A program made the translations under genes and the position numbers. A DNA stretch of 41,719 nt from a virus, in the IMG/VR virus record IMGVR_UViG_3300044712_001031, positions 1 to 41,719 of that record; one strand, given 5' to 3'. Position 1 is the stretch's first letter; each line of letters begins with the position of its first letter. Below the pieces are notes generated by a model, which saw only the letters and a list, made by a program, of their open reading frames with translations, was not told where the DNA came from and made no database searches. Shown one piece after another: positions 1-41,719 of this stretch.

Positions 1-687
1 GCGGACGCTTCCGCCACCACCGGCACCTCGGGCCTGAAGCCGGAAAGCACCCTGGCTTACAGTGTGGCAACCAGCCCAGTGCGCACCATCGCTCACTGGA
101 TCCCGGTTACCAACCGCATGCTCGCCGATGCCCCCGCGATCCGCGGGACCATCAACGGCCGGCTGCTGCTGGGGTTGGATCTGACCCTGGAAAGCGAGAT
201 CGTGACGGGCGCTGGGACCGGCGAACACCTGACCGGTCTGCTGGGCGCCGGCATCAACATCGTGGGCAAGGGCGCCGATAGCGTCGTGGACGCGATCTTC
301 AAGGGCCGCACCAAAGTGCGCGTGACCGGCAAGGGCCGCCCCTCGGCGGCTGTGCTCAACCCGAACGACTGGGAAGTCATCCGGCTGTCACGCGAAAACG
401 TCGCGACCGGCACGCTGGGCGGCTACCTGATGGGGCCCCCCTCCCAGGTCGGCGCGGTAACCCTGTGGGGTATGCCGGTGGTCGAGGCGGAAGCCCTGAC
501 CGAGAATACCGGTCTGGTCGGCGACTTTGGCATGGGCTGTTCGCTGTTCGACCGCGAGCAGGCGGCCATCCGGGTCGGCACGATCGACGATCAGTTCGTG
601 CGCAACATGCAGACCATCTTGGCCGAGCTGCGGGCCGCTTTCGTCGTGTATCGCCCGGCGATGTTCACCAAGATCACCGGGATCTAG
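1..687 (+). CDS. Major capsid protein, HK97 fold (C-terminal part; N-terminal part at 41035-41719)
   Basis: The frame is open from base 1 to the stop at 685-687 and continues the frame that leaves the right end of the window. After joining across the 52-base terminal overlap the protein would be about 439 residues, a usual length for an HK97-type capsid protein that keeps an N-terminal scaffolding delta domain. The segment has typical late-capsid features: a K-P-E-S-T-L motif near the start, an I-P-V-T-x-x-M-L spine region, and a P-V-V-E-A-E near the C-terminus followed by G-D-F-G. It forms the icosahedral shell. It follows the prohead protease and precedes the connector genes, the standard order. 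Identification is by family resemblance. Confidence 0.93.
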   Translation, partial: ADASATTGTSGLKPESTLAYSVATSPVRTIAHWIPVTNRMLADAPAIRGTINGRLLLGLDLTLESEIVTGAGTGEHLTGLLGAGINIVGKGADSVVDAIFKGRTKVRVTGKGRPSAAVLNPNDWEVIRLSRENVATGTLGGYLMGPPSQVGAVTLWGMPVVEAEALTENTGLVGDFGMGCSLFDREQAAIRVGTIDDQFVRNMQTILAELRAAFVVYRPAMFTKITGI

Positions 688-706
688 TCTCCCTCTTATC
701 GGTAAT

Positions 707-734
707 GGCCCGGGGTTCCCTTCCACCCCGGGCC
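707..734 (+). other. Strong GC-rich hairpin after capsid gene
   Basis: A perfect 10-bp inverted repeat (707-716 with 725-734) surrounds an 8-base loop, directly downstream of the capsid stop codon. No U-run follows. It is therefore more likely an mRNA 3'-end stabiliser or processing site, or a weak transcription attenuator that lets capsid mRNA exceed downstream tail mRNA, than a complete intrinsic terminator. The fold is read directly from the sequence; the role is inferred. Confidence 0.6.
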
Positions 735-750
735 GAACCGGAAGGATCCA

Positions 751-1272
751 ATGGAAACCGTATCCAACTACTCGAACGTCTTTGCCGGGTTGCCGCTCTG
801 GGTCATCGGGCGCGGGGCTTCTCTTGCGCGCCTGAGCGCCGGAGATATCGGCCGCGGGCCGGTTGTGGCCATTAACCAGGCGATCGAGCAGGTGGAAACG
901 CTCAACCTGTCCAATCCTTTGTTTTCGATGCAGAAGGATCGTTATTTCTGCAAGCCGCGCGCAGCCCGGGTGCTGGCCCACAAGCACGAAAGTTATGCCT
1001 GGTCTGGCGCGGTGCTAGAGCGGGATGGGGCGCTGCTGTTCGACTGCGAATCGGATTTCGGGTACCCCTGGAACGTGCCCTCGGTCGTAGCCTGCGTGGG
1101 GCTGGCGAAACTGTGGAACTGCAGCCGGGTCGTGTTTTTGTGCTGCGATGCGACCACGGACGGCGACACCCGCGCATTTGGGGTGCCTCCGACCTACCCG
1201 GCTAATTACTTGATGCACGGCGCGCTGGTGCAGCGCTACGCGCAGCTGCCCGTGGAGTACAAGCGACTATGA
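751..1272 (+). CDS. MptE/DUF115-like Rossmann protein, putative glycan-modifying enzyme
   Basis: The protein has 173 residues and a clear GAAGGA ribosome site just before ATG 751. Near the N-terminus it has a V-I-G-R-G-A-S-L loop followed by V-V-A-I-N. Near residue 110 it has P-S-V-V-A-C-V-G-L-A-K-L, then a strand V-V-F-L-C-C-D. This pattern resembles the DUF115/MptE-like and GT42-like families, which include bacterial flagellin glycosylation factors and sialyltransferases. It sits between the capsid and connector genes, where unrelated enzymes are unusual. With the glycosyltransferase at 39161 it could act in virion or host-surface glycosylation. The function is inferred; the fold assignment is moderate. 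Its stop overlaps the next start by ATGA. Confidence 0.5.
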   Translation: METVSNYSNVFAGLPLWVIGRGASLARLSAGDIGRGPVVAINQAIEQVETLNLSNPLFSMQKDRYFCKPRAARVLAHKHESYAWSGAVLERDGALLFDCESDFGYPWNVPSVVACVGLAKLWNCSRVVFLCCDATTDGDTRAFGVPPTYPANYLMHGALVQRYAQLPVEYKRL

Positions 1273-2102
1273 CCCTCACCAATGGATACTGCACGCTGGC
1301 CGAATTCAAGGATTACCTGCTGCGCAAGCGGAGCTACACCGCCTCGACCCTCAGCTTCACCCAATCGACCGCGACCATTACCGACCTGTACCGGCGATTG
1401 GGCCGCTTCCAAAACGCCTCCCTGATCCAGGTCTCAGGCGCGGCCAATGCCGGCAACAACGGCGTTTTCGTGGTGCTCTCGGTCAGCAATGAGGCGATTG
1501 TGGTCAGCGGTATGCTGACCGATGCGGCCGTCGGGACCGCGATCACCCTGACGGATGTGTCGGGCGCGGAAGACGATGCCACCATTGAACTTCAGATCGA
1601 GGCGGCTTCGCGGGCGGTGGATCATTTCACCCACCGGCGGTTCTGGTCGAACAGCCAGGACGAAAGCCGCACCTACACGCCCGAGTGGTTTGACTGCTTT
1701 TACTGCCCGGATGACATACAGTCCCTCACGTCGCTCGCGACCGATCGGGACGGGGACGGCGTGTATGAGACCATCTGGGCGGCCAGTGATTACATCCTGG
1801 GCCCGGCCAATGCCGCCCTGGAGGGCAGGCCCTACACCAAGATCGGCGCCGCGTGCAACGGGGCGTATGCCTTCCCGGTGGCCCGGAACGCCTTAAAGCT
1901 CACCGGGAAGTTCGGTTGGTCGGCCGTGCCCAGCCTGGTCAAGAACGCCACCCTGCTACAGGCCTCGCGCTGGTATGAGCGCCGCAACGCGCCCTTTGGG
2001 GTCGTGGCGATCACCGAGGCCGGCGCGGTCACCTTGAAAAACGACCTGGACCCGGATGTCCAGGTCATGCTGAAGCCGGTCGCAAGGACCTACATCATAT
2101 GA
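1269..2102 (+). CDS. Head-tail connector (adaptor) protein with inserted domain
   Basis: The protein has 277 residues. The flanks match the gp6-like head-tail connector pattern: an N-terminal L-A-E-F-K-D-Y-L helix, a later helix I-E-A-A-S-R-A-V-D-H-F-T-H-R-R-F, and a C-terminal helix T-L-L-Q-A-S-R-W-Y-E-R-R-N-A-P-F. This protein forms the ring docking onto the portal. Residues of about 28-95 form an extra serine/threonine- and valine-rich stretch that looks like a beta domain and is absent from the usual ~100-200 residue family members. Start and stop are coupled to both neighbours by 4-base ATGA overlaps. Confidence 0.7.
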   Translation: MTLTNGYCTLAEFKDYLLRKRSYTASTLSFTQSTATITDLYRRLGRFQNASLIQVSGAANAGNNGVFVVLSVSNEAIVVSGMLTDAAVGTAITLTDVSGAEDDATIELQIEAASRAVDHFTHRRFWSNSQDESRTYTPEWFDCFYCPDDIQSLTSLATDRDGDGVYETIWAASDYILGPANAALEGRPYTKIGAACNGAYAFPVARNALKLTGKFGWSAVPSLVKNATLLQASRWYERRNAPFGVVAITEAGAVTLKNDLDPDVQVMLKPVARTYII

Positions 2103-2521
2103 GCAAGAGCTTTGTCGCCGGCATGGCGTACGTCCGCAAGACGCTGCGCACCCTGCCCGGGTTGAAAGCGCCCGAAGTGATTCCCGGCACGGTCAGCGAG
2201 TTCCCGATCGCGATCGTGCATGAAGGGCCGGGGCGCTGGAGCAGTGAAGCGGCCAACCAGTACAAATACCTGGGCTCGATCCTGATCGACATGCCGGTGC
2301 CGGGCAGCGACTTTGAGGCGGGCATCAAGATGCTCTGGCCTTTCTTTGAAAGCTTGCCCGTGGCGCTGCTCAAAGACAGCACGTTTGACGGCGCGGTCGA
2401 TACCTTTGGCGAAATCGAATTCAGCGGGCTGATCCCGCTGATCCCAGAATCCCCCGGCGTGGCGCCGCTGTTTGGCTACCGCTGGACGGTCCAAGACATC
2501 AAATTACGCAGAAGCGATTAG
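2099..2521 (+). CDS. Probable head-tail completion / tail terminator protein
   Basis: The protein has 140 residues, starting at an ATGA overlap with the connector gene. No decisive motif is visible. The size, the mixed alpha/beta composition, and the position between the connector and the tail tube gene are those of head-closure or tail-terminator proteins in siphovirus structural operons. The assignment rests on synteny only. An alternative is an accessory minor capsid protein. Confidence 0.5.
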   Translation: MSKSFVAGMAYVRKTLRTLPGLKAPEVIPGTVSEFPIAIVHEGPGRWSSEAANQYKYLGSILIDMPVPGSDFEAGIKMLWPFFESLPVALLKDSTFDGAVDTFGEIEFSGLIPLIPESPGVAPLFGYRWTVQDIKLRRSD

Positions 2522-2545
2522 CTTCCCTGAAGAGGCGGTGAACAA

Positions 2546-3550
2546 ATGGCAGGTGTAACGAAACTCAACAAAATCCAGCTCGGGCTGGAATCCACCAAAG
2601 GCACGGAAGTGGACGCGACCGCGTTATGGCTGGGCTCCGCCCAACTGGACGACAAAACTGAGGCGGTGGTGCCCGAAGAAAACGTCGGCTATCTGTGCGA
2701 TGTGGACCACAGCTACATTCCGTTTGAGGACAGCGCGATTGATTTTTCTCCCGCGCCTGCCTCATTCGAACAGCTCCCTTACCTGCTTTCGGCGGGCATC
2801 AAGGATACCGTCGCTGGCGTCGCCACCGGTGGCACCTCGGACGGCTATATTTATGGCTATCCGTTGGCCACCACCGCAGCCCCCACCACCAAAGCCTATA
2901 CGGTTGAGGGTGGCGATAACCAGCAGGAGTATCAATGTCTGTATGGCTATGCCCAGGAAATCAACCTATCCGGTGCGGCCAAAGGCGCGGTCATGTGCTC
3001 TTCCAAATGGGGCGCACGATCGATGGGCAAAGGTACCTTTACCGCCGGGATCACGCCGCCCACGGTGGAGCAGATCCTATTCCAGAAGGGCAAAATCTAC
3101 CTCGATGCGGTAGATGGGACGATCGGTGCCACGAGGCTCACCGACACCTGGTTGGAGTTTAACATGGGTATCAAGACCGGCCTTCTGGCGGTTTGGACCG
3201 GCGACGGCTCACTCTCTTTCAGCTTCATCAAGTTCGTGGGCGCTTCCGTCGAGGGCTCAATTAAATTCGAGCATGATGCGGTAGGCGTGGCCCGTTACGA
3301 CGATTTCAAGGCTGGCCTGACCAAGAAAGTCCGAATGGAATTCTTGGGCTCAGCCCTGGCCGGGGCCGGCGGTTCTTACACCACCAAAGCCCTGCGCATC
3401 GATATGAGTATGAAGATCAAGAGCGTCAAGTTGCTGGATTCTGTCAACGGCAACAATACCGTCACAGTCAACTACAAAGCGGTTTATAACTCGACCGCGG
3501 ACCTGTTTTGCGTGCTGAGCGTTGTCAACAAACTGGCAACTTTGGTATAG
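2546..3550 (+). CDS. Major tail tube protein
   Basis: The protein has 334 residues, preceded by an AGAGGCGG ribosome site. The N-terminal M-A-G-V-T-K-L-N-K-I-Q-L-G-L-E-S-T-K-G-T motif, the alternating beta-strand composition, and the segment D-F-S-P-A-P-A-S-F-E-Q are typical of siphovirus tail tube proteins that polymerise around the tape measure. The following genes (tail assembly chaperone, frameshifted chaperone, tape measure) fix its place. It is somewhat longer than minimal tube proteins, leaving room for a surface domain towards the C-terminus. Confidence 0.8.
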   Translation: MAGVTKLNKIQLGLESTKGTEVDATALWLGSAQLDDKTEAVVPEENVGYLCDVDHSYIPFEDSAIDFSPAPASFEQLPYLLSAGIKDTVAGVATGGTSDGYIYGYPLATTAAPTTKAYTVEGGDNQQEYQCLYGYAQEINLSGAAKGAVMCSSKWGARSMGKGTFTAGITPPTVEQILFQKGKIYLDAVDGTIGATRLTDTWLEFNMGIKTGLLAVWTGDGSLSFSFIKFVGASVEGSIKFEHDAVGVARYDDFKAGLTKKVRMEFLGSALAGAGGSYTTKALRIDMSMKIKSVKLLDSVNGNNTVTVNYKAVYNSTADLFCVLSVVNKLATLV

Positions 3551-3557
3551 GAGCGGC

Positions 3558-3833
3558 ATGAACATTCGTTTCAAGATCGACCCGGACCGGATTAACCTGA
3601 ACGATCAGATCGCGCTGGAAGAACTCGAAACCCTTACGGCGCGCCAGTTGCGCGACCTGCTGGGTCATTTTTTGGTGGATGAGAATGACAACTACCTTGA
3701 TCTAAAAAAGGGTCAGGAAGTGGCCGGCCTGCTAACCAAAACCCAGCAGATCGAGGCGCTGAAGAAGTTCGACCAGGCGGTGAAAGATTTGCAGGCCGGC
3801 ACGGCCGTCCCTTTAGCCAGCGGCGGCAGCTAG
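3558..3833 (+). CDS. Tail assembly chaperone, short form (gpG-like)
   Basis: The protein has 91 residues and starts at ATG 3558 after the GGAGCGG ribosome site; an upstream in-frame start at 3522 would lie inside the tube gene. It is helical and charged, as expected for gpG-type chaperones that coat the tape measure during tail assembly. Two slippery heptamers lie in its frame: A-AAA-AAG at 3704-3710 and C-CCT-TTA at 3809-3815, the latter six codons before the stop. Slippage by -1 would give the long form described separately. Position and arrangement carry the call more than sequence similarity. Confidence 0.78.
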   Translation: MNIRFKIDPDRINLNDQIALEELETLTARQLRDLLGHFLVDENDNYLDLKKGQEVAGLLTKTQQIEALKKFDQAVKDLQAGTAVPLASGGS

Positions 3834-4060
3834 TCACCTCGATCCACAGCGACGCTGAGGAACCGCCTGCACCGCCGCGCTGGGTGGGCGTCTTGGTGCT
3901 ATCTGAAAAATGGGGCTGTCCGCCCTGGGTTATTACCGGAGAGGCTCCAACTGGCACGGTCCGCCGCGTTTGGTACAACCGGGGCATTTTGTATCACACC
4001 CAGATCAATATCCGAGACCGCATCAGGCAGCAGGAATTAGAGGCGCAACTTGGCAGATAA
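3558..4060 (+). CDS. Tail assembly chaperone, -1 frameshift fusion (gpGT-like)
   Basis: After the gpG-like stop, the -1 frame stays open to a TAA at 4058-4060 and has no start of its own. It encodes a protein-like segment with W-V-G-V-L-V-L-S-E-K-W-G-C-P-P-W and a basic helical end R-I-R-Q-Q-E-L-E-A-Q-L. It fills the otherwise empty gap before the tape measure and overlaps that gene by 11 bases, the classical arrangement of lambda-type G/GT. If the slip occurs at CCCTTTA (3809-3815) the fusion is about 167 residues. The peptide that an earlier slip at 3704-3710 would add is rich in Gly, Arg and Pro and looks non-coding, so the later site is preferred. Confidence 0.75.
3809..3815 (+). promoter_or_regulatory. 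Preferred programmed -1 frameshift site (CCCTTTA)
   Basis: This heptamer fits X-XXY-YYZ in the zero frame (CCT then TTA codons) and would re-pair as CCC-TTT after a -1 slip. It lies near the 3' end of the gpG-like gene, where such sites usually occur. A competing A-AAA-AAG at 3704-3710 is intrinsically slipperier but would replace the conserved-looking C-terminal helix of the chaperone. In the -1 frame the nearest upstream stop is at 3698-3700, so both sites are formally possible. Confidence 0.6.
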
Positions 4061-5513
4061 CGAAGTCAATCTGGTCATCACCGCGGTAGACCAGGCCAGC
4101 AAAACCCTAAAGGCCGTGGGCGATGCGTTCAACACGTTAACGGCCGGCGCTCGCTCTACGATCAATGAATTTTCCGCTTACGGCGCAAAAATCAAGGACA
4201 TCTCCAGTTATACCGGTCTGACTAGCGAGGAAACCAGCCGCATGGCGCAGGTCTTTGACGACGCCGGGGTCGGCATGGATACCCTGCAACAGGCCGCCAA
4301 AGCGCTCACACAGGAAAACGCCGCTAATGTCAAAGAAGCCAAAAAGCTGACCGACCAGATTGGGGACCTGCAGAAGAAACTGGCCGAAAAGCCCTCCGAT
4401 GAGCTGCGGGCGCAGTTGGTCGACCTACAAACCCAGCTCAAGGGCGTGCAGCCGGCGGCCAATCTATCGATCGATACCCTGGCGCGTCTGTCCGACGAAT
4501 ACCTAAAGATCAAGGATCCGGTCCAACAGGCCATTTTTCTTCAGGACAATTTCAAGCGCTCCGGGCAAGACCTGGCGAAGGTCATGCTGTTGGGTGGGGA
4601 TGCCATCCGCGAAAATGCCAAGAACGTATCAGACTCCCTGATCATCGATGACGAAAAGGCCAAGCGGATCGAAGCGACCCGCGTCAAGCTGGATGAGTTC
4701 AACGATGCCATGCAGGGATTACGGTATGATGTCGCGGACAAGCTCCTGGACATCTTTGGCGATATGCCCAAGCCGCTCCAGGATGCAACCTTAGCGCTGG
4801 GGCAGTTGCTCAGCCCAACCAATATCAACAGCTTGATCCAATTTGGCATCCTGCTCAAGGGCGTCAATTTCTTGCAATTTACGAGCGGGGTTATGTACGC
4901 GGTCCAGTGGTTGGGCGCATTTGGCTCACTGCTGGTCACAGGAGCCCTAACGGGGGGCATCGCTGGAATAGGTGCTGCCTTTAGCGCAGCCGCCCCTGGT
5001 TTGACCGCATTTGCGACAGCAGCCTGGGCCGTAGTTGCTCCGATTGCGGCTGTCACTTTAGCCGTTGCGGCACTGGTCGAACTCTTTCGGATGGACGAAA
5101 CGAAGCAGGCGCTCGCGCTGCTGTGGGGCAAGATCGGCGAAACCGTCACGGGTGATAAAACGCGCGGTGCGATGGCGACCCAATCGGCCTACGCTTTTTT
5201 AGGCGGCGGACAAAAAAGCGTCATCAATGACACTGAAACCGGTCCGATGCTTCGAAACTTTCTGCTGCCTCGCGCCAAAGGCGGTGCTGCGGTTCCCGGA
5301 CAGGGCTATTGGGTGGGCGAGGAAGGCCCGGAACCATTTTTCCCATCCGTACCCGGCACAATTATCCCTGCTGGCGGCATGGGCGGCAATACCTATCATT
5401 TCAGTTTCACGTTTCCCACGATGATGCAAACCGGCAGCCAGTCGGATGTGGAGCGCATCTTCAAGCCCCTGATCGTGGACTCCATTCGCGAAGTGCAAGG
5501 ACGGCGGTTCTAA
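4050..5513 (+). CDS. Tail tape measure protein
   Basis: The protein has 487 residues and starts at TTG 4050, with AGAGG seven bases upstream. The N-terminus is V-N-L-V-I-T-A-V-D-Q-A-S, a standard tape-measure opening. A charged coiled coil spans about 80-125, and hydrophobic membrane-like segments lie at about 255-345. The C-terminus has G-Y-W-V-G-E-E-G-P-E-P-F-F-P and G-T-I-I-P-A-G-G, a motif common at tape-measure ends. It sets tail length and may insert into the host membrane on DNA entry. At about 0.15 nm per helical residue it implies a short tail near 70 nm. It overlaps the gpGT frame by 11 bases. Confidence 0.9.
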   Translation: MADNEVNLVITAVDQASKTLKAVGDAFNTLTAGARSTINEFSAYGAKIKDISSYTGLTSEETSRMAQVFDDAGVGMDTLQQAAKALTQENAANVKEAKKLTDQIGDLQKKLAEKPSDELRAQLVDLQTQLKGVQPAANLSIDTLARLSDEYLKIKDPVQQAIFLQDNFKRSGQDLAKVMLLGGDAIRENAKNVSDSLIIDDEKAKRIEATRVKLDEFNDAMQGLRYDVADKLLDIFGDMPKPLQDATLALGQLLSPTNINSLIQFGILLKGVNFLQFTSGVMYAVQWLGAFGSLLVTGALTGGIAGIGAAFSAAAPGLTAFATAAWAVVAPIAAVTLAVAALVELFRMDETKQALALLWGKIGETVTGDKTRGAMATQSAYAFLGGGQKSVINDTETGPMLRNFLLPRAKGGAAVPGQGYWVGEEGPEPFFPSVPGTIIPAGGMGGNTYHFSFTFPTMMQTGSQSDVERIFKPLIVDSIREVQGRRF

Positions 5514-7954
5514 TGGCCAAATGGGGTTCTTTTCATTGGGGCGATGGGACCAAGTGGGGCACGGGCGCCGCAGTTCCCCAGGTCGCGCCGACTGGCCGCT
5601 ATACCTGGATGCTGCTGGTCAACTGGGCCGGCAATTGGGTCAACGAAGCCAATCTCTGCATCGGCGTGCGCGGCACCCGCGGGCGCAAGTATTACATCGC
5701 GCAGGGCGGAGAGACCTTTGAGAAAATCCAGCCTGGCGAGTATTATTTCACGATGGCCAATAAGGACCGGCGCTACGACCCCTATAATGCGGCCTCACCT
5801 TTAAATGGCAATATTAAGCCGGGCAAAGAGGTGCATCTACGGGTCAAGGATAACCAGACCGGGACCAGCTACCAGGTCTTCTTCGGGCGCATCCGCGACA
5901 TCCGCCCCGTCAGCGGCGAGGAAAAGACCGAGATTATCGTGATGGACCCCTTTCAGCTGCTGGCCGATTCGGATATTTCGAGCTTTGAAACCAAGTTCAA
6001 TATCAGCGTGTCGGACGCAATATATGCCACGCTCAAGCAGGACAATATCTACCCTTACGGGATCGAGGTGGGCGCGTCATCCTGCCCGATCACCTATTTC
6101 AATCCGGGGCTCGCCAATGCCTTTGATGTGCTGCGCGAGCTGGAGGACGCGGGCTTGGGCACGATGTTCGTGGATAACAAGGGCACTTTTCACTACTACG
6201 CTCTGAACACTTCCGGCCAGACGGTACACACCCTGACCCAGGATAAGCTGCTCAAGGTGATTGAAGTCAGCCAACCCTGGGAGAATATCCGCAACAAGAT
6301 CACGGTCACCGCGAACCGCTACGGCTACGGGGTCACCCAGGAAATGTGGCGCTCGGATGAATCCATCTACGTCGAAGCCGGCTCAATTCGCCAGCTTAAG
6401 ATCGAATTCGACGAGGGCCGCCTGATCCAACCGGTCAAGATGGTCGATTACATGGATGATGCGAGGCCGGTTGTTTCCGGCGGCGTCATCTCCTGGGGCC
6501 ATTACTTTGATGCCTGGCTCTCCAACATCCAATCGACCACGGCGCTGCTCAATATTGCCAACCGCGACCCCTCCTCGGCCCAGTGGCTGGCCTGGATCGC
6601 CATACGGGGTAATCCGATTGTCAACAAAAAGATCAGTTTTGAAAGCCTGGACACAGATAGCATGGCCGCCTATGGTCGGCGGGCGCTGCGGATCGACACG
6701 CCTTACCTGCAGGACCGGGGCCACGCCGAAGCCTATGCTGCCCTGCTGCAAGCCTTCCTGAAAGACCCCCATAAAAATATCACGGTCGAGCTGCAGGGCC
6801 GGCCGGATGCCTTCCCGATCGACCTGCTTGACCAGGTGCACCTGGACATCGATGCCCTGGGGATTGACGAAACCTTTGACGTGGGGAAAATCGAATTTCA
6901 ATGGCTGAGCGAAACGGGGCAAGACTTCAAGCATAAGGTCTCGCTGCACAACATCCTGTATTCTTCAGCGACCATCACCCCGACGCCCTACATCCCGGCC
7001 AATCCACCCGTGCCGACCAACCCCGGCCCCGGCGGCCCGGGCGGCTCGACCACCAACCCCGGCGAGGGCGGGCCGACCTACCAGCAGACCATGACCTGCC
7101 TGGAGGATCTGGTACCGCAGGGATCGAACGGACCCTACACCACCGGGCAAAATACGGTCATAGAAAACGCGAAAGGCGGGGCATCTTACAACGCTGGGTT
7201 GTGGTTCCGCACCAAGTACAACCCGAACCGGACCTATGTCACGATCGACGGCGTCTGGCAATCAAAGACAGGGGAAGTTTGGGTCAATGATGCCAGCTGG
7301 GACTTTGCGTCGGTTGAAGCCTACGACATTTATAACCATCAAATCTTTGCCGGCGGGCTGTCGGCCAACGGGGCTGTTGCTGACGGGGTACGCTATTACC
7401 TTTTTGAGAACACCCTGAAATATTATGTCAAATTTATCACTTTCCGATTTGCGGCTCTCTCGGGTGATTATTCCAAAGTGGGAACAACGCCGGTCTTTAC
7501 CGGGTCGGTGGCCGGGAACAGCAACACGCCAACCCCAATCACCGGATTGACGCCGGGGGCGCTGTACTGCGTAGAGCCGACTAGCGGCTACAAATGGAAT
7601 CCCATCTATCAAGATTCGACCTGTATGCGACTGGTATACAGTGGCTCGGCAGTTCCCTCCCCCAATGGGTTTGGTTGGGCAAACTTCACTGGGACCGTTT
7701 TGACGTGGATCAATAACGGGCTAGTCGCTAATCGGGTTCTGCAAATCAATGATCTTGGATACCCCAATTTTCGGACATTCTTCAAGGCGGAAGCAAACAT
7801 GGGGTTTATCACAGGGGATGAGGCTCGAAGTGATAATACCGGCACGCTGGGGATAGCAATTTACCCGGCCACCGACAACAACCGGCGCGTGCTGGTGCGG
7901 TCAGTCAATTTTTATAACGTTTGCCAGGGCGCGCCTTCCAGCAGCCCAATGTAA
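5513..7954 (+). CDS. Tail-tip hub / tail-associated protein with C-terminal binding domain
   Basis: The protein has 813 residues and starts at ATG 5513 inside the tape-measure stop (TAATG). An in-frame upstream start at 5309 is a shadow inside that gene. Residues of about 1-480 resemble tail hub proteins: W-x-W-G lead, Y-Y-F-T-M-A-N-K-D-R-R-Y-D-P-Y and V-M-D-P-F-Q-L-L. A Pro/Gly/Thr-rich linker follows at about 488-525. The C-terminal ~285 residues are beta-rich and aromatic, a plausible receptor-binding or carbohydrate-binding module. It probably forms the tail tip just below the tube. Confidence 0.75.
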   Translation: MAKWGSFHWGDGTKWGTGAAVPQVAPTGRYTWMLLVNWAGNWVNEANLCIGVRGTRGRKYYIAQGGETFEKIQPGEYYFTMANKDRRYDPYNAASPLNGNIKPGKEVHLRVKDNQTGTSYQVFFGRIRDIRPVSGEEKTEIIVMDPFQLLADSDISSFETKFNISVSDAIYATLKQDNIYPYGIEVGASSCPITYFNPGLANAFDVLRELEDAGLGTMFVDNKGTFHYYALNTSGQTVHTLTQDKLLKVIEVSQPWENIRNKITVTANRYGYGVTQEMWRSDESIYVEAGSIRQLKIEFDEGRLIQPVKMVDYMDDARPVVSGGVISWGHYFDAWLSNIQSTTALLNIANRDPSSAQWLAWIAIRGNPIVNKKISFESLDTDSMAAYGRRALRIDTPYLQDRGHAEAYAALLQAFLKDPHKNITVELQGRPDAFPIDLLDQVHLDIDALGIDETFDVGKIEFQWLSETGQDFKHKVSLHNILYSSATITPTPYIPANPPVPTNPGPGGPGGSTTNPGEGGPTYQQTMTCLEDLVPQGSNGPYTTGQNTVIENAKGGASYNAGLWFRTKYNPNRTYVTIDGVWQSKTGEVWVNDASWDFASVEAYDIYNHQIFAGGLSANGAVADGVRYYLFENTLKYYVKFITFRFAALSGDYSKVGTTPVFTGSVAGNSNTPTPITGLTPGALYCVEPTSGYKWNPIYQDSTCMRLVYSGSAVPSPNGFGWANFTGTVLTWINNGLVANRVLQINDLGYPNFRTFFKAEANMGFITGDEARSDNTGTLGIAIYPATDNNRRVLVRSVNFYNVCQGAPSSSPM

Positions 7955-7963
7955 GGGAGAACC

Positions 7964-8824
7964 ATGACAGCAGCTTACCCAGGAGCAATCAAGACATGGA
8001 CGCCGCTTACCGACGCGGTTAATGGCGTTGGCGGTGACGAAGCCAAGTCTGAAAATATTAATTCGATTTATGACGAAATAAACGCCCTTGAAACCAAACT
8101 CGGCACCAACCCGCAGGGCAGTGCCGCCGACCTCAAAACGCGGCTTGGCAATTCCATCAGTGCAGGAGGCTTCCTGAACTTCAAGCCCGCGACCACCCTG
8201 ACCATTTCGAGCGGATCAGTGACGCCCACCCAAAACTATCATCGGGTGGACACCGAAGCGGCCGCGGCTTCGGATAATTTGGACACCATCACGGCACTCT
8301 CGGAGGGCTGGATTTTATTTCTAACCTCGGTTGCGGATGCGCGAGATGTGACCCTGCGAAGCGGCGTCGGGAATATCCTCTGCGCGGGCGGCAAGGATAT
8401 CACGTTGGGGACAGCCGCCGATCTCGCTATTCTGATCTACGACGACGTGGCGGATAAATGGCTGGCTTCCGCCACCACCGCCGGGGCGTTGACTAATGTC
8501 GCAAACACCTGGACGGCAAAGCAAAGCTTCAGCGCTGGATTTGCGACGGCAGTCGCCTCTGTCAATGCGAATACGACCCTGGACAACACGCACCAGGTTG
8601 TGGGGGTAGATGCCACCAGCGGTGCTAAAACCATCGCGCTTCCGGCGGCGGCAGGGTGCACCGGGCAGCGGTATGACATTATCAAAATCGACAGCAGCGC
8701 CAACGCCGTGACCATCGATGGCAACGGGGCAGAAACCATCAATGGGGCGGCCACTTACGCGCTATCGACCCAATGGAGCGCCATCACAGTCATTTCGAAT
8801 GGTTCGAGCTGGTGGATTATTTAG
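7964..8824 (+). CDS. Tail fibre-like structural protein
   Basis: The protein has 286 residues, with a GGGAGAACC ribosome site before ATG 7964. The N-terminal helix I-Y-D-E-I-N-A-L-E-T-K-L-G-T-N-P-Q-G-S is a recurring motif of phage fibre proteins and probably forms a short trimeric stalk. The C-terminal beta-rich part has D-N-T-H-Q-V-V-G-V-D-A and Q-W-S-A-I-T-V-I-S-N-G-S-S-W-W, as in many tail spike or fibre ends. It sits in the tail-tip cluster and touches the next gene without a gap. Host recognition is inferred. Confidence 0.7.
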   Translation: MTAAYPGAIKTWTPLTDAVNGVGGDEAKSENINSIYDEINALETKLGTNPQGSAADLKTRLGNSISAGGFLNFKPATTLTISSGSVTPTQNYHRVDTEAAAASDNLDTITALSEGWILFLTSVADARDVTLRSGVGNILCAGGKDITLGTAADLAILIYDDVADKWLASATTAGALTNVANTWTAKQSFSAGFATAVASVNANTTLDNTHQVVGVDATSGAKTIALPAAAGCTGQRYDIIKIDSSANAVTIDGNGAETINGAATYALSTQWSAITVISNGSSWWII

Positions 8825-10045
8825 ATGACCCATATCGTTGACAGCAAGGTTAGGGCGAAAGTCGACACCGAAGATCCGGCGGCCCGCCTGCTTACGGCGG
8901 GTGCTGGCATTCAAACTGCCGACGGTGGGGCAGGAAACGGGGCGGTCGTAGCATTGTATGTAGCCCACCATTACACCTATGCCACTCAGACCGCGAGAGA
9001 AGCCGCCACTGGATTCGTGGTCGGCGACGTGGGCAAAGTGGCCTTTCAGGAGAGCGATGGTACCTACTGGACGTTGACCGATGACGATCCAATCACCTGG
9101 GTGGCCAAAACAGTTACCGTTGGAAGCGGCGGAGGCGCAGGGGCCTTTACTGATCTGACAGACGCTCCGGCGTCTTATTCAGGGCAGTCGCTCAAACTGG
9201 TTCGTGTGAACACAGGGGAAACGGCGCTGGAATTTGTGTCGCCGAGCGCCGGAAGTGGCTTTCTGTATCCGGCTTGCGGTCGGCTCACTTTAGAGAGCGG
9301 TGTCCCGGTTTCTACGGCGGACCAGACTGCTAAGACAACCCTCTATTACACACCTTACATCGGAAACCAGATCGCCCTCTTCAACGGTGCCACCTGGGAT
9401 CTCGTGACCTTTGCTGAGCTCAGCATTGCCGTTCCAGCAACCACATCCACGATGTATGACGTGTTTTGCTATAACAATTCCGGAACGGCGACACTGGAAT
9501 TGACCGCCTGGACCAATGATACAACCCGCGCCACGGCACTGGTCCGGCAGGATGGGGTGCTTTGCAAAACAGGAGCATTGACCCGGCGCTGGTTGGGCTG
9601 CATGCGTACCACCGGCGTCTCTGGGCAGACAGAGCTGAGTGCGGTCAATTTGTTCGTCTGGAACTTTTACAACCAGGTGGATGACCTGGTCTTTCTCGGT
9701 GCTGGTCCGGAGCATACCTGCGGCGTGGGCGGCCGGCTTTGGAACAACACCGCTACGGGAAACCAGGTATCCCTGATCTACGGCGGATACGGCAGCGCCA
9801 CCTGCCTATTGACGTATGGCGCTACGTTCACACGGGGCGGGTCCTACACCAACCTCAGCCTGTTGATCAACGGCGCTGGCCAATATACCACGTACGTTCG
9901 GATTGGGATTGGGGGCGGAAATCTGGGTCTTTATACGACCCAACCCAATGTGCTTCGAGCGGGGTTCAACTACTTCAACATCTACGAGGCTTCGGACGGG
10001 GGAACGCTGACCGAATTTAGAATGATGGGGACCTGGAGGAATTAG
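8825..10045 (+). CDS. Second fibre / receptor-binding-like protein
   Basis: The protein has 406 residues, starting at the base after the previous stop, so translation is probably coupled. The central part carries G-R-L-T-L-E-S-G-V-P-V and Y-Y-T-P-Y-I-G-N-Q-I-A-L-F-N-G, then R-R-W-L-G-C-M-R-T, a module seen across unrelated phage virion proteins. It contains Gly-rich turns near residues 100-106 and 355-365 and is beta-rich throughout. It is likely a tail appendage or fibre tip; the exact partner is unknown. Confidence 0.65.
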   Translation: MTHIVDSKVRAKVDTEDPAARLLTAGAGIQTADGGAGNGAVVALYVAHHYTYATQTAREAATGFVVGDVGKVAFQESDGTYWTLTDDDPITWVAKTVTVGSGGGAGAFTDLTDAPASYSGQSLKLVRVNTGETALEFVSPSAGSGFLYPACGRLTLESGVPVSTADQTAKTTLYYTPYIGNQIALFNGATWDLVTFAELSIAVPATTSTMYDVFCYNNSGTATLELTAWTNDTTRATALVRQDGVLCKTGALTRRWLGCMRTTGVSGQTELSAVNLFVWNFYNQVDDLVFLGAGPEHTCGVGGRLWNNTATGNQVSLIYGGYGSATCLLTYGATFTRGGSYTNLSLLINGAGQYTTYVRIGIGGGNLGLYTTQPNVLRAGFNYFNIYEASDGGTLTEFRMMGTWRN

Positions 10046-10049
10046 AAGA

Positions 10050-10538
10050 ATGATCAATGTTGCATTGCTTGACTACGAACTGCGACAGGCGGGTCTACCC
10101 GTGGTCGGCGTATCGGCGGATGGACACATGGACTACGACCGCGAGTTGACCCCCGCGGAACAGGCTACCGCTGCCGCCGTGATCGCCGCCCATAATCCGG
10201 CCGGGAAATTACCACAAGAGCAAGCAGCGATTGAGGCGATGTCAGGTTATGCCACGCTGCCCGATTGGGCGAGGACCGCCACGGCGAACGATGCCGCGAC
10301 CTACATCAATGGACAGATTTTCAACGGCATGACCCAGGCACAGGTCAATACCTACATCGACAATACGATTGTCAATGTGACGACCGCGAATGTGGCCCAG
10401 ATCAACGCGCAGCTCGCCAATATTCGCACGGTGTTTAAGGCGGCAGCTTCGGCGATCATTGCGATGCGAGATTTGTTTATTTTGTGTTCAAAGCTGGCGT
10501 TTTACATCCGCGATTTGGTGATCAGGTTCAGAGTTTGA
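10050..10538 (+). CDS. Small phage protein at the end of the tail cluster
   Basis: The protein has 162 residues. The N-terminal half, with D-Y-E-L-R-Q-A-G-L-P-V and a repeated P-A-E-Q-A/H-N-P-A theme, is typical of small proteins that accompany phage fibre genes. The C-terminal 50 residues are helical and hydrophobic (A-A-S-A-I-I-A-M-R-D-L-F-I-L). The function is unknown; a fibre chaperone or hinge is possible. Its last 51 bases overlap the convergent acyltransferase gene, so the end may have been altered by insertion of that gene. Confidence 0.55.
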   Translation: MINVALLDYELRQAGLPVVGVSADGHMDYDRELTPAEQATAAAVIAAHNPAGKLPQEQAAIEAMSGYATLPDWARTATANDAATYINGQIFNGMTQAQVNTYIDNTIVNVTTANVAQINAQLANIRTVFKAAASAIIAMRDLFILCSKLAFYIRDLVIRFRV

Positions 10539-11588
10539 TCTTTGGAACCTGGATTTCAATCTTAAGATCGGCTTTTCAAGATAGCGATAAGACAACGCTG
10601 AAATCAAGAAAGTAAATCCTATCTTCAAGAGTACAACAATAAGGCTATTGTGATAGGCAGTCAATCGATCAATCACATAACCAATGGGCAGGTGCCAGAG
10701 ATAAAGACCATATGAAATGACACCAATTTTTACTAAAGGAGGAAACTCAAATAATTTTGAAAACCCTTTAGATGGATGGATCACAACCTGCCATATGATG
10801 GCTGCCGTTATCAGTGAGATGCCTAAACTGCCGTAATAAGGATAGAAGTCAGCGGGCAAATTGTTGTCGAATAACAACCATAAAGCCAGAAGAATGATGA
10901 TCAGGATGACCAGAGGCGAAATTCGTTTGAAGTGTTGCTTATCAGGAAAGAACCCAAATACCGCGGCGATGCCTAATGCAGACCCGATCAAAAGACCGTC
11001 AGCATGAGTATCCGTACCATCGTAAAACCGGGTATATGAACCTGTACTATTCCAGACGATAATCCGCCACACCGCCGATGTTAGTGCGAGTAGGGTCACG
11101 AGTAGAAGCAGTTTTTTGGCAGGCAAGCGCTTGAGCAGAAAAACCAGCGACAAAGGCCATAAAAGATAATATTGTTCTTCGATAGAAAGGGACCAAGTAT
11201 GTCCGATGATATCTGAAAGAGGCTGAGTGGTGAAAGCCATCATCCAGTTTGTGAAATAGCCCAGCGTTGAAAAAATATAAGATGGTTCAGCGATGGGACT
11301 AACAATCAGAAGCATCAAAAGCAGCGCAGGATAAAGGCGCAAAAATCGCCGAAGGTAAAAAAAGCGAAGCTTGATTTCACCAGCATCCATCCATTCTTGG
11401 ATCAATAAGGATGTAATGAGAAATCCGCTGACCACAAAAAAGACGTCAACCCCCATAAACCCATTCTTGCTAAAAGGGAAACGATAGTGAAACAAAATAA
11501 CAGCCAGCACCGCTATGCCTCTCAGACCGTCCAGTGCCCGGTTGTGACCAAGACGAAAGGGTTGGTTTCTTTGAGCTGATTCTTCCAT
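10488..11588 (-). CDS. Membrane acyltransferase (acyltransferase-3 / OafA-like), probable lysogenic conversion gene
   Basis: The protein has 366 residues with about ten hydrophobic segments. The opening A-L-D-G-L-R-G-I-A-V-L-A-V-I-L-F-H-Y-R-F and then F-M-G-V-D-V-F-F-V-V-S-G-F-L-I-T are signatures of acyltransferase-3 enzymes, which O-acetylate surface sugars in the membrane. It runs opposite to all neighbours, is visibly AT-richer, has a GGGGGA ribosome site and its own TATAAT box. This is a typical moron expressed from a prophage. Modification of the host receptor to exclude related phages is the likely role; the substrate is not predictable. Confidence 0.88.
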   Translation of the reverse strand: MEESAQRNQPFRLGHNRALDGLRGIAVLAVILFHYRFPFSKNGFMGVDVFFVVSGFLITSLLIQEWMDAGEIKLRFFYLRRFLRLYPALLLMLLIVSPIAEPSYIFSTLGYFTNWMMAFTTQPLSDIIGHTWSLSIEEQYYLLWPLSLVFLLKRLPAKKLLLLVTLLALTSAVWRIIVWNSTGSYTRFYDGTDTHADGLLIGSALGIAAVFGFFPDKQHFKRISPLVILIIILLALWLLFDNNLPADFYPYYGSLGISLITAAIIWQVVIHPSKGFSKLFEFPPLVKIGVISYGLYLWHLPIGYVIDRLTAYHNSLIVVLLKIGFTFLISALSYRYLEKPILRLKSRFQRSNSEPDHQIADVKRQL

Positions 11589-11611
11589 GCATCCCCCGTT
11601 TTTATTTTTTA

Positions 11612-11617
11612 TTATAG
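11612..11617 (-). promoter_or_regulatory. -10 box for the acyltransferase gene
   Basis: A perfect TATAAT on the minus strand lies about 25 bases upstream of the acyltransferase start in a short AT-rich spacer. The -35 region is weak (a TTGTGA lies only 14 bases upstream). It supports independent expression of the gene from a prophage. It could also be chance in AT-rich DNA. Confidence 0.45.
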
Positions 11618-11646
11618 GTTAAATCGAAAATCACAAGGGAAAAAAG

Positions 11647-12537
11647 ATGAGCCTGGTAGATCTGTTTCGCATCATGTCGGTGGGTGGTGACTGGGGCAGT
11701 TACCTCTTTTGGAACGAGGATATCCAGTTCGATTATGAAACCCTGGTCGCGGCCGGCATGACCTTCATGTCTTTCCGCTCCGATCAGGAGCAGATCGATC
11801 ACGAGAACGGCAACTATTCCACCGTGCGCAACATTCAGGCGGCCCGGAAGCGGGGCGTGGCGGTGGTTGGGGTGTACAGCTGGTTGTACCCGCACCTTCC
11901 CCAAAAATCGATTCTGCCCCGCTACATCCGGGCCATCGAGCGCGAAAAGCCTGATTTTATCGAAGTGGACGCGGAGCAGGTGGGCTATTATGGGGAGGAT
12001 GGCTTGCTCTACATCCCCTCCCAGCAGCAAACCGCCGACGCGCTGCTGGAACTGAGCGATGGGCTGATCACCGCCTTTCCAGAGCTGCCCTTCCTACTGT
12101 ATACCCGGCCGGACTGGGTGATCCGGTTTGCCAATCCCGCCCTGCCCTACATCGACAAATACGACCAGCACTCCGCGGCCTGGCCGGATTATGGATTGGA
12201 GATGTATGATCTGCCGCTTGAAGAGATCATGGCCGGCAAGATGCGCCAGGTGATCAACTACAATATCAAGCCACTGCCCTGGCAGTATATCTTTGTCCAG
12301 GATGCCTATGTGCCGGCCAAGATCACGCCCAAAAGCCGGGTGGTGATGTGCCAGACTTCGAGCCGGATCCGCCCCATTTATAAAGGCAAGAGCGTGCAGG
12401 CCTGCCACCAGTACGACTGGAATGTGTTTCTGGGGGATAAGGCCGCGCTGCTGAAGTGGGCAAAGAAAACAGTCGCGCCGCCGCCCGTCCTCGTGGAACA
12501 ACCCTACAAAACTTATCTGCCCCACATCAGCAAATAG
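11647..12537 (+). CDS. Putative endolysin, GH25 lysozyme-like TIM barrel
   Basis: The protein has 296 residues, with AAGGGAAAAAAG before ATG 11647. The strand order resembles glycoside hydrolase family 25: an opening V-G-G-D-W, then G-M-T-F-M-S-F-R, then G-V-A-V-V-G-V-Y-S-W-L-Y-P, then D-F-I-E-V-D-A-E-Q with acidic residues in the catalytic-strand position, then P-F-L-L-Y-T-R. No separate cell-wall-binding domain is obvious, although the C-terminal 50 residues could bind. It follows the tail genes, a usual place for a lysin. The fold is a pattern-based guess; another glycosidase acting on surface glycan is possible. Confidence 0.55.
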   Translation: MSLVDLFRIMSVGGDWGSYLFWNEDIQFDYETLVAAGMTFMSFRSDQEQIDHENGNYSTVRNIQAARKRGVAVVGVYSWLYPHLPQKSILPRYIRAIEREKPDFIEVDAEQVGYYGEDGLLYIPSQQQTADALLELSDGLITAFPELPFLLYTRPDWVIRFANPALPYIDKYDQHSAAWPDYGLEMYDLPLEEIMAGKMRQVINYNIKPLPWQYIFVQDAYVPAKITPKSRVVMCQTSSRIRPIYKGKSVQACHQYDWNVFLGDKAALLKWAKKTVAPPPVLVEQPYKTYLPHISK

Positions 12538-12829
12538 GCGCTTCCCACGGTCGCTCGACCGCCGCATTCCATTCCCGCCACTGGCAGCAGCACGGGCACC
12601 ACACGTCGCCCGAGAGGATCCGGGCATTGACCTTGAGCCGCTCCAGGTTGTGGCAAAACAGGGGCGGATGAATGTAGACGTGCAAGAATATGGCTTTCCC
12701 CTCGCGGATCTTCATTCCTAAAATTTTTCCACAGCCCGGGCAGACAAAATACCCCTCCGACTGCACGGGTTCGGGTTGAACAGCCGGTTGATTTCCATCC
12801 GCAGTGTATTCGGCCTTCGTTTCGCTCAT
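12527..12829 (-). CDS. Small zinc-ribbon-like phage protein
   Basis: The protein has 100 residues from ATG 12829, chosen because GAGGAG lies just upstream. A C-P-G-C-G knuckle near residue 33, a C-H near 60 and C-P-C-C-C near 80 could bind one or two zinc ions. The first 25 residues are acidic and probably unstructured. It is the last gene of the leftward operon, and its 3' end overlaps the convergent lysin candidate by 11 bases. Function unknown. Confidence 0.65.
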   Translation of the reverse strand: MSETKAEYTADGNQPAVQPEPVQSEGYFVCPGCGKILGMKIREGKAIFLHVYIHPPLFCHNLERLKVNARILSGDVWCPCCCQWREWNAAVERPWEAPIC

Positions 12830-13008
12830 GCTTCTCCTCGTTGCTGATGCGTGGATCCCTGCCAGGTCCGGCCAGCAGGGGATTTGTTTACAGGCGAACG
12901 CCGGGGCGTTGTGTGGACCTCGGCCGCGGCACAGCGGCAAACCGTGCCGTCCTATCGGTATCTCCGTCGCCTGATCAAACGCCGGTGTGCACTTGCCGGC
13001 GGGATGAT

Positions 13009-13827
13009 TTATTCTGGGAACTCCTGCACGCGCAGGTCTTCGGGCCATTCGGCTGGATCGTGTCGCTTGTTGGGATGGCCGCCAATCTGTTTGAAAAAGA
13101 AAGGCACGCCGGCGATTTTGCATTGATCGCGCACGTCTCGCGCCCAGCCCAGGTCCATCGGCCGGCAGCCGGCGCCGGATTCTCCACCGCAGATGATCCA
13201 CTGAATGCAGGCATCCGGCGGGCAGTATTCGCTGCAATCTTCCGGGCTCTCTTCAAGGAATGGCAGGAAATGCACGAGACCCAATGCCGGCTCATAACTT
13301 ACAAAATTCTTTCCACCCCACACCTTCAGCAATTCAGGAACTCGCTTCTGCAGGTGCCATTGGTCTTCTACCGTGACGCCCAAACGCACATATGGAGGTG
13401 GACCGGCGAGCCACCAATCCGGGGCCATGCATGCGATATTTTCAGGGCGTTTGGTGAGGATCAGCCATTCCAACCCGGCGCCGTAAACATCCATCATTTC
13501 GGCATTACCGGTTTCGTTGATCAGGTTCCAAAGATCCTCGCGCCACTGTTGCGGAACCTCTGCATCAAAGACATCGGCCAGAGAAGCGCAAAACACCCGG
13601 CGGATCTCTCCATCTTTTTCGGCCTGCTTTGCCCATTCGATCGGCTTCTTCCAGTTCGCAGTGCTGGTGCGCTTGCGTGGTGCATCTTTTCCCCATCCGG
13701 CCGTCCAGCCGTAGCGCTTATTCTGGGTTTCGGCATAGCAGAGCTTGCAACCTTCAGATACTTTGGTGCAGCCGATCCACGGATTGAACGTGTGATTCGT
13801 CCAGGATATTCCAGTTGTCTCACCCAT
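13009..13827 (-). CDS. Phage Gp37/Gp68 family protein (DUF5131), radical-SAM-like
   Basis: The protein has 272 residues from ATG 13827, which follows an AAGGGA site and overlaps the upstream gene by 8 bases. It opens G-I-S-W-T-N-H-T-F-N-P-W-I-G-C-T-K-V-S, followed by G-C-K-L-C-Y-A-E, the hallmark of the Gp37/Gp68 family found in many phages. The C-x6-C-x2-C spacing is like the iron-sulfur binding loop of radical SAM and photoproduct-lyase relatives. I-L-T-K-R-P-E-N and C-G-G-E-S-G-A-G-C-R-P follow. The substrate is unknown; modification or repair of nucleic acid has been suggested by the distant relationship only. The stretch 12830-13008 downstream holds no gene that I can support. Confidence 0.85.
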   Translation of the reverse strand: MGETTGISWTNHTFNPWIGCTKVSEGCKLCYAETQNKRYGWTAGWGKDAPRKRTSTANWKKPIEWAKQAEKDGEIRRVFCASLADVFDAEVPQQWREDLWNLINETGNAEMMDVYGAGLEWLILTKRPENIACMAPDWWLAGPPPYVRLGVTVEDQWHLQKRVPELLKVWGGKNFVSYEPALGLVHFLPFLEESPEDCSEYCPPDACIQWIICGGESGAGCRPMDLGWARDVRDQCKIAGVPFFFKQIGGHPNKRHDPAEWPEDLRVQEFPE

Positions 13828-14308
13828 TGTTCCCTTCCCCTCTCCCGCCTTCCAGCCGCGGCAGTTCAATGCCCGGCAGCAACCCGGTCATCTCTTCCAC
13901 GTCCAGCTCACTGGCCACGGGCGGCATACCGCCACTACGAGCCCCTGGCAGTTCCATGTACCCGAACAGGGCGGCCGGTTGAGTATCGGCAGCCGTTAGG
14001 AGCGCCTTCACAAAGTACAGCGCTATCCGGCCCATCTGCCAGCGGGCTTGTTCCTCGTTCGGCCGCTTCTTTTTCTCGTAGCTCATGACTTTCGTGGGCC
14101 AGCGGCAAGGCGCCGGCGTGAAAACAAAGCGGTAAGCCCGCCCATTCCACTGGAAACGAATCACCCAGGCGTAATTGCCGTGAACCTGCCCCTGGCTAAC
14201 AATGGTTGCTGTCGCTCCAAAATTTTCCAACAGCTCCTGGATCTCTCCCAGGGATTTCGCCGGGTGAACAGTGGTATCGAAGTAGTTCAAGTCTTCGGCG
14301 TATTTCAT
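13820..14308 (-). CDS. Conserved-looking phage protein of unknown function
   Basis: The protein has 162 residues. It has an alpha/beta core with W-V-I-R-F-Q-W-N-G-R-A-Y-R-F-V-F-T-P near residue 50 and a helical region R-W-Q-M-G-R-I-A-L-Y-F-V-K-A-L-L near 95. The last 50 residues look disordered. It resembles small proteins of unknown role in early regions of siphoviruses. It overlaps both neighbours by 4-8 bases. Confidence 0.65.
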   Translation of the reverse strand: MKYAEDLNYFDTTVHPAKSLGEIQELLENFGATATIVSQGQVHGNYAWVIRFQWNGRAYRFVFTPAPCRWPTKVMSYEKKKRPNEEQARWQMGRIALYFVKALLTAADTQPAALFGYMELPGARSGGMPPVASELDVEEMTGLLPGIELPRLEGGRGEGNNG

Positions 14309-14904
14309 TGGGCCACCTCAGGCAGAAGTGTTTTCTCACGCCAGAAGTCGACTACATAACCCGCTTGTTCCATTGTGACAACCTGGCCACGTTTCCACTC
14401 GTATTCCCAGCCGTATTCTTTCCAATACTGGGTTTCCATCCGAAGATATGAATGGCTCTCTGGAACCCGGTAGGCGACTTCCACCGAATGCGAAGCCAGT
14501 CCTAAATCAAACTCCGGCAGCCTCTTGCCAACAGATATCCAGCGATCTCGTTCCCTCAGTGCGCTTTCAGCCGCGATCATGCGCTTTTGGGCGAGTTCCA
14601 GTTCTTCGCGCCGGCGCTGGCATTCTTGCTGTGCTTCAGCCAGTTCCGCTTCCAGTTCCACAACACGGGCTGAGAACTTATTGGTTTCCTCGCTCGCCTC
14701 TTGCACCATTTGGCGGTAAGGAGCATAAGTGCTGTCGGCCTGTTCAAGCAATTCTTTTATACGGGTGCTGACCGCTTCGAGTTCGGCACGCAGGGCCTCT
14801 CTCGCGATCTCCAATTCCTCCCGCGCTCCCAGCGCCGGTTGATCGCTGCCCAATTCCTGAGCTGCTGAAATCAGGTCGCTGATTAGGTCGTCAATATTAT
14901 TCAC
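14305..14904 (-). CDS. Coiled-coil protein with DUF551-like C-terminal domain
   Basis: The protein has 199 residues. About residues 25-120 form a long Glu/Arg/Ala-rich coiled coil. The C-terminal part begins R-W-I-S-V-G-K-R-L-P-E, the signature of the DUF551 domain common in phage accessory proteins, followed by V-E-V-A-Y-R. The fusion of coiled coil and DUF551 suggests oligomerisation or tethering. Function unknown. ATGA overlap with the downstream gene. Confidence 0.65.
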   Translation of the reverse strand: MNNIDDLISDLISAAQELGSDQPALGAREELEIAREALRAELEAVSTRIKELLEQADSTYAPYRQMVQEASEETNKFSARVVELEAELAEAQQECQRRREELELAQKRMIAAESALRERDRWISVGKRLPEFDLGLASHSVEVAYRVPESHSYLRMETQYWKEYGWEYEWKRGQVVTMEQAGYVVDFWREKTLLPEVAQ

Positions 14905-15233
14905 TTCCCCTCCGCTTTCACCTTCTCGACATACTCAATCGCCGCCTGCAGTTCCTCGACGATTTTGCGGGCATGCGCGACCGTTAGCCAGTCGGTGATG
15001 TAGTTATCTTCATCCTCGTACCATTCGCCGTCCCGATCCTGGCGGATGTTGATGAATTCGATGTTGGCATCCTTCTTATCAACGATCTCTGTGACTTTGG
15101 CCGTAAAAGTTTCGTGGTTGACTGTGAGTGTTTTGGTTATTTCATGCGTGCGCCATGAGATGCCAACCCAATCGCCGATCATGCGAACGGCTTTGTTCTG
15201 ACCGCTCAAATACACAATTCCATCGTTGCTCAT
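14901..15233 (-). CDS. Small phage protein, unknown function
   Basis: The protein has 110 residues, with beta-rich N-terminal two-thirds (a W-x-x-H-x-I-T-K-T hairpin and an acidic D-R-D-G-E-W-Y-E-D-E-D-N-Y patch) and a C-terminal amphipathic helix. It is coupled by ATGA to its neighbours, which supports it as a real gene. No family recognised. Confidence 0.6.
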   Translation of the reverse strand: MSNDGIVYLSGQNKAVRMIGDWVGISWRTHEITKTLTVNHETFTAKVTEIVDKKDANIEFINIRQDRDGEWYEDEDNYITDWLTVAHARKIVEELQAAIEYVEKVKAEGK

Positions 15234-15436
15234 TTCCCCTCTCTTTCCTGCTGCAGCAGTTGGCTCGTTTGCTTTTCCGCGTCCGCCTCAGCCAGATACT
15301 GCCGAGTTGGGTACCAGCCCGCGCAGGAGGATTGCGCCGGCGTCTCGACTGGCTGCTTATCCAGCAGGCAGATCGGACGCTCGCCGCATGCCTGGCCGTA
15401 CAGGTAGAAGCAGTAGCTACATTTCTTGGGTGGCAT
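15230..15436 (-). CDS. Cysteine-rich small phage protein
   Basis: The protein has 68 residues. The start at 15436 is chosen because it forms an ATGA overlap with the upstream stop; the longer in-frame extension would overlap the upstream gene fully. Cysteines in K-C-S-Y-C-F-Y-L-Y-G-Q-A-C and at two later sites could form a small zinc-binding or iron-sulfur site. Function unknown. Confidence 0.6.
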   Translation of the reverse strand: MPPKKCSYCFYLYGQACGERPICLLDKQPVETPAQSSCAGWYPTRQYLAEADAEKQTSQLLQQEREGK

Positions 15437-15687
15437 CAGTTCCCCCTCAACCTCATCTTGATGGCCTTGAGTTCCGCTTCGAGATCGGTAACCCGCTTCC
15501 ACAGCGCCACGTCGATAATGGTCGCAATGAACGGCTGGCCACCGTTGATGGTGACTTGCCACTCGCCGTCAGGTGCCTGAAACATGTGAATGACCGGCTC
15601 GGTGCTGGCTTTGGGTTTCTGCTGCTTTGGATAGGTACGCGAGAGATGGTTCGCGCGGGAAGAAGCGGGTAAGGTCATAGCGCTCAT
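15436..15687 (-). CDS. Small phage protein, unknown function
   Basis: The protein has 83 residues, with a basic N-terminal 30 residues, a central strand pair around G-E-W-Q-V-T-I-N-G-G, and a C-terminal helix of coiled-coil character (V-T-D-L-E-A-E-L-K-A-I-K). Coupled to the next gene by ATGA. No family recognised. Confidence 0.55.
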   Translation of the reverse strand: MSAMTLPASSRANHLSRTYPKQQKPKASTEPVIHMFQAPDGEWQVTINGGQPFIATIIDVALWKRVTDLEAELKAIKMRLRGN

Positions 15688-15694
15688 AAGACTC

Positions 15695-16030
15695 CTAAAA
15701 CGGACGTTCCTGGCCGTCTTCCTGATCAGTGAAATCTTCGCATGGCTCAGGTAACGCCGGCTGCGTGAGCTGCCAGGGTCTGATCGGCGCAGCTACGTTG
15801 CGAGCGCAAAAGGCTCGCGCGATTGGCTCAGTGGTTGGGATGATCGAATAAATCGCACCTGGGCCAAATAAGCGTGAATAAGCCGGTTGATCGCCCATCT
15901 CCGGGACATCCACCCGAACGAACCCTTGACCGGCCACGGCTTGCTCTGTAACGTGGCCGGCAATCTGCTGATGACCATAAAGGTCGATGATGCACCAACT
16001 ATCAAAAGGAACTTTCTCTGTGTTTTCCAT
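15695..16030 (-). CDS. Conserved phage protein, unknown function
   Basis: The protein has 111 residues with the pattern C-I-I-D-L-Y-G-H-Q-Q-I-A-G-H-V-T-E, then F-V-R-V-D-V-P, then R-L-F-G-P-G-A-I-Y-S-I-I-P-T. This pattern occurs in short proteins of many temperate phages and suggests a compact beta-barrel. The C-terminal 30 residues are Pro/Glu/Asp-rich and probably disordered. Function unknown. Confidence 0.65.
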   Translation of the reverse strand: MENTEKVPFDSWCIIDLYGHQQIAGHVTEQAVAGQGFVRVDVPEMGDQPAYSRLFGPGAIYSIIPTTEPIARAFCARNVAAPIRPWQLTQPALPEPCEDFTDQEDGQERPF

Positions 16031-16048
16031 AACGCCTCTTTGCTGTTT

Positions 16049-16076
16049 GGCCCGGCCAGCCTGCGCCAGCCGGGCC
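16049..16076 (-). other. Intergenic GC-rich hairpin
   Basis: An 8-bp perfect stem (16049-16056 with 16069-16076) around a 12-base loop fills most of the 53-base gap between two leftward genes. There is no U-run, so mRNA processing or stability is more likely than termination. Confidence 0.5.
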
Positions 16077-16083
16077 TGAATAA

Positions 16084-16788
16084 TTAGAAGTCCATCTCGC
16101 GTGCTTCTTGCCCTTCGTCGGGCTCACTCTCGCTGGCGTTTTCCCAATTCCCGCCGTCGGTGTCATCGCTGCGCGGCTCATCCTGTCCGAATTCGCTACC
16201 GTCTTCGGTCTCATCCTCCGGGTCTATATCTTCAAGCGGCTCGTCAGAAACTTCCGTGAGACCTTCGGGCTTTTCGATCCCAGCAGCGGCGCGTTCTTCC
16301 GGGCTCATCGTGGCCCACTGCATGAAGGTAGATACTTTCATATCTTCAGCCAGATTGGATTCACCTTCCGGCTGGATCTCCGACTCAGCAACCACCTCGG
16401 CGACTTCTGGAGTAACCGTCACGCTCTTCGGAATGCCATTCGAAGCATGCTCACAGGTCGCACAGGCCTTCGAAGGCGTCGGGCACTCGCCCGAATAATT
16501 GCAAGAGAATCCTTCCGGCATCTCGGACGGACCGCCGCGGTCGCCGGCAGCCGGCTTCGAAAAGTCAATTTCAAGCTGGGCTTTATCCTTCGCCTTGTCA
16601 CGCGCGGCGCGGATCAGAGCCGGGTCTTCGAAGATCACGGCTTCGCGGTCCACACGATCCACGATCAGCCCGCTCTCGCCAGCGATCTGTAACAGCTTTC
16701 CGATCATCTTTTGATCGTCAATGGCGACGATATCCATCGCCAGGGCCAACGTGCCGTCGGCTTTACTACAGGCATAAACTGATTTCAT
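16084..16788 (-). CDS. Acidic phage protein with Cys cluster, unknown function
   Basis: The protein has 234 residues. The N-terminal ~75 residues look folded (alpha/beta). A C-N-Y-S-G-E-C-P...C-A-T-C cluster near 95-112 could bind zinc. The last 100 residues are strongly acidic and disordered, with runs of Asp/Glu. Such acidic tails occur in DNA-mimic or single-strand DNA-binding partners, but no role is assigned here. Confidence 0.55.
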   Translation of the reverse strand: MKSVYACSKADGTLALAMDIVAIDDQKMIGKLLQIAGESGLIVDRVDREAVIFEDPALIRAARDKAKDKAQLEIDFSKPAAGDRGGPSEMPEGFSCNYSGECPTPSKACATCEHASNGIPKSVTVTPEVAEVVAESEIQPEGESNLAEDMKVSTFMQWATMSPEERAAAGIEKPEGLTEVSDEPLEDIDPEDETEDGSEFGQDEPRSDDTDGGNWENASESEPDEGQEAREMDF

Positions 16789-16807
16789 TGCTCAAACCCT
16801 CCGTTCT

Positions 16808-17188
16808 TCAATGAAGTTCAACAAACTTGATCTGCGGAAACGCGGCTAAAAACATCTTCTTTTTGAGCCGGTACACCGCAGTTAATACGCCTTTGACATC
16901 CTCGACCACCTGCTGCCCATCTGTGTCGAGGTAGGAAAAATCTGCCTCGTACACGATCTTCTCTTTCCCGGACTGCCAGACCACGTACCGGGGATGCACG
17001 GTCAAATTGCGGATGATTCTTTGACCCCAGAGCAGCATCAGCTCGCGATATCTTTGGTGCTCCGCCTGGCTGTCGAACCGGTAGCCGTCTTCAAGAACGG
17101 CTTGAGCGCGATACTTGCTCTGCTTGCCCTTCTTGGATTTCCGGGATTGCAGGTATTCTTCGAGGGTCATTTCGACAAAGTCGGTCAT
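16808..17188 (-). CDS. DUF1064 family nuclease-like protein (PD-(D/E)XK fold)
   Basis: The protein has 126 residues from ATG 17188, which overlaps the methyltransferase stop as ATGA. The order of motifs matches DUF1064: F-D-S-Q-A-E-H-Q-R-Y-R-E-L, then I-R-N-L-T-V-H-P-R-Y, then Y-E-A-D-F-S-Y, then V-V-E-D-V-K-G and Y-R-L-K-K-K-M-F. The Glu, Asp and Asp-x-Lys positions of a restriction-endonuclease-like site are all present. Phage relatives are thought to act as nicking or Holliday-junction nucleases in DNA recombination; this role is inferred. Confidence 0.8.
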   Translation of the reverse strand: MTDFVEMTLEEYLQSRKSKKGKQSKYRAQAVLEDGYRFDSQAEHQRYRELMLLWGQRIIRNLTVHPRYVVWQSGKEKIVYEADFSYLDTDGQQVVEDVKGVLTAVYRLKKKMFLAAFPQIKFVELH

Positions 17189-18669
17189 TGCAGCACACCT
17201 TTGGGCAGATCCGCCAGCAGCGAGTAGCACAGCGCCTTCGCTGTTCGCCGCGGCACCGAGTTGCCGATTTGTTTAACCTTTTCTTCCCGGTTACCTTTGA
17301 TGACGTAATCCGGTAAGGAGTGCGCCGCGGCCAGCTCGTGCGGCTGGAGCATCCGGAAGAGAATATCGACCACCGCATACCCATTCACCAGCGGAATCAC
17401 CAGCCCAAAGCGATCCTTCGTGGTGACCGTATCCAGGGGCTCTTCGATGCTTTCGGCCTGGCCGGTCCCGTAGTAGCTGATCAGAAACGGCTGCGCCACG
17501 CCCCAAGCATCCACGCTGGTAATGGTCGGCATGGGCCCTTCGAGAGAGTACGTCCGGCTGTCATCCTTGCCGTGGTTGACGGTGACCAGCACCGGCTCGC
17601 ACAGCGCGAACTGGTTATTGGTGGCGACCGCGGGCATGGGTTCATTGACCGACCGGACCCGCTCGCCGCCCGGGTAGCTGGACCCGTGATATTCAACCAG
17701 GAACGGCTCGCACAGTCCCAGGTGCTGCCCGTTTGCCGTGACTGTTGGCAAGGGCTCGTCTACCGGGGCGGCGTCATTGGTCCCGTAGAATTTCAGAAGG
17801 AACGGCTCGATAAACGAGATAGCTCCAGCCCCGGCGACTGTAGGTAACGGGTCGTCGGTTAAGCGCGGAGCTGCTGCGCTCTGCTGCCCGAGCACAAACG
17901 GGAGCCCGCTGTACTTTTGCAGCCCCTTCAGGATGCGTCGGATGGTGTTCGGCTTCAGCGGGATCTTGCGCTTGAAGATCGACTGCCCCTTGACGGTCCA
18001 ATCGATGATTTCCCGGGCCGGCCGCCAGGGCTGGCGATCCAGGCCGAACAGATCCACGGCGCCCTGTTTCGCATGGGTCGGGTCTGGCCAGACGACCGGC
18101 TTGCCGCCGCGCCGCGCCATGATGAACAGGCGCTGGCGGGTGGTGGCATCGCCGTAATCGGCGCAGGTGACGATCCGTTCATCGACGATGTAATCGAGCG
18201 ACCGGAGCTGGTCCAGGAACGAAAGATAAGTTTTGCCCTTGAGCTTCTTGATCCGTTTGCGGTCCTTATCCAGCGGGCCCCAATTGCGGAACTCAGGGAC
18301 GTTCTCGATCAGAATGCGATCGATGTACAGATCGGCGGCCCAATCCAGGACCCGGAAGGCGGTTTGCCGGCTTTGGTCGTTGACCGGCACGCCGCCGGCC
18401 GCGTTGGAGTGGTAGGTGCATTCCGGTGAGCTGACCATGATATCCAGGTAGCCGCCCGGGATGACCTCGATCGGACGCAGGGCTTCCAGGCGTTCCGGGA
18501 TGTGGCGCGCGTCGGGATGGTTGGCCTTGTGACTTTCCAGGGCTAGCTTCGAGTGGTTGATAGCCGTGAGGTTGGGTTTCAGCCCCAGCTCATCGCAGGC
18601 ATCATACAGGCCCGTGGAGGTGCCGCCCATCCCTGCGAATTGGTCAACGGCTTCGATGGGAGTGTTCAT
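17185..18669 (-). CDS. C5-cytosine DNA methyltransferase
   Basis: The protein has 494 residues from ATG 18669 (ATGA overlap with the helicase stop). Motif I F-A-G-M-G-G-T at 11-17 binds SAM. The catalytic cysteine is in S-P-E-C at 81-84, a variant of the usual P-P-C. E-N-V at 122-124 and R-Q-R-L-F near 178 follow, with G-N-S-V-P near 469. The target-recognition region (about 285-450) holds about five repeats of an E-P-L/M-P-T-V...E-P-F-L-V-x-Y-x-G unit. It methylates cytosine in phage DNA, probably as protection against host restriction. No cognate restriction enzyme is next to it. Confidence 0.9.
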   Translation of the reverse strand: MNTPIEAVDQFAGMGGTSTGLYDACDELGLKPNLTAINHSKLALESHKANHPDARHIPERLEALRPIEVIPGGYLDIMVSSPECTYHSNAAGGVPVNDQSRQTAFRVLDWAADLYIDRILIENVPEFRNWGPLDKDRKRIKKLKGKTYLSFLDQLRSLDYIVDERIVTCADYGDATTRQRLFIMARRGGKPVVWPDPTHAKQGAVDLFGLDRQPWRPAREIIDWTVKGQSIFKRKIPLKPNTIRRILKGLQKYSGLPFVLGQQSAAAPRLTDDPLPTVAGAGAISFIEPFLLKFYGTNDAAPVDEPLPTVTANGQHLGLCEPFLVEYHGSSYPGGERVRSVNEPMPAVATNNQFALCEPVLVTVNHGKDDSRTYSLEGPMPTITSVDAWGVAQPFLISYYGTGQAESIEEPLDTVTTKDRFGLVIPLVNGYAVVDILFRMLQPHELAAAHSLPDYVIKGNREEKVKQIGNSVPRRTAKALCYSLLADLPKGVLQ

Positions 18670-20069
18670 GCGCGCGCCTGTTCCAGAGATGCAAATTGTC
18701 TTGGGTTGCACAGCCATGCCGGAACGATAACCTGCTGCGAGGAGGTGCTCCGCTTTTCGATTACCAGTTCGTCGTGCATCAGCGCAACCAGGTGCTCAAA
18801 CATTTGATCAGCTTTTCTGGCTTTGGCCTGCAGGTTCTTGAGGACGTTCTCCTGTCCATCCGTCGTGATGGTGTCTACGATCACCCGCCTTTTTTGGCCG
18901 AACCGCCAGCAACGGCGAACCGCCTGATAATATTGCTCGTAACTGTGCGACGGGAAGAATGTTTCGTGGGCACAGTGTTGCAGGTTGAGCCCAAATCCGC
19001 CGATAGTCGGTTTTGTGACCAGCACCCGAATATCGCCTCGTACAAAAGCTGTGAATACCGCCTCTTTGCGCTCTTCCGGGTCCGACCCGGTCACTTCCAC
19101 AGCGCCGTGAATTTGTTTCGCCAACCGTCGACCTTCGTCGTTCAAGTTGCACCAGGCAACCGCCGGGTCATCATGTGAGTTAACGAGTTGGGCGGCCATG
19201 TCACAGCGCTCGTTGACGGTATTTTTCAGGTCGGCCCGCTGTTCCTCGAGACCGACTGCCGGAATATCGAAGAGCATCCCGTCTCGAGGTTTGGCGGCTT
19301 TCACAATATGTTCTCGGAGAATCAAGGGCGGAAGTTGAAAATTACCATCGGGAAAACCCATGTCGGACGGTTTGCGGATTGCTCGTGCCCAAGAGACCAC
19401 CCAGCGCCAGAAATCGCGTTCGGCGTGTGGCCGCATAATCCAATCCTGTCCGCCGGCATTTCCGATCCTGGCGAAGTTTTTATCGCGCTTGAAAAATCTC
19501 GAGAGCATATCCATCATGCCGAATTCGCCCAGGGCCTCGCTGCTGGTTCCCAATTCCGTGTAATCGTTCGGGGATGCCGTCGCCGTGCAAAGCAAACGGT
19601 AAGGGCGTTTGCGCATAAAGTCAGTAATTTGCTGGCGCATCACACCATCGAGGTTCTTCAGGATTGAACTTTCGTCGCACACCACGCCGGCGAAGTCGTC
19701 AGGATTGAAATAGTGCAGGCGCTCATAGTTTGTAACCACAATTCGGTCGCCTGGTTTTAACCCTTCGCGCCGGTGCGTGACCTCAACCCCAATTTTCGCG
19801 CCCTCGAGAACCGTTTGAAATGCAACGGCGAGAGGGGTTAGGATCAACACACGCTTTCCGGTGAAACGGGCTACGTTCTCCGCCCAGGTAAGCAGCATAA
19901 AACTTTTGCCCATGCCGCAGTCTGCGAAGATTGCAGCACGCCCTTTGCGGATTGACCATTCGGTTAGCGCGCTCTGAAAGCCGAACAAGATTTCCGGCAT
20001 CCAAAGCGGATCAAAACCGTGCTCCGCACCAAAGTGAACTTTCTGATCCAGAAAGCTAGGGTAATTCAT
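18666..20069 (-). CDS. SNF2/DEAD-like helicase
   Basis: The protein has 467 residues from ATG 20069. It has Walker A D-C-G-M-G-K-S near residue 50, motif II C-D-E-S-S near 131-135, motif III T-A-T-A-S-P-N, and C-terminal helicase motifs G-G-F-G-L-N-L-Q-H and Q-A-V-R-R-C-W-R-F-G-Q, as in SNF2-type proteins. It lies between two DNA methyltransferase genes, a grouping seen in many phages. It may translocate on DNA in replication or recombination, or work with the methyltransferases. The partner is not shown by the sequence. Confidence 0.85.
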   Translation of the reverse strand: MNYPSFLDQKVHFGAEHGFDPLWMPEILFGFQSALTEWSIRKGRAAIFADCGMGKSFMLLTWAENVARFTGKRVLILTPLAVAFQTVLEGAKIGVEVTHRREGLKPGDRIVVTNYERLHYFNPDDFAGVVCDESSILKNLDGVMRQQITDFMRKRPYRLLCTATASPNDYTELGTSSEALGEFGMMDMLSRFFKRDKNFARIGNAGGQDWIMRPHAERDFWRWVVSWARAIRKPSDMGFPDGNFQLPPLILREHIVKAAKPRDGMLFDIPAVGLEEQRADLKNTVNERCDMAAQLVNSHDDPAVAWCNLNDEGRRLAKQIHGAVEVTGSDPEERKEAVFTAFVRGDIRVLVTKPTIGGFGLNLQHCAHETFFPSHSYEQYYQAVRRCWRFGQKRRVIVDTITTDGQENVLKNLQAKARKADQMFEHLVALMHDELVIEKRSTSSQQVIVPAWLCNPRQFASLEQARA

Positions 20070-21081
20070 CCATTGCCTCGCTATTTTGGATTTCTGCAAA
20101 ATCGAACAGGTCATCCGGGGCTATATTGCGCTGAATGCTGGCCAAATTGTTCACGGCCTGGCGAAAGTAGGAGGTCTTCAGTTCCATACCGATTGCCTTG
20201 CGCCAGTTGAGCACCGCACCGTAGGCCTCGGAACCTACGCCCAGGAATGGGGTCAGGACCACTTCGCCCGGGTTACTGCCCAAGATGACAGCCCGCTCGA
20301 TGACATCCAGTTGGAGAGGATGAACGTGGCGCTCATCTTCCGGATCTCTGCTCTCTCGGTACGGGAGCACCCGTTCGATGCGGATGTCATCCCAAAAAGA
20401 AGAGGCATACTGGCGCCAAATCCAATGGGAATACCGGTTTTCGATCTGCTTTCCCTGGTAATTTCGATACCGGAGCAGCTCATGCGGGATCTGCCGTTCA
20501 CCAGCGTAGTAGTCCAGCCCGGTCGGGTGTGCAACCGGAACAGCGTTTTTACCCTCTTTTCGAAACGTCAACAGATAATCAGCGCTGGCCACGTCGGTCA
20601 GGGTGCTGTCCAGAACGATCTGCTTGTGAGCCAGACCCTTCGCCATTGTCCGATTGCGCACGCCGAGCGGTTCTTTCCAGATCGCGCGCCGGCCGGCAAA
20701 AACAAAGCCGTGCTGTTCGTGAGCGCGGATCACATCCCCGGGAAAGTCAATCAACCCGGTACCTACATTCGCGCCGCTGCCCATTTTGGCGGTCGGCCCA
20801 TTTCCACGCCCGGGAATGTCCATCACATGCACGAAGGACAGGCGCCCGGGTTTCGTAAGCCGCGCAATCTCAGAAAGGACAAAAGCGTAATGCTCAAAGA
20901 ATTGCTGATAGGTCGCGCAGTTGCTCAGGTCGCGCTCGTCGCTCGAGTATTGGTAAAGACCGCAAAACGGAGGACTGTAGACGCTCAGATCAACCGTTTC
21001 ATCCGGTATGTCACGCATCACTTCGATGCAATCGCCATTATAGAGAGCGTATTTATCTGTAATCACACTTTCTTTATCCAT
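20056..21081 (-). CDS. Amino-group DNA methyltransferase (N4-cytosine or N6-adenine)
   Basis: The protein has 341 residues from ATG 21081, with GAGGAG upstream. The catalytic motif S-P-P-F (36-39) precedes the SAM-binding F-L-G-V-G (279-283), the beta-class order. S-P-P-[F/Y] is more frequent in N4-cytosine enzymes than the D-P-P-Y of N6-adenine enzymes, so N4-cytosine is favoured. Together with the C5 enzyme it gives the phage two DNA modification activities. Its 3' end overlaps the helicase start by 14 bases. Confidence 0.85.
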   Translation of the reverse strand: MDKESVITDKYALYNGDCIEVMRDIPDETVDLSVYSPPFCGLYQYSSDERDLSNCATYQQFFEHYAFVLSEIARLTKPGRLSFVHVMDIPGRGNGPTAKMGSGANVGTGLIDFPGDVIRAHEQHGFVFAGRRAIWKEPLGVRNRTMAKGLAHKQIVLDSTLTDVASADYLLTFRKEGKNAVPVAHPTGLDYYAGERQIPHELLRYRNYQGKQIENRYSHWIWRQYASSFWDDIRIERVLPYRESRDPEDERHVHPLQLDVIERAVILGSNPGEVVLTPFLGVGSEAYGAVLNWRKAIGMELKTSYFRQAVNNLASIQRNIAPDDLFDFAEIQNSEAMDELP

Positions 21082-21098
21082 AATTTGACTCCTCACCC

Positions 21099-21971
21099 TC
21101 AGTCGTCTATCCCATACACTCGCCGGGCCTTCATCCCCAGGGCCTCGCGCACATCCGGCCCGGGCACTTCGACGATCACGCCTGATCTCATCCGGCTGGA
21201 CAGGTAACCAAACTCCGGCGGCAGATCGTCGGGGTTGCAGTTGGTCGCCATCACGGTCAGCAGGTCGCTGCGGCTGAAGCGCGCATCCATCACCCGGAAC
21301 ACCGTTTCTTTGGCCCAACCGGTCAGGTTGATCCGCTCGATCTCATCCAGGCACAGCACCCGGATCCGCTGCAGATGTTCGATCACATCCTCGGCGCGGA
21401 CCTGGCCCTGTTCGTTTCCAAAGCGCTCCCGAATGGAGGCCAGCATCTCGCTCATCACCTGGTACTGCGCGACCAGCCCGATCGCCCGGAAACCGTTGAC
21501 CAGCGCCTTCAAGAGGTGCGACTTCCCGCAGCCGTAGCCGCCGTAGAAGGTGATAAACCCGCCGGGCTTCTCGTTCATGCCCAGCAGCCGGCCGGCCAGG
21601 TCTTTGGCGGCCTGTTTCCCGGCGCAGCTGCCCGCGGTGGAGAAGTCACCCAGGGTTATGTTCAGGTCGCTGCCATCCAGCCCGCAGTTGCGGCGCAGGT
21701 ATTCGTTCATTCCACTCGCCCGGCAGACCGGGCAGAAGGCCACCTTCAGCTCGCCGGTGTACCAGCCGCTTTTCCCGTCTGGCAGATCCAGCCACTTGAC
21801 CTTCGCGCCGGTGGGGGTTTGAAAGGGCCCGTCCTTTGCCACGTAGACCATCAGGATTTCATGGCCGCCGCAGTTGGGGCACAGCTGGGTCATCTCTCCT
21901 GAAGCCAACGGGACCGCTTTCGGGTCGTTCATGTAGACCTGCAATTCATTGGGCCACACTCGGTTTAGCAT
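21099..21971 (-). CDS. DnaC-like AAA+ helicase loader with N-terminal zinc finger
   Basis: The protein has 290 residues. C-P-N-C near 31 and C-P-V-C near 80 form a four-cysteine zinc site. Walker A G-G-Y-G-C-G-K-S is at 144-151, Walker B V-L-C-L-D-E at 205-210, and a sensor-like T-N near 243. This fits DnaC/DnaI-type loaders that deliver the host replicative helicase to the phage origin. It follows a winged-helix replication protein, as in many temperate phage replication modules. No phage helicase of DnaB type is present, so the host helicase is the likely partner. Confidence 0.85.
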   Translation of the reverse strand: MLNRVWPNELQVYMNDPKAVPLASGEMTQLCPNCGGHEILMVYVAKDGPFQTPTGAKVKWLDLPDGKSGWYTGELKVAFCPVCRASGMNEYLRRNCGLDGSDLNITLGDFSTAGSCAGKQAAKDLAGRLLGMNEKPGGFITFYGGYGCGKSHLLKALVNGFRAIGLVAQYQVMSEMLASIRERFGNEQGQVRAEDVIEHLQRIRVLCLDEIERINLTGWAKETVFRVMDARFSRSDLLTVMATNCNPDDLPPEFGYLSSRMRSGVIVEVPGPDVREALGMKARRVYGIDD

Positions 21972-22833
21972 TTTGACCTGCCATTAGATCTTTCAGAACC
22001 TGTTCGGGGCTGACCTGGTTAGGCGTCCTTGCTTTCGGCACGGTTTCGGCCTGACCGCCATTCCGCTTGAACTCCCAGGGTTTTTCGCCCCGTTTGACGG
22101 CCGGAACCCATTCGGTCAGCCAGACCAGAGAATCCGGCCGGTAGGCATGAAGAATGGCCCACTGCCGCCAGGGTTCCACCAAATCCCGCTCCCGTAGCGC
22201 GTTTCGCCGGATGGCCAGCACGATCTCTTTGAGCTGAAGGGTGCCCGGGATGCGTTTGGTCACTCGTTTGTAGAGCTTCAACTCGGGCACCCGATCGTAT
22301 TCTTTGGGCATCATGTTCTCGAAGGGAAAATCATCGGGATATTGAGGGGGGGCTGGCTTTTCTCCCTCTCCCTCTTCTCTACTCTCCCTCTTCTCTTCCT
22401 CTTCCTCTAGGGGCGTGACACCTTCGTTAGTCACTTTGTTGTCACGCGTGACATTCTTCCGTTCCGCAGCATTGCCGCGGTGGCTATCCTGCCGCTCGCG
22501 CCAGCCCGCCCGCTTCTCTTCCTGCGGCCGGCCCTGTCGTTCGGCAAAGTGGACCAGCAGCAGCGCTTCGATTTTCGGGTCGTATTCGACCATATCGGCT
22601 TCGATCAGCTCATTCAGGGAGCGGGCCACTTCGACCGGATCCATGTGAAGGCGCCAGGCGATATCCTCCGGGTTGTATTTGACCGAGCCATCGATCAGGT
22701 AGCCTTCCGTGTCGCATTCGCCGGCCAGGGCGATCAGCTTGAAGAACAGGATCTGGGCGGTCGCGTTCAGACGATTGAACTTCACGTCGTCCAGCACATC
22801 GGTGTGCAGCTTTACCCACGGCATCCCGCTCAT
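21946..22833 (-). CDS. Replication initiation / replisome organiser-like protein
   Basis: The protein has 295 residues from ATG 22833 (ATGA overlap). The opening W-V-K-L-H-T-D-V-L-D-D-V-K-F and the following winged-helix-like region, with P-E-D-I-A-W-R-L-H-M-D-P-V-E-V, resemble the N-terminal domain of phage replisome organisers. A highly charged, disordered stretch with a Glu run lies at about 135-175, then a C-terminal helical domain. It probably binds the phage origin and recruits the loader encoded next. The origin itself was not identified. Confidence 0.7.
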   Translation of the reverse strand: MSGMPWVKLHTDVLDDVKFNRLNATAQILFFKLIALAGECDTEGYLIDGSVKYNPEDIAWRLHMDPVEVARSLNELIEADMVEYDPKIEALLLVHFAERQGRPQEEKRAGWRERQDSHRGNAAERKNVTRDNKVTNEGVTPLEEEEEKRESREEGEGEKPAPPQYPDDFPFENMMPKEYDRVPELKLYKRVTKRIPGTLQLKEIVLAIRRNALRERDLVEPWRQWAILHAYRPDSLVWLTEWVPAVKRGEKPWEFKRNGGQAETVPKARTPNQVSPEQVLKDLMAGQNAKPSVAQ

Positions 22834-23234
22834 GACCACAACCTCAAATTCTTCGCGGCCGGTTCGGGCATGCGCCCGGGCAGGCGGGCCATGCGCAGCT
22901 TGCGGGCGCGTTCCCGCAGCCGGTCCGAGCGCCGTTCCAGTTCCCGGGCCGCGGCTTCCGCTTCGTCTTTGGTCGCGGCCAGCCAGCGGCCGGCTTTGCC
23001 CGAGATGGCGCAGATCGGATAGGCGTACTCTTCCACCAGCCGTTCGATCACTTCGCGCAGCCGGCGCTTGTGGCTCTCGCTGTCGTCGCCGTAGGCGGCC
23101 ACGGCAATCTCTTCGATCCGCGCGCCGTTTTCTTCGCCGATGTAGCTGCGCATCACGTCTGCCACCTGGCGGCATTCCTGATCGTCAATCCCGGCGATCA
23201 TTTCCTGGTAGATTTCACTTGGGCTTGTGTTCAT
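22830..23234 (-). CDS. Winged-helix phage protein
   Basis: The protein has 134 residues from ATG 23234. R-I-E-E-I-A-V-A-A-Y-G and R-R-L-R-E-V-I-E-R-L-V-E-E-Y-A-Y-P-I-C form a helix-turn-helix with wing (A-I-S-G-K-A-G-R-W-L-A). A basic coiled-coil follows. Small proteins of this kind often precede phage replication initiators and may bind DNA with them. ATGA overlaps on both sides. Confidence 0.65.
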   Translation of the reverse strand: MNTSPSEIYQEMIAGIDDQECRQVADVMRSYIGEENGARIEEIAVAAYGDDSESHKRRLREVIERLVEEYAYPICAISGKAGRWLAATKDEAEAAARELERRSDRLRERARKLRMARLPGRMPEPAAKNLRLWS

Positions 23235-23410
23235 GCCGTCACATCCTTTGGGTCGTAGTGCTTCAAGACCCACCCGCCGCCCATCCAATCCGGATCTTTC
23301 TCGACCCATTCGCCCGATACCTCCGGCGTGTGCGCGATCAGGAGCCGCTCCGGCTGGCCTTTCATCTCCAGCCGGCCCTGCACCCGCCCGCGCCCGTTCG
23401 GGGTATTCAC
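23231..23410 (-). CDS. Very small phage protein, GTG start
   Basis: The protein has 59 residues, starting at GTG 23410, whose last three bases with the next A form the upstream stop (GTGA overlap). The N-terminus N-T-P-N-G-R-G-R-V-Q-G-R-L is typical of short phage proteins with a small SH3-like beta barrel. The apparent in-frame extension upstream lies inside the neighbouring membrane gene and is not protein-like. Function unknown. Confidence 0.55.
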   Translation of the reverse strand: MNTPNGRGRVQGRLEMKGQPERLLIAHTPEVSGEWVEKDPDWMGGGWVLKHYDPKDVTA

Positions 23411-23610
23411 GACCTGGTTGAGACGGAACCGGAAAGCAACAGCGCGACAATCAACAACATCACTCCTATCCCGGTCAGGATCCCCATCACGAACAGCGCT
23501 GCTTTGTCGATTCCGAGAAAGGCTGCCTGGGTTAGGACGATTGCCACCGCCACCACACCGCATCCGATCAGGATGCACACTCTCAAAAGGTTGAATTGCC
23601 ATGTTCGCAT
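23407..23610 (-). CDS. Small membrane protein, two transmembrane helices
   Basis: The protein has 67 residues from ATG 23610 after AGAAGGGA. Two hydrophobic helices (about 8-28 and 38-58) flank a short charged loop. It could be a holin, an antiholin or a membrane anchor in the early operon; being early makes a lysis role less likely. No family recognised. Confidence 0.55.
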   Translation of the reverse strand: MRTWQFNLLRVCILIGCGVVAVAIVLTQAAFLGIDKAALFVMGILTGIGVMLLIVALLLSGSVSTRS

Positions 23611-23747
23611 GTCCCTTCTCCCCTCAAAATCACGACCCCGCTCGATAGGTCTGGCAGGAGCTTGTCTGCCAGGGAAAGCAGCAGGCACGCCAGGTATAGC
23701 TTTGCGATAAAGCGCCAGTAGCTCAGCAGAAATTTCAATCGGGTCAT
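23583..23747 (-). CDS. Tiny membrane-associated protein
   Basis: The protein has 54 residues. The start at 23747 has an excellent GGAGGTAAAGGG site and forms an ATGA overlap with the upstream stop. One hydrophobic helix (F-I-A-K-L-Y-L-A-C-L-L-L-S-L-A) suggests membrane attachment. Its 3' end overlaps the next gene by 28 bases. The coupling signals are the main evidence that it is real; function unknown. Confidence 0.55.
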   Translation of the reverse strand: MTRLKFLLSYWRFIAKLYLACLLLSLADKLLPDLSSGVVILRGEGTCEHGNSTF

Positions 23748-24217
23748 CCCTTTACCTCCAGGCGGATCAGGTTCAAATCCAGGACGCCGGCGGGCACGAG
23801 CAGAATGGTGGGCAATCCGGTATTGGCCAGCGAGAGGATGAAGCCGACCTGCCCCACGCTGGCGACCAGTGCCCGCGGCAAGAGCCCGGCGGGAATGGAG
23901 CCCCAGCCGTCCCGCTCGATGGAGGTCAGGAAACAGGCTGCGTCATTCCAGCAGGCCCGGGTGCCGAAGAGCTGCGACCAATCTTTGAGAACCTTGCCGG
24001 CCTGATCCACGAAGATAAAGCCGTAGTCGCTGCCCTGGCTCCAGCCCAGCAGGACGTAATCAATGCCGGGCTTCGAATAGACGAAGGTGCCGGGCTGGCC
24101 ATTGACCGCGGCGCGCATGCCGGCGACGGTCTGATTCAATCCCAGCATGGGAATGGCGAATTGGGCGATGGCGGCCAAAAGGAGAATGACCGGGAAAAGT
24201 TTGAAGATGGTTTTCAT
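23744..24217 (-). CDS. Exported or membrane protein, unknown function
   Basis: The protein has 157 residues. The N-terminus has a K-T-I-F-K start and a 20-residue hydrophobic helix, a signal peptide or anchor, and a second hydrophobic segment lies near 120-145. The central part has two cysteines (A-C-W-N-D-A-A-C) that could form a disulfide outside the cytoplasm. No family recognised. It precedes a run of small membrane genes. Confidence 0.55.
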   Translation of the reverse strand: MKTIFKLFPVILLLAAIAQFAIPMLGLNQTVAGMRAAVNGQPGTFVYSKPGIDYVLLGWSQGSDYGFIFVDQAGKVLKDWSQLFGTRACWNDAACFLTSIERDGWGSIPAGLLPRALVASVGQVGFILSLANTGLPTILLVPAGVLDLNLIRLEVKG

Positions 24218-24240
24218 GATGGACCTCGGTAGTTCTGAGA

Positions 24241-24265
24241 CCTGGGGAGGGGTGAACTCCCCAGG
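24241..24265 (-). other. Intergenic GC-rich hairpin
   Basis: A 9-bp perfect stem (24241-24249 with 24257-24265) encloses a 7-base loop in the 93-base gap between two leftward genes. No U-run follows on the minus strand. Probable mRNA processing or stability element. Confidence 0.5.
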
Positions 24266-24310
24266 CGATGGATTTTAGGAATGCGTTAAAGTCGGGGACT
24301 TTTGGACGGC

Positions 24311-24715
24311 TTAGGATCCACGATCCGCCCGGATCGGGCAGAAGATCCGCTTCTCACAGGCTGCGCATTTCTCGGCGCTGCGTTCGTGCTGGCCGGGTTC
24401 GTCATCGTTGAAAAAGCCGGCTTTCTCCGCGGCGTGGTACACATCCAGGAGGGGGTCGCCGAGTTGGCGATGCATGCCGGGCAGCGAGGCGCTCGCGGAA
24501 AACAACCCGCCGATCGGCGTGTTCGCGGTCTGCACAATGACGAGGAACGGAAGGCCGGCTTCGTTTGCGGCATCCTGGAATTGCTGGAAAAGCGGGAGAA
24601 CCTTCTCGTCGAAGACGGGCGTCAAATCCCAGGTCTTTTCCCGGTGCGCCAGGGCATGGAGCTGCTCGGCGAGACGCTGCCACTTACCTTTAGGTTCGGA
24701 GGTTGGCTCAGGCAT
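24311..24715 (-). CDS. Phage protein with C-terminal Cys pair, unknown function
   Basis: The protein has 134 residues, with a helical N-terminal half, a strand L-P-F-L-V-I-V-Q-T near 57, and a C-terminal C-A-A-C-E-K-R-I-F-C cluster that may bind metal. It overlaps the upstream gene by 8 bases. No family recognised. Confidence 0.55.
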   Translation of the reverse strand: MPEPTSEPKGKWQRLAEQLHALAHREKTWDLTPVFDEKVLPLFQQFQDAANEAGLPFLVIVQTANTPIGGLFSASASLPGMHRQLGDPLLDVYHAAEKAGFFNDDEPGQHERSAEKCAACEKRIFCPIRADRGS

Positions 24716-24971
24716 TTTTCACCACCTCATCCGGGAAGCAGGTCGGGCAAGGGACCGAATGGCGCTGGCCCTTCGTGTAGAAGTCGCTGCACCCATCGGT
24801 GTAGTTGTAGATAAAGCGCCGGCATTGGGTTACAGCCACATGGCCCCGTAACCCGTCCGGAAAATCAAAGTCGATGATCCGCGCCAGGTGGCGCTGGCCA
24901 GGCTTGCCGGTCTTGCGAAACTTTCTTAAGTTCGAAAACGGGATCACGCGGACATTCTGGGTATCGTTCAT
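24708..24971 (-). CDS. Small Cys-containing phage protein, unknown function
   Basis: The protein has 87 residues: a basic start, a beta-rich middle with R-I-I-D-F-D-F-P-D-G-L-R-G-H-V-A-V-T, and C-P-T-C near the end, plus two earlier cysteines that may form a zinc site. No family recognised. Confidence 0.55.
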   Translation of the reverse strand: MNDTQNVRVIPFSNLRKFRKTGKPGQRHLARIIDFDFPDGLRGHVAVTQCRRFIYNYTDGCSDFYTKGQRHSVPCPTCFPDEVVKNA

Positions 24972-24980
24972 CGCATCCCC

Positions 24981-25685
24981 CTACAGGCTGAAATAGACGC
25001 CGTTCATGCGCTGGTAGAGCGCCTGCACCAGCTTGACATCGCTGGCCGCATACTCGAATAATTGCTCGCGGCTCATATTCTTGACCTGGCTGCCGTCCAT
25101 GTCCGGGCAATCGTTGGGGATGCCCAGCAGCTTGCATACCTGCTTGAGTCCCTTGCCCGGGCCCCAGTTGTAGCGGATCGCGTACAGGTCTGTGACCGGC
25201 TCCGGGCGGAACTTCGCCAGCATCGGGGTGAACGGGATCTTCACCCCCAGGTACATCGAGCGGGCCATCAGGTAAGGCAGGTAGAACGAGAGGATGTTGT
25301 AGCCCACGCAGGCGCCGCGCACATCGGCAAAGAGCTTCCAGAAATTGCCCAGCAGCTCCTTTTCGCAGTAGACGTACTCGACGATCACCAGTTCGCCCGT
25401 GTCGGCGTCGTGGCACTGGGAAGCATGGTACACGTCCCCCACCATGCGCACGGTCACCGGTCCATCCGGCGCAGTCGCATAAGCGATTGAGAGCACCCGG
25501 CCATAGTCGGGGTCGAGCGCGGCCTGCTCGATCAGTTCGGCTTTTTTCTCTTCGATCGCCGCCCGGATTTTCTCGGGGTCTTTGAGGTTCCCCGGGGCTT
25601 TGGGTTCGGCCATCAGCGCGCAGGTCTCGGGGTTCGAGGCGGTTTCAATGTCGAAGAACAGTCTGGCTTGACTTGGGTAGCTCAT
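24981..25685 (-). CDS. DnaQ-like 3'-5' exonuclease with altered ExoII motif
   Basis: The protein has 234 residues. ExoI is intact as F-D-I-E-T (D12, E14) and ExoIII as Y-A-A-S-D (Y212, D216), as in the RNase H-like 3'-5' exonucleases related to DNA polymerase B proofreading domains. The ExoII motif reads G-Y-N-I-L-S-F-Y-L-P-Y-L, with Tyr135 where the metal-binding Asp is expected; a single base change (GAC to TAC) would explain it. It lies just downstream of recT and probably served in recombination or replication. The enzyme may be inactive, or the base may be an error. Confidence 0.75.
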   Translation of the reverse strand: MSYPSQARLFFDIETASNPETCALMAEPKAPGNLKDPEKIRAAIEEKKAELIEQAALDPDYGRVLSIAYATAPDGPVTVRMVGDVYHASQCHDADTGELVIVEYVYCEKELLGNFWKLFADVRGACVGYNILSFYLPYLMARSMYLGVKIPFTPMLAKFRPEPVTDLYAIRYNWGPGKGLKQVCKLLGIPNDCPDMDGSQVKNMSREQLFEYAASDVKLVQALYQRMNGVYFSL

Positions 25686-25723
25686 GATATTTCCCTCCGT
25701 GTTGAATGAAGCCCCCTCCCTGG

Positions 25724-25747
25724 CCCCGGGCGGCTGCCCGCCCGGGG
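25724..25747 (-). other. Intergenic GC-rich hairpin between recT and exonuclease
   Basis: A perfect 10-bp all-GC stem (25724-25733 with 25738-25747) has a 4-base loop in the 83-base gap. There is no U-run. It may protect the 3' end of recT mRNA or reduce expression of the genes after it. Confidence 0.55.
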
Positions 25748-25768
25748 TTCTTAGGGGGATGAAGTGGG

Positions 25769-27106
25769 TTATGGGATCGGCAGCTCTTGCTGCCCGTTGT
25801 TCTTCTGGGAGTAGACGTGCGCGGTGTTGGCTTCTTTCGCGGCGATTTCATCCGCCAGGAAAACCCCCTGGTTCTGATCGTAGGCGGGCTTCAGCCATTC
25901 GTGAGCCGCCAGCACCAGCTCATCGGACACATCGCTGAGCGAGGCCTGGCCGAATAGGAAGACCTGCAGTTCCTTGCGCGAGCCATCGCCCCCCAACACG
26001 TGGTTGAGGCAGGCCGCGACCTGGTTGCGATTGCCGTTGGCTTTCTTGCCGGCGAAGGCGGTGGCGCGGGCGGTCAGTTTCGCCTTGAGCGTTTCGGGGT
26101 CGTACGGGCGAACGGCCGGCGCCGGTTTGCTTTCTTGTGGCTTGCCGGACAGCTTCGCGGCGGTCTCTTTGATCGCGTCCTTCGCATCCTGCGCGGTTCC
26201 CGCCGGCTTCTCAGGGGTCTTCGGGGTCTCTGGCTCTGCCTTCTTTGGAGTGACTTCGCCGGTTTCAGGATCGAAACCCAGAGCGCTCAGGTTTTCGGCC
26301 GCGGTATGTTTCGGAGGTTCCGCCTTCTGCACAGCCGCTTCTTGCGCGGCGATGGCCTCATCCTGTTCGGTAAAGGCGCCGTCGATGGTCTCGCCCATGA
26401 CATCGCTGCCCGCTGTTTCTTCGCTGGCTTCCTGGAGGATCGAACGATCAAAGGGATCCAGAAGGCCGTCTTTGAGCAGGTGCAGCCGGGTAACGGTCTT
26501 CTTGCACATGGCCGGGAAGTTCGACTTCCACATCGGGTTTTTGGCGGCATACTGCTCGCCGTGGGCCCGAAGCTGATCAACCGTCATGTACAGGATGTGC
26601 TTGAAGCCGTTGAACAGCTCGAAGTAATGGAAATACCCGAGGACCGTATCGCCCGAGCGCCGGCCATGCAGTTGAGGCTCTCCGGTGAGCTGGTTCACTT
26701 CGATGATCTGGCCTTCCCACAGCTCCGAGGTCTGGAGGAAGCGGTACTTCCCGGTGCGCTGGGCCAGCTGGTTTAAGCCGATGTAGCCGGGGATGAGCTG
26801 AGCCTCGCGCCGACCCTTCTTGTTGTTATAGAACGGGACGATATGCGCCTGCTTCAGGGCAGGGTCGCAGGAAAGGCGCAGGGCCGCGGCGCGCATGACC
26901 GAATTGAAGACCGATGCCGGCGCGCACTCCATAAGCTGGTCGGAGTTTGCGACTGCCAGCATGGCCGACGAGATGTAGGCCATCGCGTTGGATTTGGAGC
27001 CCAGCATTTCAACAAAACGATCGATGGTCGTCTTGTTCCGGGCCATCGCCCGGATCTTGTCGTAATTGCTGATCTGAATTGCGTTTGTTTGATGTTGTTC
27101 TGCCAT
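25769..27106 (-). CDS. recT: RecT single-strand annealing protein with long C-terminal extension
   Basis: The protein has 445 residues, with GGAGGATAACCGT before ATG 27106. Residues 1-250 match RecT: V-E-M-L-G-S-K-S-N-A-M-A-Y-I-S-S, then L-S-C-D-P-A-L-K-Q-A-H-I-V-P-F-Y-N-N-K, then Q-L-I-P-G-Y-I-G-L-N-Q-L-A-Q-R-T-G. It anneals complementary single strands in phage recombination. A charged Pro/Glu/Lys-rich linker (about 250-350) and a ~90-residue helical end make it longer than the usual ~270-residue RecT. No RecE-type 5'-3' exonuclease was found beside it. Confidence 0.93.
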   Translation of the reverse strand: MAEQHQTNAIQISNYDKIRAMARNKTTIDRFVEMLGSKSNAMAYISSAMLAVANSDQLMECAPASVFNSVMRAAALRLSCDPALKQAHIVPFYNNKKGRREAQLIPGYIGLNQLAQRTGKYRFLQTSELWEGQIIEVNQLTGEPQLHGRRSGDTVLGYFHYFELFNGFKHILYMTVDQLRAHGEQYAAKNPMWKSNFPAMCKKTVTRLHLLKDGLLDPFDRSILQEASEETAGSDVMGETIDGAFTEQDEAIAAQEAAVQKAEPPKHTAAENLSALGFDPETGEVTPKKAEPETPKTPEKPAGTAQDAKDAIKETAAKLSGKPQESKPAPAVRPYDPETLKAKLTARATAFAGKKANGNRNQVAACLNHVLGGDGSRKELQVFLFGQASLSDVSDELVLAAHEWLKPAYDQNQGVFLADEIAAKEANTAHVYSQKNNGQQELPIP

Positions 27107-27120
27107 ACGGTTATCCTCCG

Positions 27121-27129
27121 TGCTATAAT
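27121..27129 (+). promoter_or_regulatory. Extended -10 promoter (TGC-TATAAT) opposite the recT leader
   Basis: A perfect TATAAT at 27124-27129 with TG one base upstream forms an extended -10 on the plus strand. No good -35 lies 17 bases upstream. It points away from recT and into the hairpins at 27133-27184. The same GTGCTATAATG occurs at 38990. Confidence 0.5.
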
Positions 27130-27134
27130 GGAGG

Positions 27135-27190
27135 TGCTCATCCCCTCAGAAGAGCACCAAATCCCCTGTTCAAGCAGGGGATTTACTTTT
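27135..27190 (+). ncRNA. Candidate ~55-nt small RNA antisense to the recT leader
   Basis: The segment from the expected start near 27135 folds into a hairpin (stem 27133-27139 with 27152-27158) followed at once by a 10-bp terminator hairpin with a U-rich tail. The loop of the first hairpin can also pair with the 3' arm of the second (7 bases, 27140-27146 with 27176-27182), so the RNA could switch between two folds. It would be complementary to the untranslated leader of the recT operon. Existence is inferred. Confidence 0.4.
27159..27190 (+). terminator. Intrinsic terminator (plus strand)
   Basis: A perfect 10-bp stem (27159-27168 with 27175-27184) and 6-base loop are followed by ATTTACTTTT. 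The U-rich side is on the plus strand only, so it ends rightward transcription that would otherwise run against the leftward operon. Confidence 0.6.
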
Positions 27191-27422
27191 CCCCTCGCCA
27201 GATTTCCTGATTCCACAGCCCGCCTAACTCTTTTTGCGCCTTGCGAATTTTCTGCCGGGCCACGACCAGATCATCCACTGCCGGCGCCAGCAGGGCGCTC
27301 ATGCCGTGGTTCATGGCCGTATCGACCCGCAGCGTTACGAGCTGCAGCCGCTTTTCGGCGTGTGCCAGCGCCGCTTGAGCGTTTTCGAGCGCCTCGCGGG
27401 AGGCTTCGCAGGTGTTACTCAT
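27183..27422 (-). CDS. Small coiled-coil phage protein
   Basis: The protein has 79 residues from ATG 27422, 8 bases inside the upstream gene. It is almost wholly helical, with alternating Ala/Leu heptads (A-L-E-N-A-Q-A-A-L-A-H-A-E-K-R-L) and a second helix near the end. No family recognised; probably a small accessory protein of the early operon. Confidence 0.55.
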   Translation of the reverse strand: MSNTCEASREALENAQAALAHAEKRLQLVTLRVDTAMNHGMSALLAPAVDDLVVARQKIRKAQKELGGLWNQEIWRGEK

Positions 27423-27732
27423 TTTCGGCACGTAGAACCTCCCCCTCTTTCTCGGCGATGGCTGCCCGGTTCCGGGCAGCCAGCAGGCTGTCGATGGCAT
27501 ATACCAGGACCACCGCCAGCCCGCTGGCCAGGATGACTACCCATAAACCGATCAGCGTCATCCATTCATTCCAGACCACCAATAAAACGCTGAACGGGAT
27601 CATCATGCCGGCCACACCCAGGATGTAGGCGGACACGCGCGGCAGTTCTTTGCCGAGCGCCGGCCGCCACGGGAACCAATGCAAGCAGACCTGGATGAGG
27701 ACCGACACGATTGCAACGATCGCTATTTCCAT
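27415..27732 (-). CDS. Small membrane protein, three predicted transmembrane helices
   Basis: The protein has 105 residues with hydrophobic helices at about 2-20, 33-53 and 57-82 and a charged C-terminal tail. Its early-operon position suggests superinfection exclusion or an accessory membrane role rather than lysis. No family recognised. Overlaps its neighbours by 8-10 bases. Confidence 0.55.
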   Translation of the reverse strand: MEIAIVAIVSVLIQVCLHWFPWRPALGKELPRVSAYILGVAGMMIPFSVLLVVWNEWMTLIGLWVVILASGLAVVLVYAIDSLLAARNRAAIAEKEGEVLRAENE

Positions 27733-28118
27733 TGGAACGCCTCCGCGTACGCCGGGATCTCGACCGGGATCGCGCGCTGCAGGGCATTGAGTCGGATGTG
27801 GTCGATGAAGGCCCGCCGCGCGTCCTCTTCGATGTCGAGCGCCGCGGCGATCGCGGGGGATTGCTCCGAGGCCAGCCGGTCGACGTCGTTCATGGCGCGG
27901 TTCCAGTTTTGCAGGGGCTCGCAGGTTTTAGGATCGACCAGGGCCACCGCGCTGAGCAGGTCGGGGTCGACCGAGGCGAACTTGGTGCCCTGGTAGCCCT
28001 CTCCGCCCACGTAATGCTGGTAGATGTTTTCGCGGCCCATCGAGGTCACTAAGGCGAACCCAGGGCCGGCGTCTTCAATTTCTACGGGGATATCGTTTTT
28101 CAAAATCGCTGCGATCAT
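27723..28118 (-). CDS. Phage protein, unknown function
   Basis: The protein has 131 residues: a beta-rich first third with G-P-G-F-A-L-V-T-S and G-G-E-G-Y-Q-G-T-K-F, then helices (A-M-N-D-V-D-R-L-A...A-A-A-L-D-I-E-E-D). No recognisable family. Overlaps the upstream gene by ATGA. Confidence 0.55.
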   Translation of the reverse strand: MIAAILKNDIPVEIEDAGPGFALVTSMGRENIYQHYVGGEGYQGTKFASVDPDLLSAVALVDPKTCEPLQNWNRAMNDVDRLASEQSPAIAAALDIEEDARRAFIDHIRLNALQRAIPVEIPAYAEAFQWK

Positions 28119-28300
28119 GCGTAAGCTCCTTCCAGGATTTCAATTTCGGCAACGTTGACCAGGAACCAAATGTCGCTGTCGGCGGTGGCGGCGATGTAGG
28201 TATCGGGAGTTGGCCCCAGGTCGAGCAGGTCGACTTCAGTACCGGCTGGCACGAGCAAGCAGCCTTCGACGTTGATGTCTTTCAGAAGTTTGGCTCTCAT
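28115..28300 (-). CDS. Small phage protein, beta-barrel-like
   Basis: The protein has 61 residues from ATG 28300, chosen for the GGGGGAAG site and the ATGA overlap with the tiny upstream gene. The pattern L-V-P-A-G-T-E-V-D-L-L-D-L-G-P is like short phage proteins with a single beta barrel. Function unknown. Confidence 0.55.
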   Translation of the reverse strand: MRAKLLKDINVEGCLLVPAGTEVDLLDLGPTPDTYIAATADSDIWFLVNVAEIEILEGAYA

Positions 28301-28395
28301 TTCTTCCCCCACTTGATGCCCTGAATGTCTTTATTGGTCTGATAGATTGCCCAGATGACCAGCGCTCCAACGATGATTACGCCCACAAGGTTCAT
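28297..28395 (-). CDS. Tiny single-helix membrane protein (32 residues)
   Basis: This short frame has GGAGGATGAA upstream of ATG 28395 and ends exactly in an ATGA overlap with the next gene. It encodes one hydrophobic helix (about 3-18) followed by a basic tail with K-W-G-K-K. The good ribosome site and the coupling support it as a real gene. A toxin-like or membrane-regulatory peptide is possible; nothing proves it. Confidence 0.5.
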   Translation of the reverse strand: MNLVGVIIVGALVIWAIYQTNKDIQGIKWGKK

Positions 28396-28444
28396 TTCAT
28401 CCTCCGTTTATGCTTCGTCGGCTTGCTTTCGGGTTACTCTATTG

Positions 28445-28651
28445 CTAGGCTTTGATCTCGCGATCTTCAGCCCGGCGATGAGGGATGGCAGGGGTGTTCG
28501 CTTTTTCAGTGGCATCGGCCCAATCGCGGATGATGATACGGAGGGCTGCGGAAAAACCGCGTGCGCCTAAACCAAGTTTCTCCGCTTGGGCTTCTACAAT
28601 CTTTCGTTCTGTTTCGGTTAGGACTACGCCTGTGGTATAGGTTTCTTCCAT
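28445..28651 (-). CDS. Ribbon-helix-helix-like small regulator
   Basis: The protein has 68 residues. G-V-V-L-T-E-T-E-R-K-I-V-E-A-Q-A-E-K-L-G-L-G, then F-S-A-A-L-R-I-I-I-R-D-W, follow the strand-helix-helix layout of Arc/CopG-type DNA-binding proteins. As the first gene of the leftward operon and divergent from the repressor, it could be the Cro-equivalent or an early-gene autoregulator. AAGGAA lies before the start. Confidence 0.65.
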   Translation of the reverse strand: MEETYTTGVVLTETERKIVEAQAEKLGLGARGFSAALRIIIRDWADATEKANTPAIPHRRAEDREIKA

Positions 28652-28682
28652 CGCTCATTCCTTTGTCTATTGATTGCTAATT

Positions 28683-28699
28683 GCTATCTCTAGATAGTA
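28683..28699. promoter_or_regulatory. Operator 1 (CTATC-N4-GATAG)
   Basis: The palindrome CTATCTCTAGATAG at 28684-28697 sits between the -10 and the start of the leftward transcript. It shares the half-site GCTATC with operator 2. Additional TTGCTA half-sites lie nearby at 28674 and 28681. It is the likely binding site of the HTH repressor encoded next door; the match is inferred. Confidence 0.7.
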
Positions 28700-28726
28700 T
28701 TATACTCACTATTACATAATTGTCAA
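28699..28726 (-). promoter_or_regulatory. Strong leftward early promoter (consensus -35 and -10)
   Basis: On the minus strand TTGACA (28721-28726) and TATAAT (28699-28704) are both perfect, separated by 16 bases. It drives the leftward early operon starting at 28651. One operator lies just after the -10 at the start point and the other just behind the -35, so bound repressor would block it. Confidence 0.85.
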
Positions 28727-28732
28727 TATATT

Positions 28733-28748
28733 GCTATCCACAGATAGC
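28733..28748. promoter_or_regulatory. Operator 2 (GCTATC-N4-GATAGC)
   Basis: A perfect 6+6 palindrome with a 4-base centre, 50 bases from operator 1, which is close to five helical turns. It lies between the leftward -35 and the repressor gene. Spacing on one face of the helix would allow cooperative binding, as in lambdoid switches. Confidence 0.7.
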
Positions 28749-28775
28749 ATTAATCTTGCTAGTATTCTCTTGTCT

Positions 28776-29177
28776 ATGGACAACACCCGCGAATTTCTTG
28801 AAACCGAATTGAAAAAACGTGGCTGGAAGCAGGCCGATCTTGCGCGTGCATCTAACTTGGACAGCGCCGTGATCAGCAATATCATGAACGGCAAGCGCAA
28901 GATGGGAGAAGACACTGGCAGAGCGATTGCTCAGGCGTTTGAAATGCCAGCGGAAATTGTTTTCCGCGCTGTTGGCTTGCTACCGCCAATCAACCCGAGA
29001 AAAGAACATGTTGAAGAGTTAGCGCACTTAGCAGAGCTTCTTGATCCTGAAGATTTGGAAGACTTGATTGAGTTGGCAAGATTGAGAGCAAAAAAGAAAG
29101 TAGCCAAAACAAACATTCAAAAGCAGCAGTCGAGCCGGTCACTAAAACCGGCTCGAACTGTGTCTAGGGATAGTTAG
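28776..29177 (+). CDS. CI-like repressor, XRE-family helix-turn-helix
   Basis: The protein has 133 residues. Residues of about 5-60 form an XRE helix-turn-helix (W-K-Q-A-D-L-A-R-A-S...S-A-V-I-S-N-I-M-N-G-K-R). The C-terminal half is helical and basic, with no Ser-Lys peptidase of the LexA/CI type. ATG 28776 has no ribosome site, and a TAGTAT -10-like box at 28760-28765 would place the transcript start at or next to the ATG, so the mRNA may be leaderless, as for lambda cI. It most likely keeps lysogeny by binding the two operators. Confidence 0.8.
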   Translation: MDNTREFLETELKKRGWKQADLARASNLDSAVISNIMNGKRKMGEDTGRAIAQAFEMPAEIVFRAVGLLPPINPRKEHVEELAHLAELLDPEDLEDLIELARLRAKKKVAKTNIQKQQSSRSLKPARTVSRDS

Positions 29178-29209
29178 TTATTTTGTTCTATTAACTATAA
29201 TAAGTATAA
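29170..29209 (+). promoter_or_regulatory. AT-rich promoter region with inverted repeat before lipoprotein gene
   Basis: TATAAT at 29196-29201 and TATAAC at 29204-29209 occur in AT-rich DNA 37-45 bases before the lipoprotein start. An inverted repeat ATAGTTA (29170-29176) with TAACTAT (29192-29198) overlaps the first. It may be an operator or end the repressor transcript. No good -35 is seen. Confidence 0.4.
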
Positions 29210-29245
29210 CTGCCGATAAATAAAATAATTTTTATAGGGGGCAGC

Positions 29246-30211
29246 GTGAAAAAAGTTCAGTTTATTATCTTCTTTGCGCTTGCTATCATTATTTCAGCCT
29301 GTGCGCCAAAACCGTGTAATGAGCAAAACAAAGCCTGGTTCATTGCTGACGTGGATAGCCTGGCGCAGAAGCTGAAATCTTTAAACGCGGCTCCCGGAAG
29401 ATCCCCTGAATTTATTTCATCTGTGAAAAGCATTCGGGACCAGGCTGCGCGGGTTGATGCCCCCTCCTGCGCAGTGGACGTTAAAAATATGCTGGTCAGC
29501 CTGTACGATGAAACCATCGCAGCGCTTGAAGGGCGTTCGAATGGGGAAAACGCCTATCAGCTTTCCTACCAATTCGACGCGGCTTATGGAGCTTTCAAAC
29601 AGGCGCCCATCAGTAACATAGCGATCCAACAGAATAACCCTCAGCTCATCTGGTTGTTTGTTGGGGGCGGCGTGCTTGTGCTTATTTTCCTTGTGCTTGG
29701 AATCATGTTACTGCTGCGCCCGGCAAAGACAACTGAACCCGTTCTCAACCCTTCCACCCCTTCGGACACAAATTTATACCCGAACGTCCCAGCCCGTAAA
29801 CGGCAGGGACTATTGGACCGGCCGGCGGATTGGGTCGCGTTGGTGCTGCTGATCCTCGCCGGCATTTGGATCATCACCTCGCTGACCGGCGTCACACCGA
29901 TCGATACCAGCGTTATCCCGAACCCCTTGAATGCGGCTCACCGGATCACGATCAAAGTCACCGGCAGCGGCGCGGCCAGCCTTACCTATTTCAACGCTTC
30001 CGGCGGGATGGAACAACACACGGTCGGATTGCCTTTTCAGGTTGAATATATGCTGGATAGTTTCAAGCCAGTTTCGATCTCAGCGCAAAAACAGCAAGAG
30101 AACGGCGTGATCGCCTGCGAGGTGCTCGATAACGGTTCTGCCTGGCTTCACGCCTCAGCATCCACGCCGTATGGCATTGCGATGTGTACCGGCTGGGTAG
30201 GGCAGAAATAA
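29246..30211 (+). CDS. Phage lipoprotein with MmpS-like C-terminal domain
   Basis: The protein has 321 residues, GTG start after GGGGG. A signal peptide ends in I-S-A-C-A, a lipobox for signal peptidase II. Hydrophobic segments lie at about 136-160 and 196-216. The C-terminal ~100 residues follow the MmpS pattern: I-K-V-T-G-S-G, then Y-F-N-A-S-G-G, then S-I-S-A-Q-K-Q, then two cysteines (I-A-C-E and A-M-C-T). MmpS domains bind membrane transport partners in mycobacteria and relatives. Lying between repressor and integrase, it is probably expressed from the prophage and may alter the host surface or exclude other phages. Confidence 0.65.
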   Translation: MKKVQFIIFFALAIIISACAPKPCNEQNKAWFIADVDSLAQKLKSLNAAPGRSPEFISSVKSIRDQAARVDAPSCAVDVKNMLVSLYDETIAALEGRSNGENAYQLSYQFDAAYGAFKQAPISNIAIQQNNPQLIWLFVGGGVLVLIFLVLGIMLLLRPAKTTEPVLNPSTPSDTNLYPNVPARKRQGLLDRPADWVALVLLILAGIWIITSLTGVTPIDTSVIPNPLNAAHRITIKVTGSGAASLTYFNASGGMEQHTVGLPFQVEYMLDSFKPVSISAQKQQENGVIACEVLDNGSAWLHASASTPYGIAMCTGWVGQK

Positions 30212-30484
30212 AGAGGTTCGATCAGCAAGAAAAGCGGTAATTTACGCATAGGACATTATCAATTTGAATTTTCGGAAGAGCGAAAAACACCCGTATCTGT
30301 GGCGGTATGCGACCAAAATGTGCGAAGAGTAGCGGATATTAGATGATCGGTTGTCCGGTGACTTAAAATCCGTCGATGGAAACATCGTGAGGGTTCAACC
30401 CCCTCTCGCCCCACTTTTTCACCAAAAAGCATGGTCAGACGCCAGATATGGGGGTAGTTTTCCGCTCTCCAGTGGAGGGCAAAA
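30212..30484. other. attP-bearing intergenic region
   Basis: This 273-base gap holds the tRNA-derived core site at 30360-30413 and probably integrase arm-binding sites on both sides; repeated GAAGAG-type words are visible at about 30274 and 30324, but no consensus is proven. An inverted repeat TCCAGTGGA lies near 30468. No protein gene is supported here. Confidence 0.7.
30360..30413 (+). other. attP core: 3' end of a tRNA-Leu(UAA) gene
   Basis: The segment reads as a class II tRNA from the anticodon loop (anticodon TAA at 30364-30366) through a long variable arm (CGATG, GAAA loop, CATCG), the T arm (GAGGG, TTCAACC, CCCTC) to the acceptor strand TCGCCCC and discriminator A. The 5' half of a tRNA is absent and the anticodon stem does not pair, so it is not a working tRNA. 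It lies 71 bases before the integrase and is the likely crossover site, letting the phage restore a host tRNA-Leu gene on integration. Confidence 0.85.
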
Positions 30485-31396
30485 ATGGCAACGCAACGGA
30501 CTATGCTTTTGTCTTTAATCGATAATTTTTTGCTGTATCAGAAAAGTCTCAAAAACTCCCCGCGCACGCGCCAATTTTATAGCCAGAAGCTCATCCAGTT
30601 CGTGCACTACCTGGAGGAAATGGGCTATGACGCCACCCTCGAAAATACGACTACGGATCAAATCCGGCGATACCTGGTCTGGCTGGAAGAGACCGGTCAC
30701 AATCCGGGCGGCTGCCATGCAGCCTTTCGAGCGCTCAAGGCCATGCTCTATTGGTACGAAGGCGAGTATGAGCTGGAAGGCTGGAAAAATCCCATCCGCC
30801 ATAAGATCAAGGCGCCTAAGGTGCCCGAGGTTATTCTGGATCCGATTGAAAAATCGGTGCAAGAAAAGCTGCTGGCCACCTGCAAATCGGGCAGCTACAT
30901 TGACGATCGGGACCGGGCGATTATGCTCCTGCTGCTGTCCACCGGCGTGCGAGCCAATGAGCTGGTCCAGATGAACATTGAGGATGTGACCTGGCCCTTG
31001 CGGAAAATCACGGTCAAGCACGGCAAGGGCAATAAACAGCGTTCGGTATTCTTCGACAAGCCGGCGGCGCGTGCTCTGCGGGGATATCTGAAGCATCGGG
31101 GCAGTCCCGAGACCGGGCCGCTGTTTGACAATATCTTAGGGGAGCGCCTGCTGTATGGCGGCCTGCGCATGGTATTGGAGAGCCGGATCAAAAAAGCGGG
31201 GCTGTCAAAAAAGGGGCTGATGCTGCATGCCTTCCGGCGTACCTTTGGAATCAACCGGATCCGGGCCGGCGCGGGAGAGATGGCCACGGCCAGGCTGCTG
31301 GGGCATACTACCACGGCGATCGTTCACAAATACGCGAAGCAGGATGACAATGACCTGAAAAAGGCGCATGATCTGGAACTGGAAGAGGAGGAGTAG
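30485..31396 (+). CDS. int: Tyrosine-recombinase integrase
   Basis: The protein has 303 residues, with GGAGGG before ATG 30485. Catalytic residues are placed as expected: R156 in T-G-V-R-A-N-E-L, a Lys in H-G-K-G-N-K near 181, H248-x-x-R251 in H-A-F-R-R, H274 in L-L-G-H-T, and nucleophile Y283 in H-K-Y-A-K. The N-terminal helical core-binding domain resembles XerC/D-like integrases. It recombines attP (just upstream) with a host tRNA-Leu gene. Its neighbours, lipoprotein and repressor, form the lysogeny block. Confidence 0.93.
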   Translation: MATQRTMLLSLIDNFLLYQKSLKNSPRTRQFYSQKLIQFVHYLEEMGYDATLENTTTDQIRRYLVWLEETGHNPGGCHAAFRALKAMLYWYEGEYELEGWKNPIRHKIKAPKVPEVILDPIEKSVQEKLLATCKSGSYIDDRDRAIMLLLLSTGVRANELVQMNIEDVTWPLRKITVKHGKGNKQRSVFFDKPAARALRGYLKHRGSPETGPLFDNILGERLLYGGLRMVLESRIKKAGLSKKGLMLHAFRRTFGINRIRAGAGEMATARLLGHTTTAIVHKYAKQDDNDLKKAHDLELEEEE

Positions 31397-31440
31397 AAGC
31401 CCTTGCCGGTCGATAATGCGGACCTATGAAACGATTGTGC

Positions 31441-31469
31441 TTGTACCCGATCTCTAATGTGCGTATAAT
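31441..31469 (+). promoter_or_regulatory. Late promoter, module A
   Basis: TTGTAC (31441-31446) and perfect TATAAT (31464-31469) are 17 bases apart. The downstream 15 bases share TATAATG-x-ACATA-x4-AATAGC with module B. Transcription would start near 31476 and run into the terminator at 31514. Confidence 0.75.
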
Positions 31470-31475
31470 GAACAT

Positions 31476-31564
31476 AGTTCAATAGCGCTGCCGGGTAGCC
31501 GGCACAGAGAGATAAGCGCCTCGGTACCTGATCTGATGGATCATGTCACCGAGGCGCTTTTTAT
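31476..31564 (+). ncRNA. Structured leader or small RNA, module A
   Basis: The leader begins with the conserved AATAGC, then a small hairpin TGCCGG-GTAG-CCGGCA (31489-31504), then CACAG at the same distance from the promoter as in module B, then a 12-bp terminator. Either it is a free ~90-nt RNA or, more likely, the controlled leader of the late operon, read through when an antiterminator acts. Confidence 0.5.
31514..31564 (+). terminator. Strong intrinsic terminator, module A
   Basis: A perfect 12-bp stem (31514-31525 with 31548-31559) with a loop that has an inner GATC/GATC pairing is followed by TTTTTAT. It ends transcription from the promoter at 31464 before the first late gene, whose AGGAGG site begins a few bases on. 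Confidence 0.85.
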
Positions 31565-31582
31565 ATTTTCCAGGAGGTTGGG

Positions 31583-31864
31583 ATGGATGGATTGACCGAG
31601 GGTCGTATGGTTCATTTTGTCATGCCGGACGGGACCCATGCCCCGGCTATCGTGGTCAAGGTCTGGAACGCAAGTGGGCTGACCAATCTGCAGGTTATCA
31701 CCGACGGCAGCAATGCTCTACCCTATACGCCCGAAGAAAAAGAAAAATTCCGCGGGCAAGGGATGGATCTCGAAACCGTCAAGCATGGTCATGTTTGGGT
31801 GACGTCACGCTCTTATTCTGAAACACCGGAACCCGGCACCTGGCACTGGATCGAAAAGGCATAG
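31583..31864 (+). CDS. Small conserved-looking phage protein
   Basis: The protein has 93 residues, with AGGAGG at 31572. The opening G-R-M-V-H-F-V-M-P-D-G-T-H and the end P-E-P-G-T-W-H-W-I-E are common in short proteins near phage lysis or packaging genes. Probably a beta-rich fold. It is the first gene after module A. Function unknown. Confidence 0.6.
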   Translation: MDGLTEGRMVHFVMPDGTHAPAIVVKVWNASGLTNLQVITDGSNALPYTPEEKEKFRGQGMDLETVKHGHVWVTSRSYSETPEPGTWHWIEKA

Positions 31865-31868
31865 GGGT

Positions 31869-32369
31869 ATGATGAAGAGTTTTTTACGCTGGATGACCCT
31901 TTTTATCGTTGCGGTGATGATCGTCACCCTGGTTTTATTGGGCACTTCGGGCCTGGCCAAAGCTGCGACCGCAGGTGCAGATTTTCCCTACCAGACGGGG
32001 ATGATCCTTCCATTGGAGGAAGCGGTCGCCCTGGACCCGCTGGCCATCCTGGCGATTATCCTGATCGTGGCCTTTATGGTAGAAACCATTGTCGAGTTCA
32101 CCTTTGCCCCCTTCTTCGACAAAATTCCGACCTTGACACCGTTCAAATGGATTCAAATGTATATCGCTTTGGCCGTCGGCGTGGTTGCCGCGGTTGTCTA
32201 TAAATTCGATGTGATCTTCCTGCTGGGCTTGTACTTTAAGCAACCCATCCCGGTGACGATGGTCGGGGTGATCTTGACCGGTCTGGCGGTCGGGAAAGGA
32301 TCGAACTATTTGCACGACCTGATCTCCAAATGGCTGGCGCCGAAGCCGGTACCGGGGCTGGTCGCATGA
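31869..32369 (+). CDS. Membrane protein, holin-like candidate
   Basis: The protein has 166 residues. An N-terminal signal-like segment ends near A-K-A-A. Three later hydrophobic segments follow, the last with G-V-I-L-T-G-L-A-V-G-K-G-S-N-Y-L-H-D-L-I, a pattern seen in phage small membrane proteins annotated as holins. Its location at the head of the late operon fits a lysis role, but the lysin candidate is far away at 11647. The next gene starts inside its stop (ATGA). Confidence 0.55.
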   Translation: MMKSFLRWMTLFIVAVMIVTLVLLGTSGLAKAATAGADFPYQTGMILPLEEAVALDPLAILAIILIVAFMVETIVEFTFAPFFDKIPTLTPFKWIQMYIALAVGVVAAVVYKFDVIFLLGLYFKQPIPVTMVGVILTGLAVGKGSNYLHDLISKWLAPKPVPGLVA

Positions 32370-32803
32370 TCCACTTGCAAGCCGCTCCCCCTCCAGATTT
32401 CTGGACCTGGTTATTCACCAACAAAGCCTGGAATGAATTCCCGGTCGTCTTCCTGATCGTGGCCTGTTTTTTGCTGGTCGGCGTGGCCGTGCGCTGGTTT
32501 TGGACCGACTATAAAAAAGAGGCGGAGAAAGACCGCAACTGGCGCGAAGAGCAAAACGAAAAGCATGAAAAGGCGCAGAACGAGCGCGACCGGCTCATGC
32601 GCGAGTTTTTCTACTCCGTCTCAGAGGGCAACAAAAACGACATTGCCGACATGCGGGGGGTCTCCGACCGGATCACCAAAGCGCTGGATGCTCTGCTGCT
32701 CAATTATGCCAACCACGATCTGCAAGCCAAAGAGATCAAGATGCTGGTGTCTGAGATCCGGAACGAACTGACGAAGCTCGCGCATAAAGGATTGTCTGCA
32801 TAA
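32366..32803 (+). CDS. Membrane-anchored coiled-coil protein, possible lysis accessory
   Basis: The protein has 145 residues from ATG 32366. A single hydrophobic segment (about 24-45) is followed by a long charged coiled coil with K-E-A-E-K-D-R-N-W-R-E-E-Q-N-E-K. It is coupled to the holin candidate, so it might be a spanin-like or holin-partner protein. No family recognised. Confidence 0.55.
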   Translation: MIHLQAAPPPDFWTWLFTNKAWNEFPVVFLIVACFLLVGVAVRWFWTDYKKEAEKDRNWREEQNEKHEKAQNERDRLMREFFYSVSEGNKNDIADMRGVSDRITKALDALLLNYANHDLQAKEIKMLVSEIRNELTKLAHKGLSA

Positions 32804-32823
32804 TATAGGCCTGCATAAATCCG

Positions 32824-33432
32824 ATGAACCCTGAGCAAACCCCAAAGCGCAAAACTGAAATTGCATCTCGCCGGCAGCAAGTGGCAGAGATGTATTTGCG
32901 TGGACAATCCCAGGCAGAAATTGGCGAAACCCTGGGGTGTGATCAGGCGACCGTTTCACGCGACCTGACCGAACTTCGCAAGGAGTGGCTGGATCGGTCC
33001 ATCAATCACGTCGACCAGAAGAAAGCGATCGAGCTGGCCAAACTCGACCGGCTCGAAGTCACCTACTGGGAAGCCTGGGAGCGCAGCCTGAAAGACGCCG
33101 AAACCACCATCTCGGAAAGCGGCGGCAAATTTGGATCCAAGACCATCCTCCGGCGCGAGGGTCAATCCGGCAATCCCGCATTCCTCGAAGGCGTTTTGAA
33201 GTGCATCAATAAGCGCTGCGAGCTGCTGGGATTGGACGCGCCCAAGAAAACCGACCTGACCAGCGGCGGGAAACCTATTCAAGCGGGAAGCGATGAACGA
33301 TATGATCGAGCGGTATCTTCGCTCGCTGACGCTCTCCGAGATCTCGTACCTGGAACGGGTGCAGAAGCGCCAGGCCCTGTGGATGCCACAAAGCAAGCCC
33401 CAGTGGGCGGCGTTTCTCAGCCGGGCGGATGA
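32824..33432 (+). CDS. Terminase small subunit-like DNA-binding protein
   Basis: The protein has 202 residues. Residues of about 20-55 form a helix-turn-helix (Y-L-R-G-Q-S-Q-A-E-I-G-E-T-L-G-C-D-Q-A-T-V-S), followed by helices with W-E-A-W-E-R-S. It lies directly before the large subunit, where the small terminase that recognises packaging sites is expected. Its last 140 bases overlap the large-subunit gene in another frame. The C-terminal part is Gly/Pro-rich and disordered. Confidence 0.7.
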   Translation: MNPEQTPKRKTEIASRRQQVAEMYLRGQSQAEIGETLGCDQATVSRDLTELRKEWLDRSINHVDQKKAIELAKLDRLEVTYWEAWERSLKDAETTISESGGKFGSKTILRREGQSGNPAFLEGVLKCINKRCELLGLDAPKKTDLTSGGKPIQAGSDERYDRAVSSLADALRDLVPGTGAEAPGPVDATKQAPVGGVSQPGG

Positions 33433-34768
33433 GGTCTTCTATGGTGGCGCAGCCGGCGGCGGGAAAACGGATCTGCTTATCGGGATGGCCAGTGAGGCAC
33501 ACCAGCACTCGGCCATCTTTCGCCGGGTCTACCCCAACCTGCAAGGCATCCTGCGCCGCGCCCGCGAGATCATCAAAAGCACCGCTCAGGAAAACAAGTC
33601 GGACAAAACCTGGACCTGGCCGGACGGTCGGACCATCGAATTCGGCGCCGTCCAGTACGAGGAAGACAAGTCCAACTGGCAAGGACGGGCGCACGATCTC
33701 AAGGGCTTTGATGAGCTGCCCGAATTCACCGAGAGCCAGTATGAATTCATCTGCGGCTGGAACCGCTCGGTTGACCCGAACCAGCGCGTGCGGGTCCTGG
33801 CAACCGGCAACCCGCCGATCGATGAGGCCGGCTCCTGGATCGTGCGCCGCTGGGGGCCCTGGCTCGATCCCAATCATCCCCACCCGGCCAAAGAGGGCGA
33901 GCTGCGTTGGTATGCCACGATCGACGGCAAAGAGCAGGAGTGCGCCTCGGGCGATCCCATCCAGCTCGGCAGCGAGACGATTTTTCCCCGCTCGCGCACC
34001 TTTATCCGGGCCACGGTCAAGGATAACCCGTATTATGCCAACGACCGGCGCTATCTCTCGGTGCTCCAATCCCTGCCCGAGCCGCTGCGCTCGATGTTCC
34101 TGTACGGCGACTTCCAGGCTTCCAGCGCCCCGGATCCCTTCCAGGTCATCCCGACCGAATGGGTCCGCCTGGCACAGAAGCGCTGGCTGGAGCGAACCCG
34201 CCCAACCACACCCATCTCGGCAGTTGGGATCGATGCGGCCCGGGGAGGGAACGACAGCATGACGTTGGCCCGCCGGTACGATAACTGGTTTGATGAGGTG
34301 CTCAAGTGGCCCGGCGCAAAGGCGCCTGATGGCGGCACCGCGGCGACCCTGGTGCATGCGGTACTGGGGCCAGAGACTGCGGCCTATATCAACGTGGACG
34401 TGATCGGGGTCGGGTCTTCCACTTACGATCACCTGAAGCCGCTCTACAAACGGACCTATCCGGTCAACGCCTCGGAGGGCTCCGTCTACCGCGACAAATC
34501 CAAAGCGCTCAAGATGCGCAACATTCGGGCGGAGATGCACTGGCGCATGCGTGACGCCCTGGATCCGGTCGGCGGCGATGAGCTGGCGCTGCCCAATGAT
34601 CCCGAGATCCTGGCGGACCTGTGCGCGGCGCGCTACAAGCTGACATCCGCCGGGGTGCTGATCGAGGAAAAGTCTGAAATCAAAGAACGCATTGGGCGCT
34701 CTCCCGACGTGGGCGAGGCGCTGATGCTGGCGAATATGCCGGGTCGAGGAGGGTTGAGTGTCTTTTAA
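33293..34768 (+). CDS. Terminase large subunit
   Basis: The protein has 491 residues. Walker A G-G-A-A-G-G-G-K-T is at 51-59, Walker B G-F-D-E at about 138-141 with D140/E141, a coupling motif A-T-G-N-P at 170-174, and nuclease domain acids in G-I-D-A-A-R-G-G-N-D (D314, D321) and I-N-V-D near 369. It packages DNA through the portal and cuts concatemers. The start at 33293 sits within the small-subunit gene; a later start would lose residues N-terminal to Walker A. Confidence 0.93.
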   Translation: MNDMIERYLRSLTLSEISYLERVQKRQALWMPQSKPQWAAFLSRADEVFYGGAAGGGKTDLLIGMASEAHQHSAIFRRVYPNLQGILRRAREIIKSTAQENKSDKTWTWPDGRTIEFGAVQYEEDKSNWQGRAHDLKGFDELPEFTESQYEFICGWNRSVDPNQRVRVLATGNPPIDEAGSWIVRRWGPWLDPNHPHPAKEGELRWYATIDGKEQECASGDPIQLGSETIFPRSRTFIRATVKDNPYYANDRRYLSVLQSLPEPLRSMFLYGDFQASSAPDPFQVIPTEWVRLAQKRWLERTRPTTPISAVGIDAARGGNDSMTLARRYDNWFDEVLKWPGAKAPDGGTAATLVHAVLGPETAAYINVDVIGVGSSTYDHLKPLYKRTYPVNASEGSVYRDKSKALKMRNIRAEMHWRMRDALDPVGGDELALPNDPEILADLCAARYKLTSAGVLIEEKSEIKERIGRSPDVGEALMLANMPGRGGLSVF

Positions 34769-34976
34769 ACTACGCGTGGACGACCGCATTAAGTCGCGGG
34801 CGGACGACTATATCGCGCTGATTGGGCTGATCTGTTTTCTGATCGGCCTGTACCTGTGGTTGGGCTTGCCGGCGGCATTGATGGTGCTGGGGATTGTGAT
34901 GGTGTACGCCGGGGTCAAGCTGGACCCGGCCGAATTATGGAGGACGGATGAACCTGATCAAACAACTGCTTCCTAG
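34758..34976 (+). CDS. Small two-helix membrane protein
   Basis: The protein has 72 residues with a GTG start at 34758 after GAGGAGGG, overlapping the terminase stop by 11 bases and the portal start by 29. Two hydrophobic helices (about 17-35 and 37-53) are joined by a short turn. Its location between terminase and portal is unusual for a membrane protein. No family recognised; a role in superinfection exclusion or lysis is possible. Confidence 0.55.
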   Translation: MSFKLRVDDRIKSRADDYIALIGLICFLIGLYLWLGLPAALMVLGIVMVYAGVKLDPAELWRTDEPDQTTAS

Positions 34977-36501
34977 TGCCCGCAAGTTTACGCCGGCTTC
35001 GGCCGAGGTCAACTGGGGCCGGATTGAAACCCTGGTGCATGGCCCCGGCGCCAGCGCGAGCAGCGGCGACGATCTCAACAGCGCGGTGTTCGCCTGCCTG
35101 ATGGCCCTGGCAATGGCCGAACCCGAGCCGCCCCTGCAGGTCAAGCGCCAAACCAGCGCGGGCAAATCCGAGAAGCTGCCCGAATCCCCCCTGCAGAAGC
35201 TCCTCGATCAGCCGACCCCCAACAGCGAGCTGACGATGGAGGAGATGCGCTTCTGGAAGGCCTGGGCCAAACACGTCGACGGCAACGCCTACTGGCTCAA
35301 GGTGCGCTCGGGCGATGCCCTGACCGGCAACGTGGTGCAGCTCTGGCCGATCTCGCCGACCCTGATCAAGCCGATCACGCGCAAGGGCTCGGACGACTGG
35401 ATCAGCTATTACCAGTACCAGTACGAATCCGGCAAGTTCAAAGAGGTGCCGGTCAACAACATCATCCATTTCCGGCTGGGTCTGGACGACCGCGATATGC
35501 GCAAGGGCCTGGCGCCCTTGAAGGCGTTGGTGCGGCAAATTTCGACCGATGATGAAGCCGATCATTTCGTGGATGCACTGCTCAAAAACTACGCTGTACC
35601 TGGGCTGGTCGTGGTGCCCGATGAAACTACCGATTTGGACCAGGAGGCCGCCGACGATATGACCGACCGCCTGCGCCGGAAATTTGGCAGCAGCAACCGC
35701 GGCAACGTGGCGGTTATGTCCAAGAAGGTCGACGTTAAGGCCTTTGGCTTTTCCCCCAAAGACCTGGATATGAGCATCCTGCACCGCATCCCCGAGGAGC
35801 GCATCTCCGCGGTGATTGGCGTTCCGGCGATCGTCGCCGGCTTGGGCGCCGGGCTCGACCGGGCCACCTATGCCAATTTCAAGGAAGCCCGCGAGATGTT
35901 CACGGAATCCAAGATGATCCCGCAGTGGCGCGCCGACGGCCGCAAGTTGACCAATTCGCTGCGCCCGGATTTCACCACCGATCGCCGGGTGTTCATCGAT
36001 CACGACCTGACCGACGTGCGCGCCCTGCAGGAAGATGAGGACGCGAAATATCGCCGGCTGCAAGGCGCGGTGGGCAAACCCTGGATCACCCGCAACGAGG
36101 CCCGCACCGATACCGGCCTGGAGCCGGTCGATGGCTGGGATGAAGAGGATATCGCAAAGCCCGAACCGCCGCCTGTCCAGCCGCCGCCTGCAGCGCAGCC
36201 GACCGAGACGCAGCCTCCAGACAAAACCGAGAACCCGGTACGCAAGGACTTGGAACGCTGGTTCCGCAAAGCCTATAAAGCCTTACACAAAACCGGGTCA
36301 GCCGCCTGCAACTTTGAAAGTGATTACATCCCTGAGAAAATGGCGAGTGAAATATCGGCCGGTCTGTCGGATTGCAAGACGATGTACGATATCGAGCAGT
36401 TGATGTATGCCAGAGACTACAACGTAAGTGTTGAAGATATCCCCGTGGTCGAAGCCGCCAACCGCCTGGCCGCCGCGATCGAAGGGCTCCAGCATGCCTG
36501 A
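34948..36501 (+). CDS. Portal protein, HK97 type
   Basis: The protein has 517 residues, with GGAGG before ATG 34948. The N-terminal half matches HK97-family portals: A-V-F-A-C-L-M-A-L-A, then G-N-A-Y-W-L-K-V, then I-I-H-F-R-L-G-L-D-D-R, then I-P-E-E-R-I-S-A-V-I-G-V-P-A. A Pro-rich stretch (about 405-435) leads to a C-terminal ~80-residue segment that is more variable. It forms the dodecameric DNA channel and docks the terminase. Confidence 0.92.
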   Translation: MNLIKQLLPSARKFTPASAEVNWGRIETLVHGPGASASSGDDLNSAVFACLMALAMAEPEPPLQVKRQTSAGKSEKLPESPLQKLLDQPTPNSELTMEEMRFWKAWAKHVDGNAYWLKVRSGDALTGNVVQLWPISPTLIKPITRKGSDDWISYYQYQYESGKFKEVPVNNIIHFRLGLDDRDMRKGLAPLKALVRQISTDDEADHFVDALLKNYAVPGLVVVPDETTDLDQEAADDMTDRLRRKFGSSNRGNVAVMSKKVDVKAFGFSPKDLDMSILHRIPEERISAVIGVPAIVAGLGAGLDRATYANFKEAREMFTESKMIPQWRADGRKLTNSLRPDFTTDRRVFIDHDLTDVRALQEDEDAKYRRLQGAVGKPWITRNEARTDTGLEPVDGWDEEDIAKPEPPPVQPPPAAQPTETQPPDKTENPVRKDLERWFRKAYKALHKTGSAACNFESDYIPEKMASEISAGLSDCKTMYDIEQLMYARDYNVSVEDIPVVEAANRLAAAIEGLQHA

Positions 36502-37174
36502 TTCCTTGACCCAGCTGCGCGGCCTGCTGAGCGAGGCCATCCCGGCGCTGGAAGCCTACCTGGAGCGCAAGACCTATGCCCAGTACCGCGCCCGTTTATG
36601 GGGGGCGATGGTCCGCATGTTCGAGAGCGGCAATGATGGGGCCTTTATGGCCACCTTTTCGCGCTCCATCGACCAGCAGCTGACCGAGGCCTGGAACAAG
36701 GGCGCGAAAGACGTGCACGTCGATCCGGATGAGATGACCAACGAAGACTTGAACGTCCTGCGCTCGGTCATTCTCAACGAGATCAATTTCGCCCGGGGCA
36801 TCGCCGACGAGATCCAGGTCGACCGGGTCAACAAGCTGCCCCGTGCCCAGTTCGAGGCGAAATACGGCCCGCGCTGCGATGTCTGGGCCAACCGCTATAA
36901 CGACCTGCGCAACCAATCCCGGCTGCTGTTTGGCTCGAAACTCAAGTTCGAATGGATCGTCGGACCCACTGAGGACTCCTGTGGAACCTGCCAGGCCCTG
37001 AATGGTATGGTCGCCTATGGGTACGAGTGGGAGCGATCGGGATTACGGCCTCAGAACCCGCCCAACAAACGGCTGGAGTGTGAGGGCTGGCACTGCCAAT
37101 GCGAGCAGCGGCCCACCAGCAAACCGCGCACGCCGCGCGCCGCCGAGAAGCTGGCGTATATCGCCAAGAGGTAA
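36494..37174 (+). CDS. Mu gpF-like minor head protein
   Basis: The protein has 226 residues, 8 bases overlap with the portal gene. The C-terminal region with S-C-G-T-C-Q-A-L-N-G and C-E-G-W-H-C-Q-C is characteristic of the Mu gpF / SPP1 gp7 head morphogenesis family, which helps build the procapsid and may be ejected with DNA. The metal-like Cys cluster is intact. N-terminal helices are as expected. Confidence 0.8.
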   Translation: MPDSLTQLRGLLSEAIPALEAYLERKTYAQYRARLWGAMVRMFESGNDGAFMATFSRSIDQQLTEAWNKGAKDVHVDPDEMTNEDLNVLRSVILNEINFARGIADEIQVDRVNKLPRAQFEAKYGPRCDVWANRYNDLRNQSRLLFGSKLKFEWIVGPTEDSCGTCQALNGMVAYGYEWERSGLRPQNPPNKRLECEGWHCQCEQRPTSKPRTPRAAEKLAYIAKR

Positions 37175-37175
37175 G

Positions 37176-37718
37176 ATGACCTGTATTGTCGGGATTGAAA
37201 CGGAGCAAGGCGCCTGGATGGCCGGCGACAGCGCGGCCGCGACAGGCTGGGACATTCGCCAAACCGCGTTGAGCAAGGTGTTCACGGTGGGCCAGTACAC
37301 CATTGGCTATACCTCCTCGTTCCGGATGGGCCAGATCCTTCAGCACCAAGTGGACTATCCCCTCTGCGACGATCCAAGCGAGAAGTTCATGGTGACCGCT
37401 TTCGTGGAAATGGTCCGCAAGGCCCTTAAAGACTTTGGCTATGCTCAGGTCAACAATAATCAGGAATCCGGCGGTGACTTCCTGGTCATGGTTTGGGGGC
37501 GCCTCTTCCATATCTCCAGCGACTTCCAGGTCAACCGCTACCAGAATGGATTGTATGCCGTCGGCTGCGGCGCGCCTTATGCCCTGGGCGCCATGTTCTG
37601 CGGTCATCCCGCGATCCCACCGCGCACGCTCATGCGGATGGGCCTGAGCGCCGCGGCGACCTTCAGCAACGGCGTCACGCCCCCCTTTACCGAAGCCGAT
37701 TTCAGCGAGAGGCGATAA
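37176..37718 (+). CDS. Proteasome-like Ntn-hydrolase family protein
   Basis: The protein has 180 residues from ATG 37176 after AGAGGTAAG. The opening M-T-C-I-V-G-I-E places Thr2 (or Cys3) at a mature N-terminus, and A-G-D-S-A-A, then K-V-F, then I-G-Y-T-S-S-F-R-M-G follow the HslV/proteasome beta-subunit layout. G-C-G-A-P-Y-A-L-G-A-M is like the later strand-helix. Phage members of this fold are of unknown substrate. Because a separate HK97-type prohead protease is encoded downstream, this may be a second maturation or accessory protease. Confidence 0.65.
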   Translation: MTCIVGIETEQGAWMAGDSAAATGWDIRQTALSKVFTVGQYTIGYTSSFRMGQILQHQVDYPLCDDPSEKFMVTAFVEMVRKALKDFGYAQVNNNQESGGDFLVMVWGRLFHISSDFQVNRYQNGLYAVGCGAPYALGAMFCGHPAIPPRTLMRMGLSAAATFSNGVTPPFTEADFSERR

Positions 37719-37719
37719 A

Positions 37720-38226
37720 GTGGACCTGCAAATCGATCCGACTGCCATCACCGACCTGGAACGCATCCAGAAGAAGCTGGCCCAACTGCCCAAAGCCGTG
37801 GGCGATGCTGGCGTGGAGCAGGGCTCGAACTACCTGATCGGCGTGCTGGTCAATAAGGAAATGCCGCCGTATCAATATATTGCACGCAAAGCGGCCTATG
37901 GCCAAACCTTCCAGAGCAAGAAGCAGCAGCGCTGGTTCTGGTGGGCAGTTAAGACCGGCAAGATCCTGTTTCCCATTCACTACCTGCGCCGCTCGCCGGC
38001 CGGCGGGCTGGCAGCCGCCTGGAAAATCCTGGGATCGGGTCAGGCTCGCACCCTGACCAATACCGCGCCTTCTGCGGTCTGGGTCTACTCTCAGCGCCAG
38101 GCCCGGCAGCTTGCGCTGGTCGGCTGGAAGAAGATCACGGTCATCCTCCGGCAGTACGAAAAGAATATCTATGATTCATTCATGCGCGGGGCTCGCAAGG
38201 CCATCCGCGATTTAGGCTTGGGATAA
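37720..38226 (+). CDS. Structural-operon protein, unknown function
   Basis: The protein has 168 residues, GTG start after GAGAGGCGAT. It is basic, with many Gln/Arg/Lys, W-F-W-W near residue 70, and an arrangement similar to minor head-tail or HK97 gp10-like proteins. The position between head genes and a methyltransferase suggests virion assembly. No firm family. Confidence 0.5.
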   Translation: MDLQIDPTAITDLERIQKKLAQLPKAVGDAGVEQGSNYLIGVLVNKEMPPYQYIARKAAYGQTFQSKKQQRWFWWAVKTGKILFPIHYLRRSPAGGLAAAWKILGSGQARTLTNTAPSAVWVYSQRQARQLALVGWKKITVILRQYEKNIYDSFMRGARKAIRDLGLG

Positions 38227-38236
38227 GGAGAACCTC

Positions 38237-38983
38237 ATGAAATTCGATCGTCACGCATTTTGGAAAAACCCAGGCGCGCCGGCCAACGTCGACGCGTACA
38301 GTGAAGCAGTGATCGCGCGCTGCCGGCCAGAGTTTTACCTGGACCTGGTCAACGTGACCCGGCTGGTGGTGGAAACGGTAAAGAAATACGCGATCCCAGC
38401 CATGTCAATCACTGAGCTGGGCTGTGGCACTGGCCGTAACCTGGTCGGATTGTATAAGGCCGGGTTTGAGGAAGTTTTTGGCGTGGAACTCAGTCAGGAT
38501 GCATTCGACCTGGGAATGAAAACCTTTCCAGAACTCGCAAAGATTATGTGCCTGATCGCCCCGGTCGAAAACGTGATCAAGAACTTGCCTGAGTTCGACG
38601 TCATCTTTACCCAGGGGCTGCTGATGCTCCTGCCCCCAGATCTGGAATGGGTGATTTCCGAGATGGCCGCGAAAGCGCGGTTTATGATCTTTACCATCGA
38701 GGGCGAGCGCCCGCCGTCCTTCCACGCCTGGCCGCATGATTATCAGCAGATCATCGAAGCGGATGGAAAGTGGGAGCAGGTCGAGGTGCATACCTGCGAA
38801 GATTGGGAACCGTTGCCCAAGACAACGGTGCTGCGGGTGTTCTTGCGGGTTGATCGAAACTTCCAACTTCCGATCGGTGAGGCGGATACAGTGCAGGCGG
38901 AGGCTGAAGCGGTTCCAGTTGAGCCGGATCCGGCGCCCATCGCCAAGCCGGTAAAACCCAAACGGATCAAGAAGACCCCTTGA
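38237..38983 (+). CDS. Class I SAM-dependent methyltransferase
   Basis: The protein has 248 residues. Motif I E-L-G-C-G-T-G-R-N-L near residue 60, an acidic V-E-L-S at the following strand, and F-D-V-I-F-T-Q-G near 120 define a class I Rossmann methyltransferase. The last 30 residues are Pro/Lys-rich and disordered. It lies in the head operon just before module B and the glycosyltransferase. The substrate could be a glycan, a virion protein or a small molecule; no DNA methyltransferase catalytic motif is seen. Confidence 0.75.
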   Translation: MKFDRHAFWKNPGAPANVDAYSEAVIARCRPEFYLDLVNVTRLVVETVKKYAIPAMSITELGCGTGRNLVGLYKAGFEEVFGVELSQDAFDLGMKTFPELAKIMCLIAPVENVIKNLPEFDVIFTQGLLMLLPPDLEWVISEMAAKARFMIFTIEGERPPSFHAWPHDYQQIIEADGKWEQVEVHTCEDWEPLPKTTVLRVFLRVDRNFQLPIGEADTVQAEAEAVPVEPDPAPIAKPVKPKRIKKTP

Positions 38984-38990
38984 TCATTTG

Positions 38991-38999
38991 TGCTATAAT
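38991..38999 (+). promoter_or_regulatory. Late promoter, module B (extended -10)
   Basis: TGC-TATAAT with perfect -10 at 38994-38999 begins 8 bases after the methyltransferase stop. No -35 consensus is visible at 17 bases, so the TG extension must carry recognition. The downstream sequence matches module A (TATAATG-x-ACATA-x4-AATAGC). Confidence 0.65.
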
Positions 39000-39005
39000 G
39001 TACAT

Positions 39006-39142
39006 AATCAAATAGCCCAATTCCAGGCTACCCCACAGGCGCGGTGAGCGCGGGGGAAAAGGGAAGCGGGCGAGACGCAAAAAGGCATTGTAAAGGCGGC
39101 GTGTAATCTCTGAGAAATCAGGGATGACACGCCGCCTTTTTT
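39006..39142 (+). ncRNA. Structured leader or small RNA, module B
   Basis: After the conserved AATAGC the leader folds into TAGCC/GGCTA (39013-39030), then a second hairpin with CCCC (39031-39034), GCGC, a GGTGA loop, GCGC and GGGG (to 39055), then an A/G-rich single-stranded stretch, then the terminator. It is longer and more structured than module A. It could be a leader for antitermination or a distinct ~135-nt RNA made in late infection. Confidence 0.5.
39092..39142 (+). terminator. Strong intrinsic terminator, module B
   Basis: A perfect 13-bp stem (39092-39104 with 39127-39139) whose loop has an inner CTGA/TCAG pairing is followed by a run of T. It stands between promoter B and the glycosyltransferase, protease and capsid genes, and also in the path of transcripts from module A. 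Confidence 0.85.
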
Positions 39143-39160
39143 GTTTTCCGATGGAGGCTT

Positions 39161-40291
39161 ATGAATGCTCGGGTGTTGGCACTGGTGGGCGAGATGGACG
39201 GCTGCGCGCTGTGGCGCGTGCTGCTGCCTTTTACCGAGCTGCAGCGCCAGGGCTACCGCGGCATCGAATGGGGCATGCGCGAGGACAACCGGCTCGCGCA
39301 GATCGTGCACCAGTTTGACGCCGTGATCCTGCCTCGCCTGCACTGGCCGATCGAAGAGCGTGCCAAAGCCGATCAGTGGTTCAAGGCCCTCCATAAGGCT
39401 GGCCTCGCGGTGATCTACGAGGTAGATGACGACCTGTTCAGCGAGGATTTCGTGCGACGGCTGGTCGTCCAGCACGGCAAGAGCCCGATGGAAGCCAAAG
39501 AGCGCCAGGGCTGCATCCTGCACGCGCTGCGCTCCTGCGACGGCGTGACGGTGTCCGGGCAGCGCCTGGCCACGATGGTCCGTGAATTCACCGACCAGCC
39601 GGTCAAGGTCGTCCCCAATTTCATCGACCTGACCTGGTTCCGCCGGGTCCAGAAAATGGCGCAGCGCCAGGTGCAAGGCCTCACGATCGGCTGGGCCGGC
39701 GGTAATCGTCCGGATTCGGACGTTGAAATGATGGCACACGCCTGGGCCCGGGTTGCCAAACGCTACCCCCATGTCACCTTCGTCATTCAGGGCCATCACG
39801 CCAAAGTCATTTATGACCTGGTGCCCAACGAGCGGATTGCCATGCTGAATTGGATGCCGATCGACCAGTATCCGGCGGGTCTCGTGAACATCGATATCGG
39901 CTGCTGTCCGCTGGGAGACACGAAATTCAACCGGGCCAAAACCTACATCAAGGCAATGGAATACGCGGCCAGTGGCGCCGCGGTCGTTGCGAGCCCCACG
40001 GTCTATCACCAGTTGATCGACCCGGCCGTGAACGGTTATCTCGCGACCAGCGTGGACGAGTGGGAAGGCTATCTCTCGCTGCTGGTCGAAAGCTACACCC
40101 TGCGCCGCGACCTGAGCAAGCGCCTGCTGGCAAAGGTCCGCCGCGAGCACGCCCTGACCCGTCAGGCCTGGCGCTGGGTCGAGGCTTGGGACGAAATTAC
40201 CGCCCATTACCGGGGGGAAACTTCCGGATCTATTCCTTTTCAAGAGGCAGCCTATGGCAACCAAAACCGTCAATTCCAACACGCTATATAG
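39161..40291 (+). CDS. Glycosyltransferase, GT-B type
   Basis: The protein has 376 residues after a GGAGG site. The C-terminal domain shows the GT4-like nucleotide-sugar region: V-V-P-N-F-I-D near 150, G-W-A-G-G near 180, then F-N-R-A-K-T-Y-I-K-A-M-E-Y-A-A-S-G-A near 262, then N-G-Y-L-A. It sits immediately before the prohead protease and capsid genes and overlaps the protease by 38 bases. Modification of capsid or other virion proteins, or of phage DNA, is possible; the target is unknown. Confidence 0.8.
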   Translation: MNARVLALVGEMDGCALWRVLLPFTELQRQGYRGIEWGMREDNRLAQIVHQFDAVILPRLHWPIEERAKADQWFKALHKAGLAVIYEVDDDLFSEDFVRRLVVQHGKSPMEAKERQGCILHALRSCDGVTVSGQRLATMVREFTDQPVKVVPNFIDLTWFRRVQKMAQRQVQGLTIGWAGGNRPDSDVEMMAHAWARVAKRYPHVTFVIQGHHAKVIYDLVPNERIAMLNWMPIDQYPAGLVNIDIGCCPLGDTKFNRAKTYIKAMEYAASGAAVVASPTVYHQLIDPAVNGYLATSVDEWEGYLSLLVESYTLRRDLSKRLLAKVRREHALTRQAWRWVEAWDEITAHYRGETSGSIPFQEAAYGNQNRQFQHAI

Positions 40292-41030
40292 TTTCCCGAT
40301 CCAGATCGCCGAGTTTAAGGCTGCCGGGGATGAGTGGGAGGTCGCCGGGTACGTGTCCACCTTTGACAATGTGGACCTCGGGCGAGATATCGTCCGTCCG
40401 GGCGCCTTCACCAAGACCCTGAAGAATGGGCCAAAGGTGCGCTTCCTGCGCGATCACGACCCGCGCCAGCTCCTGGGCGCGCCGCTCAAGCTGCACCAGG
40501 ATTCCAAAGGCCTGTTCGGGAAGTTCCGGATCTCCAAGACCCGCCTGGGCGAAGAGACCCACGAGCTTCTCAAAGACGGGGCCCTGGATTCCTTTTCGAT
40601 GGGCTATCACGCGGACGTGTGGACCTACGACGAAAAGGCAAACGTGCGCGAATTGAACGAGGTCACGCTGTATGAATCCTCCCTGGTCGCGATGCCCATG
40701 AACGAAGAAGCGGTCGTGACCGGGGTCAAAGACCTCCTGCCCTTCCTGACCAACCCCGAGATGACCCTGGCGGCCAAAGTGGAGCTGTACGGGAAGGGAC
40801 TGCAACAACTGATGGATGAAATTCGCGGGCTGGCGGATAACCGCCCGCTGAATGAAGTCAAGCGGCAAGAATTATCGGAACTCCTTGAGATGTTCTCGGG
40901 ATTGGACGATGTTCGTTCCTCGCTCCACACAATTCTGAGCGCCGCGCCCCAGACCCAGACGGATGCTCGCCGGGTCAAATTCGAACTCGACCAGGCTCGC
41001 AAGCGCCTGGCCCAACGCATCAAGGAGTAA
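40254..41030 (+). CDS. Prohead protease, HK97 family
   Basis: The protein has 258 residues. Residues 28-150 match the HK97 prohead protease fold: V-A-G-Y-V-S-T-F-D-N-V-D, then R-D-H-D-P (His68), then D-S-F-S-M-G-Y (Ser115). The helical, charged C-terminal ~100 residues resemble a scaffold tail. It clips the capsid delta domain and itself during maturation. The next gene is the capsid gene. Confidence 0.9.
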   Translation: MATKTVNSNTLYSFPIQIAEFKAAGDEWEVAGYVSTFDNVDLGRDIVRPGAFTKTLKNGPKVRFLRDHDPRQLLGAPLKLHQDSKGLFGKFRISKTRLGEETHELLKDGALDSFSMGYHADVWTYDEKANVRELNEVTLYESSLVAMPMNEEAVVTGVKDLLPFLTNPEMTLAAKVELYGKGLQQLMDEIRGLADNRPLNEVKRQELSELLEMFSGLDDVRSSLHTILSAAPQTQTDARRVKFELDQARKRLAQRIKE

Positions 41031-41034
41031 TCCA

Positions 41035-41719
41035 ATGGCTATGACAGTTGCCGAAGCCCGCGCGGAGATCAAGTCGCTGTTTGAAAAGGCCGACCTGATT
41101 GAGAAGCGCTACCCCGATGGGGTAATCACCAATAACGAAGACCTGGCCGAAGTCAAGCGCTGCCTGACCGAAGTCGATGGTCTGGAAGCCAAACTCGCCG
41201 GGCTGGAAGACGCCGAATCCCGGCGCGCTCGCATCCTGGCCGGCATGGACCGCTATACCAAGCCGGCGCCCGGCGCGACCCTCCCGGGCCAGCAGGTCAA
41301 GGACATCCAGGAGGGCCAGACCCTCAGCCCCGGCGATCAGTTCCTCCTGGCCCGCGAATACCGCGAGCTGAAGCTGGCCGGCCACTTCAATTCATCCCTG
41401 GCCCGGGTGCAGTTTGCCGTCTCCCTGAAAGATGGCACCAGCCTGATCCAGTGGTCCAAGCGCATGCAGATGGAATCCAAAGCCCTGCTGCGCGGCGGGT
41501 CCGCCACGTCCGGCGGCGCGTTCGTGGTCAACGAGCACCTCTCCGGGCTGGTGGACGTGCGCCAGCGCGAGCTGAGCCTGCTCGACCTGATCCCGCGGGT
41601 AACGACCGAAAGCGATGTGGTCGAATACGTGAAGGAAGACACCTTCACCAATGCCGCGGCTGCCGTGGCGGAAGCTTCCGCCACCACCCGCCCCTCGGGC
41701 CTGAAGCCGGGAAGCCCCC
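41035..41719 (+). CDS. Major capsid protein, HK97 fold (N-terminal part; continues at 1-687)
   Basis: The 228 residues read here start at ATG 41035 after AAGGAG and run off the end. A helical, charged N-terminal ~95 residues (V-A-E-A-R-A-E-I-K-S-L-F) is the delta/scaffold domain, followed by E-G-Q-T-L-S-P-G-D. G-G-A-F-V-V-N-E and S-L-L-D-L-I-P-R-V begin the capsid fold. The last 52 bases repeat the start of the window with mismatches and probably carry errors. Confidence 0.93.
   Translation, partial: MAMTVAEARAEIKSLFEKADLIEKRYPDGVITNNEDLAEVKRCLTEVDGLEAKLAGLEDAESRRARILAGMDRYTKPAPGATLPGQQVKDIQEGQTLSPGDQFLLAREYRELKLAGHFNSSLARVQFAVSLKDGTSLIQWSKRMQMESKALLRGGSATSGGAFVVNEHLSGLVDVRQRELSLLDLIPRVTTESDVVEYVKEDTFTNAAAAVAEASATTRPSGLKPGSP
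41668..41719 (+). repeat. Terminal overlap with bases 1-52 (imperfect)
   Basis: This 52-base end aligns without gaps to the first ~52 bases with five substitutions, in the same frame of the capsid gene. The left copy gives the more capsid-like protein. The likely origin is circular genome assembly with low-quality ends rather than a true direct repeat. Confidence 0.85.

Follow-up and report, generated by a model that had tools for sequence, protein, structure and literature searches.

The question raised by this locus is how late phage genes are read when an intrinsic terminator lies between them and their predicted promoter. The arrangement occurs twice on the plus strand of the window, the 41,719-nucleotide stretch of an IMG/VR virus record (G000) that was analysed here, and the two occurrences are referred to as units A and B (Table 1). 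In each unit a sigma-70-type promoter is predicted to open a short leader that ends in an intrinsic terminator, just 5' of the genes served. The explanation favoured here, held tentatively and with slightly less than even confidence, is that both late promoters are gated by factor- or RNA-dependent antitermination.

Pfam and PHROG profile searches placed terminase, portal, head protease, capsid and tail genes on the plus strand of the window, and genes of recombination and a methylase on the minus strand. Sequence comparison revealed that a near relative (L007/L009) is continuous across the window ends, and that the ends themselves overlap imperfectly within the capsid gene (41668-41719 against 1-52, 47 of 52 bases identical, 5 mismatches). 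This overlap is an imperfect assembly closure, and together these data indicate a circular or circularly permuted genome. The top terminase match in the genome collection was an Anaerolineales MAG (65%), and hence the host probably belongs to the Anaerolineae (Chloroflexota). A related terminase was also found in an Anaerolineae-class genome (G068), on a contig of 40,759 bases (C3; L190-L192) which sits beside contigs of 3.99 and 1.00 Mb, carries no start-proximal terminator and is possibly an extrachromosomal prophage. As a separate observation, an 87-bp stretch of the window (28391-28477; minus strand CAATAGAGTAACCCGAAAGC) is 92% identical in L007 while its surroundings differ; it lies where a small ORF of the minus strand ends and takes in the spacer ahead of the next gene.

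Table 1. Positions of units A and B and of neighbouring features in the window.
Feature	Position	Strand	Basis and details
Integrase	30485-31396		
Unit A promoter, TTGTAC-17-TATAAT	31441-31469	+	Sequence; kept in L007/L009 despite unrelated upstream DNA
Block common with unit B, TATAATGAACATAGTTCAATAGC	31464-31486	+	None in shuffles; one change in L007, TATAATGATCATAGTTCAATAGC
Leader A hairpin, UGCCGG-GUAG-CCGGCA	31489-31504	+	Fold; changes in L009 mostly in the loop
Terminator A and U tract	31515-31563	+	Hairpin 31515-31558, -29.2 kcal/mol; stem kept in L009
First gene after unit A, 93 aa	31583-31864	+	Shine-Dalgarno AGGAGG, 31572-31577
Unit B promoter, TG-extended -10 (TGC-TATAAT), weak -35	38991-38999	+	Sequence
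Block common with unit A, TATAATGTACATAATCAAATAGC	38994-39016	+	Shuffle test; TATAAT-N11-AATAGC kept in L009 unit B
Folded RNA element of leader B	39015-39071	+	Covariance model R1, compensatory pairs; outer stem 39015-39024 with 39062-39071, inner stem 39031-39034 with 39052-39055, 4-nt bulge ACAG 39035-39038, hairpin 39039-39042 with 39048-39051
Terminator B and U tract	39093-39142	+	Hairpin 39093-39138, -34.6 kcal/mol; stem kept in L009
Glycosyltransferase, first gene after unit B	39161-40291	+	Pfam Glyco_trans_1_4, phrog_7162; Shine-Dalgarno GGAGG, 39153-39157

The gene blocks assigned to the two units in an earlier note on this DNA were borne out by the profile matches: unit A lies ahead of the block leading to TerL and portal, and unit B ahead of the glycosyltransferase, head protease and capsid genes. 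The 93-aa first gene after unit A matched no family in Pfam or PHROG, and a different gene follows the unit in L007. The claim of an intrinsic terminator ahead of each late block also held, as both hairpins end 22-24 nt 5' of a start codon equipped with a Shine-Dalgarno sequence. They are the only strong terminators of the window positioned before a gene; the early leftward promoter (28726-28699) has no terminator of this kind. The folds of the units were 5 to 6 standard deviations better than those of shuffles, mainly due to the terminators. Leader A is 39 nt long with a single hairpin, while leader B is a folded RNA of 87 nt. In unit B of L009 the -35 side has been replaced, giving TTGACT-16-TATAAT. 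No DNA match to either unit was found among annotated phages. A candidate leader peptide in B was rejected because its frame is broken by single-base indels in L009.

The two units had been described as a duplicated module with TATAATG-N-ACATA-N4-AATAGC in common. This motif was indeed present twice and absent from 100 shuffles, and the block TATAATGNACATANNNNAATAGC had its sole matches in the window, with up to 3 mismatches allowed, within the two units (mean of 0.00 in 100 shuffled sequences). The duplication, however, extends from the -10 to about +11 only, since leaders, stems and terminators are unrelated between A and B, and a covariance model of leader B does not detect unit A. The -35/-10 spacers of A and B have only TGTGC in common, adjoining the -10, and those of L009 A and B have nothing clear in common. 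The proposed common CACAG was not sustained: in the relative it is replaced by CGAAG in unit A and by CATAG in unit B, and in B the position corresponds to the 4-nt bulge, with variants ACAG, AUAG and AGAG. GNACATA is likewise not kept in the unit B of the relative (TATAATAATTTTAATCAAATAGC), where TATAAT-N11-AATAGC and the leader persist. The units also carry a -10-like CATAGT/CATAAT around -3 to +3. An exact motif search of viral contigs gave, besides a near-identical contig, one match (L003), which falls in an apparent coding stretch and was not accepted as a further unit; matches to TCAATAGCGCTGCCGGG in L265 and L267 are accompanied by neither promoter nor terminator and look like chance.

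Both units are conserved as islands in L007/L009: unit A over 148 bp at 88.5% identity and unit B over 198 bp at 92.9%, in each case with unrelated DNA on both sides. Such conservation is as might be expected from function, and conserved recombination boundaries could be an alternative cause. In L007, unit B is flanked on each side by a minus-strand HNH_3 endonuclease gene (14226-14693 and 15053-15691), the downstream one lying where the glycosyltransferase gene begins; that gene has acquired a new start codon beyond it. The HNH genes around B in L007/L009 are insertions.

If the antitermination reading is right, polymerase that had not become terminator-resistant would be halted some 85 nt (A) or 135 nt (B) from its start, and expression of the late genes from A and of the capsid block from B would require antitermination to be on. 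The gap from U tract to start codon, 5-35 nt in most units, leaves no room for a promoter, and transcripts must therefore pass the terminator. We infer that both promoters are active, that their hairpins stop transcription and that read-through is made possible by a factor or an RNA. The agent may be a phage factor, a host factor or the RNA itself. Folding revealed no competing antiterminator helix in leaders A and B: leader and terminator energies were additive in both, and the best fold without terminator was 24-30 kcal/mol weaker. Riboswitch-type helix exclusion is thus unlikely, because leader and terminator fold independently. The loading signal in B would probably be the conserved folded RNA of its leader, and the -10 to +11 block of the two units may be a second signal, at the DNA level or through pausing. 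A single RNA signal common to both units is not evident, given that their leaders are unrelated.

The folded RNA of leader B was analysed with a covariance model (R1) built from the leaders of L213 and L216 only, which precede a glycosyltransferase of the same gene family, 64% identical to that of the window. With filters off, R1 detected, as its top matches, window positions 39010-39078 (E 1.4e-4) and L009 16511-16579 (E 1e-4). In the four-sequence alignment 93.8% of cells were paired, as compared to 31-48% in slid controls, which had at most one compensatory pair; in the alignment itself three pairs were changed on both sides (G-C to A-U once, C-G to G-C twice). As the alignment was fitted to the structure and its four sequences represent two lineages, this is good but thin evidence that the leaders of B, L213 and L216 are homologous with covarying stems. 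Related leaders with covarying stems, whose absence would have refuted the reading of the earlier note, were thus found for B, in L213 and L216. A homologue of leader A was found only in the near relative, with no informative covariation. No additional leader B homologue was found among the fetched loci. The L227 leader aligns with B by sequence and was left out of the RNA family because model R2 does not detect it. Matches of R1 in L243 (E 0.03, inside a gene) and of R2 in L128, L250 and L210 (chance level) were discarded, and a search of 396 Anaerolineae-class genomes with R2, under strict filters and without positive control, returned none. Rfam gave no match at gathering cut-offs for the window, L213, L216, L227, L210, L015 or L012, and chance-level matches only at a loose threshold.

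A conserved folded RNA inside a promoter-to-terminator unit of small-RNA length would also fit two trans-acting small RNAs, about 85 and 135 nt long and ended by the terminators, with read-through as a side product. StxS, the terminated transcript of the Stx phage late promoter (PMC7873438), provides a precedent and resembles the predicted product of the units, a short terminated late-promoter transcript, which here is an sRNA candidate. This explanation is nevertheless quite improbable: read-through is needed regardless, since the stretch from terminator to late gene shows no promoter in either unit, leader A is kept in the nearest relative only, and duplex prediction with the start regions of phage genes yielded no target that convinced. 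One nominal match for A, at 5309, has an uncertain start and was not used.

Among relatives identified by terminase or capsid, about a dozen contigs have a strong terminator right in front of a start codon where the head genes begin or adjoin. The layout precedes a head gene or an adjoining late gene in the window, L009, L010, L012, L015, L017, L020, L022, L027, L108, L213, L227 and others, and the terminator is absent in many capsid relatives. Of the intergenic terminators, 17 of 33 were start-proximal in the close group against 28 of 142 in more distant relatives, counts that carry an ascertainment bias because terminators were picked by the presence of a U tract. Promoter-like sites were enriched upstream: the promoter was better than at least 95% of shuffles in 9 of 18 start-proximal terminator units, which are not all independent, some being from the same or closely related phages. 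Hairpins and leaders across the relatives are mostly unrelated in sequence, and a search for a common motif in 13 leaders of the wider clade gave nothing above shuffles. In 300 kb of one Anaerolineae-class genome, 3 of 12 terminators were start-proximal, too few for judging a host-wide 5'-UTR habit. In L025, the terminator hairpins at 5000-5030 and 8851-8883 begin 6 and 11 nt past the -10 hexamer, and the transcript would therefore start at or beside the hairpin itself.

This distribution bears on a further explanation, that the terminators are leaky attenuators or insulators, fixing the ratio of expression in the absence of any regulated antitermination. The free variation of the hairpins between relatives and their absence from some would agree with it, as would the failure to find either a factor (Q and NusG profiles, see below) or a common motif. 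Long stems and full U tracts, however, predict little leak, the same gene boundary carries the layout again and again, and the extra conserved folded RNA in B would be unneeded; simple leakiness consequently has a low probability in our estimation.

Rather unlikely, too, is that hairpin and U tract form a 5'-UTR element, in which the hairpin would protect the 5' end of abundant late mRNAs and the U-rich stretch would aid ribosome binding. The U-rich stretch beside the start codon of the E. coli rnd mRNA aids ribosome binding in this way. Almost everywhere the hairpin with its U tract sits directly against the start codon, and in L210 (8038) and L213 (5513) the U tract runs into the ATG of the glycosyltransferase, which lacks a clear Shine-Dalgarno sequence. 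In the L216 lineage, moreover, erosion has affected the U tract and the base of the stem, with the leader and much of the hairpin kept. Against such a role, a protective hairpin needs no U tract and termination would lose most transcripts; the conserved structured part of B is upstream of the hairpin; and unit B of L007 is kept despite an HNH gene between unit and gene, an insertion that may be recent.

Antitermination is favoured over these explanations on three grounds: the layout recurs ahead of late genes, B contains a conserved folded RNA, and lambda Q, AlpA and GafZ provide precedents. The absence of the terminator from many capsid relatives and its erosion in the L216 lineage speak against it. 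The likeness to lambda pR'-tR' suggested in the earlier note was upheld for the layout and did not extend to a Q protein; that to HK022 put did not extend to the structure of B, which is a single interrupted stem. As that note had stated, the window contains no recognisable Q protein: profiles PF03589 and PF06530 gave no match in the window and 7 relatives at E up to 0.1, a search that a very divergent Q would escape. The NusG domain (PF02357; LoaP/NusG-paralogue type) was likewise without match in the 8 records, and antiterminators of unknown families would escape these searches. As in the lambda Q system, the units place a promoter and then an intrinsic terminator ahead of late genes, whereas their common block is at -10 to +11 and not in the spacer, and two units occur within one late gene block, each with the terminator directly before a gene start. 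AlpA of Pseudomonas aeruginosa acts on two operons in which promoter and terminator are immediately upstream of the first ORF, as in A and B, and its binding element lies between -35 and -10 (PMC7969949). In the Caulobacter GTA cluster, capsid-type genes need antitermination by GafZ, as proposed here; its binding element is also in the spacer, and termination there occurs at a set of 150-bp repeats that follow the first gene (PMC11150451), while in the units the terminator precedes the first gene. In contrast to AlpA, A and B have no clear spacer element in common beyond the TGTGC, and their common block lies at and after the -10, not in the spacer where AlpA and GafZ bind. HK022 put consists of two adjacent stem-loops of about 70 nt, similar in both copies (PMC9378689); leader B resembles it as a folded RNA of about 60-70 nt just past the promoter and differs in being one interrupted stem, found in B only, with A unrelated. 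It is plausible that the units work in the manner of late-gene antitermination, whereas membership in the lambda Q, AlpA or put systems is not demonstrated.

A put-like action of the leader B RNA itself is possible. The put RNA brings about read-through without a phage protein, via the zinc-binding domain of the RNA polymerase beta' subunit. The stronger proposal, that leader B represents a new class of cis-acting antitermination RNA with a put-like role and an unrelated structure, which would pass polymerase through the terminator before the capsid block in Anaerolineae-type phages, is an unlikely one at present.

The recurrence of the layout in related phages and the conserved folded RNA of B suggest a switch that would time the reading of the capsid genes. 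Most of what is understood about processive antitermination in phages comes from cultured systems, the lambdoid ones above all. The covarying leader B RNA, which falls outside the Rfam families, is small and directly testable. If the antitermination reading is true, terminator-gated late leaders would extend this form of control to phages of the Chloroflexota, a phylum with hardly any phage biology.
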